In this document: positions 1-36,116 of the stretch, piece by piece
Numbering within the stretch: position 1 is the first letter of the stretch
Layout of the letters: each line of letters starts with the position of its first letter
NCBI GenBank assembly: GCA_026393865.1
Contig: JAPKZI010000067.1
Location: 1 to 36,116, forward strand
DNA from: Candidatus Aminicenantota bacterium
GTDB taxonomy: Bacteria > Acidobacteriota > Aminicenantia > Aminicenantales > UBA4085
Length of the DNA stretch: 36,116 nt
Direction of reading: 5' to 3'
Position numbers and translations under genes: made by a program
Notes under the pieces: model-generated
Databases searched by the model: none
The model's input: only the letters and a program-made list of their open reading frames with translations
Told to the model about the DNA's origin: nothing

Positions 1-2114
1 AGGTCATCGTCCTTGACGATCAGGTCGCGCATCGACGTCGCCGGCATGTTCAGGCGCAGGGACTGCCAGTGGTCGCCGTCGTCGAACGAGACGAAAATCT
101 CGCGCTCCGTGCCCGCGAACAACAGGCCTTTGCGTTTCGGGTCCTCGCGGACGGCATTGACGGGAGCGACGTCGGGGATGCCGTTGGTGATATGGGTCCA
201 GGTCTTTCCGCCGTCGTGTGTCCGGTAGATGTGCGGACGCATATCGTCGAGACGGAGGGTGTTGACGGCCGCGTAGGCGGTCTGCGCGTCGAAACGGCCA
301 GCGTCGATGATCGACACCTTGGCCCAGGGCGCGAGCTGCGGCGGCGTCACATCCTTCCAATGAAGCCCGCCGTCGACCGTCACCTGGATGAGGCCGTCGT
401 CGGTGCCGGCCCAGATGCGGTTGACGTCGATGTACGACGGGCCGATGGTGTAAATGACTCCGCGCTGCGCCGGCTGGGCCGACGTTTCCTTGCTGTATTT
501 GCCCACGCTCGCCGGGATCTCCCACGTTTTGCGGGTCAAATCGGGGCTGATCTGCTGCCAGCTCTGCCCGCCGTTGGCGGTTTTCCAGAGCGTGTTCGAG
601 GCGTAATAGAGGATGTGCGGATCGACCTGCGAGAAGAGGACCGGCTGTGTCCGGACCGTCCGGACGTCGGGCGAACGAACCGGTTTGGGCCCGACATTTT
701 GGACCTGCCCAGTCCGCCGGTCGTAGCGCGTCACGCTCCGGCCGCCGTAGACGATGTTCGGGTCAAGCGGGTCGGGAGCGGCATACCCATATTCGTCGAC
801 GCCGACGGGATGCCACTCGCGGAAGGTGATCTGGCCGTCGTTGCCACGGCTGGCGACGCCGGCCGAACCGCTCTCCTGCTGCCCGCTATAAACGCGATAA
901 GGAAAGTCGTTATCGGCCGCGACATGGTAAAGCTGGGCGGTCGGCTGATTGTACCAGGAGCTCCACGTCCGGCCGCCGTTGACGGTGATGATGGCGCCCT
1001 GGTCGCTGGCCATCAGGATGATATCGGGATTGTTGGGATTGATCCAGAGGTTCTGGTAGTCGTCGCCGCCCGGCGCGCCGCGGAATCCGGTGAAGGTCTT
1101 TCCGCCGTCGGTCGATTTCCAGGAGACCGTGGCGGCGACGATGACGATGTCGGGGTTCTTGGGATGAACCGCGAGTCGGGGAAGATCGCCGCCGCCGATG
1201 CGGCCCGCGGGTCGCGAGTCGGGCAGCCGCGTCCAGGTGTCGCCCGCGTCATCGGAGCGGAAAAGGCCCGTGCCGCGGGCGACGGCGATTGCCGCATAGA
1301 TGCGGCGCGGTTCGCTCGGGGCGACGGCCAGATTGGCCTGGACGACGCCGTCCATGCCGACGGGAACGAGCTGCTGCCAGGTCTTGCCGCCGTCGCTCGA
1401 TTTGAATAGGCCGCCGCCGGCCCCCGACCAGGCCGCGTTCTCCCAAGGGCCTTGGCGGGATTCCCATAGGGCGGCATAGACGATATCGGAATCTTTGGGA
1501 TCGAAAGCGAGCTCGGAACCGCCCGTGTCCGCGTCCTTGCCCAGCACCTTCTGGAACGTCTGGCCGCCGTCTGTCGAACGGAAAATACCGCGCTCCTCGT
1601 TCTGGCCGTAGGGATGGCCGAGCGCGGCGACGAACAGCCGGTCGGGGTTCTTGGGATCGACGATGATCTGGGGGATCTGCTGGGCGTCGCGCAGGCCGAG
1701 ATGAGTCCAGGTCCTGCCCGCGTCGATGGATTTGAACAGGCCATCGCCCACCGAGAGGTCCGGCCGCTGCAGCCCTTCGCCGGTCCCGACATAGATGATG
1801 TTCGGGTCGGAGGAGGATACGGCGATCGCCCCGATCGAGCCCGTCGGCTGATCGTCGAAGATGGGAAACCAGGTCCGGCCGTAGTCGGTCGTCTTCCACA
1901 CGCCGCCGTTGCAGACGCCGATATAAAAAACGTTGGGCTGGCTCGGGACGCCGGCGACGGCCCTCGTCCGGCCGCCGCGATAGGGGCCGATCGAACGCCA
2001 GCGCAGGCCGGCGAAAGTGTTCGGGTCAAAGGGTTGGGCGACGGCCGCCGTTGCCGCGGCGACGAGAATAAACATCATTAAAAGCGATTTTGTGATGCCC
2101 ATCCATGATCTCAT
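1..2114 (-). CDS. Secreted Asp-box (VPS10/sortilin-like) beta-propeller protein, C-terminus cut by window edge
   Basis: The frame is open from an ATG at 2114 to the left edge, giving 704 codons with no stop, so the C-terminus lies outside the window. An AGGAGGA ribosome site sits a few bases upstream of the ATG. Residues 1 to about 26 form a signal peptide ending near AVAQ. The rest is repeat after repeat of the Asp-box type (S/T-x-D-x-G-x-x-W), for example STDGGQTFQK, SSDGGKTWQQ, SDDAGDTWTR and THDGGKTWTH, about eleven in all. Each follows a strand phrase such as DPKNPD or DPNIVY. This is the VPS10/sortilin-like, 'glycosyl hydrolase BNR repeat' class, usually around 1000 residues in its long secreted members. 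These are extracytoplasmic proteins of mostly unknown substrate. I see no catalytic residues that would justify a sialidase call. A sigma-70 type promoter lies at 2153-2182. Confidence 0.88.
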   Translation of the reverse strand, partial: MRSWMGITKSLLMMFILVAAATAAVAQPFDPNTFAGLRWRSIGPYRGGRTRAVAGVPSQPNVFYIGVCNGGVWKTTDYGRTWFPIFDDQPTGSIGAIAVSSSDPNIIYVGTGEGLQRPDLSVGDGLFKSIDAGRTWTHLGLRDAQQIPQIIVDPKNPDRLFVAALGHPYGQNEERGIFRSTDGGQTFQKVLGKDADTGGSELAFDPKDSDIVYAALWESRQGPWENAAWSGAGGGLFKSSDGGKTWQQLVPVGMDGVVQANLAVAPSEPRRIYAAIAVARGTGLFRSDDAGDTWTRLPDSRPAGRIGGGDLPRLAVHPKNPDIVIVAATVSWKSTDGGKTFTGFRGAPGGDDYQNLWINPNNPDIILMASDQGAIITVNGGRTWSSWYNQPTAQLYHVAADNDFPYRVYSGQQESGSAGVASRGNDGQITFREWHPVGVDEYGYAAPDPLDPNIVYGGRSVTRYDRRTGQVQNVGPKPVRSPDVRTVRTQPVLFSQVDPHILYYASNTLWKTANGGQSWQQISPDLTRKTWEIPASVGKYSKETSAQPAQRGVIYTIGPSYIDVNRIWAGTDDGLIQVTVDGGLHWKDVTPPQLAPWAKVSIIDAGRFDAQTAYAAVNTLRLDDMRPHIYRTHDGGKTWTHITNGIPDVAPVNAVREDPKRKGLLFAGTEREIFVSFDDGDHWQSLRLNMPATSMRDLIVKDDD

Positions 2115-2152
2115 GATCCATCCTCCTGAGGCGAAATACGAAAATTGAAAGA

Positions 2153-2182
2153 ACTGTATCGCAAGGAGAGAACGCCTGTCAA
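2153..2182 (-). promoter_or_regulatory. Candidate sigma-70 promoter for the Asp-box propeller gene
   Basis: On the minus strand there is a perfect -35 TTGACA (2177-2182), an 18-base spacer and a TACAGT -10 (2153-2158). It lies about 40 bases upstream of the start codon at 2114. The -10 is a weaker match than the -35. Confidence 0.5.
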
Positions 2183-2210
2183 AGAAATTAAATATTTTTC
2201 CAGGTCGTCG

Positions 2211-3254
2211 TCATCTTCCGAAGACGAGGACCTGGAACGAGCCCGGGACCGGGGTCGGACGGGGTTTCGGCTGTTCCTTCGTGGGGGCCGGCGCCGGCCC
2301 GAATTCCGCGGTCACGACAAAGACGTTGTGGGTCTTGGGATCGAGCTCCATCGTCCGGCCGCGGGGGGCCGTCTTGACCGTTTCGAGAACGCTGTATTTG
2401 TCGGCCGATTCCTGGCGGACCACGGTCAGCGTGCCCTCTCCGTTCGAGGAAAAGATAAGCCCCGTCCCGGGGTCATAGCGGACCGCGTCGGGGCCGCCGC
2501 CGATCGGAATAGTCGTGACGACCTTGCCGTTCTCGAAATCCGAGACGACCATGATCTTGTCGCAAACGCTGAACAGGCGCTTGTTCTTGAGGTCGATGGC
2601 CAGCCCGCTCGGGCCTTCGCCGGGCGCGATCGACCAGCGTTTCTTGACCTCGAGGGTCTTGGCGTCGAAGGAGACGACCTCGCTTTTGTCCTCGTTGTTG
2701 ACGAAGACGATGCCCTTGCCGTCGGTGACGGCGAATTCGGGCTTGCCGCCGATGTCGACCGTGCCGACGACCTTGTTCGTGGCCGCGTCGATGGCCGTCG
2801 CATTGGCCGTCCCGCCGTTGAAAGTGAAGACCCGCCCCGAGAACGCGTCATACATGATGGAGTCGGGGTTCTTGCCGGTGACGGCGACTTCCTCGAGGAC
2901 CTGCCGCGTCTTGAGATCGAATACGGTCACGCTGTTGCCGCGGCCGTTGGAGATGTAACCCCGGTTCCTGTCCGGCGCGAGGGCGCAGCCGTGGACGCCC
3001 TTCAATTTGGTGATGGGGTCCAGCTTGACGCCCGTATCAACGTTGACGATCTCGAAGGCGCTGCCGTGCGAGACGTAGAGGAGACGGGTCTGGACGTCCA
3101 ATGCCATGTAGTCCCAGCTTCCTTCGCCGCCGATGACGATCTTCTTCAGCAGGTGGTAACCGCCGGGCTGGGCTTGCCGCGCGGCCGCGAGACCGAAGCC
3201 GGCCAGGCCTAAGACTAAAATCGCCGCCCAAAAAACACGTTTTGTCTTGCTCAT
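2211..3254 (-). CDS. Secreted YVTN/YncE-like beta-propeller protein
   Basis: This is a 347-residue protein. I start it at the second in-frame ATG (3254), because an AAGGAG lies 12 bases upstream of it; the ATG at 3284 has no ribosome site. Residues 1-24 are a signal peptide (MSKTKR then AAILVLGLAGFGLAAA). The body repeats the YVTN-type blade pattern: a value (NVDTGVKLD, DLKTRQVLEEV, DAATNKVVGTVDIGG, DAKTLEVKKRW) followed by a lookup phrase such as GYISNGRGNSVTVF or GIVFVNNEDKSEVV. The family is exported and generally has unknown ligands. A proline-rich stretch (TKEQPKPRPTPVPG) precedes the C-terminal strand. The gene sits between the Asp-box propeller gene downstream and a divergent membrane gene. 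It has its own extended -10 promoter at 3303-3308, so it may be transcribed separately. Confidence 0.88.
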   Translation of the reverse strand: MSKTKRVFWAAILVLGLAGFGLAAARQAQPGGYHLLKKIVIGGEGSWDYMALDVQTRLLYVSHGSAFEIVNVDTGVKLDPITKLKGVHGCALAPDRNRGYISNGRGNSVTVFDLKTRQVLEEVAVTGKNPDSIMYDAFSGRVFTFNGGTANATAIDAATNKVVGTVDIGGKPEFAVTDGKGIVFVNNEDKSEVVSFDAKTLEVKKRWSIAPGEGPSGLAIDLKNKRLFSVCDKIMVVSDFENGKVVTTIPIGGGPDAVRYDPGTGLIFSSNGEGTLTVVRQESADKYSVLETVKTAPRGRTMELDPKTHNVFVVTAEFGPAPAPTKEQPKPRPTPVPGSFQVLVFGR

Positions 3255-3302
3255 TGAAATATTCTGCTCCTTGATGCCTTCCATGATTGAATAGACTCAT
3301 CC

Positions 3303-3308
3303 ATTATA
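3303..3308 (-). promoter_or_regulatory. Extended -10 promoter element for the YVTN propeller gene
   Basis: The minus strand reads TGATATAAT here, a perfect TATAAT with the TGn extension. No good -35 hexamer lies 16-18 bases upstream, which is usual for extended -10 promoters. The predicted leader is about 40 bases long. Confidence 0.5.
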
Positions 3309-3347
3309 TCATTAGACAAGAATAAGTCATTTTCCTTGGAGGCATGG

Positions 3348-3857
3348 ATGAAATGCCTTTCTCGGATCGATATTGACAGCCGTCTCGGTTCGGACCTACA
3401 GTATCAGCTTATCATGAGCCGTTTCAAGGACTGGGCGGAACGCTGGAAGCCGGCCGTCCGCGTCCGGACGCAACTCTTGGCCGCCGCGACCCTATGGACG
3501 GTCGTCGGTTGCGGCCTGGCGACGGCCGGCCTTTTCTGGTGCTTCGGCTCGCCGTTTCCCGGCTCGATCCTTTGCGCCGTTGGGGGCATCGCCGCGGGCT
3601 TGCTCAAGGGATTCCTCATCATCCGGAAGTTCGCCGAACGGAACACCGTCCGCCTCATTGCCCGCGGCGACGGGAGTTGCCTGGGCGGCTTTCTTTCGGC
3701 CAAGACCTGGCTGCTCGTGGCCCTGATGATGACGTCGGGGATCCTTTTAAGGCGCAGTTCCATCCCCCGGCCCGTCCTTGGCATCATCTATTCCGCGGTC
3801 GGGACAGGCCTTCTCGCCGGCTGTCTCCCCCTATGGAGAGTCTGGCGAAAAAATTGA
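3348..3857 (+). CDS. Small multi-pass membrane protein of unknown function
   Basis: This 169-residue protein starts at the ATG at 3348, where TTGGAGG ends five bases upstream. A later ATG at 3414 lacks a ribosome site but would remove an odd polar N-terminus, so it stays possible. Four hydrophobic segments are visible: around residues 44-66 (LLAAATLWTVVGCGLATAGL), 70-92 (GSILCAVGGIAAGLLKGFLI), 116-133 (TWLLVALMMTSGILL) and 140-163 (VLGIIYSAVGTGLLAGCLPL). Basic residues lie between them. I recognise no family and see no catalytic motif. The M28 peptidase gene begins 61 bases downstream on the same strand with no clear promoter between, so the two may be co-transcribed. Confidence 0.7.
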   Translation: MKCLSRIDIDSRLGSDLQYQLIMSRFKDWAERWKPAVRVRTQLLAAATLWTVVGCGLATAGLFWCFGSPFPGSILCAVGGIAAGLLKGFLIIRKFAERNTVRLIARGDGSCLGGFLSAKTWLLVALMMTSGILLRRSSIPRPVLGIIYSAVGTGLLAGCLPLWRVWRKN

Positions 3858-3918
3858 AAGAAATTCCCAAGTCCCTTCGTCTAAAGAGTGGTATTTTACC
3901 GTCTATGAAAGGAGACGC

Positions 3919-5784
3919 ATGAGGAAAAACTTTTTGATCGTGGTTTTCGTGTTCGCCCTCATCTTCTCGCTGCAGGCGCAGATGCCGCCCCAGCAGCAGA
4001 TGAAGCTCGAGGATGTCCAAAAGGCTCTCAGCCTGGTCGATAAGCCGCAGCCGGTGCCCGATAGATATAAGGCCGGCTTCGAGGCCATCAACGCCAAGGA
4101 CACCATGGCCATGCTGACGTTCATCGCGTCCGACTGGACCGAAGGACGCGAGACCGGCACCAAGGGCTACATGATCGCGGCCGATTACGTCGTGTCGCTC
4201 TTCAAGATGTGGGGCATCAAGCCCGCCGGCGACATGCCGGGTTTCGGCGGCGGCCGAGGCATGGGCGGCGGCCAGCGCGGCGGAACTCCGGCAACGCCCC
4301 CCGAACGGACCTACTTCCAGGAGTTCGGCCTGAAATCGACCTCCGATGTCCAGAGCTCGATAAGCCTCACCATCAATAAGGCCGGCGCCATCCAAACCCG
4401 CGATTTCGCTTCGGGCGTCGATTACCAGGCCATGGGCGGCCGCGGCGGCGGGAGCGGAATGGGCTCGATGACCGGGCCGGTCGTCTTCGTCGGCTACGGC
4501 ATTCAGGAGCCCTCGATCAAGTTCGACGAGCTCGCCGGCCTCAACCTCAAGGGCAAGATCGTCATCGTCCTGACCGAAGCGCCCGGCCGCGACGATCCCA
4601 AATCGCCTTTCCAGGCCAAGAAAGAGCTCAAGGAGAAATACTTCCCGGCGGCCCCGGCCGGCGGCCAGAGAGCCCCCGGCGGCGCGGGCCAGCCCGCTCG
4701 GTTCAACAAGATCACCGAGCTCCAGAAGCTCGGACCGGCGGCTATTTTCCAGGTGGCCAACGTCAACAATGACGCGGCGACCTTCCGGAACATGTCCCGG
4801 CCCGCGGTCAGCCACATCAACGACGACCGGCCGATCATCAACCGGCAGCGGACGAGCCTCGCGATCCCCGGCGTGACGGGCGGCGGCGGCCCGATGGGCG
4901 GAAGCAACGTCCCGACGATGACCATCACCCGGGACATGGCCAACGCCATCCTCGGCGTCACCGGGCAGAAGATCGACGACCTCAAGGCCCAGATCGAGAA
5001 GACGTTCAAACCCGCCTCCAAGGACCTGGCCGGGACCGGGATCACCATGACCACGACGGCCAAGACCGCCCTCGTCCGGGCGTTCAACGTTCTCGGATAC
5101 ATCGAGGGCAGCGATCCGAAGCTGAAGGACGAATATGTCGTCGTGGGCGCCCACTTCGACCACAACGGGATCTGGCAGGACTACATCTGGAACGGCGCGG
5201 ACGACAACGGCTCCGGCTCGATCGGGGTCATGAACATCGCCAAGGCGATCGCGACCAATCCGGTCAAGCCGAAACGCTCGATCGTGTTCGCTCTGTGGAC
5301 GGGAGAAGAGGAAGGCCTTCTCGGCAGCCGCTATTACACCCTCAATCCCGCCTTCCCGATGGACAAAACCATCGGCTATCTGAACTACGACATGATCAGC
5401 CGGCCGTATGACGCCACGACCATCGCCCGGACGATGCAGCGCTATGGGGTGCCCGGGGCCGAAGCGCTGGTCAAGAAGATCCGCGCGCCCTGGTTCGTCA
5501 CGGTCAACCTGACCGAGAACACGCCGTTCGCCGACATCGCCCGCGAGATGAACAATTACGTCGGGCTCGACCTGGCCCTGCAGAGCAGCGCCCTCGGCGT
5601 GGGCAGCGGCGGGTCGGACCATGCCTCGTTCGCCCAGGTCAAGAAGCCGTTCGTGTATTACATGGCGGCCATGACCTCAGACTACCACCAGCCGAGCGAC
5701 AGCGTGGAAAAGGTCAGCGGAGAACTCATCGCCAAGATCAGCCAGCACGGCTATCTGACGATCTTCAAGTTCGCCGACCAATAA
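3919..5784 (+). CDS. Secreted M28-family zinc metallopeptidase with PA-like insert
   Basis: This 621-residue protein starts at the ATG at 3919, seven bases after AAAGGAGA; the same frame stays open upstream but has no better start. Residues 1-20 are a signal peptide (MRKNFLIVVFVFALIFSLQA). The M28 di-zinc site is complete: H412 (VGAHFDH), D428/D429 (NGADDNGSG), E463-E464 (TGEEEG), D491 (NYDMIS) and H590 (SDYHQPSD). This predicts an active exported aminopeptidase-like enzyme. The middle (VVFVGYGIQEP through LKGKIVIVL) is a protease-associated type domain inserted before the peptidase core. Two Gly/Met-rich stretches, near residues 110-124 and 173-185, look like disordered loops. The length agrees with PA-containing M28 proteins. 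A strong terminator follows at 5797. Confidence 0.93.
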   Translation: MRKNFLIVVFVFALIFSLQAQMPPQQQMKLEDVQKALSLVDKPQPVPDRYKAGFEAINAKDTMAMLTFIASDWTEGRETGTKGYMIAADYVVSLFKMWGIKPAGDMPGFGGGRGMGGGQRGGTPATPPERTYFQEFGLKSTSDVQSSISLTINKAGAIQTRDFASGVDYQAMGGRGGGSGMGSMTGPVVFVGYGIQEPSIKFDELAGLNLKGKIVIVLTEAPGRDDPKSPFQAKKELKEKYFPAAPAGGQRAPGGAGQPARFNKITELQKLGPAAIFQVANVNNDAATFRNMSRPAVSHINDDRPIINRQRTSLAIPGVTGGGGPMGGSNVPTMTITRDMANAILGVTGQKIDDLKAQIEKTFKPASKDLAGTGITMTTTAKTALVRAFNVLGYIEGSDPKLKDEYVVVGAHFDHNGIWQDYIWNGADDNGSGSIGVMNIAKAIATNPVKPKRSIVFALWTGEEEGLLGSRYYTLNPAFPMDKTIGYLNYDMISRPYDATTIARTMQRYGVPGAEALVKKIRAPWFVTVNLTENTPFADIAREMNNYVGLDLALQSSALGVGSGGSDHASFAQVKKPFVYYMAAMTSDYHQPSDSVEKVSGELIAKISQHGYLTIFKFADQ

Positions 5785-5796
5785 GCGATTTTTTCA

Positions 5797-5836
5797 GCGG
5801 GGGGCGGGCCGAGGCCCGTCCCCCGCATCCTTTTTT
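5797..5836 (+). terminator. Intrinsic terminator after the M28 peptidase gene
   Basis: A G+C-rich hairpin (arms 5797-5810 and 5813-5826, 13-14 pairs including one G-U) is followed by ATCC and TTTTTT, with a further T-run at 5847-5853. The minus side lacks a matching U-tract, so it probably serves the plus-strand peptidase gene rather than glnS. Confidence 0.8.
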
Positions 5837-5851
5837 CTGTATTCTCTTTTT

Positions 5852-7549
5852 TTATTCGTTCTCTGTGCCGGCCTTGGTGATCCGGACCCACGTGTCGCGG
5901 AGGGTGACCGTCCGGTTGAAGACGGGCTTGTCCGGTGAGGAATCCCGGATGTCGGCGCAGAAATAGCCGAGCCGCTCGAACTGGAACCGGCTCCCCGGAG
6001 GCGCCCCCTTCAGGGCGGGCTCGAGCTTGGCACCGGCGATGACCTCGAGCGACTTGGGATTGAGGTTGGACTTCCAGTCCGAGCCCTCCTCGATCTCGTT
6101 GGGGTCCCGCTTCGTGAACAACGTGTCGTAGAGACGGACCTCGCCCGGAACGGCGTGATCGGCCGAGACCCAGTGCATGGTCGCCTTCGGACTCCGGCCG
6201 TCGGGAGCGTCCCCTCCCCGGGTCGCCGGATCGTAGGTGCAGTGGAGTTCGACGACTTCGCCGGTCGCCGGGTCCTTCTTGACCTCGACACAGGTGATGA
6301 AATAGGCGTAGCGCAGGCGCACTTCGCGGCCCGGCGAGAGCCGGAAGAACTTCTTCGGCGGATTCTCCATGAAATCGTCCCGTTCGATATAAAGCACCCG
6401 CGAGAACGGGACCTTCCGCATCCCGGCGGCCGGGTTCTCGGGATTGTTGACGCAGTCGAGCTCCTCGACCCGGCCTTCCGGATAATTGACGATGACGACC
6501 TTGAGCGGCCGGAGCACGGCCATGGCCCGCGGGACCGTTCGGTTGAGCTCCTCGCGGATGAAGTTCTCGAGCAGGGCCACGTCGACGATGCTGTTGGCCT
6601 TGGCCACGCCGATCTCGTCGCAGAAACGGCGGATCGAGGCCGGCGTGTATCCGCGCCGGCGCAGTCCTGAGATAGTCGGCATGCGCGGATCGTCCCAGCC
6701 GCTGACGGTTTTCTCTTTGACCAGCTCGAGGAGCCTGCGTTTGCTGAGGACGCTGTGGCTGAGGCTGAGCCGGGCGAACTCGATCTGCTGCGGCCGGTGG
6801 ATGCCGAGCTGGATGAGGAACCAGTCGTAAAGCGGCCGGTGGACCTCGAACTCCAGGGTGCAGATGGAATGGGTGATGCCCTCGATCGAATCCGACTGGC
6901 CGTGGGCCCAGTCGTAGGTCGCGTAGATGCACCAGGCGTCGCCTCTCCGGTAATGGTGGGCTCGCCGGATCCGGTAGAGGACGGGATCGCGCATGAGGAG
7001 GTTGGGTTCGGCCATGTCGATCTTCGCCCGGAGCGATTTCGAACCGTCGGGAAACTCGCCGGCCCGCATGCGCCGAAAGAGATCGAGGTTCTCCTCGACG
7101 CTCCGGTTCCGGAACGGGCTTTCCTTTCCCGGCTTGGTCAGCGTGCCGCGGTGCTCGGTCAACTGTTCCGCGCTCAGGTCGCAGACGTAGGCCTTCCCGC
7201 TCCGGATCAGGTCGACGGCGAACTCGTAAAGCCGCTCGAAATAGTCGGAGGCGTAGAACTCCCGGTCCTCCCAATCGAAGCCCAGCCAGGAGACGTCCTC
7301 CTTGATCGACCGGACGTAGTCGGGCTCCTCGGTCTCGGGATTGGTGTCGTCGAAGCGGAGGTTGCATTTCCCGCGGTAATCGGCGGCCAGGCCGAAGTTG
7401 AGGCAGATTGACTTGGCGTGGCCGATATGGAGATAGCCGTTGGGCTCGGGCGGGAACCGCGTGTGGACCCGGCCTTGGTTCTTGCCGGCCTTGAGGTCCT
7501 CGTTGATGATGTCGCGGATGAAATTGTTCTTGGGTTTTGTCTCGCTCAT
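5852..7549 (-). CDS. glnS: Glutaminyl-tRNA synthetase
   Basis: This 565-residue class I aminoacyl-tRNA synthetase charges tRNA-Gln directly with glutamine in the cytosol. The N-terminus reads [16 protein letters not shown], carrying the HIGH signature, and the KMSKS equivalent is VLSKRRL. The C-terminal half continues as the two-barrel anticodon-binding region, with [10 protein letters not shown] and [11 protein letters not shown] near the end. The length is close to the E. coli enzyme (554). The start codon overlaps the gltX stop as ATGA at 7546-7549, so the pair is translationally coupled. Having GlnRS means that the Glu-tRNA-Gln amidotransferase route is not needed for glutamine. Bacterial GlnRS is generally regarded as an ancient acquisition from eukaryotes. 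Confidence 0.97.
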
Positions 7550-8838
7550 GACGCGGCGCCTCTCATGCGTTGAATGGTTCGGTCCCGGCCCAAAAGCTCC
7601 ATGATCTCGAACAGGCCGGCCCCTTTGGTCTTGCCCGAAACGGCCAGGCGGGCCGGATGGATGATTTCGGCGGCCTTGAGCTTCCGCTCCTCGGCCAGCG
7701 TCCGGCAGACCGCTTCGATCCGGTCGTGCTTAAATTCGTCCAGGCGCGCCAGCCGGTCGGCGAACTCCCGGAGGTTGTCCCGGTTCGAGGAAGGAGCGAG
7801 GTATTTTCCGCGGGCCTCCTCGTCGACCGGGAAATCGTCCTTGAAGAAGAAATCCGCGAGTTCGCCGAACTCACGGAGGGTTTTGATCCGGATCTGGTAG
7901 AGCTCGAGAATACGGCCGAGGAAGTCGTCCGAAACGGCGGAGAGATCGAATCCGTCCCGGCGGAGCTGGTCCTTGAGGAGAGGCCGGAGGCCGACCGACG
8001 GCTTTTTCATGATATATTCGCCGTTCATCCATTTGAGCTTTTGGATATCGAACTTCGCCTGGACATCGTTCATCGCTTCTATCTCGAAGAGCTTGGCCGC
8101 TTCAGCGAGGGGAAGGATCTCGATCGAGTCGGGCGGCGTCCAGCCCAGGAGGATCAGGTAGTTGGCCAGCGCCTCGGGCAGGAAGCCCTCGTTCCGGTAT
8201 TCCGTGACCGACACGCCGCCATGGCGCTTGGACAGCTTCGCCCCGTCGGGTCCCATGATCAGGGGCATGTGGCCGAAGCGGGGCGGGGTTAGGCCCAAAG
8301 CCTCATAAAAAAGGACCTGCTTGGGGGTGTTCGTGATGTGGTCATCGCCTCGGAGGATGTGGGTGATGCCCTGGGCCGCGTCGTCGACGACGCAGGAGAA
8401 ATTGTAGGCCGGCGAACCGTCGGATTTGATCAGGACCTGGTCCTTGAAGTTCTCGGTCTCGAAGGTGATCCGGCCGTGGATCATGTCCTCGATAACGACC
8501 GTCCGGCCGGGCACGACCTTGTAAAGGATGGCTTCCCCTTCCTTGTACGCCGGGCCCGCCCGAAGAAGGCCCTCGGCTTTCTCCCGGTAGAGGTCGAACC
8601 TCCGGCTTTGGAAAATCGGTTCCCCGTCCCAATCCAGGCCGAGCCACTTCATGTCGGCCAGGATCTCCTCGAGGAATTTGACGTCGGACCGGACCCGGTC
8701 CGTGTCTTCGATCCGGAGCAGGAACCGGCCGCCGGCGTGGCGGGCGCAAAGCCAATTGAAAAGGGCTGTCCGGGCGCTGCCGAGATGGAGATATCCCGTC
8801 GGGCTCGGGGCGAAACGGACCGTGAACCTGTCGCTCAT
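7546..8838 (-). CDS. gltX: Glutamyl-tRNA synthetase, short form
   Basis: This 430-residue protein starts at the ATG at 8838, behind GAGGGAGAT; the upstream in-frame ATG at 8886 has no ribosome site. It begins with [23 protein letters not shown], carrying the HIGH-equivalent HLGS, and contains KLSKRHG as the KMSKS motif. It charges tRNA-Glu in the cytosol. Family members are usually about 470-500 residues. The deficit lies between [15 protein letters not shown] and [11 protein letters not shown], where other GluRS carry a longer segment with the Cys-rich zinc site (CxC and YxxxC type). No such cysteines are present here. It is the first gene of a two-gene operon with glnS, driven by the promoter at 8858-8886. 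Downstream of the gap, the catalytic core ([27 protein letters not shown]) is normal, so I expect an active enzyme. Confidence 0.96.
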
Positions 8839-8857
8839 ATCTCCCTCATGAATCGTT

Positions 8858-8886
8858 TTTATAACACACCCCTCGACAGGGGTCAA
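8858..8886 (-). promoter_or_regulatory. Sigma-70 promoter of the gltX-glnS operon
   Basis: The minus strand has TTGACC (8881-8886), a 17-base spacer and TATAAA (8858-8863), about 20 bases upstream of the gltX start. Spacing is optimal and both boxes are good. Confidence 0.7.
8868..8883. promoter_or_regulatory. Inverted repeat inside the gltX promoter spacer, possible operator
   Basis: ACCCCT-CGAC-AGGGGT has two perfect six-base arms around four bases. It fills most of the space between the -35 and -10 boxes. A repressor or activator could bind there. Chance is not excluded for arms this short. Confidence 0.35.
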
Positions 8887-8948
8887 CGTCAGGGAAGAAG
8901 GAAACCGCGGGGGTGATCTCCCTTATTTCGCGGCGGGCCGGGATCCGC

Positions 8949-9713
8949 TTACCGCACCTCGACCTTGACCAGGACGAACGTGATCGTGCCGAGAGAGGGC
9001 AGGTCGATCGAAATCTGGACGGGGTATCTTCGCTCGTCGGTCGTATACCAAGCCTTGATCGTTCCTTCCTGATAATCAAATGTCGAAAAGAACGTCCTGG
9101 TCTTCACGCACATCGTTTGGATCCGGCCGAACAGCCGCGTCGGGATCTCCTCACGTGCGGCGCTGAAGGAAACATCGCGGAGGTTCACTCCGTCATAGAT
9201 GGTGAGCGTCACCTGATCGCCGACGCGCACCTCGGCGCCAAGATAGTAATTGAGAAACATGGCCAGCGGATCCCTCGTCTGGGGCGGAACGGACACCTCT
9301 CTCGTTCGGGGGGGATCACCCCGCACGGCCAGGATCTTCGAATCCTCCGGATGAAAATATAGAATTTCCTTGAACCGCTGCGCTTTGGACAAGAACCGTT
9401 TCTCGTTGACCTCCCGTTCATACGACACGGGTTCGAGCGACCCTTCCTTGACATAGGAACGGAGAGTCGTGTCCATCCGGAAGAAAGGGCGGGCGATGCC
9501 GATCGTCCGGAACGAGGCCGTCACGCAATAGCGGGAATCCCGGCGCTCGATGGAGAGAGAGAACTTGAGGACCGTCAATCCCATCTTCTTCGCGTCATAA
9601 AAGAAGCGCAGGGACTTCCACTCCGGAGACTGCGAGTCGGAAAAAAGAAGCGGAAAGAGCGCCCCGCAGATGAATCCGGCCAGGGCGACGTTCCGAAGAA
9701 ACTGAGACCTCAT
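8949..9713 (-). CDS. DUF3108-domain exported protein
   Basis: This is a 254-residue protein. I place the start at the ATG at 9713, eight bases downstream of the PAP2 stop; an open frame continues upstream through PAP2 but is out of register with that gene. Residues 6-24 (RNVALAGFICGALFPLLF) form a signal or anchor segment. The body matches the DUF3108 pattern: an opening LRFFYDAKKMGLTVLKFSLSI, a central PLAMFLNYYLGAEVRVGDQV followed by TLTIYDGVNLRDV, and a closing WYTTDERRYPVQISID then FVLVKVEV. DUF3108 proteins are periplasmic or envelope beta-rich proteins without an assigned reaction. It is the last gene of the tightly packed seven-gene run that begins at 17040, so it probably serves the same envelope process. 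Confidence 0.85.
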   Translation of the reverse strand: MRSQFLRNVALAGFICGALFPLLFSDSQSPEWKSLRFFYDAKKMGLTVLKFSLSIERRDSRYCVTASFRTIGIARPFFRMDTTLRSYVKEGSLEPVSYEREVNEKRFLSKAQRFKEILYFHPEDSKILAVRGDPPRTREVSVPPQTRDPLAMFLNYYLGAEVRVGDQVTLTIYDGVNLRDVSFSAAREEIPTRLFGRIQTMCVKTRTFFSTFDYQEGTIKAWYTTDERRYPVQISIDLPSLGTITFVLVKVEVR

Positions 9714-9718
9714 GACGC

Positions 9719-10228
9719 TCACGATACCCATAGGGTCAGGAAACCCGCGGCGGCGCCGACGAGCGCGCCGCCGACCGCATCCGACGGGAAATGAACGCGA
9801 AGGGCGACCCGGGCCAGGCTCATCGCCAGCGCCCAGACGAGAAGAAGAGCGCCGGCCGGCCAGCCGGCCCAAGACCAGGCAATCACGGCGACGGCCACGG
9901 CCCGCGCGGCATGCCCGGAGGGAAAGGAATAAGGATCGATTTTACGATAAACGCCCCCCCAATCGCCGTCCGGACGCCGGCGCTTGACCAAGATCTTTAT
10001 GACGAAAACCGCACCGGCCGTCAGGACGAGGCCGAGAAGGAGCCTCGCGGCTCTGGATTTCCACTCCGGATTCCCGACGAGCCAGACCAACCCTGTTCCG
10101 AGGAACCAGATCCACGAATCTCCGGTCCGCGCCAGCAGGGACAGCGGGATTCTTTTCCCCCGCTTTCTCATGGCGCGCGGAAAAGCACGGGCGGGAGGAG
10201 TCTCACTGCGCGGGACCGGGCGGGACAT
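9719..10228 (-). CDS. PAP2-family membrane phosphatase
   Basis: This 169-residue integral membrane protein is of the type-2 phosphatidic acid phosphatase family, which hydrolyses lipid phosphates or pyrophosphates at the membrane face. All three catalytic motifs are visible: K78-x6-R85-P86, P103-S-G-H106, and R140-x5-H146-x3-D150. Hydrophobic helices surround them (around 38-51, 62-79, 108-121, 124-138 and 151-167). The start ATG at 10228 lies inside the end of the nucleotidyltransferase gene, overlapping by 26 bases, which implies translational coupling. With a glycosyltransferase and a nucleotidyltransferase upstream, it may dephosphorylate a lipid-linked intermediate such as a polyprenyl or phosphatidyl product. 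The substrate is not readable from sequence. Confidence 0.92.
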   Translation of the reverse strand: MSRPVPRSETPPARAFPRAMRKRGKRIPLSLLARTGDSWIWFLGTGLVWLVGNPEWKSRAARLLLGLVLTAGAVFVIKILVKRRRPDGDWGGVYRKIDPYSFPSGHAARAVAVAVIAWSWAGWPAGALLLVWALAMSLARVALRVHFPSDAVGGALVGAAAGFLTLWVS

Positions 10229-11003
10229 TCTGCACTTTCCTTTTTTCCAGATGGATCCTCAACATTTCGAGCTGATGGGGTTTATCCACGTCCATCCCGA
10301 TCTCGGCATACGGGGACAAGAGGACGCGGCCGTTCACGCCCAAACGCCCGCAGATGTGCCGCTCCGCCTTTTCGAGACTGACACGGCGAAGGGCGACGCG
10401 AGCGAGAAACCCGACTCCGAAAAGCGAGGCCATGCGAAATACGTGCTTCCGGGCGTCGGCCAATCTCATCCACACATCTTCGCTGTCCGGCTCCCGGCTG
10501 ATGCCCAGGACATGCATATCCGCGCTGCAAAGATTCAGGCTCTTTAGATGCACATACGACCGTCGCGCGCCGGGAAATGCGGCTTCCATGACTTCTTTCC
10601 GAACGACGACGAAATAAACCTCATGGGCCGCGTTCATCGTCTCCGAGATCAGCCAGTCGATGGCCTCCGGCGTTACCGCCGGGATATCCGAGGAAACAGC
10701 CAGGGCAAAGGCTGCCTCTGGGTTGCTCTCCCGGATGATGTGCCGGCCGGCCATCACGTTCTCGAAGAAACCGGAGCGGCCGGGATAAAACGACAGCGGC
10801 TTGCCGCAGTGGAGCCGGGCGTCTTCCGCCAGCCCGACGATCACGATCCTATCGACGAGCCGGGCGCCCTCGAGCGCGTCCAAAACCCATTGGATCATGG
10901 GCTTGCCGGCCAATTCCAACAAGGCCTTGGGCTTTCCCTGGGCGAAGGGATACAAGGGATCGCCCGGCATCGGGATCCCGCCAGCGGCGATAAAAGCGTC
11001 CAT
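10203..11003 (-). CDS. MobA/GlmU-like nucleotidyltransferase (NTP transferase fold)
   Basis: This 266-residue protein has an N-terminus that is a variant nucleotide-binding loop, AFIAAGGIPMPGDPLYPF, followed by GKPKALLELAGKPMIQWVLDAL. That second phrase is the sugar or base-binding signature of the NTP_transf_3 family. SSDIPAVTPEAIDWL supplies the usual acidic metal site (the D of SSDIP). Such enzymes transfer a nucleotide to a sugar-, alcohol- or cofactor-phosphate in the cytosol. The usual LAGGxSxRMG loop is replaced by one bearing PGDPLYP, so this is not standard MobA. The start ATG at 11003 directly follows the stop of the upstream gene, with GGAG eight bases ahead. I recall this subtype beside homologues of the 11004-11897 gene in other phyla, which needs a neighbourhood search to confirm. 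Confidence 0.8.
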   Translation of the reverse strand: MDAFIAAGGIPMPGDPLYPFAQGKPKALLELAGKPMIQWVLDALEGARLVDRIVIVGLAEDARLHCGKPLSFYPGRSGFFENVMAGRHIIRESNPEAAFALAVSSDIPAVTPEAIDWLISETMNAAHEVYFVVVRKEVMEAAFPGARRSYVHLKSLNLCSADMHVLGISREPDSEDVWMRLADARKHVFRMASLFGVGFLARVALRRVSLEKAERHICGRLGVNGRVLLSPYAEIGMDVDKPHQLEMLRIHLEKRKVQNVPPGPAQ

Positions 11004-11897
11004 TCAATTCAACTCCATGATCTGAGGTTTGAGCCCGATCCGGTCGATCAGGCTGCTGAGATCGTCCCGGGAAAGCGGCTTCCCGGAGACGGCCACCAGG
11101 GCGGCTTCGATCAAATTCGCCCCGAAAGAACGTCCGTCCAGGACCGGGGTCGTCGTAATCAGATATTTCACGCCGGCCGCGCGGAACATGTCGCGGTCCT
11201 CGGCCGTCGTGGAATTCGTCACGATGACCTTGTTTCCCAGATCATCGGGCCGATATCGCTTGATGTATTGACAATCGCCGGCGATGACGGCCGCCCAACG
11301 AAAATATCGACCCCATTTCGGCGTCCGGCGCTCCTGTTTTTCGCCGATCGGATAAAGCCAGCGGAACGGCAGGCGGCTGATGACGGGCATCAGACAAACG
11401 GCCAGGCTCGTGACGCTTTTGGCCTTGTGCAAAGGCAGGGGCAGACCGAAAGCGAATAGGAAATCGCCGAAGACGCAGCGGTACCCTCCGTCCAGGAAAG
11501 ACCTGGCCAGGCCCCAGCGGTCGATGCCGCTTGTCAGCAGCGCTTTCTTCTCCGTGAGAAAAGAACCGATCTCGCGGTCCATGACGGGAACGACCTGCCC
11601 TTCCAAAGTGGCCTTCAGGCCGGAGCCGTCGACGAGCGGGGTCTTTTTGACGAAGCGAAAGATCGGCCTAGCGGAATGAAGGGGATAATACTTCCGGCCG
11701 ACGAGAAAGCCGAGATCGGTTCCGCCCGCGCCGAAAGCATCCACGAAACCGTCCAATTCTTTGAACAGCCGGGCGGCTTTTTCGAAATCGCCGTCCGTCC
11801 CGATCCGTTCCAGTCGGACCCTCTGCCCCAGGAGCTCGATCTCGACACATTTGTCCCGCCGCGACGACCCGAGGCTGATGCTGACCGCCCGTTTCAT
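11004..11897 (-). CDS. Conserved protein of unknown function (often labelled 'quinate 5-dehydrogenase' in databases)
   Basis: This is a 297-residue soluble protein. The N-terminus (MKRAVSISLGSSRRDKCVEI) and a glycine-rich segment (VDAFGAGGTDLGFLVG) suggest an alpha/beta nucleotide-binding fold. The family name I remember for close relatives is quinate 5-dehydrogenase. I see neither the AroE-type shikimate motif near the N-terminus nor its NxTxxxK-type catalytic lysine, so that label is doubtful. Other conserved-looking patches are FVKKTPLVDGSGLKATLEG, the aromatic FRWAAVIAGDCQYIKRY and LITTTPVLDGRSFGANLIEAAL. The last resembles an active-site or ligand loop. Start and stop are coupled to both neighbours: ATGA overlap with the GT4 gene at 11894-11897, and stop directly abutting the nucleotidyltransferase start. 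Confidence 0.7.
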   Translation of the reverse strand: MKRAVSISLGSSRRDKCVEIELLGQRVRLERIGTDGDFEKAARLFKELDGFVDAFGAGGTDLGFLVGRKYYPLHSARPIFRFVKKTPLVDGSGLKATLEGQVVPVMDREIGSFLTEKKALLTSGIDRWGLARSFLDGGYRCVFGDFLFAFGLPLPLHKAKSVTSLAVCLMPVISRLPFRWLYPIGEKQERRTPKWGRYFRWAAVIAGDCQYIKRYRPDDLGNKVIVTNSTTAEDRDMFRAAGVKYLITTTPVLDGRSFGANLIEAALVAVSGKPLSRDDLSSLIDRIGLKPQIMELN

Positions 11898-13048
11898 GAT
11901 CCCCTTGTTATTCCGGCCGGCTCGGCCGACGGCAAGGCCGTGGCTCCTCTGGCGGCAAAATATGAAAGAACGCGCTGGGCGCAGTTCCTCCAGGAATACG
12001 TCTCCCGTTCGGCCAGAGCTCCGCGGCGCAGATCTCTGTAAAGCCTCTCGTTTCGCATGAGTTCAACGACGGCCGAGGCGAATTCGCGAGGGGGCGTTCT
12101 CTCGTCCAGATGCATGGCCGTTTTGAGATGGGCCGTAACGCCCCGCGTCCGTTCACTGCAAAGGCGGACAGTCGGGAGCCCCGTAACGAGGGCTTCGATC
12201 TGGGCCAAGCACTGTGCGTCGAGCAGGGAAGGATTGACGAACACATGGGCTCGGGCAAAGAGCCGTCCGATCTCCTGAGGACGGAGTTCTCCGTGCCATT
12301 CGACTTTCGGATAGCGGCGCGACCGGATTTCTTTCAGGAATCTTCGAAAATAAAAAACGTCCCAGGTTTTTCCCCCGACGATGTCGAGATGATACCCGTC
12401 GGGCAGAAATTGGGACATCTTCAAGAGATAGATCTGATTTTTCATTTCCCGGATTTGCCCAACGAAGAGAATCCGGACGACGCCGTTCTCCGGCGGCGCG
12501 TCCGGGCCGGGAACAAAGAGGTCTAAATCGGCCCCGAATCCCGCCACCGCGACTCGGGATAGGCCGACCTCTTGAAGATATGATTTCATGTCCTCCGTCG
12601 GGGCGAATACCAGAGTCGAAGCGCTGAGAAATCGGATGATACGATCTTCGCAATATTTGGCCGCGGCCGGTATGCGCAAAGGCTTCAATGGAACGCTGTT
12701 GAGAAGGAAATGGCGATATCTCGTGTGGACCATGGAAAAGACAGGAAGCCGGTGTTTTTTTGCATAGCGGACTCCTGCGCGGTCGGTCGGAGCCATATTG
12801 TGGGTGAAGATCACGTCGGGATGGAATCGAGCGATCGCTCCGAAGAGGGATCCGGGCGCGAAATAGTCCTTCGCTTCAAGGACAAGGAAATCCGCGGAAT
12901 TCTCTTCCGGAAGAAAGTCGGCGGGTTTTCTATGACAAAGACATAGGATCGAATGCCCCAATCTCTTGAATTCAACGCTGAGACGGCGAGGGGTGAGGTT
13001 ATATCCGCTGATCTTATCCAACACGCCGGCGCAGGTCAGGATATTCAT
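11894..13048 (-). CDS. GT4-type (GT-B fold) glycosyltransferase
   Basis: This is a 384-residue protein. The start is taken at the ATG at 13048, 11 bases after the TonB receptor stop and preceded by GGGTGG. The longer frame to 13141 would run into the receptor gene and lacks a ribosome site. The N-terminal Rossmann half begins with LTCAGVLDKISGYNLTPRRLS and contains DVIFTHNMAP. The C-terminal half has the nucleotide-sugar part: VRILFVGQIREMKNQIYLLK, YHLDIVGG, VEWHGELRPQEIGRLFARAHVFVNPSLLDAQCLAQIEALVTGLPTV, where the E-x7-E of GT4 enzymes is represented by the Q-IEAL-VTGLP region. It probably adds a sugar to a lipid or glycan acceptor at the inner membrane face. Donor and acceptor are unknown. 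It is part of the seven-gene run. Confidence 0.9.
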   Translation of the reverse strand: MNILTCAGVLDKISGYNLTPRRLSVEFKRLGHSILCLCHRKPADFLPEENSADFLVLEAKDYFAPGSLFGAIARFHPDVIFTHNMAPTDRAGVRYAKKHRLPVFSMVHTRYRHFLLNSVPLKPLRIPAAAKYCEDRIIRFLSASTLVFAPTEDMKSYLQEVGLSRVAVAGFGADLDLFVPGPDAPPENGVVRILFVGQIREMKNQIYLLKMSQFLPDGYHLDIVGGKTWDVFYFRRFLKEIRSRRYPKVEWHGELRPQEIGRLFARAHVFVNPSLLDAQCLAQIEALVTGLPTVRLCSERTRGVTAHLKTAMHLDERTPPREFASAVVELMRNERLYRDLRRGALAERETYSWRNCAQRVLSYFAARGATALPSAEPAGITRGS

Positions 13049-13059
13049 CCGATTCCACC

Positions 13060-15372
13060 CTAAAAACGGTATTCCACGCCGAACACGGGGATGAGCGGCG
13101 CCTGGTAGACGACATCGGGTTTGTTCTCGATCCGGTTCCAATAATAACGGTCCATGTTCTTCCGGTTGAAGGCGTTGACGATGCTCAGGAAGAGATTGAG
13201 GCTGGAGCGGGAAAAGACCCAGCGGCGGTCGAGACGAAAATTGAACGTCATGTAGTCCGGATAGCGGCGGGCTAAGATCTGGCTCTTGTCGATCATGCCC
13301 ATATTAGCCTGCCGCGAGGCCTCTACATCGAACGGCGTGTACGGCACGCCGCCGGCCAGGTTCCAACGAACGCTGACGTTCCATTTGTCGTTGGGCTTAT
13401 AGCCTCCGACGACGGTCATGATGTAGCGATTGTCGTTGACACGGTCCCTCTGGATCCCAAAATAGTCCCGGAAAGTCGATCGGAACAGAGAAACGCTGAA
13501 GATCCCGTAGAATTTCTCAATGATCCTCTTTTGGAGAAAGACCTCCACGCCCCTGGCATGAGCGGTCCCCGTGTCGACGAGCGCCGCATACGTCCGGAAG
13601 AACTCGAAATCGATCCCGCTGTCCATGACGAACAAGCTCGGGTTTTCGGGCGCTAATGGAAAATACCGGTATTCCTTGTCATAGAGCTCGAAACTCAGAC
13701 GGAGCGACTCGGAGGGGTCGAACTTGAGCCCCAGGATGGCATGGACGGCCAGCGGGTCCCGGTTCAATTTATTGGCGGCATTGCTCGCCAGGAGGAACAT
13801 CGGCAGGACCTGACGGAAAATCCCGAAGCTGGCATTAAGCGTCAAGTTCGAACTCAGACCGAACGAAGCTGCAAAGCGGGGGGAAAGATGGGCCCGCCGG
13901 TTATAGAAAAAATAATCGGCCCGGACTCCGACGGACAACGTGAGAGGCTCCCAAGGCCGAAGGATGAAGGTCAGAAAGGCTCCGGCCATCGACGTCCTCG
14001 TCCGGCTCTGCTCGTCGGCGGCCGGGATGTCCATCCCCCAACGATTGATGTATTCCGTGAAATAATTTTTGAAGTCCGCGGTCTCCCAACGGATGTCCGC
14101 GCCGAATTCGGCCTTGTTCCGCCGGCCGAGACTGACGGCGTTGATGTTGCGGAGGACGAGCGAGTCGGTGCCCTCTTCGTTTAAAATATAGTCCATCCAA
14201 GCCGAGGAAGGAACCAGGTCCGTCAAGCGATAGGAGATCCTGTAGAAGGAATAGGAGAGCGTCGTGTTCGAACTTCCCGCGCCGCCGGCCCATTCGGAGA
14301 GCCAGTTCAAACCGACCGTGTTCTGCCGGGAGGAATAGTCCAGGGCCCCCATGAAGCCTTCCCCGACGGCCGTGTCCAAGCCATAAGAGAGGGCGCTTTG
14401 ACCATAGACGTTCAGGAGGGTGAACTTGTCCCGCGGCGTCGGGTCGAACGTCAGCTTGAAGTGGACGTCGCCGAAGCGCGGCGCGACGCCGTAGCCGATC
14501 ATTTTAGCGATGAGGTCATGGTAATTCCGGCTGAAAGAGAAGAGCCAGGAGGCCTTTTTTCCCAGGAACGGACCTTCGGCGCTGGCGCCGAAACCGGCCA
14601 AGTTGAGGTTCAGCTGGTACGTCGTCCGTTCGCGCGATCCCTCGCGGAACTTGATGTCGATGATCGAGGACATGCGGTTGCCGAAGCGGGCCGCGTACCC
14701 GCCCGTATAAAAATTGACGTCCTCGATGAAGAGGGCGTTGATGATGCCGATCATCCCGCCACTGCTGCCCTGGCTCTGGAGGTGGTTGACGTTCGGCATC
14801 TCGATGTTGTCGATATAGAATCCATTCTCCCAGGGACTTCCGCCGCGAACGATGAGATCGTTCGAGATCTCGCTGACGTGGGACGTGCCGGGTAAAGCGT
14901 TCAAAGCCCGGCTGACGTCCATGACCGTCCCCGGCATCCTGACCGTTTCTTCAAAATTGAGGGTCGCCACGCTCGAGGCCTTCCGCTCCTCGGCGGGAAG
15001 GCGTTCGCCCTGGACGTTGACCTGAACCCGGAGTTGAGGAACGAGCGCGGCCAGTTCAATGGCAAGAACGGTGGATTCGCCGGCCCGGATCCGAACGTCC
15101 GTTTTCGTCAGGCCCGCATATCCCGGCTGGACGAAATCGACGGTATAGGATCCCGCTGGGACTTGTCCGACGAGGAACCGTCCTTCCCTGTCCGTGAGCA
15201 TGTTCGTACGGTGTTCTCGAATGAGGACAACGACATCGCCGAGCGGTTTTTTATTCGCCGCATCGATCACCCGACCTTTCAACGTCCCGAAGAGGGTTTG
15301 CGAAAAAGCCGCGGCATGGAAAAATGGAATGAGGGCGGCGATGACTAAAATATATTTTGTTGAACGCGTCAT
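13060..15372 (-). CDS. TonB-dependent outer-membrane receptor with carboxypeptidase-regulatory-like N-domain
   Basis: This 770-residue outer-membrane protein has a signal peptide at 1-24 (ending AAAFSQ). Residues about 28-108 are a carboxypeptidase-regulatory-like beta-sandwich (GTLKGRVIDAANKKPLGDVVV ending with a TVDFVQPGYAGL strand). The plug follows (MPGTVMDVSRALNALPG, SNDLIVRGGSPWENGFYIDNIEMPNVNH) and then a long beta-barrel of alternating aromatic strands. The protein ends VFGVEYRF, the terminal aromatic that BAM recognises. This is the Bacteroidota/Acidobacteriota-type receptor architecture. I see no TonB-box sequence clear enough to name. The substrate is unknown. Its position between a radical SAM protein (18 bases upstream) and a GT4 enzyme (11 bases downstream) suggests a role in the same envelope pathway, either as importer or as exporter of a product. 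Confidence 0.95.
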   Translation of the reverse strand: MTRSTKYILVIAALIPFFHAAAFSQTLFGTLKGRVIDAANKKPLGDVVVLIREHRTNMLTDREGRFLVGQVPAGSYTVDFVQPGYAGLTKTDVRIRAGESTVLAIELAALVPQLRVQVNVQGERLPAEERKASSVATLNFEETVRMPGTVMDVSRALNALPGTSHVSEISNDLIVRGGSPWENGFYIDNIEMPNVNHLQSQGSSGGMIGIINALFIEDVNFYTGGYAARFGNRMSSIIDIKFREGSRERTTYQLNLNLAGFGASAEGPFLGKKASWLFSFSRNYHDLIAKMIGYGVAPRFGDVHFKLTFDPTPRDKFTLLNVYGQSALSYGLDTAVGEGFMGALDYSSRQNTVGLNWLSEWAGGAGSSNTTLSYSFYRISYRLTDLVPSSAWMDYILNEEGTDSLVLRNINAVSLGRRNKAEFGADIRWETADFKNYFTEYINRWGMDIPAADEQSRTRTSMAGAFLTFILRPWEPLTLSVGVRADYFFYNRRAHLSPRFAASFGLSSNLTLNASFGIFRQVLPMFLLASNAANKLNRDPLAVHAILGLKFDPSESLRLSFELYDKEYRYFPLAPENPSLFVMDSGIDFEFFRTYAALVDTGTAHARGVEVFLQKRIIEKFYGIFSVSLFRSTFRDYFGIQRDRVNDNRYIMTVVGGYKPNDKWNVSVRWNLAGGVPYTPFDVEASRQANMGMIDKSQILARRYPDYMTFNFRLDRRWVFSRSSLNLFLSIVNAFNRKNMDRYYWNRIENKPDVVYQAPLIPVFGVEYRF

Positions 15373-15390
15373 CCGAGAGGGCTCCGACCT

Positions 15391-17040
15391 CTATTGAGAC
15401 GTTCCCATTCCCGCTCTTGAGCAAGAACGCTTGTCAATGGGACGGGCCGTCGCTCCCGATGAAAGCGTGCGCCGGGAATCGCCGGGGATATCATAAGGAT
15501 ACAAAGCGGACTTCCGGAGTCCGTCCAGGCCGGCCCGGACTTTCCGGACGGCCTGCGCCATCGATCTTTTAGAGCCGAGAGCCGTTCCCCGGATCAAGAG
15601 AAAATCAAGAACCTCCGCCTTCGGCCGGCCGATCAACTTGATTGTCTTAAAGAGCCCGGTCAAGGCCCCGGACTTCAAGCAGATCCCGGCATAAAACCCA
15701 AAGAGCTTGAGGATCAGGAACCACGACACGTGGGCCATGAAAAGCCTTTGGATCCGAGGATCCCGAGCGTCCTTCCTTTTACGTTCGAGATTCCCGCAAT
15801 ACCGGAGAAGCCTCCGGCTGTCATAAAACCAAGCAAGAAGAGCGCCGTAGTCCTCGACGATCTTCGCATACGGCCGACCCGTCTTCAAAGGCATGAGGTT
15901 ATATCGGAAATAAAGAGGATGGTCGAGCAGTCTGCCGGCGGCGGCGGCCTTGGCCCGAAACCTCGATCCGATCACGGGATTAATCAGGTTCAGCATCAAA
16001 AATGGCGTTTGGCAGATGTCGAGGAGGTCCCGGAGGCGCCGGCCGACATCCTCGGGCTCCCGGTCGAGGCCCAAAATGAAGGAGAGATAGGGGACGATCC
16101 CGTGCCGGACAAATGTTTCGACCTGCTCCGGCATCGGACCCCATAGGTTCTGTCGTTTGCGGGAGGCGGCGAGGGCCTCTTCGGACGGGCTCTCGACGCC
16201 CACAAAGGCCGCCGTGACGTTGGCCTCGCGCAGTTTTTTCATGACTTCGGGATAACGAGCGACGTTTAGAGACACCTGGATCCCGAAAACGAAGGGGTAG
16301 CGACGGCGCTCCTGGAAGCGGATGATGACATCCAGAAATTCCAGAATCTTGTCCTCGATGCCGCCCCCGAAATTGTCGTCCCCGAAGATCACGAATCCTC
16401 GATGAATCGTCGCCAGGGACTCGAGTCTCCGCTCGAGAAGATCTGGATCGATCGTCCGAACTCCTCGGCCATAGATATGGCCGATATTGCAGAAACTGCA
16501 ATCGAAAGGACAGCCGCGGGTCGTCTGGAGGGTACCGGCCAGGTATTTCTTCCCCCGCAGCAGCTCGTAATCGAACACTTCCGCGTTCATATCGGCCGGC
16601 GCCGGGGAATTGAAGGAACGGACGCCGGACCCAATGAGGTCGAGGAGATCGGTCGTCCCGATCTCTCCTTGAAAAACGAGGTCGAAATGGGCGAGGTAGT
16701 CGTCGTGATTCAGTGAGACGTCAGGGCCTCCGACGCAGGAGATGACGTTCGGGAAACGACTTTTCAGCGTCTTCCCATAGAGGATGGCCGGATTGGTCTC
16801 TTGATTGACTCCCCGGATGAGCTGCATGGAGGAGGCCAGAAAAAAGACCCGATCGTTCTTATGGCGTTCGGCCTTGTGGAGGACTTCGCGGAACGTGTCG
16901 CAGATGAAAAGGAGGTCGTCGCTCTTGAAGGACGCGGATCTTCGGACGGCGACGGCGACGGCGAGCGGTCCCAAGGGCATGATCAGGCGCCGAAACCCTA
17001 GATCGTTACTGGCCAGAAAGACGATATAAACGTTCCGCAT
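15391..17040 (-). CDS. Radical SAM protein with N-terminal B12-binding-like domain
   Basis: This is a 549-residue protein. C177, C181 and C184 form the CxxxCxxC site (TRGCPFDCSFCNIGHIYG) that binds the 4Fe-4S cluster and S-adenosylmethionine. FGDDNFGGG and GVESPSEEALAASRKRQN are further core strands of the class-B layout. The first 150 residues have the cobalamin-binding fold pattern (PNVISCVGGPDVSLNHDDYL, DLVFQGEIGTTDLLDLI), but no DxHxxG, so B12 binding is uncertain. The C-terminal part has a hydrophobic segment (WFLILKLFGFYAGICL) and a basic tail. This points to membrane association and a lipid-like or envelope substrate, as in hopanoid- or lipid-modifying relatives. It is the first gene of the seven-gene minus run, and has a strong promoter at 17069-17098. 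Confidence 0.92.
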   Translation of the reverse strand: MRNVYIVFLASNDLGFRRLIMPLGPLAVAVAVRRSASFKSDDLLFICDTFREVLHKAERHKNDRVFFLASSMQLIRGVNQETNPAILYGKTLKSRFPNVISCVGGPDVSLNHDDYLAHFDLVFQGEIGTTDLLDLIGSGVRSFNSPAPADMNAEVFDYELLRGKKYLAGTLQTTRGCPFDCSFCNIGHIYGRGVRTIDPDLLERRLESLATIHRGFVIFGDDNFGGGIEDKILEFLDVIIRFQERRRYPFVFGIQVSLNVARYPEVMKKLREANVTAAFVGVESPSEEALAASRKRQNLWGPMPEQVETFVRHGIVPYLSFILGLDREPEDVGRRLRDLLDICQTPFLMLNLINPVIGSRFRAKAAAAGRLLDHPLYFRYNLMPLKTGRPYAKIVEDYGALLAWFYDSRRLLRYCGNLERKRKDARDPRIQRLFMAHVSWFLILKLFGFYAGICLKSGALTGLFKTIKLIGRPKAEVLDFLLIRGTALGSKRSMAQAVRKVRAGLDGLRKSALYPYDIPGDSRRTLSSGATARPIDKRSCSRAGMGTSQ

Positions 17041-17068
17041 GAGTCGGACACCGCGGCGAAGCGGCCTG

Positions 17069-17098
17069 ATTATATCGAATGCCCGAAAAGAAAGTCAA
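17069..17098 (-). promoter_or_regulatory. Strong sigma-70 promoter of the seven-gene operon
   Basis: The minus strand carries TTGACT (17093-17098), an 18-base spacer and a perfect TATAAT (17069-17074), about 30 bases before the radical SAM start. It is back to back with the plus-strand promoter at 17126-17154. Confidence 0.72.
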
Positions 17099-17125
17099 CC
17101 TGGATGGAACTGAATGAAATTGGAT

Positions 17126-17154
17126 TTGACGCGCGAACAAAAATCGATTAAATT
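17126..17154 (+). promoter_or_regulatory. Sigma-70 promoter for the SH3/beta-barrel gene
   Basis: TTGACG (17126-17131), a 17-base spacer and TAAATT (17149-17154) lie about 40 bases upstream of the ATG at 17193. Confidence 0.65.
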
Positions 17155-17192
17155 GAAAGCATCCGAATGATTAATCCTAGAAGGGAGTGGAC

Positions 17193-18266
17193 ATGAAAAA
17201 ATTCCTGATCCTCTTTTGCGCCGTGCTTCTTTTGTCGACCGGACTTGTTCTGGCCTCTCAGAACTACGTCCTCAAGGTCAAAGTCCAGGCGGCCAATGTC
17301 CGTTCCGAGCCCGACAGGAACGCGTCTGTGGTCAAGACGCTGCAGCTCGGGACGATCCTGGAATCGAACAACAAGATCGGCGAATGGTTCGAGATCATCG
17401 TCGACGACGGCAAGGGGACCAAGCTCTCCGCTTACATCAATACCAGCGTCGTGGACATCGTCAGCACCGGGGCGGCCCAGCCGGTCCAACCGCCCGTGCA
17501 ACAGGTTCAACCGCCCGTGCAGCCGCCTGTGCAAGCTCCCCAGCAACCTGCCCAGGCCCCCGTTTATCAGCAACCGGTGAGCTACGCCGCTCCGAAAGTC
17601 TATTCCGGAGGAGGGATCCGACTGCTCGGCGGATTGACCAATTCGAACATTTCTTATGACAAGAGCCGGGCTGATGAGGCGGCCGGAGGCCAGGAGTACG
17701 AAAAGTACATCAAGGCCCGGATGGGCCCGATGGGGGGCATAGGTTTCGAGATCGGCGGGCAGTTCAGCTTCGAAGTCGACCTCATGTACATGCCCAAGGG
17801 AGTCAAGTTCCAGGGGACGTATGACGCGACCGCCCAAGGCGGGGGAAATGTCACTTTCGATGTCGACGTGGCCATGAACGCGGTCAGCGTCCCAGTTCTC
17901 CTCAAGTTCAAGATCCTGCCCGGATCGACCCCGTACCTTTTCGGAGGCGGTGAGGTCGGCTATATCCTGAACGGTAAGGCGAAATATACCTACACCTCGG
18001 ATGGACAAACCCAGAAGGGCGAGGAAGACCTTCTCAAGAAGGACGAGAACGGAGAGACCGCCCTTAATCAGCTCGATTACGGCCTGGTCTTCGGGGCGGG
18101 ATTCGAGGTGAACCTGGGCGGCCTGAAGTTCACCATCGAAGGCCGCTACCACATGGGCTTGGCGAACCTGTTCAAGCAGACGGCGGCCAGCGAAGGCCAA
18201 GGCGCCACGAGCAGCGATTATGTCCGGACTAAAGCGCTCGTCATATTAGCGGGGATCAAGATCTAG
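17193..18266 (+). CDS. Exported SH3-domain protein fused to an outer-membrane beta-barrel
   Basis: This is a 357-residue protein. The ATG at 17193 is preceded five bases away by AGAAGGGAG; a GTG six bases earlier overlaps that ribosome site and is less likely. Residues 1-22 are a signal peptide. Residues about 25-90 are a bacterial SH3 domain (LKVKVQAANVRSEPDRNASV, TLQLGTILE, GEWFEIIV), a fold that often binds peptidoglycan. A Pro/Gln/Val-rich linker of repeated QPPVQ units spans about 95-130. From about 140 on the pattern is an eight-strand type barrel with long loops (GIRLLGGLTNSNISY, GGIGFEIGGQFSFEVDLMYM, GLVFGAGFEVNLGGLKFTIEGRYHMGL) ending ALVILAGIKI. I infer a wall-to-outer-membrane protein. 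The last residue is I, not the usual F. The gene is monocistronic, and its stop lies seven bases from the convergent neighbour's. Confidence 0.87.
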   Translation: MKKFLILFCAVLLLSTGLVLASQNYVLKVKVQAANVRSEPDRNASVVKTLQLGTILESNNKIGEWFEIIVDDGKGTKLSAYINTSVVDIVSTGAAQPVQPPVQQVQPPVQPPVQAPQQPAQAPVYQQPVSYAAPKVYSGGGIRLLGGLTNSNISYDKSRADEAAGGQEYEKYIKARMGPMGGIGFEIGGQFSFEVDLMYMPKGVKFQGTYDATAQGGGNVTFDVDVAMNAVSVPVLLKFKILPGSTPYLFGGGEVGYILNGKAKYTYTSDGQTQKGEEDLLKKDENGETALNQLDYGLVFGAGFEVNLGGLKFTIEGRYHMGLANLFKQTAASEGQGATSSDYVRTKALVILAGIKI

Positions 18267-18273
18267 GAAACGG

Positions 18274-19035
18274 CTAAAAGGAATAGAACAGGCCGCCCGA
18301 AAAGAAAGTTCCCTGGGCAAGGGTGGCGTTGAGAGAGAATCCGGCGTCGGGGAGGAATCGATAGCGGAACTCGATCCCGAGCGTCGGAGAGAAAATGACC
18401 GAAGGCAGATCGAGGCCCAGATCCCGGATCTCGTCGAAGGTATCGTCGAAGCTCCCTGAAAACTGGAGGTCGCCGAGCGCCGTCTTCAAAGCCGCCGTCA
18501 GATCGAGCAAGATCTTGCCTTGAAAAGGGAGCATCATCAGGCCGGCCTGCAGGGACAGATCCACGCGTTTCGTCATGAGGGGTGTCCAGCGTCCGAGAAC
18601 CGAGACGGCTAACCCGCTGAGACGGACCGTGCCTTGGCCTTGCCCTTCCAATGCGGCCAAGGGGAATCCCCAGATCTCGAGGGATTCGTTGACCGACAGG
18701 GAATACGGCACCCGGGAATCGAAATAATCGCCCCGCAGTCCGACCGAAAATCGCCCCTCTCCGAAACGATACGACGCGGCCAGCGAGAAAAAATGGCCGG
18801 ATGAGGAGAGGGCGACGCTCGAGAGCAGCGGCGTGAGGAGGTCGTTCGGAATCGCGGACTCGACCAATTTGTTGAATTCGTTCTTGATCAGCCGTTCGCA
18901 CTCCCTCTCGACGATCGACCGGAAGGGAGACAAGCTCCAGCCGCCAAAGGACACCTGGATATCGAATCGCCGGTTCTGCCCGAAAGCGGCGCCGGCCAGA
19001 AGCAAAATCCCGACCGCCATCCCTCGCGTTTTCAC
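18274..19035 (-). CDS. Probable outer-membrane beta-barrel protein of unknown function
   Basis: This 253-residue protein starts at a GTG at 19035 (MKTRGMAVGILLLAG); the ATG at 19020 with GCGAGGG upstream is an alternative that shortens the signal peptide. The signal peptide ends near AAFGQ. Past an N-terminal helix-like stretch (SIVERECERLIKNEFNKLV), the protein is alternating amphipathic strands: HFFSLAASYRFGEGRFSVGLRGDYFDSRV, LSGLAVSVLGRWTPL, RVDLSLQAGLMMLPFQGKILLDL and VIFSPTLGIEFRYRFLPDAGFSLNATLAQGTFFSGGLFYSF. The C-terminal F fits BAM-dependent insertion. I recognise no named family. It converges on the SH3/barrel gene with only seven bases between stops, and it has no operon partner. 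Confidence 0.78.
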   Translation of the reverse strand: MKTRGMAVGILLLAGAAFGQNRRFDIQVSFGGWSLSPFRSIVERECERLIKNEFNKLVESAIPNDLLTPLLSSVALSSSGHFFSLAASYRFGEGRFSVGLRGDYFDSRVPYSLSVNESLEIWGFPLAALEGQGQGTVRLSGLAVSVLGRWTPLMTKRVDLSLQAGLMMLPFQGKILLDLTAALKTALGDLQFSGSFDDTFDEIRDLGLDLPSVIFSPTLGIEFRYRFLPDAGFSLNATLAQGTFFSGGLFYSF

Positions 19036-19105
19036 GGCCGTATTTTACTACAAAGCCTGATCGGGGGGAAACAACGGAGGGCGGGACCGGGCCATTGAGC
19101 GGAAG

Positions 19106-19139
19106 CGCCTCTCATCACCCTTAACGGTGATGAGGGGCG
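19106..19139. repeat. Intergenic 14-bp stem-loop
   Basis: Arms 19106-19119 and 19126-19139 pair over 14 bases (CGCCT-CTCATCACC against GGTGATGAG-GGGCG, one G-U) around a six-base CTTAAC loop. It lies in the roughly 240-base gap between the divergent genes at 19035 and 19277. No U-tract follows on either strand, so a terminator is unlikely; an operator or leader structure is possible. The remainder of this gap holds the promoter at 19232-19259 and nothing else I can name. Confidence 0.5.
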
Positions 19140-19231
19140 AGGCAATTTCACCCCTGGATTCATCCCCCCCGACGATTGCCGGGTTCGACGCCGCCGGTTA
19201 AGATTCGACTCGGGACGATCGTTCATAATGG

Positions 19232-19259
19232 TTGGATTTTATCCGGATTGAAATATAAT
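19232..19259 (+). promoter_or_regulatory. Sigma-70 promoter of the surface-glycan cluster
   Basis: TTGGAT (19232-19237), a 16-base spacer and perfect TATAAT (19254-19259) lie 17 bases before the flippase ATG. The predicted leader is only about 11 bases and has no clear ribosome site. Confidence 0.62.
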
Positions 19260-19276
19260 ATGGACGCCAGAGCGCT

Positions 19277-20812
19277 ATGACCATGAATCCGAACGAATCC
19301 CCTCTCGAGATCAGCGGAGGCGTGATCGCCCGGAACACGTTCATGAACCTGGCCGGTCTGGCCCTGCCCGTCATCGTCGGCGTGGCCACCATCCCCTTGA
19401 CGATCCGCCTGATGGGGACCGAACGCTTCGGCATCCTGTCCCTCGCTTGGGTCGTTTTCGGCTATTTCAGCTATCTAGATCTCGGCCTGGGCATGGCCAC
19501 GACCCGCTTCGTTGCCGAGGCCCTGGGGAAGCGGGACATGGAGCAGATCCCGCGCTACTTCTGGACGACCGTGACCTTCCAGGCCTTCATGGGCTTTCTC
19601 GGAGCGGCGGCCTTGTCCCTCTCGGCCCCCTATCTCATCGACCACGTCCTGAACATCCCCGCGGGCTTCATCCGCGAATCCAAAACGACCTTCTATCTCC
19701 TGGCGGTCTCGCTTCCCCCCGTCCTCGTTTCGGCCTCATTCCGGGGAGCCCTGGAAGCGCGCCAGCGGTTCGACCTGGTGAACCTGGTCAAGATCCCGTC
19801 GAGCGTTCTCAATTACGGGCTGCCGTCCCTCGGAGCGGCGCTCGGCCTGAAGCTTCCCGGGATCATCGTTCTCCTGATCATCACCCGCCTCCTGACGCTC
19901 GTCGTCTTAATCGTTCTCTGTTTCAAGGTCTTTCCCGTTCTGCGCCGCCGGTTCGTGTTCCAGAGCCAGGCGCTCAAACCCGTGCTCCGCTATGGGATCT
20001 GGGTGATGGTCTCGAATGCGCTCGGCCCCATTCTGGTCTATCTGGACCGATTCCTGATCGGAGCCCTCCTGACGGTGACCGCCGTTAGCTTTTACACGGC
20101 GCCCTACGAAGCCGTGATGCGGCTGGGCATCGTTCCTTACAGCCTACTGATGACCCTTTTCCCGATGTTCAGCGCTCTCCAGGGCGGAGGCGACGAGAAA
20201 CTCAAGCGGTTTTTTTTCCGGCAGTCCGTCAAGTTTCTTCTCGTGTCGATGGGTTTCGTGGCCGTGATCCTAGTGTTCTTTGCCGACCGATTCCTCGGTC
20301 TCTACCTCGGGGCGGAATACGCCCTAAAAGGAACCTTGGTTTTTCAGATCATCGCCGTCGGTTTCTTCCTCTATTCCCTGACGATCGTGCCGTACGGCTT
20401 TTTGCAGGGCATCGGCCGGTCCGACCTCGTGGCCAAATTCTATCTGGCCGAGCTCGTCGTCTACGTTCCCCTGGCCTGGCTGACGATTCGGGCATGGGGG
20501 ATCGCCGGAGCCGCTTTGGCCTGGACGACCCGAGTGGCGATGGATATGGTCCTCATGTTCATCGCCGCCCGGAAACTCGGCAAGTTCAAATTCTCCGCGC
20601 TTTTCGGGGGGGGGACCGGGCAGGCGGCCCTTTGGCTGGCCGGTTTGTCGGTCGTCGGGATCGGCTTGAAGCGGGTTGCGTGGGGAACGCCGGTCTTCGC
20701 CTTGGTCCTGCTCGTTTTCGTCGTCGTTCTCTGGTTTCGCGTTTTCGATGCCGAAGAGAAATCCTGGATTCGGACCGGCCTTCACAAAATGAAGGCCAAG
20801 GTGTCAAGGTAG
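19277..20812 (+). CDS. Polysaccharide/lipid flippase of the MOP superfamily (Wzx-like)
   Basis: This 511-residue integral membrane protein has about 12-14 hydrophobic helices. The N-terminus (GGVIARNTFMNLAGLALPVIVGVATIPLTIRLMGTERFGILSLAWVVFGYFSYLDLGLGMATTRFVAEALG) is the typical start of oligosaccharide flippases, with the charged DLGLGMATTRFVAE at the end of helix 2. These proteins move undecaprenyl-linked oligosaccharides across the inner membrane. A second ATG lies two codons in (19283). Neither has an evident ribosome site, consistent with a very short leader. The stop is seven bases from the GT2 start, so the two form an operon. I see no Wzy polymerase or Wzz in the window, so this could equally handle a single-repeat glycan. 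Confidence 0.93.
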   Translation: MTMNPNESPLEISGGVIARNTFMNLAGLALPVIVGVATIPLTIRLMGTERFGILSLAWVVFGYFSYLDLGLGMATTRFVAEALGKRDMEQIPRYFWTTVTFQAFMGFLGAAALSLSAPYLIDHVLNIPAGFIRESKTTFYLLAVSLPPVLVSASFRGALEARQRFDLVNLVKIPSSVLNYGLPSLGAALGLKLPGIIVLLIITRLLTLVVLIVLCFKVFPVLRRRFVFQSQALKPVLRYGIWVMVSNALGPILVYLDRFLIGALLTVTAVSFYTAPYEAVMRLGIVPYSLLMTLFPMFSALQGGGDEKLKRFFFRQSVKFLLVSMGFVAVILVFFADRFLGLYLGAEYALKGTLVFQIIAVGFFLYSLTIVPYGFLQGIGRSDLVAKFYLAELVVYVPLAWLTIRAWGIAGAALAWTTRVAMDMVLMFIAARKLGKFKFSALFGGGTGQAALWLAGLSVVGIGLKRVAWGTPVFALVLLVFVVVLWFRVFDAEEKSWIRTGLHKMKAKVSR

Positions 20813-20819
20813 GGCGAGA

Positions 20820-21797
20820 ATGAACCCTCAGAACCGCGAATGGCCCCGCGTCGCCGTCATCGTCCTCAACTGGAACGGCTGGAAAGACACCCTGGAATGC
20901 CTCGAGTCCCTCCGGCGTCTGGATTATCCCGCTTTCAAGACGATCCTGGTCGATAACGGATCAACCAATGACTCGGCGGCCAGGATCGCGGAATGGCGGC
21001 AGGGAAAGATGGACGAGGCCGAGCTGACGATCATCCGGACGGAAGAGAACCTGGGATTCGCCGGCGGGAATAACGTCGGCATTCGTCACGCCCTGGACGC
21101 CGGATTCGATTTCGTCTGGCTCCTCAACAACGACACGATCGTGGACGAACGGTCGCTCATCGAACTGGTCCGCCTCGCCCGGGCCGACGAGCGGATCGGC
21201 GCGGCCGGCTCGCTCGTCCTCTTTCATCGGGCGCCGGACAGGATCAATTCCGCGGGGATCTGCGTCGGTCGGTTCGGGCGCCGGGCCCGGCTGCTCGGCT
21301 TGAACAGGAATAAGAGCGAAGCGGAATTCTTGAAGCGGCGCGAAGTGGACGCCGTCTCGGGATGTTCCATGCTCCTTCGATCCCGGGCGCTCCGCGACGT
21401 CGGTCTCTTGGATGAACGCTATTTTCTATATCTGGAAGAGGTCGATCTGTGCACGCGGCTGAAACAGAAGGAATTCCGCTGCTGGGTCGTGCCCGAAAGC
21501 ATCATTTGGCACAAACAATGGGGTTCCATCCAGCCCTATCCCGAGCTCGCCGATTACTACCTATCGCGGAGCCAGGTCCTCTATATCAGAAAATTCTCGT
21601 CCGGGCTGCATGCCCTCCTCGATCACGCCCTCTTTTTCGGGAAATGCCTGCCGCTGGTCCTCTTAAGAAGCCTGAAAATCCGGGATTTCGCCTGCTTCAA
21701 GGCGTTTTGGCTGGGCATGCACCATGGATTTTCGGGCCGCTTCGATTATCGCTGGCCCCTCAAGGCGCGCGCCGAAACCTCGAGCGGAGAGGGGTGA
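20820..21797 (+). CDS. GT2-family glycosyltransferase (rhamnosyltransferase-like)
   Basis: This 325-residue protein has a GT-A fold. VAVIVLNWNGWKDTLECLESL is the nucleotide-sugar binding strand. VDNGSTNDS and NLGFAGGNNVGIRHAL are the signature of the rhamnosyl- or galactofuranosyl-type GT2 branch. LLNNDTIVDE supplies the DxD-equivalent metal site, and LDERYFLYLEEVDLCTRL carries the catalytic-base region (the ED of the family). The C-terminal part has WHKQWGSIQPYPELADYYLSRS followed by aromatic-rich, probably membrane-proximal sequence. The ATG at 20820 follows AGGGCGAG. It is followed four bases later by a methyltransferase gene. The enzyme most likely adds a sugar to a lipid-linked glycan exported by the adjacent flippase. 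Confidence 0.93.
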   Translation: MNPQNREWPRVAVIVLNWNGWKDTLECLESLRRLDYPAFKTILVDNGSTNDSAARIAEWRQGKMDEAELTIIRTEENLGFAGGNNVGIRHALDAGFDFVWLLNNDTIVDERSLIELVRLARADERIGAAGSLVLFHRAPDRINSAGICVGRFGRRARLLGLNRNKSEAEFLKRREVDAVSGCSMLLRSRALRDVGLLDERYFLYLEEVDLCTRLKQKEFRCWVVPESIIWHKQWGSIQPYPELADYYLSRSQVLYIRKFSSGLHALLDHALFFGKCLPLVLLRSLKIRDFACFKAFWLGMHHGFSGRFDYRWPLKARAETSSGEG

Positions 21798-21801
21798 GCG
21801 G

Positions 21802-22476
21802 ATGGCCCTGCCGAAGTTCCTGAAAAAGATCGACGAGACGCTCTTCGGCCGCGTCCGGAATCAGTTCGCCCTGATGCTGGAGAAGGAGTGCGCGGGCTGC
21901 GAGTCTTTGCTTGACGTCGGCTGCGGGGCCAACTCTCCCGTCCGGGCGTTTTCCAAGAAGATCCCCCGCGTCGTGGGCGTCGACAATTTCCAGCCGTCCA
22001 TCGATAAAAGCCGGGCCGCGGGCATCCACGGGGAGTACCGGAAGATGAACGTCCTGGAAATGGACAAGAAATTTCCGCCGGAATCCTTCGATGTCGTCGT
22101 CGCCCTGGACCTGATCGAACATCTCGAAAAGAAGGACGCCCTCCGGCTCATCGAGGTCATGGAACGACTGGCCAGACGGAAGGTCATCATTTTCACGCCG
22201 AACGGCTTCCTAGAACAGCATGAATTCGACGGCAACCGCAGCCAGGTCCACATCTCCGGCTGGGAGATCGACGAGATGCGCGCCCTCGGCTATCGCGTCA
22301 GCGGCGTCCACGGCTGGAAGGCACTGCGCAGCGAATGCGCTTATATCAAATGGAAGCCGCGGAAGTTCTGGGTGATCGTTTCGGTCTTGAGCCTGCCCTG
22401 GACGACGCGCCATCCCCGCCGCGCCTTCCATATCTTTTGCGTCAAGGACAAGCTCCCGCCCCGAAAGGACCGATAA
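21802..22476 (+). CDS. Class I SAM-dependent methyltransferase
   Basis: This is a 224-residue protein. The start is taken at the ATG at 21802, four bases after the GT2 stop; an earlier ATG at 21724 lies inside GT2. SLLDVGCGANSPVRAF is motif I (SAM-binding), VVGVDNFQPSIDKSRAAG contains the acidic motif II residue, and FDVVVALDLIEHLEKKDALRL is motif IV. The C-terminus (HISGWEIDEMRALGYRVSGVHGW) resembles the methyltransferase-11 and rfb-associated methyltransferases. In this operon a role in methylating a sugar of the surface glycan is likely, though a small-molecule substrate cannot be excluded. Confidence 0.88.
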   Translation: MALPKFLKKIDETLFGRVRNQFALMLEKECAGCESLLDVGCGANSPVRAFSKKIPRVVGVDNFQPSIDKSRAAGIHGEYRKMNVLEMDKKFPPESFDVVVALDLIEHLEKKDALRLIEVMERLARRKVIIFTPNGFLEQHEFDGNRSQVHISGWEIDEMRALGYRVSGVHGWKALRSECAYIKWKPRKFWVIVSVLSLPWTTRHPRRAFHIFCVKDKLPPRKDR

Positions 22477-22517
22477 AAATGACAGGCTCTATCGACAATT
22501 ACGGGTCTCGGGCATGA

Positions 22518-22546
22518 TTGACAAGGCGGACGAATTTATTAAAGAT
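22518..22546 (+). promoter_or_regulatory. Possible sigma-70 promoter for the acetyltransferase gene
   Basis: A perfect TTGACA (22518-22523) is followed, 16-17 bases on, by a poor -10 (TAAAGA or AAAGAT). The perfect -35 is the reason to read the in-frame TTG at 22518 as promoter rather than start codon. Confidence 0.35.
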
Positions 22547-22556
22547 AGGGTCCTCC

Positions 22557-23180
22557 ATGAGAAACGTCATTTCTAAGCTCCTTCTCAGGCCGATCGGCAG
22601 GTTATCGAGCAAGGGGCTGGCAGCTTTGCGCTCGCCCCAGCCATGGATCGACAGCGGCGTCCTCAGCCTGGGGGCTTACAGCTACGAAGCGCCCGAGGTC
22701 ATCCATTTCGAAGGGGACAAGAACAAGGTCGTGATCGGGAAATTCTGTTCCATTTCGCGCGATGTCAAGATCTTCGTCGGAGGGAACCATCCCAGCCGTT
22801 GGGTCTCCTCGTTCCCGTTCCGGGTCCGCTTCGATCTCCCCGGGAAATTCCAGGACGGGCATCCAGCCTCGCGGGGCGACGTCGTCATCGGCAACGATGT
22901 CTGGATCGGCATGGCAGCGACCATCCTCTCGGGAGTCAAGATCGGACACGGAGCCATCGTCGCGGCCCGGTCGTTCGTCGTCAAGAACGTCCCGCCCTAC
23001 GCCGTTGTCGGGGGCAACCCGGCGGAGTTCCTTTTCTACAGGTTCAAGGAGGAGTACATCCGGGCCTTGCTGGAGATCAAGTGGTGGGACTGGCCCATTC
23101 AAAAGATCCTGGACAGCGTCCCGTTGTTGAACGGAGGGTCCGTTGAGGAATTCATCCGGTTCGCCCGCCGTCCGCTTTGA
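22557..23180 (+). CDS. CatB-related O-acetyltransferase (left-handed beta-helix)
   Basis: This is a 207-residue protein. I start at the ATG at 22557 (MRNVISKLLLRPIG), because the in-frame TTG at 22518 coincides with a TTGACA box and has no ribosome site. The hexapeptide-repeat helix is plain: VVIGKFCSISRDVKIF, VVIGNDVWIGMAATILSGVKIGHGAIVAARSFVV and KNVPPYAVVGGNPAEFLF. GGNHPSRWVSSFPF holds the probable catalytic histidine of the CatB/xenobiotic acetyltransferase branch. The C-terminal helix carries WWDWPIQKI, which is typical of that branch. It transfers acetyl from acetyl-CoA, most likely to a sugar hydroxyl of the surface glycan, given the cluster context. Antibiotic acetylation is a weaker alternative. 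Confidence 0.88.
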   Translation: MRNVISKLLLRPIGRLSSKGLAALRSPQPWIDSGVLSLGAYSYEAPEVIHFEGDKNKVVIGKFCSISRDVKIFVGGNHPSRWVSSFPFRVRFDLPGKFQDGHPASRGDVVIGNDVWIGMAATILSGVKIGHGAIVAARSFVVKNVPPYAVVGGNPAEFLFYRFKEEYIRALLEIKWWDWPIQKILDSVPLLNGGSVEEFIRFARRPL

Positions 23181-23200
23181 CGTTGGAACACTTACACATG

Positions 23201-23228
23201 TTGCCCGCCGGAGACCAAGTGGTATAAT
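23201..23228 (+). promoter_or_regulatory. Promoter of a predicted leaderless GNAT-DUF2156 transcript
   Basis: TTGCCC (23201-23206), a 16-base spacer and an extended -10, TGGTATAAT (TATAAT at 23223-23228). The ATG at 23237 begins eight bases after the -10, where the transcription start is expected, so there is no room for a ribosome site. Confidence 0.6.
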
Positions 23229-23236
23229 AACGGGTC

Positions 23237-23644
23237 ATGAAAATCCGGAAAGCCCGTACCTCAGACCTCCCCGGGATCCGGCGGCTGGCCGAATCCCTCG
23301 GCCTCGACTATCCCGGACTGGAGAACGACCGGTTCAGGGTCGCCGAAGACGGCGAAGTGATCGCCGGCATAGTCGCCTTGAAATATCGGGCCGATTGCGA
23401 GGAACTGGTGGCCCTGGGAGTCGATCCGCGCTATCGCAAAAAGGGGTTGGGACGAAAGCTCGTCCGGGTCTTGCTCGACGAAACCCCCACGGATGTCTTT
23501 TTGGCGACGACCATTCCCGAGTTCTTCGAACGATGCGGATTCGTCCGGGCTTCGGCCGCGCCGGCCGGAATGGCCAAGGACCCGTCCTGGTGTGAAGGCT
23601 GCCGGAAGGACCGCTGCGTGATCATGGTCAAGACATCCGCATGA
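23237..23644 (+). CDS. GNAT-family N-acetyltransferase with C-terminal cysteine cluster
   Basis: This is a 135-residue protein. KIRKARTSDLPGIRRLAESL is the N-terminal GNAT strand-helix. ELVALGVDPRYRKKGLGRKLVRVLLDE carries the acetyl-CoA pyrophosphate loop (RxxGLG), and FFERCGFVRA is the last core strand-helix. It ends with a small Cys-rich tail, WCEGCRKDRC, whose spacing could hold a metal; most GNATs lack this. The family acetylates an amine with acetyl-CoA. The stop overlaps the ATG of the next gene (ATGA at 23641-23644). The start is probably leaderless. Substrate unknown. Confidence 0.85.
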   Translation: MKIRKARTSDLPGIRRLAESLGLDYPGLENDRFRVAEDGEVIAGIVALKYRADCEELVALGVDPRYRKKGLGRKLVRVLLDETPTDVFLATTIPEFFERCGFVRASAAPAGMAKDPSWCEGCRKDRCVIMVKTSA

Positions 23645-24513
23645 ATCCGCCCCGCTACCCCGAGTTCAAGGCTGTCGGCCTCGAGGACCGGGACATCTTC
23701 CGGTCGTTTCTGACCTGCGTTCCCATCGACGCCTGCGAGATGAATTTCGGCAATACTTTCATCTGGCGGAATTTCGACCATCCCCGCTTCACGGTCATCC
23801 AAAACAACCTCTGCCTTCTTTTCGAGCCGCCCGACGAGCCCGCCTACTTCCTTCAGCCGTTCGGAACCTCGGCTATTCCGGAGACGATCCGGACGTGCCT
23901 GGAGCACGCTCCTCGTCTGTCGCGGATTCCCGCGTCGTTCGCCGAGAGATATTGTTCCGAGGGATTCCAATGCGCGACCGATCCGGATAATTTCGACTAC
24001 GTCTACGCGACCCGCGACCTCATCGAGCTCAAGGGAAAAAAATACGACGGCAAGCGGAACCGGATCAGGAAATTCGAACGGAACCACGCCCACAGGTACC
24101 TGAAGCTGACCGCCGACCATCTGGAGGCCTGTCGCCGCCTCTTCGAGGAATGGGTCGGCGAGAAGGACTCGCTCAATCCGATGGCCGGAGCCCAGCAGGA
24201 CGCCATACAACAGGCCTTGACCCATTTCGAAGCGCTCGGCTTGTCCGGCGGGGCGATCGAGGTCGAGGGGACCGTCGCCGCCTTCTCCATCGGCGAACAG
24301 CTGAACCCCGATACGGCGGTGATCCACATCGAGATCGTCAGCCCGAAGTACGAAGGCCTCGCCCAGCTGATGAACCGGGAGTTCATCAAGAACGAGCTGG
24401 CCGGCTACGCCTTTATCAACCGGGAACAGGACATGGGCGTGCCCGGCCTGCGCAAGGCCAAACAGTCCTATCAGCCCCACCACCTGGTCGAAAAATATCA
24501 CATCTGGAAATAG
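23641..24513 (+). CDS. DUF2156 / phosphatidylglycerol lysyltransferase C-domain protein
   Basis: This is a 290-residue soluble protein. FKAVGLEDRDIFRSFLTCVP, CEMNFGNTFIWRN, DYVYATRDLIELKGKKYDGKRNRIRKFER and FINREQDMGVPGLRKAKQSYQPHHLVEKYHIW are signatures of DUF2156, the double-GNAT fold found at the C-terminus of MprF. There is no N-terminal membrane domain, so this is a stand-alone cytosolic form. Relatives transfer aminoacyl groups from aminoacyl-tRNA to lipids or peptides, but the substrate of stand-alone forms is not established. It overlaps the upstream GNAT by four bases, implying coupled translation and a common process. Its stop is five bases from the convergent oxidoreductase gene. 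Confidence 0.88.
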   Translation: MNPPRYPEFKAVGLEDRDIFRSFLTCVPIDACEMNFGNTFIWRNFDHPRFTVIQNNLCLLFEPPDEPAYFLQPFGTSAIPETIRTCLEHAPRLSRIPASFAERYCSEGFQCATDPDNFDYVYATRDLIELKGKKYDGKRNRIRKFERNHAHRYLKLTADHLEACRRLFEEWVGEKDSLNPMAGAQQDAIQQALTHFEALGLSGGAIEVEGTVAAFSIGEQLNPDTAVIHIEIVSPKYEGLAQLMNREFIKNELAGYAFINREQDMGVPGLRKAKQSYQPHHLVEKYHIWK

Positions 24514-24518
24514 AGCGT

Positions 24519-26036
24519 TCAGCGGAGAATGAGATCGGCGGCGTAAGCCCCCGTATGCATGGCCGTCGGAACGCCGCCTAGGAACAGCTCTTTGGCCGCA
24601 TAGATCCCCGCCGTCAACAGATTCCCGATCAGTGTCTCGATGAGAAATTTGCCCGGAAGGCCGGCGGCCGCATCCGCCGACCAGGTCCAGCCGGCAATCG
24701 AGCCTTCTGTCCTCTGGCCCCAGTCCTGATACGTCAGCGGCGTGGCGGTTTCCAAGACCTCGACCGCGGACGACAGACCGGGCAGGACGTTCTCAACGGT
24801 CCGGATGAGTTTCCAGGCCAACCGGTTCTTCGTTTCCCGGTATCCGGCCCGACGGGCCTTCTCCCCCGTTCTCCAAGCGGCTATTTCCTTGTGGGGAAAA
24901 TCGACGCGTAAAATGAGCGACGCCCGGCCTCGGGGGACGGAATCCGGCGCGTTCTCGGACCAGCGGCAGATCTCGATCTCGCGGTTGTCGAAGTCCTCGG
25001 GAGGAGAATCCGATTGCGGCCGGATCTCTTTCCGGTAGAAGAGATGTTCGGCCCTCATCCGGCGGAAATCGACCCGGGCCGGATCGATGCCGAGATATAC
25101 GCAGAGCTCCGAGCCGGTGTAAGGCACGTTCCGGACGAGATCGAGATGTTCGGGCGGGACTAAGACCGGATCGATCAGCTCCAGGAACGTCTTTTTATAG
25201 TCGGCGTTGGAGACGATCCACTGTCCCGTGAAGATCTCGCCGTCGGCCGTCTTCACCCCGACGGCTCGGCCGCTCTCGACGAGGATCCGGCCGACCGGCG
25301 TCGAGGTCATGATCTTTCCCCCGCCGAAAGCGACGGACGAGGCCAGCATCCGGCAGAGACCGTGAAGGCCGTTGGAGGGGAACCAAATGCCGACGTCGGA
25401 CATCGCCCGCCACATGAAGGCCAGGTTCAGAGCGGACATCACGGGAGGACCGGTTCCCTGCGAGCCGAGGAGGTTCTTGAGGTTCGGATCGGCGATGACC
25501 TCGTCCAGTAGTTCCCGGACCGGGATCGCGGACCAAGAGGGGATCCGCTCCCGCCGTCCGAGGATCTCCTCCTCGGCCGCGGCCGAAAAATTCGATGGCT
25601 CCGAGGGAAGCCGGAAATCCGGATGCCACGTCTCGATGTCCTTGAGATCCCGAATCCATCCGCCGAGCTCGGAGAAAAATCGGTCCAGGCCCCGCTGTTC
25701 GACCGGAAAAGCGCTTTGAAGATCGTTCCGCAGGCTTTCCAACGGCCGCGAATAAATCACATCGAGGGCGGGAGTCACGAGCTGAAAATGGTTTCTTTTG
25801 AACTCGATCCCGGGCTCGATATCGACGTCCCGCAGGAATGACTCCACCCGGGCGGGATGGCTGAACGACAGCGGACCCATGGGAAAAAAGTAGCCGCCCC
25901 TTCGGAAGATATAGCTCGTCCCCCCGATGTGGGGGAGCTTTTCGAGGACGAGGACGCTCCGCCCGGCGCGAACGAGCCGGGCCGCCGCGAACAGGCCGCC
26001 GATCCCCGCGCCGACGACGATCGTGTCATAAGTCAC
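24519..26036 (-). CDS. FAD-dependent oxidoreductase, phytoene desaturase/retinol saturase-like
   Basis: This 505-residue protein has a GTG start at 26036. The N-terminus YDTIVVGAGIGGLFAAARLVRAGRSVLVLEKLPHIGGTSY is the FAD-binding Rossmann motif (GxGxxG then E32), followed by the GG of the CrtI group. SNGLHGLCRMLASSVAFGGGKIM and GVKTADGEIFTGQWIVSNADYKKTF are core strands. The C-terminus (IAGWTW, FLIETLIGNLLTAGIYAAKELF) is the family's closing FAD segment. Relatives saturate, desaturate or isomerise carotenoid-like isoprenoids, or reduce other lipids. The substrate is unknown. No carotenoid gene lies nearby. A candidate promoter at 26043-26071 would give a leaderless message. Confidence 0.85.
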   Translation of the reverse strand: MTYDTIVVGAGIGGLFAAARLVRAGRSVLVLEKLPHIGGTSYIFRRGGYFFPMGPLSFSHPARVESFLRDVDIEPGIEFKRNHFQLVTPALDVIYSRPLESLRNDLQSAFPVEQRGLDRFFSELGGWIRDLKDIETWHPDFRLPSEPSNFSAAAEEEILGRRERIPSWSAIPVRELLDEVIADPNLKNLLGSQGTGPPVMSALNLAFMWRAMSDVGIWFPSNGLHGLCRMLASSVAFGGGKIMTSTPVGRILVESGRAVGVKTADGEIFTGQWIVSNADYKKTFLELIDPVLVPPEHLDLVRNVPYTGSELCVYLGIDPARVDFRRMRAEHLFYRKEIRPQSDSPPEDFDNREIEICRWSENAPDSVPRGRASLILRVDFPHKEIAAWRTGEKARRAGYRETKNRLAWKLIRTVENVLPGLSSAVEVLETATPLTYQDWGQRTEGSIAGWTWSADAAAGLPGKFLIETLIGNLLTAGIYAAKELFLGGVPTAMHTGAYAADLILR

Positions 26037-26042
26037 GGTCCA

Positions 26043-26071
26043 AAATTACCAGACTTCCGGCTCGATGGCAA
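26043..26071 (-). promoter_or_regulatory. Possible leaderless promoter for the FAD oxidoreductase gene
   Basis: The minus strand has TTGCCA (26066-26071), a 17-base spacer and TAATTT preceded by TG one base away (extended -10, 26043-26048). The GTG start codon lies six bases after the -10, at the expected transcription start. The -10 match is only partial. Confidence 0.38.
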
Positions 26072-26089
26072 TGGAGATTGCCGAGGAGC

Positions 26090-26119
26090 TTGTCAGAAAG
26101 CGACCCGTTCTGATATAAT
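26090..26119 (+). promoter_or_regulatory. Sigma-70 promoter of the FkbM methyltransferase gene
   Basis: TTGTCA (26090-26095), an 18-base spacer and an extended perfect -10, TGATATAAT (TATAAT at 26114-26119). An AGAGGAG ribosome site follows at 26155-26161, ten bases before the ATG at 26172. Confidence 0.65.
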
Positions 26120-26171
26120 TTTTATTGTGGTCGAATAATGCCGCCTGAGCGACAAGAGGAGTTTAGCTTTC

Positions 26172-26999
26172 ATGGACAAGATCAAATCTCTGTCTAGAAA
26201 TAAATCGGCCGTTCAACTCGCCAGATTTTTTCATTTGGGCTCATTCTTCAAATCTCTGCATTTTCGGTTTTTCCATCCAAAGGATTATGTTTTTTCGCTC
26301 GGCTTTGAGGATATATCGGCCAGGTTCTACGCAAAGAATTACCAGGACATGAACGCGCTGGAAACCATATTGATCGAAGGCGAGATGGATGAGCGGGCGA
26401 TCCTTCGTTCTCTCCTCGAATCGCTTCAGCCAGGCGATGTCGCCTTGGATGTCGGAGCCTATCAAGGCCTGCACAGCGTTTTTATGGCCAAAAAAGTCGG
26501 ACATCAAGGCAAGGTCATCGCGTTTGAGCCCGATCCGAGGAATTTCAAGACGCTGGAAGCCAACATTCGGCTGAATGAGCTCAGCCAAATTCTTTCCGTT
26601 CCTTTGGCTTTGGGGGATCGCCTTGAGGACAAGCCTCTTTTTCATTCACGACGAATGACTGGGGCCTCGAATAGCCTCATCCAAACGGAGGGCAGCGATC
26701 CGTCGCAATCCGTTCGCGTCATTCCCGGGGATGACTTCCTCAGTCGTGAAGGTCTCCCTTCGCCGAACGTCGTCAAAATCGATGTCGAAGGCTACGAATA
26801 CCCGGTTCTGAAGGGCCTGAGCAGAACCCTGCGCCAAGAAACGGTTCGCCGCGTCTGTTGCGAGATCCACTCACCTCTATTCCCTCCCGGCACGACGCCG
26901 GCCTTGATTCTCGATCTTCTGAAAAGTCTGGGCTTTGATAAAATTGAAACGGCCACCCGGGGCGGCCAGCTCCAAGCCGTTTGTTCGAGGCTGAATTAG
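26172..26999 (+). CDS. FkbM-family SAM-dependent methyltransferase
   Basis: This is a 275-residue protein. LQPGDVALDVGAYQGLHSVFMAKKVG is the SAM-binding motif I of the FkbM type. VIAFEPDPRNFKTLEANIRLNEL is motif II with the acidic residue, and VVKIDVEGYEYPVLKG is the D-V-E-G-x-E signature that defines the family. These enzymes methylate hydroxyls of sugars or natural products. The N-terminal 70 residues are basic and aromatic and may mediate membrane contact. The DNA of this gene is visibly richer in A and T than the flanking genes (judged by eye, not computed), which could mean recent transfer. Its TAG overlaps the convergent photolyase TAA. It has no operon partner. Confidence 0.9.
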   Translation: MDKIKSLSRNKSAVQLARFFHLGSFFKSLHFRFFHPKDYVFSLGFEDISARFYAKNYQDMNALETILIEGEMDERAILRSLLESLQPGDVALDVGAYQGLHSVFMAKKVGHQGKVIAFEPDPRNFKTLEANIRLNELSQILSVPLALGDRLEDKPLFHSRRMTGASNSLIQTEGSDPSQSVRVIPGDDFLSREGLPSPNVVKIDVEGYEYPVLKGLSRTLRQETVRRVCCEIHSPLFPPGTTPALILDLLKSLGFDKIETATRGGQLQAVCSRLN

Positions 27000-28363
27000 A
27001 ACGAAAGCCGTTCCCGAAAGCCTTCGATCATCCGGACATACTGGTCGGCGTCGAACTTCCGCCGCAGGCCCCGGTCGTTCATGTAGCGGATGTTGCCGAA
27101 GATCGGCCGTTCCCGCCACGGCCGGTCGTGCTTTCCGAAACACCAGGCGACCCCGGTGAAGCCGTTCGGGTCCCGGCCGTCGAGCTCGTATTTATTGTTG
27201 AGATAAAGGGCCGTCCGGAAGGCCTCCTCCGGGGTGCGGCTCCATTCGATGATCTTCTTGCCCCAGTACATCCGCATATAGCCGTGCATCTTGCCGGTGA
27301 GGATCACCTCGAGCTGGGCCGCGTTCCAATAGGGATCCTCGGTCTGGGCGGATTCCAGATCGGCCAGGGAGTAGGCCGCGGCCCGGGCGTCGGCTTTATG
27401 GGCCTCGAGCGTTTTTCGGGCCCAAGCCGGAAGCCCTTCATAGACATCATAGAGGCTGTTGTAGAAGACGAAATTCAGGCTCAGCTCACGGCGGACGACG
27501 AGCTCTTCGAGGAACGCCTCCCGGCCCGGGCTCTTTGTCTCCAGGGCCTCGAGGGCCACGTATAAGGGCGAGATCTGGCCGAAATGGAGATACGGGCTCA
27601 GGTGGGACAGATAGTCGAGCGTCGGATTGTTGCGCAGGTCGTGGAAATGGTCGAGCTTGTCCTTGAGGAATCTCTGGAGGTGCATTTTCGCCTGGTCGGT
27701 TCCGCCCGTGTAGAATTCCGTTTTTTTCACGCTCGTGTCGATGCGGAGACGGCCTAAGACCCGTTGGATGTCCTCAAGGTCCACGTTTTCCTCGAAATCC
27801 ATCCCCAGGGAATCCTTGGCCGGCCGGTGCTCTTTCAGGGCGGTCAGATACTCCGGCAGTTTTTTACGGATCTTGGGCCTGATCGTGGCGGCCGCGTACT
27901 CCTCCTTCGGCGAGGCTTCTTCGACGGGGACGACGGCATCGGCTTCGACCTGGAAAAGCGGACAATCCAGGGCGGCCGCGGCCTTGTCCCGCCAGCTCCT
28001 TTGGATCCTCAAATACCCCCTGTCCGTGACGACGAGCGAGGCCCGCTCGGATAGGACCCGGACGCCGAGCTCCGGTGAAACGGAGCGGACGACGCAGCGG
28101 ATACCCCTTTTCTCCAGCTTCCGGACGGTCTCCGCCAGGCCCTCCAGCATGAACGTGTAATGACGCTCGTTGGCCTCGGGGAAGGAGGGCGTCAGCCCGA
28201 AAAAGACGACCACCGGCTGGCGCAGCTCGTTAGCCTTCCGCACGGCCTGCTCCAAGGCATGATTGCATTCGGCGCGCTGCGAGGCTTGCATCCAATAGAG
28301 AACGAACTCGCCTTTCTTGATGTCTTTGGCGTTCAGGACCTTGATCCTCGTCGGCTGTATCAT
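26996..28363 (-). CDS. phr: Class II CPD photolyase
   Basis: This is a 455-residue protein. I take the ATG at 28363, seven codons or fewer below the longest frame, because AAGGGAG lies six bases upstream of it and nothing precedes the ATG at 28381. The order is an N-terminal photolyase alpha/beta domain (PVVVFFGLTPSFPEANERHYTFMLEGL), then the helical FAD domain. Class II signatures near the C-terminus are MHGYMRMYWGKKIIEW, the NKYELDGRDPNG box, and GVAWCFGKHDRPWRERPIFGNIRYM. It repairs UV-induced cyclobutane pyrimidine dimers using blue light, in the cytosol. Its length matches class II enzymes from bacteria. This suggests the organism, or its ancestors, saw light. The stop overlaps that of fkbM. 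Confidence 0.95.
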   Translation of the reverse strand: MIQPTRIKVLNAKDIKKGEFVLYWMQASQRAECNHALEQAVRKANELRQPVVVFFGLTPSFPEANERHYTFMLEGLAETVRKLEKRGIRCVVRSVSPELGVRVLSERASLVVTDRGYLRIQRSWRDKAAAALDCPLFQVEADAVVPVEEASPKEEYAAATIRPKIRKKLPEYLTALKEHRPAKDSLGMDFEENVDLEDIQRVLGRLRIDTSVKKTEFYTGGTDQAKMHLQRFLKDKLDHFHDLRNNPTLDYLSHLSPYLHFGQISPLYVALEALETKSPGREAFLEELVVRRELSLNFVFYNSLYDVYEGLPAWARKTLEAHKADARAAAYSLADLESAQTEDPYWNAAQLEVILTGKMHGYMRMYWGKKIIEWSRTPEEAFRTALYLNNKYELDGRDPNGFTGVAWCFGKHDRPWRERPIFGNIRYMNDRGLRRKFDADQYVRMIEGFRERLSF

Positions 28364-28441
28364 GTCGATCTCCCTTGTCATTCTTATTCATCCGCCGCGG
28401 CGATTTCATCTTCCGGCGATAGAGGCGACGGACAAATAGGC

Positions 28442-29032
28442 TCATGGACCTTCGGCCCGAGCCGACAATATCTCCACGATCTCTTCCAATTGGCCGGCCT
28501 TCAACGGCAGGGTATAGGACAGGAGGACGTTTCGGCCCTCATGGGCCAGAAGAACGACGATCCCGTCCTTCAAGAATCCCCGGAAAAAAGGCCCCGTATC
28601 CGCGACGGCCGGAAATCGAATGTCATGGGTTTTTCGAAAACCCTGCCATTTTTTCAGGACGATGCGCGAACGGAGTTCGGATCGTTCGTCTCCGCCGGCG
28701 GCTTCGTAAACGAGGACCCCCAGGATGCGATCCTCTTGGACGCGGGCCGGAAGGGCCCGGCAGAGGGCCAGGAGGGGCTCGAGGCAGGGTGCGCAGTAAA
28801 AGCTTTCGATGTCCATGAGAACCCAGCAACGGCACCGATCCATGCCGCGGGCCGTCTCCGGCCGGTCTTTGTTCGACGGAGCGGCGGATGACGGCCGGGA
28901 CAGCAACCATAACGATACGACGGCGAGGGCCGCGGCGCGAACAAAAATTAAAAGCCGGGCCCTGCGCCGCGATAATCGATCCGCCGCCCGGGAAGCGGAA
29001 ACGGCCCTCAGAACTTCTTCGTTCCTATTCAT
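28442..29032 (-). CDS. Membrane-anchored thioredoxin-fold protein with CAPC motif, extra cysteines
   Basis: This is a 196-residue protein. The first 26 residues are basic (RRRAR), then a hydrophobic segment 27-45 (LLIFVRAAALAVVSLWLLS) serves as an anchor or signal, placing the rest outside the cytoplasm. C80-A-P-C83 in the phrase MDIESFYCAPC is the redox-active site of a thioredoxin-like or AhpC/TSA-like fold. Close by are C67 and C69 (RCRCW) and C91, which is unusually many. IRFPAVADTGPFF is the likely cis-proline region, and LKAGQLEEIVEILS the last helix. The ATG overlaps the propeller gene's stop by eight bases (29025-29032), so it is the last cistron of the peptide operon. It is a good candidate for oxidising, isomerising or reducing disulfides in the twin CX6C peptides, but that is inference. 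Confidence 0.78.
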   Translation of the reverse strand: MNRNEEVLRAVSASRAADRLSRRRARLLIFVRAAALAVVSLWLLSRPSSAAPSNKDRPETARGMDRCRCWVLMDIESFYCAPCLEPLLALCRALPARVQEDRILGVLVYEAAGGDERSELRSRIVLKKWQGFRKTHDIRFPAVADTGPFFRGFLKDGIVVLLAHEGRNVLLSYTLPLKAGQLEEIVEILSARAEGP

Positions 29033-29984
29033 AAAGGATCCTGTATTTCTTCAGGGTGATGCCGTCATTGGCTCGGACGTACAAAGAATGGCCGCGGTCG
29101 AAGTAAAGACAGTGGCTCGTGTCCGGAAGGGTGAACGTCGTCAAGAGCTCCCCCTCCGTGTTCAAAACGAAGACCGTCCGGCTGGGGGCCTTGGCCAAGC
29201 GTCCCCCGAGGACGAGGACATGTCCCCGGCCGTCCAAAGCGATATCTTTAAAACACGTCTCCCCCGGCAGGGTGAAGGACGAGATTTTTTTCGTCTCGGC
29301 CTTTTTCCCGCCGAGCAGATTCCGCGACCAGAGGCGTTTTCCGTCCGGCGACCATTTCTCGATCCGGTCCTGGAAAAGGTAGGCCAGATAGAACCCCCCC
29401 TCCGCGTCCGGGACGAAGCTGATCGAATCCATGAGGACTCCCGCGTTTTTATCCACGTAAGCGATCTCGGACAGGACTTTTCCTTCGCCGTTCAAAACCA
29501 GGATCCTGCCGGGCTCTTGAAAGCTCATGACGGCCACGGCCACTTGATCGTCTCCGAGGGCCTTGAGATGAGCGATGAGCGCCGGGCAGGGAATTTTCTT
29601 TATGAAATTCAATTCCCGGTCGAAGACATAGACGCCGGCGACGTTCTGGTCGGTGGCGAAGAGGAAATTCGGCGAGGCGTCCAAGAGCCGCGGGACCATG
29701 AACTCGCCGGGTCCCTGTCCCCTGCGTCCCGTTTTTTTGACGAGCGCCCCGCGGGGATCGAACTTTTTAAGTGAGTAATCCATGGCGTCCAGGACATAGA
29801 TGAAGCCGTCGGGATCGGCGGCGACGCCGGTCCATTGGAACAAGGCTTCGTCATCCAAGGCTCCGATGGAAAGCACTTCTTTGAGGGTGATCCTGAAGAC
29901 GGCATCCTCCCCGAGGCCCGGCGGGGCCGCCCCGAGGGAGATCGCCAGGAGGGACAACCAAAGCATCCATCTCGGTCCGTTCAT
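29025..29984 (-). CDS. Secreted 6-bladed beta-propeller (NHL/TolB-like) protein
   Basis: This is a 319-residue protein. Residues 1-25 are a signal peptide (MNGPRWMLWLSLLAISLGAA then PPGLGE), and there is no lipobox cysteine. The body has NHL-type blades: FQWTGVAADPDGFIYVLDAMDYSLKKFDPRGALVKKTGRRGQGPGEF, then further repeats of a strand phrase plus DxxxxxIxxxxxx. RRGQGPGEF is the hallmark of exported '6-bladed beta-propeller' proteins, which are abundant in Bacteroidota and Acidobacteriota-like genomes. Such propellers bind peptides or other ligands and are not enzymes by default. The gene has GGGAGGACGG before its ATG and lies 57 bases after the second peptide gene, with no promoter between. 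It is therefore most likely a partner, receptor or chaperone of the peptides. Confidence 0.86.
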   Translation of the reverse strand: MNGPRWMLWLSLLAISLGAAPPGLGEDAVFRITLKEVLSIGALDDEALFQWTGVAADPDGFIYVLDAMDYSLKKFDPRGALVKKTGRRGQGPGEFMVPRLLDASPNFLFATDQNVAGVYVFDRELNFIKKIPCPALIAHLKALGDDQVAVAVMSFQEPGRILVLNGEGKVLSEIAYVDKNAGVLMDSISFVPDAEGGFYLAYLFQDRIEKWSPDGKRLWSRNLLGGKKAETKKISSFTLPGETCFKDIALDGRGHVLVLGGRLAKAPSRTVFVLNTEGELLTTFTLPDTSHCLYFDRGHSLYVRANDGITLKKYRILYE

Positions 29985-30041
29985 CTTCCGTCCTCCCGCA
30001 TGATAAGACGCTGGAGTGGTCGTATTTTTCCCATCACCCGC

Positions 30042-30269
30042 TCAGTTGCCGATGGACGGATCGATATATTTTTTACAGAAAGTGTAACCGATGATGCAGA
30101 TCACCGCCCCGAACGGGCCTGTAGCCTGGGTCATGATGTCATCGAAACAATCGGACAGGGCCCTTTCGCAGATACCGCCGGAACCATCGGCCTCGAACCC
30201 GGGAAGGCCGACCGCGAACGACAGACAGATCATCGAAAGCGCGACCAAGAGACGAATTCGTTTTGTCAT
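30042..30269 (-). CDS. Small exported twin CX6C peptide B (unknown family)
   Basis: This is a 75-residue precursor. I start at the ATG at 30269, four bases after the peptide A stop; the longer frame to 30308 would overlap peptide A. Residues 1-24 form a signal peptide (TKRIRLLVALSMICLSFAVG), cleaved near LPG-FEA. The mature part of about 50 residues carries C34-x6-C41, a 16-residue spacer and C58-x6-C65. The first pair lies in CERALSDC and the second in CIIGYTFC, followed by KKY. Peptide A has the same pattern and the shared CERA, IGYxFCxKY phrases, so the two are tandem duplicates. The two pairs suggest a helical hairpin held by two disulfides, in the manner of twin CX9C proteins. Function unknown. 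Confidence 0.75.
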   Translation of the reverse strand: MTKRIRLLVALSMICLSFAVGLPGFEADGSGGICERALSDCFDDIMTQATGPFGAVICIIGYTFCKKYIDPSIGN

Positions 30270-30273
30270 GGTC

Positions 30274-30540
30274 TTAGCCTTGGATGTATTTCTCGACATA
30301 CTTTTCACAGAAGCCGTAGCCGATCAGGCAGAAGCCGAGGAAGATAGGCAGCGTCGCCCCCTGGGAAAATATGCCGGAGATGATGGCGTCCGAGACGCAC
30401 TTGAGGGCCGCCCTTTCGCAATAGGAGCTGTCGTTCTCCTCTTCGGCCGATAAGGATGCCGCGAGCATGAAGCCGACCAACGAAACCGTGAGGACCAGAG
30501 CGATGGCCCGGCCCGACCAAGACCTTGTCAATGTGTTCAT
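30274..30540 (-). CDS. Small exported twin CX6C peptide A (unknown family)
   Basis: This is an 88-residue precursor with ATG at 30540, behind AAAGGAGA (spacing 7). Residues 1-32 form a signal peptide (basic SGR, hydrophobic AIALVLTVSLVGFMLAASL, cleavage about SLSA-EEE). The mature part of about 56 residues starts with an acidic stretch and has C41-x6-C48 in CERAALKC, 22 residues, and C71-x6-C78 in CLIGYGFC, then EKYVEKYIQG. The spacer is hydrophobic (IISGIFSQG, LPIFLGF), which would let it act on or in a membrane. It is the first cistron of the operon, immediately downstream of a sigma-54 promoter. No named family comes to mind. Candidates are a secreted signalling or toxin-like peptide, or a structural helical-hairpin protein. 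Confidence 0.77.
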   Translation of the reverse strand: MNTLTRSWSGRAIALVLTVSLVGFMLAASLSAEEENDSSYCERAALKCVSDAIISGIFSQGATLPIFLGFCLIGYGFCEKYVEKYIQG

Positions 30541-30566
30541 GGGAAATCTCCTTTCGATGCTGGATA

Positions 30567-30584
30567 AAGCAATCCCCGTGCCAA
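30567..30584 (-). promoter_or_regulatory. Sigma-54 (-24/-12) promoter of the peptide operon
   Basis: The minus strand reads TTGGCACGGGGATTGCTT from 30584 to 30567. This is an exact match to the sigma-54 consensus TGGCACG-N4-TTGCW, with GG and GC separated by the obligatory ten bases. The start would be at about 30557, leaving a leader of about 17 bases that contains the AAAGGAGA ribosome site. Sigma-54 promoters need an ATP-hydrolysing activator; none is in the window. Confidence 0.75.
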
Positions 30585-30657
30585 AAGGAGTTCCGCCCGC
30601 CGGGGCTTGAACAGGCTGATAAAAAGGAGGTTAGAAAAAAGGATATGTCCCGCGAAA

Positions 30658-30674
30658 GAGTTGATGATCAACTC
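30658..30674. promoter_or_regulatory. Palindrome upstream of the sigma-54 promoter, candidate activator site
   Basis: GAGTTGATGATCAACTC has two perfect seven-base arms around three central bases. Its centre lies about 109 bases upstream of the predicted start, where sigma-54 activators normally bind. The rest of the 30541-30726 gap has no gene I can support. The same palindrome could form a weak hairpin at the end of the hutU transcript, which is the main alternative. Confidence 0.5.
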
Positions 30675-30726
30675 GGGTTGACTTTAGCCCGGGCGGCCGT
30701 CATGATGCGTTGACGCTTCGGCCGGC

Positions 30727-32400
30727 TCAATTCTTTTTGACGATCGGGATCTTGATCTTCCTTTTTTTGGCGAAGGCGATCGCCTCGGGGTAGCCCGCGT
30801 CCGCATGGCGGACAACACCCAGGCCGGGATCGACCGTCAGGACGCGTTCCAGGCGACGGGCCGCCGAACTCGACCCGTCGGCCACGATCACCATGCCGGC
30901 GTGAATCGAAAGTCCGATGCCGACGCCGCCGCCATGGTGGACGGAAACCCAGGACGCGCCGTTGACCGCGTTCAAGAGGGCGTTGAGCACGGGCCAATCG
31001 GCGATGGCATCCGATCCGTCCTTCATCCCCTCGGTTTCCCGATGGGGTGAGGCCACCGAGCCCGCGTCGAGATGATCCCTTCCAATGACGATCGGGGCGC
31101 TGATCCGGCCGCTCTTAACGAGCCGATTGATGACGGCGCCGAAGCGGGCCCGGTCGCCGTAGCCGAGCCAACAGATCCTCGACGGCAGGCCTTGGAACCT
31201 GACCTGCTTCTGGGCCTTGCGAATCCAGCGTTCGAGGGCTTCGTCCTCGGGAAACGCCTTCAACACGGCCTCGTCGGTGATCAGGATGTCCCGAGGTTTG
31301 CCCGACAGGGCGACCCAGCGGAACGGCCCCTTCCCGAGGCAAAACAAGGGCCGAATATATTCCTGAACGAATCCGGGGATCTCGAAGGCGTCCGCGACGC
31401 CGGCTTTCTGGGCTTGGCCGCGGATGTTGTTGCCGTAGTCGAAAACCCTCGCCCCCCGCCTCTTGAGCTCGAGCATGGCCCGGACGTGAGCGGCCATGGA
31501 GGCGGTGGACCGCTTGATATAATCCCGGGGATCTTCACGGCGGAGTCGGAGCGCGCTCTCGTACGGGATGCCGCGCGGCACGTAGCCGTTGAGCTCGTCG
31601 TGGGCCGAGGTCTGGTCGGTCAGGATGTCGGGAGTGACTCCGCGCCGGACGAGCTCGGGGAGGACATCGGCCGCGTTGCCGAGGAGGGCGATCGACAGCG
31701 GCCGGCCCTTTTTTACGGCCGCGTCGGCGAGCCTGAGGGCTTCGTCGAGGCTCTCCGTCATCGTATCCACGTATTTGGTTTCGAGCCGGCGCCTGATCCT
31801 CCGCCGATCGACCTCGATCACGATGGCCACGCCGTCGTTCATGGTCACGGCCAGCGGCTGGGCGCCGCCCATGCCTCCGAGTCCGGCCGAAACGACGATC
31901 CGGCTTTTGAGGCTCCCTCCGAAATGTTTCTTGGCCGCGGCGGCCAGAGTCTCGTAGGTGCCCTGGAGAATGCCTTGCGTTCCGATATAGATCCAGCTTC
32001 CGGCGGTCATCTGCCCATACATGGTCAGCCCCAACGCTTCGAGCCGACGGAATTCATCCCAGGTCGCCCACTTCGGGACGATCATGGCGTTGGAGATCAG
32101 GACGCGGGGAGCCTCGGCATGGGTCTTGAAAACGGCGACGGGTTTTCCCGATTGAACGACCAGCGTTTCGTCGTTCTCGAGCTTTTTCAGGCTGTCGACG
32201 ATGGCCCAGAAACAGTCCCAGTTCCTGGCGGCTTTTCCCGTTCCGCCGTAGACGATAAGTTCCTGAGGGTTTTCCCCCACGTCGGGGTCGAGGTTGTTCA
32301 TCATCATCCGCAGAGCGCCTTCTTGGGACCATCCTTTGGTCCGCAATCCCGAGCCCCTCGGCGCTCTCAGCGGTTTATACGTCTTGGAGTGCGCGGCCAT
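30727..32400 (-). CDS. hutU: Urocanate hydratase
   Basis: This is a 557-residue enzyme. The start is the ATG at 32400 behind AAGGAGG; longer forms upstream lack a ribosome site and add no conserved sequence. It converts urocanate to imidazolonepropionate in histidine degradation, using tightly bound NAD. Recognisable are [19 protein letters not shown] near the N-terminus, [18 protein letters not shown] (NAD site) and [34 protein letters not shown] contains the conserved active-site cysteine region. The C-terminus has [21 protein letters not shown]. The length matches the family (about 555). No hutH, hutI, hutG or ftcD lies in the window, so the gene is an orphan here. It has its own promoter at 32439-32468. 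Confidence 0.97.
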
Positions 32401-32438
32401 GGCTGCCTCCTTGGAATCCTTGCAATTGTCTAGGGGAG

Positions 32439-32468
32439 AATATAGCATAGAGCCTCGAGGAATAGCAA
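32439..32468 (-). promoter_or_regulatory. Promoter of hutU
   Basis: The minus strand has TTGCTA (32463-32468), an 18-base spacer and an extended -10, TGCTATATT (TATATT at 32439-32444), about 40 bases before the hutU ATG. It lies back to back with the promoter at 32502-32530. Confidence 0.58.
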
Positions 32469-32501
32469 AAACAGGGCCGCGAAAAAAGAACAAAAAATCG
32501 G

Positions 32502-32530
32502 TTGACTTATGGGAAAATTGGGCCTATATT
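32502..32530 (+). promoter_or_regulatory. Promoter of the diguanylate cyclase gene
   Basis: TTGACT (32502-32507), a 17-base spacer and TATATT (32525-32530) lie about 43 bases upstream of the GTG start. It is a canonical sigma-70 layout. Confidence 0.7.
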
Positions 32531-32573
32531 TAATATGCTAAGGTTAAGGTTTGTTTGTCTAGGGTAAGGAAGC

Positions 32574-34586
32574 GTGGGTAATGTCTTAATTTTCAACGCT
32601 AACTCCGAAGAGCGCGAATTTTTACTCAAGCTCGTTTTCAAGCTGGGACCCGTTTACGCTTCGCCCTCTCTGGACAAAGCCATTTCTCTTCTTAAATCCT
32701 TCTCCTTCAGCTTCGTTTTGCTCGACCTCGAACAGGCCGGACATCCGGCGCTCAGGCCTCTTCTCGGGCCCATCCCCTGCCTCATCCTGACCGGCCGCCA
32801 CGAGGACAAGCTCAAGGAGGCCGTCTTGAAATGGCCGGCCGACCGTTTCGTCGACTACATTCCATTGTCTTCAATGCCGGCGGACATCACCCGCGGGCAA
32901 AGAGTTTTATGGACCGCCCGGGAATACGCCCGGCTTAAAGAGGACGTGGAAAGCCTGACTTGCTCCAAGGCGTCCGCCGAGAACCGGTTGAAAAAGGTCT
33001 CTTCCGAGATCAAGGAGATCGGCACCGCGCTGTCGGGAAGCCTAGTCAAGGAGCTCCAAAAGCGCCTTACCCTCCAATCCCAATATCTCCGCTATCAGAA
33101 ACTCAAACAGAAATTCGAGGACACGTTGCGCAAGCTTTATGCGGCCAACGACGTCAGCAATCTTTTGGATATCGTCCACGACATCAAAGATCTCATCCAA
33201 GCCGGGAGCATCTCCCTTTATATCCGGGACGAGAACGAAACGTTGGGGAAATATCTCAAACCCATCGTCTGGGACGACGCGGTCCCCTCCCATGCCGATT
33301 TCTCGAGACACTTGGCCTTGTGGCTGGCCGCGGATTTCGCTTCGTTCGTCGCCCGGACGGGACAGGAGCTGAACGTCGCCGACGCGGACCGCGACGGCCG
33401 CTGCTCCAGCCGCTACCGGAACCATCTCAAATCGCCTTTGCGGAATATCCTCGTGGCTCCCCTCAAATACGACCAGGACGTCATCGGCCTCATCGAGGTC
33501 TACAACCGGGAGGAGGACGGCGGCGTCAGGAAGGCCGGCTTCACCGCGGAGGACCAACAGGTCCTGCGGGGCGTGTCCGAGCACATCACTCTGGCCATCA
33601 CCAAGCTCAACCTGATCCAATATGACGCGCTGACCGGGTTGCTACGGCCGGACCCGTTCTTCGAGAAAGTCCTCCAGAAGATCGAATCCCAGAGCAAGCG
33701 CCGTCAGGAGACGGGATCGTTCGCCATGGTCATGGGCGACGTGGACTGGTTCAAGAACTTCAACGACCGGAACGGACACGAAGCCGGAAACCGGCTCCTC
33801 CGCGAACTGGCGGACGTCATGAAATCGGCCATCCGCGAAGAAGACCTCCTCTGCCGGTATGGCGGAGAGGAATTTCTTTTCTTTCTTTCGGGCGTGGAGA
33901 ACATCGAAGAAGCGACGATGCTGACCGAACGGATCCGGAAAACGATCGAGGACCATTACTTCGAATTCGAGGAGTTCCAGCCCCGCCAGAACCTGACCAT
34001 GAGCTTCGGGGTCACGCTCATCCCGCGAACCCTGGTGGACGAACGCGGAGCGGCGACGAAAGCGACCTTGAAGAAGACCGCTAACGAGGCCGACATGGCC
34101 CTGGCCGAAGCGAAGGGGAAGAGATTCGCCGCCCTCAAGTACGCTGAGGGAATGGTCATCAAGAACAAGGTTTGCGCCTATATCCGGGAGAAGTCCGCCG
34201 TCGTCAGCAAGACCTCGCTCCTGAAAACGGCCTCCGAAACGGCCTTCAAAGAAAAACGGCGTCACGCTCGCTATTTCACATCCACGCTTTGCATTTACCG
34301 GGAGAACGGCAGCCATCGCGTGGCCAATACGATCGACTTGAGCCTGGGCGGGGCCAAGATCTCGTCGAAAGCCCAGTTCCCCTTGGCCAAGACCCTGGAT
34401 CTCTTTCTGATCCTCGGCAGCCGGGCCAATCCGCTGAAGTGCGACGTCGTCTACTCCCAGAAGGCCTCCCCCAACTCCGTCTACTTCTATTCGGGACTGA
34501 AGTTCCACCTTCTGTCCGACTCGAACAGAGAGCTTCTCCAGGACTATTTCCTGACGATGGATAAAACGGAGGGAGCCCAGGCCTAA
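32574..34586 (+). CDS. REC-like/GAF/GGDEF/PilZ cyclic-di-GMP protein (diguanylate cyclase)
   Basis: This 670-residue protein starts at GTG 32574, with TAAGGA just upstream. Domains in order are as follows. Residues about 1-115 are a degenerate receiver-like domain, with D51 in FVLLDLE but the N-terminal acidic pair missing (NAN). Residues about 120-185 are a coiled-coil linker. Residues about 190-345 are a GAF domain ending EHITLAITKLN. Residues about 350-520 are a GGDEF domain. The last has GGEEF (430-434) as active site and R421-x-x-D424 exactly five residues ahead as inhibitory site, so it should be active and product-inhibited. Residues about 560-660 are a PilZ domain with both binding motifs, RRHAR (562-566) and DLSLGG (588-593). 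It therefore makes and binds cyclic di-GMP. It is a single-gene unit. Confidence 0.93.
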   Translation: MGNVLIFNANSEEREFLLKLVFKLGPVYASPSLDKAISLLKSFSFSFVLLDLEQAGHPALRPLLGPIPCLILTGRHEDKLKEAVLKWPADRFVDYIPLSSMPADITRGQRVLWTAREYARLKEDVESLTCSKASAENRLKKVSSEIKEIGTALSGSLVKELQKRLTLQSQYLRYQKLKQKFEDTLRKLYAANDVSNLLDIVHDIKDLIQAGSISLYIRDENETLGKYLKPIVWDDAVPSHADFSRHLALWLAADFASFVARTGQELNVADADRDGRCSSRYRNHLKSPLRNILVAPLKYDQDVIGLIEVYNREEDGGVRKAGFTAEDQQVLRGVSEHITLAITKLNLIQYDALTGLLRPDPFFEKVLQKIESQSKRRQETGSFAMVMGDVDWFKNFNDRNGHEAGNRLLRELADVMKSAIREEDLLCRYGGEEFLFFLSGVENIEEATMLTERIRKTIEDHYFEFEEFQPRQNLTMSFGVTLIPRTLVDERGAATKATLKKTANEADMALAEAKGKRFAALKYAEGMVIKNKVCAYIREKSAVVSKTSLLKTASETAFKEKRRHARYFTSTLCIYRENGSHRVANTIDLSLGGAKISSKAQFPLAKTLDLFLILGSRANPLKCDVVYSQKASPNSVYFYSGLKFHLLSDSNRELLQDYFLTMDKTEGAQA

Positions 34587-34641
34587 AAAAAACGGGGACA
34601 CATCACTTTTCTCTCCGAAAAAGTGGTGTGCCCCTGTTTTT
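34585..34641. terminator. GGGGACA-type palindrome acting as bidirectional terminator
   Basis: A 20-base stem (34591-34610 with 34619-34638) has one A-C mismatch and two G-U pairs around an eight-base loop. It is flanked by A8 on the left and T5 on the right. Both converging genes (stop at 34586 and stop at 34648) therefore gain a terminator. The core GGGGACACATCACTTTT closely resembles the repeat palindromes mobilised by REP-associated tyrosine transposases. No such transposase is in the window, and copy number cannot be judged here. Confidence 0.7.
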
Positions 34642-34647
34642 GTTCGC

Positions 34648-35997
34648 TCAGCCTTCGAGCTCTTCGATGATCGAGCGGAGATAATAGGCGGGCGGGGTGA
34701 TCTTCCGGTAGAAAGCGTCCTTGATCCGGACGGTCAGGCTTTCAAAGGAGCGGACGTCCTCCGGATTGCTCCAATTGTCCATATTGAGCTTTTCCAGGAT
34801 GTCCTTGAGGACCGGCAGGCTGATGATCTCGTTCGTGTAGCGGGGCAGGGTCCCGCCGTCTTTCTCGCCCATCCTCACCCAGCGGAGTAGGATCTTCCGC
34901 AGCGATTCCTGGTGATTGATCAGCTCCTGCTTGAGGAAGAACTGGTCTTTCGGCGATTCCGTCTGGGACAGTTTTTGAGTCTGCTTCTTGGCGTTTTCCA
35001 AGACCTGGCTCATGGCCCGGATGAGGGATTCGCCGTCAAGGATGAGGCGCTCCCGGTTCTGGAAATAGCTGATCTCACCGTTGAAATCCAACGGCTCGGT
35101 CTTCCGGTACTTTTCGAGCGTTTCGAACACGGCCTGGAAACTGAGATCGTCGAGCCCCTGCTTCCGCTCTTCTTTCTTGACGGGGACGGGTTCGCGGAAT
35201 ATGGGTTCGGGCTGGGAGGGGCTCTCGCGTTTCATGAAATCGTCGATGAACTGATTGATCTCGGGCATTTTGAACCCGGGGCGCGGCGGTTCCGGCTCGA
35301 AGCTCAACCGCTCGAACCGCTCCGGAGGAACGAACTCGGGCTCTTCGGGAACGGCCAGCGGCTCGGCGAAGGCTTCGCGGACCGGCGCCCGTTCGAAAGC
35401 GGGCCGCTCGGGACCGATGGAGTCGGTCTCTAATAGCTCTTTGATTTTCTTCAGCCTGGTCAGTTCCTGGTCCAGGTCGGACGCCATCGCCGACTCCTCC
35501 CTCCGCTCGAAAGCCGGAGGCGGGGCCGGAACAGGAACGGCGGCGGAGGCCTCCAGCGCGATACCGAACCGTTCTTTCAATTTCGTCCGGATCTCCGCGA
35601 CCTTCTTTTCGGACGTTTGCCTGAGCTCGGACAGTTGAAGGCTCAGATCGCCGACCTTGCGGAGCTCTTCAAGGGTCAGTGCGGTCAGCTTCTCGATGTC
35701 CTGCTGATAGCGCATGCCCCGCTCGAGATGGTCCCGCATCCGGTCCTGGAGGGTCTTGCGGGCCGTTTCGAACTCTGAGATCGCGCCCCGGAATTCCTTG
35801 ATCGTCCCCCGTTCTTTCTCGAACTCCCCCTCGATCAGAGTTTTCTTGCGCTCCGCGTCCTCCTTCTCCCGCCTCATGTTGAGCTGTAGATCACGCTCCA
35901 CCTCTTCCTTCCGCTTTTGGAGGACCTTCTCCAGATTGCTCTCGATCTCGTTGATGATCTGTGCCGATTCGTCCAACATGTCATCCTTCGGAGTCAT
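34648..35997 (-). CDS. Coiled-coil protein of unknown function
   Basis: This 449-residue protein starts with ATG at 35997 and GAAGGAG seven bases upstream. Residues about 5-150 form a long charged coiled coil (SNLEKVLQKRKEEVERDLQ, ERKKTLIEGEFEKERGTIK, LSELRQTSEKKVAEIRTKL). Residues 150-275 form a Pro/Glu-rich, probably disordered linker (VPVPAPPPAFERRE, VPEEPEFVPPERFERL). Residues about 280-449 are a compact helical domain (LDDLSFQAVFETLEKYRKTEP, YFQNRERLILDGESLIRAMSQVLE, FLKQELINHQESLRKILLRWV). No signal peptide or membrane segment is visible, so it is likely cytosolic. The shape suggests a scaffold or structural protein, but I recognise no family. It reaches nearly to the window edge; the last 119 bases upstream hold only its ribosome site and perhaps a neighbouring gene's end. 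Confidence 0.85.
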   Translation of the reverse strand: MTPKDDMLDESAQIINEIESNLEKVLQKRKEEVERDLQLNMRREKEDAERKKTLIEGEFEKERGTIKEFRGAISEFETARKTLQDRMRDHLERGMRYQQDIEKLTALTLEELRKVGDLSLQLSELRQTSEKKVAEIRTKLKERFGIALEASAAVPVPAPPPAFERREESAMASDLDQELTRLKKIKELLETDSIGPERPAFERAPVREAFAEPLAVPEEPEFVPPERFERLSFEPEPPRPGFKMPEINQFIDDFMKRESPSQPEPIFREPVPVKKEERKQGLDDLSFQAVFETLEKYRKTEPLDFNGEISYFQNRERLILDGESLIRAMSQVLENAKKQTQKLSQTESPKDQFFLKQELINHQESLRKILLRWVRMGEKDGGTLPRYTNEIISLPVLKDILEKLNMDNWSNPEDVRSFESLTVRIKDAFYRKITPPAYYLRSIIEELEG

Positions 35998-36116
35998 CGC
36001 GGGTCTCCTTCACGATCGTTCATCTCGCATCTCCCATGATCAGGGCAGCGGGAGAGGACCTCAGGACCGCGGAGCTTCGTCGCTCTGCGGCCGCCCGATT
36101 TCCTTTTCGCTCCTAG

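Follow-up and report, generated by a model that had tools for sequence, protein, structure and literature searches.

The row of seven genes in the window (the whole stretch of DNA analysed, 36,116 nucleotides, which makes up an entire contig of the draft Aminicenantota genome G000; 240 contigs, 86% complete) very probably consists of a conserved core of three genes to which other genes have been added locally. The core includes the uncharacterised fourth gene of the row (P4), a nucleotidyltransferase gene (NTP), and a gene for a PAP2 phosphatase. The row is more than a chance assemblage, because the order P4–NTP–PAP2 recurs in distant phyla. No description of this trio was found in the literature searched.

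All seven open reading frames (8949-17040 in the ORF translations) are located on the minus strand and are closely spaced (Table 1). The radical SAM and TonB receptor genes are separated by 18 bases (15373-15390), the TonB receptor and GT4 genes by 11 bases (13049-13059), and the PAP2 and DUF3108 genes by 5 bases (9714-9718). The GT4 gene overlaps P4 by 4 bases (11894-11897), NTP overlaps the PAP2 gene by 26 bases (10203-10228), and P4 adjoins NTP with a gap of 0 bases. Matches above the Pfam cut-off were obtained for the radical SAM, GT4, MobA-like NTP transferase, PAP2, and DUF3108 domains as well as for both the plug and the barrel of the TonB receptor; for P4, the search of Pfam and NCBIfam at E 0.01 returned no family. 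The promoter-like site at 17098-17069 matches the consensus at 11 of 12 positions and is the best of the four such sites in the region (shuffled sequences gave 2.0 ± 1.4). The spacing of the genes and the strong promoter at 17069, both reported by the first-pass annotation, were recovered on re-reading the sequence, and the row presumably represents one transcription unit. Another cluster, comprising genes of a flippase-like protein, a GT2 glycosyltransferase, a methyltransferase, a hexapeptide transferase, and an LPG_synthase_C protein, resides nearby on the plus strand (19277-24513).

Table 1. Features of the seven-gene row and their placement in the window; assignments to the core or to local additions are those considered probable.
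Feature	Coordinates	Strand	Remarks
Radical SAM protein	15391..17040	-	549 aa; CxxxCxxC motif; putative local addition, outside the core
TonB-dependent receptor with CarboxypepD_reg domain	13060..15372	-	770 aa
GT4 glycosyltransferase	11894..13048	-	ATG at 13048; putative local addition
P4	11004..11897	-	297 aa; unnamed family, AAR-like fold; probable core gene 1
NTP, TTHA0179-type nucleotidyltransferase	10203..11003	-	266 aa; probable core gene 2
PAP2 phosphatase	9719..10228	-	169 aa; probable core gene 3
DUF3108 protein	8949..9713	-	ATG at 9713; putative local addition
Promoter-like site TTGACT-18-TATAAT	17069..17098	-	upstream of the seven-gene row

The scan of named genomes for P4 yielded 30 loci from Chloroflexota, Bacillota, Actinomycetota, and one Desulfobacterales genome, which, together with the window and the genomes G003 and G007, gave a set of 33. 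NTP directly follows P4 in 18 of the 33, and a PAP2 gene is present in 16 of these 18 loci (L011 and L017 lack it); none of the remaining 15 loci, a few of which end close to P4, features NTP after P4. In the P4 tree, inferred from 31 loci (L024 and L033 were omitted), the 18 loci with NTP form a single clade with a support of 100/100, i.e., 18 of the 31 rows. In a sample of 151 genomes around G342, the genome of a Chloroflexota locus, P4 was found in 27 genomes. The 38 matches comprise 13 trio-type copies, 8 additional stand-alone ones, 1 fragment, and 16 in frames of 687–785 aa, classed as fusion-sized by the frame length. Within the same sample, NTP was found in 13 genomes, exactly those possessing the trio-type P4, and in none of the other 138 at E 1e-20. 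The two genes adjoin in 12 of the 13 genomes; in G496, they are on separate contigs.

Among the relatives of G000 (59 genomes with G000 itself), P4 was detected in 2 of the 58 others, G003 and G007, which belong to another genus of the same family. Both display the order TonB–P4–NTP–PAP2 without GT4, and NTP and PAP2 in G007 constitute a single frame of 505 aa. G001, the only other genome sampled from the window's genus (92% complete), gave no matches for P4, NTP, the radical SAM protein, the TonB receptor, GT4, or DUF3108 at the thresholds used. In the phylum of the window, P4 is present in 7 of 297 genomes, the six besides the window all being fusions of P4 with acyl-ACP reductase (AAR). The window is nearer to the Chloroflexota rows than to G003 and G007 in the P4 tree, with a weak support (81/82), and groups with G003 and G007 in the NTP tree (94/92).

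The first-pass annotation interpreted the whole row as a pathway of a glycosylated lipid or cofactor led by the radical SAM protein. Of this interpretation, the operon-like row and the association of P4, NTP, and PAP2 hold, but the single seven-gene pathway is not supported. It had been suggested that scattering of the genes in related genomes would make their adjacency incidental. Such scattering was found for three of the seven genes, since the radical SAM and GT4 orthologues are elsewhere in the sister genomes and a DUF3108 homologue is absent from the 20 relatives searched; the order TonB–P4–NTP–PAP2 is retained in the two sisters that have the core. The radical SAM protein (CPFDCSFC at the CxxxCxxC motif; 58 bits with Radical_SAM in Pfam; a weak N-terminal match to the B12-binding domain of 16.7 bits against the cut-off of 32.1) has orthologues in both core-bearing sisters (69% and 59%): in G003, a separate gene of the same contig, ca. 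8 kb past PAP2 and behind unrelated genes; in G007, a gene on a contig other than that of the core. G003 also has a GT4 orthologue (58%), placed on a different contig, C63, where it adjoins the genes of PIG-L, LPG_synthase_TM, GCS2, and phosphatidylserine decarboxylase. These orthologues, along with the close spacing and the single promoter, would fit one glycolipid or cofactor pathway of all seven genes, merely dispersed in the sister genomes, but the wider distribution makes it improbable: G009 (89% complete) harbors the radical SAM orthologue without P4 or NTP, no GT4 was found in G007 at E 1e-20, DUF3108 is missing from 20 of the 20 relatives searched, and the 15 Chloroflexota trio loci show no matches for TonB, GT4, or DUF3108. 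The seven-gene pathway as a whole was therefore set aside, as the radical SAM, GT4, and DUF3108 genes do not travel with the core; on present evidence, they appear to be local additions. A glycolipid remains a plausible candidate for the product. Two Chloroflexota trio loci also have a radical SAM gene beside them on the opposite strand (L017, 11678-13150, 29% identical to that of the window; L032, 12168-13613, 23%), which may be due to chance.

In the window's family, each of the three trio genomes carries the TonB receptor gene upstream of P4, and in both core-bearing sisters it comes directly before P4. The branches of the TonB tree comprising the window, the trio genomes, and the DUF3419/NUDIX neighborhoods fall into one unresolved group, hence co-descent of the receptor with the core is unsupported. 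Homologues of the receptor in the relatives adjoin genes of AMP-binding proteins of the acyl-CoA ligase type (in G006, on contig C131 of G000, and in G011), are situated beside a NUDIX gene (on contig C195 of G000), or share the row with a DUF3419 gene (G018), hinting at lipid- or CoA-related company. At L097, L099, and L101, in three genomes, the receptors adjoining a gene of this AMP-binding type belong to one clade.

The NTP protein matches TTHA0179 (2dpw) over the full length (E 8e-39, Z 26.3, 229 of 231 residues aligned); no function of TTHA0179 was found in the literature searched. All 17 rows keep D106 and the pair D238/D240, the likely metal ligands, unchanged, and the active site looks intact. 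The second structural match is CobY (3rsb, Z 19.3), tied with GlmU (19.0) and IspD (18.8). Hence one may think of the salvage of a corrinoid or a similar cofactor: it would be imported through the TonB receptor, NTP would act in the manner of CobY, PAP2 would stand in for the phosphatase of the last step, and the radical SAM protein of the B12 type would use the product. CobS is required after CobY. It was absent from 14 of the 16 trio genomes, including G000, G003, and G007 (the same search gave a match in 10 of 14 control genomes), which weakens the CobY-type role of NTP in cobamide synthesis; together with the lack of TonB matches at the Chloroflexota trio loci, this renders corrinoid salvage highly improbable. 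The third core protein, PAP2, exceeds the Pfam cut-off with 72.9 bits, and its translation features KxxxxxxRP, PSGH, and RxxxxxHxxxD, the three PAP2 signature motifs. It is below every NCBIfam cut-off (e.g., SepP, 35.6 of 250 bits).

The structure model of P4 is confident (pLDDT 90). In the second-look structural alignment, it was closest to AAR (6jzu; Z 14.5, rmsd 3.9, 240 of 297 residues aligned), followed by the TAD of carmabin (Z 14.0); unrelated kinds of protein appeared from Z 10.3 downwards. Foldseek placed AAR only seventh in a list headed by poorly superposing sugar-binding proteins and dehydrogenases, and the P4 profile compared with the PDB sequences gave chance matches only. The profile alignment of P4 with AAR (hhalign, trimmed inputs) was collinear and weak (P 0.047, not significant alone). 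The catalytic cysteine (C294 in S. elongatus) and the GxxGxxG motif are described for the AAR/TamH reductase family (PMC9594044). According to the weak alignment, Asn261 of P4 takes the place of this cysteine and SGIDRWG of the window P4 that of the glycine-rich loop, suggesting that P4 has lost both; the AAR rows retain the cysteine in 20 of 21 cases. N261 and R127, located at these two places, are invariant in all 31 stand-alone P4 rows and occur in three and none, respectively, of the seven fused N-terminal halves, so the stand-alone protein is under a constraint of its own.

In the fusions (L033, L074–L079), P4 makes up the N-terminal half of proteins of ca. 700 aa, the other half being AAR. 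At L033 (3472-7761), two such fusions are arranged in tandem, the second with Gly at the place of the catalytic cysteine; the P4 part of the L079 fusion is shortened. At L074 (2345-6986), the fusion shares its row with genes of a PlsC-like acyltransferase, a hexapeptide transferase, and a reductase of the male-sterility type. Other P4 genes adjoin those of AAR, PigE-type class III aminotransferases, SRPBCC, or SCP2 proteins. In Bacillota (L018, L019, L022, L025, and L028), P4 is preceded by the gene of an HTH-like protein together with a dusB-like one and often followed by greA- and lysS-like genes, most of these names being our presumptive assignments.

Two other readings of P4 were considered. 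The protein might be a structural or regulatory pseudo-enzyme partnering AAR, in line with their fusions and adjacency. However, no AAR gene was found in G000, G003, or G007 at E 1e-10, and a search of 14 Chloroflexota trio genomes gave AAR matches in 8 and none in 6. R127, kept in every stand-alone P4 and in no fused half, also speaks against it, and this role is very unlikely. In the window genome, P4 as an AAR partner was rejected for the lack of an AAR match there and in the two sisters. For the same reason, the connection of P4 with acyl groups may not extend to these genomes. Alternatively, P4 could have kept oxidoreductase activity on the AAR fold by means of different residues, so that the trio would reduce an acyl or related group. 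The fold of the model and the set of polar residues, kept far more strictly in the stand-alone rows than in the fused halves, agree with such an enzyme, but the missing loop and cysteine at the aligned places and the lack of a dinucleotide-binding match in Pfam or NCBIfam make it rather unlikely.

The preferred reading, put forward tentatively, is that the core trio serves to make or recycle an activated group that is attached to a lipid or a carrier. Much firmer is the frame of this reading: P4–NTP–PAP2 is very probably an old conserved unit, to which the TonB receptor was attached in the window's family and the radical SAM, GT4, and DUF3108 genes were added locally. NTP would activate a phosphorylated small group; P4, with an AAR fold devoid of the catalytic cysteine and the dinucleotide loop, would bind or modify an acyl or phosphorylated partner; PAP2 would remove phosphate from the lipid product or the carrier at the membrane; and the TonB receptor would handle the product or a precursor. 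The gene order, the co-inheritance, and the fold resemblance of the P4 model are observed; the lipid substrate, the order of the steps, the non-reductase nature of P4, and the handling by the receptor are what we infer, and the model taken as a whole is possible rather than probable. The link to lipids draws on the AAR-like model of P4, its fusions with AAR, and the neighbors of other P4 genes. It is counted against the lipid model that the Chloroflexota neighbors beyond the trio (histidine kinase, MFS, PCC domain, beta-lactamase fold, and MutS2 proteins) are not consistently lipid genes; the absence of PAP2 at L011 and L017, the weak profile similarity to AAR, and its low rank in Foldseek also speak against the model. 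A more far-reaching and doubtful proposition is that P4 represents a new type of enzyme on a rebuilt AAR fold, with the cysteine replaced by the invariant asparagine and the glycine-rich loop by an arginine loop. Together with NTP and PAP2, it would make a nucleotide-activated lipid or head group not described so far and common to Anaerolineae and the TonB-bearing family of the window; Anaerolineae are generally regarded as having no outer membrane. Overall, a strictly co-inherited trio with one member lacking a family name points to a pathway invisible to present genome annotation. Such a pathway would provide a function for the TTHA0179-type nucleotidyltransferases, whose structure has been solved, and show that the AAR fold is adaptable to another use.

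Several known systems resemble the trio in part. The P4 model has the overall fold of AAR (TIGR04058; PDB 6jzu/6jzy) and of the PigE and TamH thioester-reductase domains, but P4 matches neither TIGR04058 nor any related model by sequence and, judging from the weak alignment, lacks the catalytic cysteine and the GxxGxxG loop possessed by AAR and TamH. With the fatty amine route of tambjamine (TamH) and prodigiosin (PigE), the common point is that some P4 genes are accompanied by a reductase resembling AAR and a class III aminotransferase of the PigE type, whereas the row in the window contains neither a reductase nor an aminotransferase gene of this kind, and the search of G000 gave no AAR match. 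The PAP2 protein of the window shares the Pfam match and the motifs with the undecaprenyl-diphosphatase/PAP2 family but stays under the NCBIfam cut-offs; PAP2 enzymes accept other substrates as well. The closest counterpart of NTP is TTHA0179 of Thermus thermophilus (PDB 2dpw), a hypothetical transferase that NTP matches in profile and fold over the full length.

Follow-up and report, generated by a model that had tools for sequence, protein, structure and literature searches.

Paired CX6C peptides, an NHL-type propeller and a thioredoxin-fold protein form a conserved gene module in Candidatus Aminicenantota

One question that is raised by this locus is what two small exported peptides, encoded side by side and with the same arrangement of cysteines, are and with which partners they work. 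The window (the whole stretch of DNA that was analyzed, 36,116 nt) is contig JAPKZI010000067.1 of assembly GCA_026393865.1, from a Candidatus Aminicenantota bacterium whose genome is 86% complete. A sequence-only reading suggested an unnamed family of secreted, disulfide-stapled helical-hairpin peptides, yet it overlooked the conserved module to which the peptide genes belong, together with genes for a beta-propeller and a thioredoxin-like protein. The explanation that we hold to be probable, if only just, is that stapled-hairpin peptides act with a secreted NHL propeller and that their disulfides are made or proof-read by a dedicated thioredoxin-fold protein (Trx); the disulfides, the complex and the action of Trx on the peptides are inferred, and no biological purpose has been established.

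All genes of the module lie on the minus strand and are transcribed in the order urocanate hydratase (30727..32493, directly 5′ of pepA), pepA, pepB, beta-propeller, thioredoxin-fold gene and photolyase. pepA (30274..30540) is an ATG open reading frame of 88 amino acids, with a strong Shine-Dalgarno sequence, AAAGGAG (30548..30554, minus strand), 7 nt before the start. Its two CX6C motifs are CERAALKC (Cys41–Cys48; 30397..30420, minus strand), in predicted helix 1, and CLIGYGFC (Cys71–Cys78; 30307..30330, minus strand), in predicted helix 2. pepB (30042..30269), the paralogue with the shorter spacer, is an ATG open reading frame of 75 amino acids that aligns to pepA and carries CERALSDC (Cys34–Cys41; 30147..30170, minus strand) and CIIGYTFC (Cys58–Cys65; 30075..30098, minus strand). 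An alternative GTG start would lengthen PepB to 88 amino acids; the 75-residue form from the ATG matches the homologous sequences. Besides the urocanase and the photolyase, the neighbors examined are an FkbM methyltransferase and a flavin oxidoreductase. Further away, at 34648-35997 on the minus strand, a coiled-coil-like protein of 449 amino acids is encoded, without a Pfam match at E 1e-5.

What had been read from the letters alone was found again: two precursors of 88 and 75 residues, both with export signals; exactly four mature cysteines in each (41, 48, 71 and 78 in PepA; 34, 41, 58 and 65 in PepB); the spacing CX6C-X22-CX6C in PepA and CX6C-X16-CX6C in PepB; the common text CERA and IGYxFCxKY; and a gap of 4 bp between the two genes. 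Of the 235 stop-to-stop segments of 55–140 amino acids in the window, 2 show the twin CX6C pattern, compared with a mean of 0.15 of ~362 in shuffled sequence. Between the window and a genome of the same genus, dN/dS is 0.59 for PepA, where changes are few, and 0.28 for PepB, and only 2 of ~40 residues differ between the mature PepB cores, in contrast to the diverged signal peptides. Chance open reading frames are ruled out by homology, by the Shine-Dalgarno sequence, by purifying selection on mature PepB and by the shuffles, and a lipoprotein is ruled out by the lack of a lipobox before the first mature cysteine. An Rfam scan of the peptide region gave no match, and a scan of the region for promoters and terminators stayed near chance level.

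How widely are these peptides distributed? A PepA query retrieves PepB at E = 1.5e-6, and, judged by their sequences, the two are homologous. At E up to 1 the PepA search reached homologues in 47 of the 99 relatives, and a joint peptide profile, run over the 94 genomes of the window's order (Candidatus Aminicenantes), detects 43 at E up to 0.01 and 38 at E up to 1e-6. Genomes that bear the peptides usually carry the A/B pair, and the homologous loci come from records labeled Candidatus Aminicenantes or Acidobacteriota; nearly all of the genomes compared are MAGs. No family or match for the peptides was found in Pfam, in NCBIfam or, by sequence profiles, in the PDB. A 'Clostridiales' MAG (L101/L175) was considered as a third phylum and rejected, as it carries the same peptides as a genome of the window's own order (G019) and its public label is probably wrong.

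In alignments of 34 PepA and 34 PepB sequences the four cysteines and the glycine of CxxG are invariant (C71, G74 and C78 around the second motif of PepA; C58, G61 and C65 in PepB). The signature is mostly CxxG[YWF]x[FW]C with a Y or F three residues on, and conservation is limited to Cys, Gly and aromatic positions. Since the aligned members had been chosen by their cysteine pattern, the search was repeated by a profile without a cysteine requirement, and 92 of the 103 distinct homologues found in this way retain all four cysteines. The 11 exceptions are eight sequences left incomplete by the local alignment or by the end of a contig, one apparent frameshift, one that lacks only C3 and one that lacks both C2 and C3. 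Exactly four mature cysteines are present in 34/34 PepA and 32/34 PepB, and hydrophobic Sec-type signal sequences in all members. PepA and PepB fall on separate branches (66/68 placements correct, support 0.81), which indicates that the duplication is older than the diversification of the order and that both copies were kept. The spacer between the motifs is usually 20–25 residues in PepA, with 37–44 glycine-rich, glycine-zipper-like residues in one group, and 13–20 in PepB. In Candidatus Saccharicenans subterraneus (L104/L173) PepB is apparently frameshifted just before its last cysteine, due to an assembly error or to decay.

The next question regards the partners of the peptides. The gene located 57 bp after pepB (29025..29984, minus strand) encodes a secreted NHL-type six-bladed beta-propeller of 319 amino acids, which meets the Pfam gathering score for PF17170 (DUF5128; E 3.8e-7, 30 bits against a cut-off of 22.9) and whose profile matches NHL propellers in the PDB with E values down to 1.3e-33. 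Its 3′ end is overlapped by 8 bp by the start of a gene (28442..29032, minus strand) for a secreted or anchored thioredoxin-fold protein of 196 amino acids. No Pfam model matches the window's thioredoxin-fold protein itself; the profile of its family matches StoA in the PDB (E 0.0035), and the CxxC active-site motif, which is CAPC here (Cys80–Cys83; 28784..28795, minus strand), is invariant in 26/26 aligned sequences.

In 41 peptide regions (the window and 40 others, weak matches included) a simple pattern detected the propeller in 34, and a profile search of the same regions gave 40 propellers in 39 of them and 30 thioredoxin-fold genes. The order and strand of the module are constant, with median gaps of 12.5 bp between A and B, 55.5 bp between B and the propeller and −8 bp between the propeller and Trx. 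Across the 94 genomes of the order, the propeller clade, delimited at E up to 1e-95 by a cut that was set after the score gap had been seen, is present in all 38 peptide genomes and in one more, G053, where 274 bp separate the propeller from the end of the contig. Members of the Trx family occur in 36 of the 38, with two contig-edge cases in addition. Peptides, propeller and Trx are thus usually present together or absent together (Fisher p ~1e-25 for the propeller and 4e-21 for Trx, not corrected for kinship and descriptive only). In five genomes (G030, G061, G037, G041, and G025) the Trx match is on a different contig, so its presence does not merely reflect linkage; at L052, L053, L056, L060, and L063 the Trx gene is unlinked or absent.

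As a control we looked at ~54 loci with paralogous six-bladed propellers, where a twin-cysteine peptide was seen only once (L145) and a Trx-family match never, which rules out a general rule that every six-bladed propeller has a cysteine peptide. At L125, L157, and L140, four to six paralogous genes for six-bladed propellers stand in tandem, with no twin-cysteine peptide. Distant modules with strongly diverged peptides exist elsewhere in the phylum (L180, L182, L186, L174, and, in another class, L188), and four distant single peptides (L177, L178, L179, and L184) have no propeller adjoining. In most of the window's family and in others (L004, L007, L009, L018, and L020; distantly L180) the module directly follows urocanate hydratase, and this recurrent position suggests a long-standing site on the chromosome that is passed on vertically.

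One option is that the peptides serve as signals for which the propeller is the sensor, or as thiol relays in the redox control of the envelope, without any structural part in a stable complex. NHL propellers frequently have protein-binding or sensor roles, PknD is among the PDB matches of the propeller profile, and the spacers evolve fast. Yet receptor kinases and regulators show no consistent linkage to the module, and what is conserved is a pair of peptides with strict cysteines, not a set of variable ligands, which leaves this option with very little weight.

The module was also found in a second phylum. Propellers from Ignavibacteriae MAGs (L107 and L108) have 29–30% identity and are directly preceded by the gene for a six-cysteine hairpin peptide; the gene that follows directly encodes MauE (PF07291, E ~1e-20) fused to a thioredoxin domain that is homologous to the Aminicenantes Trx family (hhalign probability 97.6%, E 3e-12). 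Scanning the class of G462 gave five further peptide genes, all of which (5/5) are followed by a propeller gene and by Trx, alone or as MauE-Trx. MauE matches PF07291 in the FCB modules with E values of 5e-11 to 3e-24, and at L105 the genes for A, B, propeller, Trx and a MauE-rhodanese fusion (5408-6325) stand in a row. An ABC-2 ATPase and permease directly follow the module in L196, L197, and L198, on the FCB side, and in L180, and these are possibly further module members. We can suggest, as one joint and tentative proposal that may well not hold, a secreted machine shared across phyla, in which one or two stapled hairpin peptides are obligate partners of the NHL propeller and dedicated substrates of MauD/MauE-type proteins, sometimes with ABC-2; under this proposal the module would represent a novel type of complex, in the envelope or outside the cell, or else of peptide effector.

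The nearest known arrangement in its logic is the mau cluster, given the MauE fused to or near Trx, the propeller and the small exported proteins with cysteines in the FCB relatives. This raises the possibility that the peptides serve as the small subunits in a binding complex or oxidoreductase not described before and resembling methylamine dehydrogenase, with the propeller as large subunit and with maturation by MauE and MauD, which are maturation factors. However, both the propeller type and the small subunit differ from those of methylamine dehydrogenase: a MauB-type propeller is ruled out by the profile, which favors the DUF5128/NHL type and gives no MauB match, and the peptides hold no conserved tryptophan, let alone the pair needed for a quinone cofactor as in MauA. 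Moreover, no cytochrome or cupredoxin partner was seen among the neighbors examined, and the window's own genome, at its 86% completeness, yielded no MauE. Such a complex is in our opinion hardly credible. In candidate families from Streptomyces reported by decRiPPter, MauE, and in one family also MauD, is encoded beside a cysteine-rich precursor and was proposed to act on the peptide (PMC7794033). These precursors have at least eight cysteines and belong to another phylum, and the passage on them mentions neither a propeller nor a paired CX6C hairpin (PMC7794033).

Do the cysteines form disulfides? AlphaFold2, given only the sequences of the window and the related loci, predicts helices at residues 40–58 and 64–87 of PepA and at 33–43, 45–50, and 52–69 of PepB. 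Its pLDDT is ~79–87 over the hairpin and moderate overall (means of 72.5 and 73.8, pTM < 0.5), so that both peptides are predicted, on a model only, to be helical hairpins. A Foldseek search of the PDB with the PepA model gave nothing significant (best E 3.1), and a hairpin this short is uninformative in such a search. In a CX6C motif the two cysteines are separated by two turns of the helix and lie on the same face of it, which makes the nested pairing C1–C4 and C2–C3 a natural one. Two observations support this pairing independently of the models. The FCB peptides (L107, L108, L195, L197, L198, and L199) have an extra cysteine in each helix at mirror positions, CX6CX3C...CX3CX6C, as expected for an antiparallel ladder; and in one homologue, a single case (L179:3232-3501, with no propeller adjoining), C2 and C3 are absent together while C1 and C4 are kept. 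The two nested disulfides remain inferred, as no protein data exist. Another mirror layout with six cysteines, CX3CX6C...CX6CX3C, is found at L145:3670-3885, upstream of a more distant propeller and with a CxxC protein before the peptide.

By these results the sequence-only reading stands in its main proposal, a secreted peptide family without a name, of helical-hairpin type and with its cysteine pairs conserved, in view of the missing Pfam, NCBIfam and PDB family, the 92/103 cysteine-complete homologues and the hairpin models. It had named unconserved cysteines and a non-helical fold as findings that would refute it; the four cysteines are kept when they are not required by the search, and the predicted fold is helical for both peptides. 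Of the stapling by disulfides, only the hairpin and the kept cysteine pairs have support so far. The analogy with twin CX9C proteins is not the nearest one. Twin CX9C/CHCH proteins and alpha-hairpinins are eukaryotic helical hairpins with two disulfides from paired CXnC motifs; their spacing differs from that of PepA and PepB, and no sequence relation was found. Sublancin has the twin CX6C spacing, and the glycocins (sublancin 168, glycocin F, pallidocin, and thermoglycocin) are the closest to our peptides in shape, fitting both the spacing and the inferred nested hairpin better. In glycocins two helices are nested by two disulfides and the clusters contain thioredoxin-like or DsbB-like proteins (PMC6405829), and a type with three disulfides was recently described (PMC12457901).

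This likeness is the base of the main rival explanation, a two-peptide bacteriocin-like system in which membrane-active, glycocin-like stapled hairpins are produced and the propeller, or in some loci the ABC-2 transporter, protects the producer. Such a system would fit the twin CX6C spacing and inferred nested hairpin together with a thioredoxin-like gene, the hydrophobic spacers that are glycine-zipper-like in one clade, the presence of two complementary peptides and the ABC-2 ATPase and permease that follow the module in four loci. It does not fit the export route: the peptides have Sec signals instead of double-glycine-type leaders with a C39 peptidase-transporter, no peptidase-transporter adjoins the peptide genes, and no glycosyltransferase was recognized among the neighbors in the window or the related loci examined. 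The locus is usually single in a genome and often at the fixed site after urocanate hydratase; PepA has no match in plasmids and PepB none in phages; the ABC-2 pair is missing from most Aminicenantes modules; and a joint presence with a propeller as strict as this is unlike known bacteriocins. We therefore regard a bacteriocin as unlikely, although it deserves to be kept in mind. The peptides are not glycocins: they have two paralogous forms and a beta-propeller partner, they lack the residue that carries the sugar in glycocins, in most cases a fifth, loop-borne cysteine, and their family profiles retrieved no glycocin from the PDB.

Another hypothesis is that the cysteines stay reduced, kept so by Trx, and bind a soft metal, Cu(I) or another, in the manner of copper-storage proteins, Cox17 and the Sec-exported bufferins. 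Bufferins are copper-chelating cysteine peptides, and PepA and PepB carry an export signal; the L108 peptide has a very weak match to DUF326 of the copper-storage type (E 0.12), and the MauE/DoxX proteins another very weak one to HvfX, the membrane partner of copper-binding RiPPs (E 0.083). Both matches are far below threshold, no conserved His or Met ligands are seen, and neither an MNIO (DUF692) enzyme nor a copper gene is present among the neighbors examined. MauE and VKOR are disulfide-forming proteins, and a VKOR homologue is encoded elsewhere in the window's own genome, which makes the formation of disulfides outside the cytoplasm plausible. Metal binding is in our view decidedly improbable.

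The mechanism that we favor, oxidized hairpin peptides working with the propeller, can be described as follows. PepA and PepB, as anciently duplicated small proteins, would be exported by Sec and cleaved, and each would fold into an antiparallel helical hairpin of ~45–50 residues with two nested disulfides. The thioredoxin-fold protein would form or correct these disulfides and be re-oxidized by a membrane partner, MauE in the FCB relatives and perhaps VKOR here. The propeller, exported alongside the peptides, would most likely bind one or both of them as small subunits or ligands. Against this mechanism count the moderate overall confidence of the models, the loci where Trx is unlinked or absent, the distant single peptides that have no propeller adjoining, and the lack of a MauE match in the window's own genome. 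A thioredoxin fold and a six-bladed NHL propeller are joined in one chain in NHLRC2 and SOQ1, with a CCINC motif and without a conserved operon (PMC6107167). Here they are separate secreted proteins that come with peptides, and the match to SOQ1 is a generic propeller match only (E 1.7e-4). By analogy only, the peptides are candidate natural substrates for thioredoxin-fold proteins that are coupled to NHL propellers, such as human NHLRC2 and plant SOQ1.

A stapled helical hairpin with a dedicated oxidoreductase is already known in kind, while the complete module of four parts may be a new category. It ties a real and unnamed peptide family to its partners in uncultured Aminicenantes and in a second phylum, and it points to an undescribed secreted system. 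The glycocin-type (CX6C)x2 pattern is met here in a Sec-exported setting without a glycosyltransferase, and the mirror-symmetric version with six cysteines is a possible scaffold. In the literature we found no paper that describes the peptide family or a peptide-propeller-Trx module, nor one on such a combination in Aminicenantes. In Bacteroidetes, peptides with the NVEALA processing motif are encoded beside a six-bladed propeller; no paper on NVEALA was found either. As the four genes are small and can be co-expressed in E. coli, the main claims are directly testable.

The PepA spacers of 37–44 residues, glycine-zipper-like and resembling a membrane helix, are found at L051, L052, L053, L056, L060, L063, and L064; L052, L053, L056, and L060 among these have no linked Trx gene, and at L052, L053, and L056 a membrane protein of 85 amino acids is encoded after the propeller.

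Follow-up and report, generated by a model that had tools for sequence, protein, structure and literature searches.

The NtrC-type enhancers of the E. coli glnAp2 promoter consist of two dyads approximately three helical turns apart, centred at about -110 to -150, and in Bacteroidetes short peptides of the NVEALA type adjoin genes for 6-bladed propellers. Aminicenantes are known mostly from metagenomes. Sigma-54 promoters carry the consensus tGGcacg / tTGCt, for example in Desulfovibrio vulgaris, and the sites for their activators are as a rule at least 100 bp upstream (PMC4641369). Sigma-54 has further been described as a controller of the bacterial exterior (Francke et al. 2011, PMC3162934), in a survey whose text makes no mention of Acidobacteria. 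The library that we searched yielded nothing on sigma-54 control in Aminicenantes and nothing relevant on peptide operons such as the one described here.

How is a pair of small exported peptides controlled in this group? We analysed a 36,116-nucleotide stretch of DNA (the window) from an Aminicenantales genome of 3.23 Mb in 240 contigs that is 86% complete (G000). From the sequence features described below, we consider it highly likely that one site in the window is a working sigma-54 (RpoN) promoter for a whole peptide operon, with an activator acting on both of two upstream dyads and transcription starting at approximately 30557.

The promoter and its upstream dyads

Read on the minus strand, positions 30583-30568 are TGGCACGGGGATTGCT, that is, TGGCACG-N4-TTGCT, which is identical to TGGCACR-N4-TTGCW and an exact match to TGGCAYR-N4-TTGCW, in which GG and GC are invariant; the gap from GG to GC is 10 bases (Table 1). 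A sequence-only reading had claimed that the site fits the sigma-54 consensus at every specified base, and it does. No other site in the window has GG and GC intact and at most two mismatches to TGGCAYR-N4-TTGCW. On the minus strand the site is followed by TTATCCAGCATCGAAAGGAGATTTCCC-ATG, and it lies 27 bp from the ATG of peptide 1. With the C of the GC element counted as -12, the predicted start falls at approximately 30557, and the leader from there to the ATG at 30540, which had likewise been read as 17 bases holding the ribosome site, is almost entirely that site.

Table 1. Features of the operon and its upstream region in the window
Feature	Position	Strand	Basis
-24 element TGGCACG	30577..30583	minus	consensus match, conservation
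-12 element TTGCT, GC at 30570-30569	30568..30572	minus	consensus match, conservation
Predicted transcription start	30557	minus	sequence arithmetic, 12 nt past C of GC element
Ribosome-binding site AAAGGAG, in 17-nt leader	30548..30554	minus	sequence; GAAAGGAG kept in relatives
Proximal putative enhancer dyad GTCAACCCGAGTTGAT, centre ~-117	30667..30682	minus	conservation
Distal putative enhancer dyad GTCAACGCATCATGAC, centre ~-149	30699..30714	minus	conservation
Peptide 1, 88 aa, signal sequence then C-x6-C ... C-x6-C	30274..30540	minus	sequence
Peptide 2, 75 aa, ATG at 30269, paralogue of peptide 1	30042..30269	minus	sequence
6-bladed beta-propeller protein	29025..29984	minus	PF17170
Exported protein, CAPC thioredoxin-like motif, last gene of operon, conserved	28442..29032	minus	sequence
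hutU (urocanate hydratase by similarity), outside regulated unit	30727..32493	minus	upstream neighbour, syntenic in many relatives

Farther upstream, and absent from the sequence-only reading, are two dyads of the GTCAAC-N4-GTTGAC type, which are 32 bp apart and lie 131 bp (distal) and 99 bp (proximal) from the sigma-54 site, a position that agrees with the upstream activator-site rule (PMC4641369). In four other genomes of the family the pair is found 129-133 and 97-100 bp upstream with a spacing of 32-33 bp, and tandem dyads at least approximately 100 bp upstream and in helical phase are thus kept in all five family genomes sampled. When about 200 bp of upstream sequence from these five genomes is aligned, the invariant blocks are CGTCAAC, GTCnAC..G, TTGGCA-GGG-TTGCTT, and CGAAAGGAG, nearly all of which correspond to the promoter, the ribosome site, and the two dyads. 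Outside the window's family, 19 operons were searched with the family's own motif for pairs 31-33 bp apart, using Markov-resampled controls. Tandem dyads reached nominal p <= 0.025 in eight of these operons, and nothing was found in the other 11; the combined p of approximately 2e-7 is optimistic, since the relatives share ancestry.

Could the sigma-54 promoter be real and the dyads be something other than activator sites, either a hairpin formed where the hutU transcript ends or the site of another regulator? We regard this as unlikely. No T-run follows the repeats, and both copies are retained 32-33 bp apart between -97 and -133 from the site, the usual enhancer position (PMC4641369), even though hairpins can arise from short perfect inverted repeats and the motif is missing in some relatives (roughly one in two operons beyond the window's family). 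The idea that the dyads are common to other sigma-54 promoters of G000 was dropped: at up to two mismatches its other exact sites show at most isolated single dyads and no GTCAAC pair, and none of the strict dyads elsewhere in this genome lies beside a sigma-54 site of comparable quality. Because no other exact site in G000 carries the tandem pair, our analysis suggests a dedicated activator for the operon.

At locus L135 an activator gene (PF00158, no receiver domain) is situated directly upstream of the operon, and its product is, by proximity only, a candidate for binding to the dyads. Its nearest counterpart in G000 by sequence is L044 (50% over 247 aa). Assignment of the activator by sequence was rejected, and L044 is a weak lead: the AAA+ domains are alike, and its last helix-turn-helix looks cut short. 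The entry that contains L135 (A05DMB-I-28) bears the title 'Clostridiales bacterium', yet its operon is of the Aminicenantes type and it is a match to G019 from the window's order; the title looks wrong. We also note that the minus-strand stretch 30600-30640, between the putative enhancer and the promoter, is AT-rich, as it is in relatives, and by eye IHF-like (TATCAA-N4-TTA in L094 and L097).

The peptide operon and its conservation across the order

Both peptides combine a signal sequence with four invariant cysteines, arranged C-x6-C ... C-x6-C, and carry GY/GW-x-FC near the end; the pair is present in single copy in G000. Given the signal sequences, the four invariant cysteines, and the CAPC protein encoded in the same operon, the peptides are probably exported and disulphide-bonded. 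The CAPC protein has no Pfam match. At another locus (L134, 2871-3326) a MauE-type membrane protein (PF07291) is encoded directly upstream of the peptide pair, and it suggests a link to oxidative folding or disulphide formation, into which it would fit. The peptide fold is predicted to be a helical hairpin with modest confidence (pLDDT 72, pTM 0.48), and it has no solved relative. The peptide members match no Pfam or NCBIfam model convincingly, and no family is matched by more than one of them, so they are not assigned to a known bacteriocin or NVEALA-type family.

The gene order peptide 1 - peptide 2 - propeller - CxxC redox protein recurs across the order, with hutU upstream in many cases. 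A profile search with peptide 2 finds the peptide family in 39 of the 94 Aminicenantales genomes, where it almost always occurs as a pair, and the relatives recovered by propeller alignment are almost all Candidatus Aminicenantes. For 36 copies of the operon, which cover several families of the order and are not independent (some share a genus, and three come from one genome), we recorded the best site in a 260-bp stretch whose downstream end lies 60 bp ahead of the codon for the first cysteine in peptide 1. There were zero, one, or two mismatches in 18, four, and six copies, respectively, compared with shuffled-sequence expectations of 0.02, 0.14, and 1.24 and with none in any of the three classes for the reversed consensus. 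Among the resulting 28 good sites, 22 end 24-30 bp ahead of the start codon. A recognisable sigma-54 site is absent from the remaining eight copies, which include L113, L114, and L116, closely related to one another, as well as two of family f7. Propeller paralogues without peptide genes served as the negative set, and only three have a site with at most one mismatch, L185 among them. At about 3650-5000 of L185, a gene for a divergent Cys peptide (CYGNWNRC ... CDIGLGKC), preceded by an exact sigma-54 site, is found between hutU and the propeller gene; this locus is possibly a distant version of the peptide operon.

It might be argued that the operon is transcribed mainly from another promoter, of the sigma-70 type or by read-through from hutU, and that the sigma-54 site provides a second start of minor or conditional use. 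We hold this to be quite improbable. Read-through could contribute, since the stretch separating hutU from the operon showed no minus-strand terminator; in addition, many relatives have the operon behind hutU in the same orientation, and eight of the 36 copies do without a recognisable site. Yet no sigma-70-like promoter precedes the operon on the minus strand in the region scanned, and leader length, ribosome site, and promoter are kept as one block.

Sigma-54 machinery and exact sites in the genome

G000 encodes a full-length RpoN (510-aa frame; PF00309, E=2e-15; PF04552, E=5.4e-59) with an intact RpoN box, ARRTVAKYR, along with sigma-54 activator ATPases (12 PF00158 matches above the cut-off), and rpoN is present in 91 of the 94 genomes of the order. 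The sequence-only reading had asked for rpoN and activator genes and would have been undone by a genome lacking rpoN; that objection is removed. Across the whole genome, TGGCAYR-N4-TTGCW occurs exactly 23 times, compared with 0 for the reversed pattern, and every one of the 23 sites is shortly upstream of an open reading frame. When one free mismatch is allowed, the scan returns 41 matches and its reversed control also 41. The one-mismatch scan was therefore dropped as evidence, and inference from the genome rests on the exact matches; the C-to-T variant TGGCAT makes up 18 of 36 one-mismatch matches.

The first genes behind the exact sites encode an N-terminal export signal, lipobox, or pilin leader in 21 of 23 cases, the remaining two being an ECF sigma factor and an ABC-2 membrane protein. 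A crude, approximate tally made by hand gives an export signal in about eight of 24 other genes in the window (Fisher p ~6e-5). One exact site precedes a type IV pilin gene, a classical sigma-54 target, and here an activator gene lies just upstream. The genes at the exact sites (L002-L037) also include three DUF6600 genes (two with FecR), solute-binding and TPR genes, and the ECF sigma factor already mentioned. Two of them, L022 and L031 (on C102 and C170), encode family-5 solute-binding proteins and have near-identical sigma-54 promoters and 5' gene ends, reflecting either a recent duplication or, at contig ends, a duplicate produced by the assembly. The sequence-only reading had suggested that sigma-54 sites might cluster at similar peptide operons. 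This is the case between genomes and is not the case within G000, where there is one peptide pair and the other sites stand before other, mostly exported, proteins.

That the promoter is a functionless consensus-like 16-mer yielded by a GC-rich genome has a very small probability in our estimation: one-mismatch matches are indeed no commoner than their control, but the exact counts, the position and spacing kept in 28 of 36 orthologous operons against none for the reversed consensus, and the footprint in five family genomes refute it to a high degree.

Proposed mechanism and comparison with known systems

We propose that sigma-54 RNA polymerase would bind 30568-30583 as a closed complex and that dimers of an enhancer-binding AAA+ activator would occupy the two dyads near -117 and -149, which, at 32 bp or about three turns, would present them on the same face of the helix. 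Upon a signal the activator would assemble, DNA looping would bring it to the polymerase, and ATP hydrolysis by the activator would open the promoter. The transcript would start near 30557, with the ribosome site in its short leader, and peptide 1, peptide 2, the propeller, and the redox protein would be controlled as one operon. The analysis itself shows the promoter with its conservation, RpoN, the activator genes, and the conserved dyads, whereas activator binding to the dyads, looping, and conditional expression are the parts of this scheme that we infer from sequence. Since sigma-54 is obligatorily activator-dependent, it is very probable that a specific signal switches the peptide operon on. 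This agrees with the sequence-only reading, whose observation is confirmed and whose main interpretation is better supported than that reader could know.

The promoter is ordinary in kind; what merits follow-up is the conserved putative enhancer, together with the conservation across the order and a peptide family that has no assignment. With its conservation and its readable putative enhancer, the sigma-54 switch offers a way into a peptide family that otherwise lacks a function, and once the activator of the dyads was identified, the signal, and from it the probable use of the peptides, would become apparent. The chances seem to us evenly balanced that Aminicenantales possess an undescribed enhancer-controlled secretion or signalling module, composed of tandem exported 4-Cys helical-hairpin peptides, their own propeller, and a CxxC redox protein, and kept silent by its sigma-54 dependence until a dedicated activator receives its signal.

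How does this locus compare with the systems described previously? With sigma-54 promoters of the Desulfovibrio vulgaris type it shares the -24 and -12 elements, their spacing, dyads at the enhancer position, and activator ATPases in the genome, whereas the host phylum and the regulated operon differ and the start here is predicted. It resembles the NtrC-type enhancers of glnAp2 in the two-dyad arrangement, but the motif is GTCAAC-N4-GTTGAC and not an NtrC site. Likewise, the grouping of short, exported, Cys-containing peptides with a PF17170 propeller and a thioredoxin-like protein resembles the NVEALA type; this likeness is a lead only, as the peptide members here are without a Pfam or NCBIfam match and so are not assigned. 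Finally, as in the survey of Francke et al. 2011 (PMC3162934), the targets are export-linked, given the export signals in 21 of 23 first genes, and the genes here are pilin, FecR/DUF6600, TPR, solute-binding, and peptide genes rather than genes of precursor synthesis. The 23 exact sites thus outline a sigma-54 regulon made up almost entirely of exported proteins, and such a regulon extends the view that sigma-54 controls the cell exterior to a phylum absent from the text of that survey.
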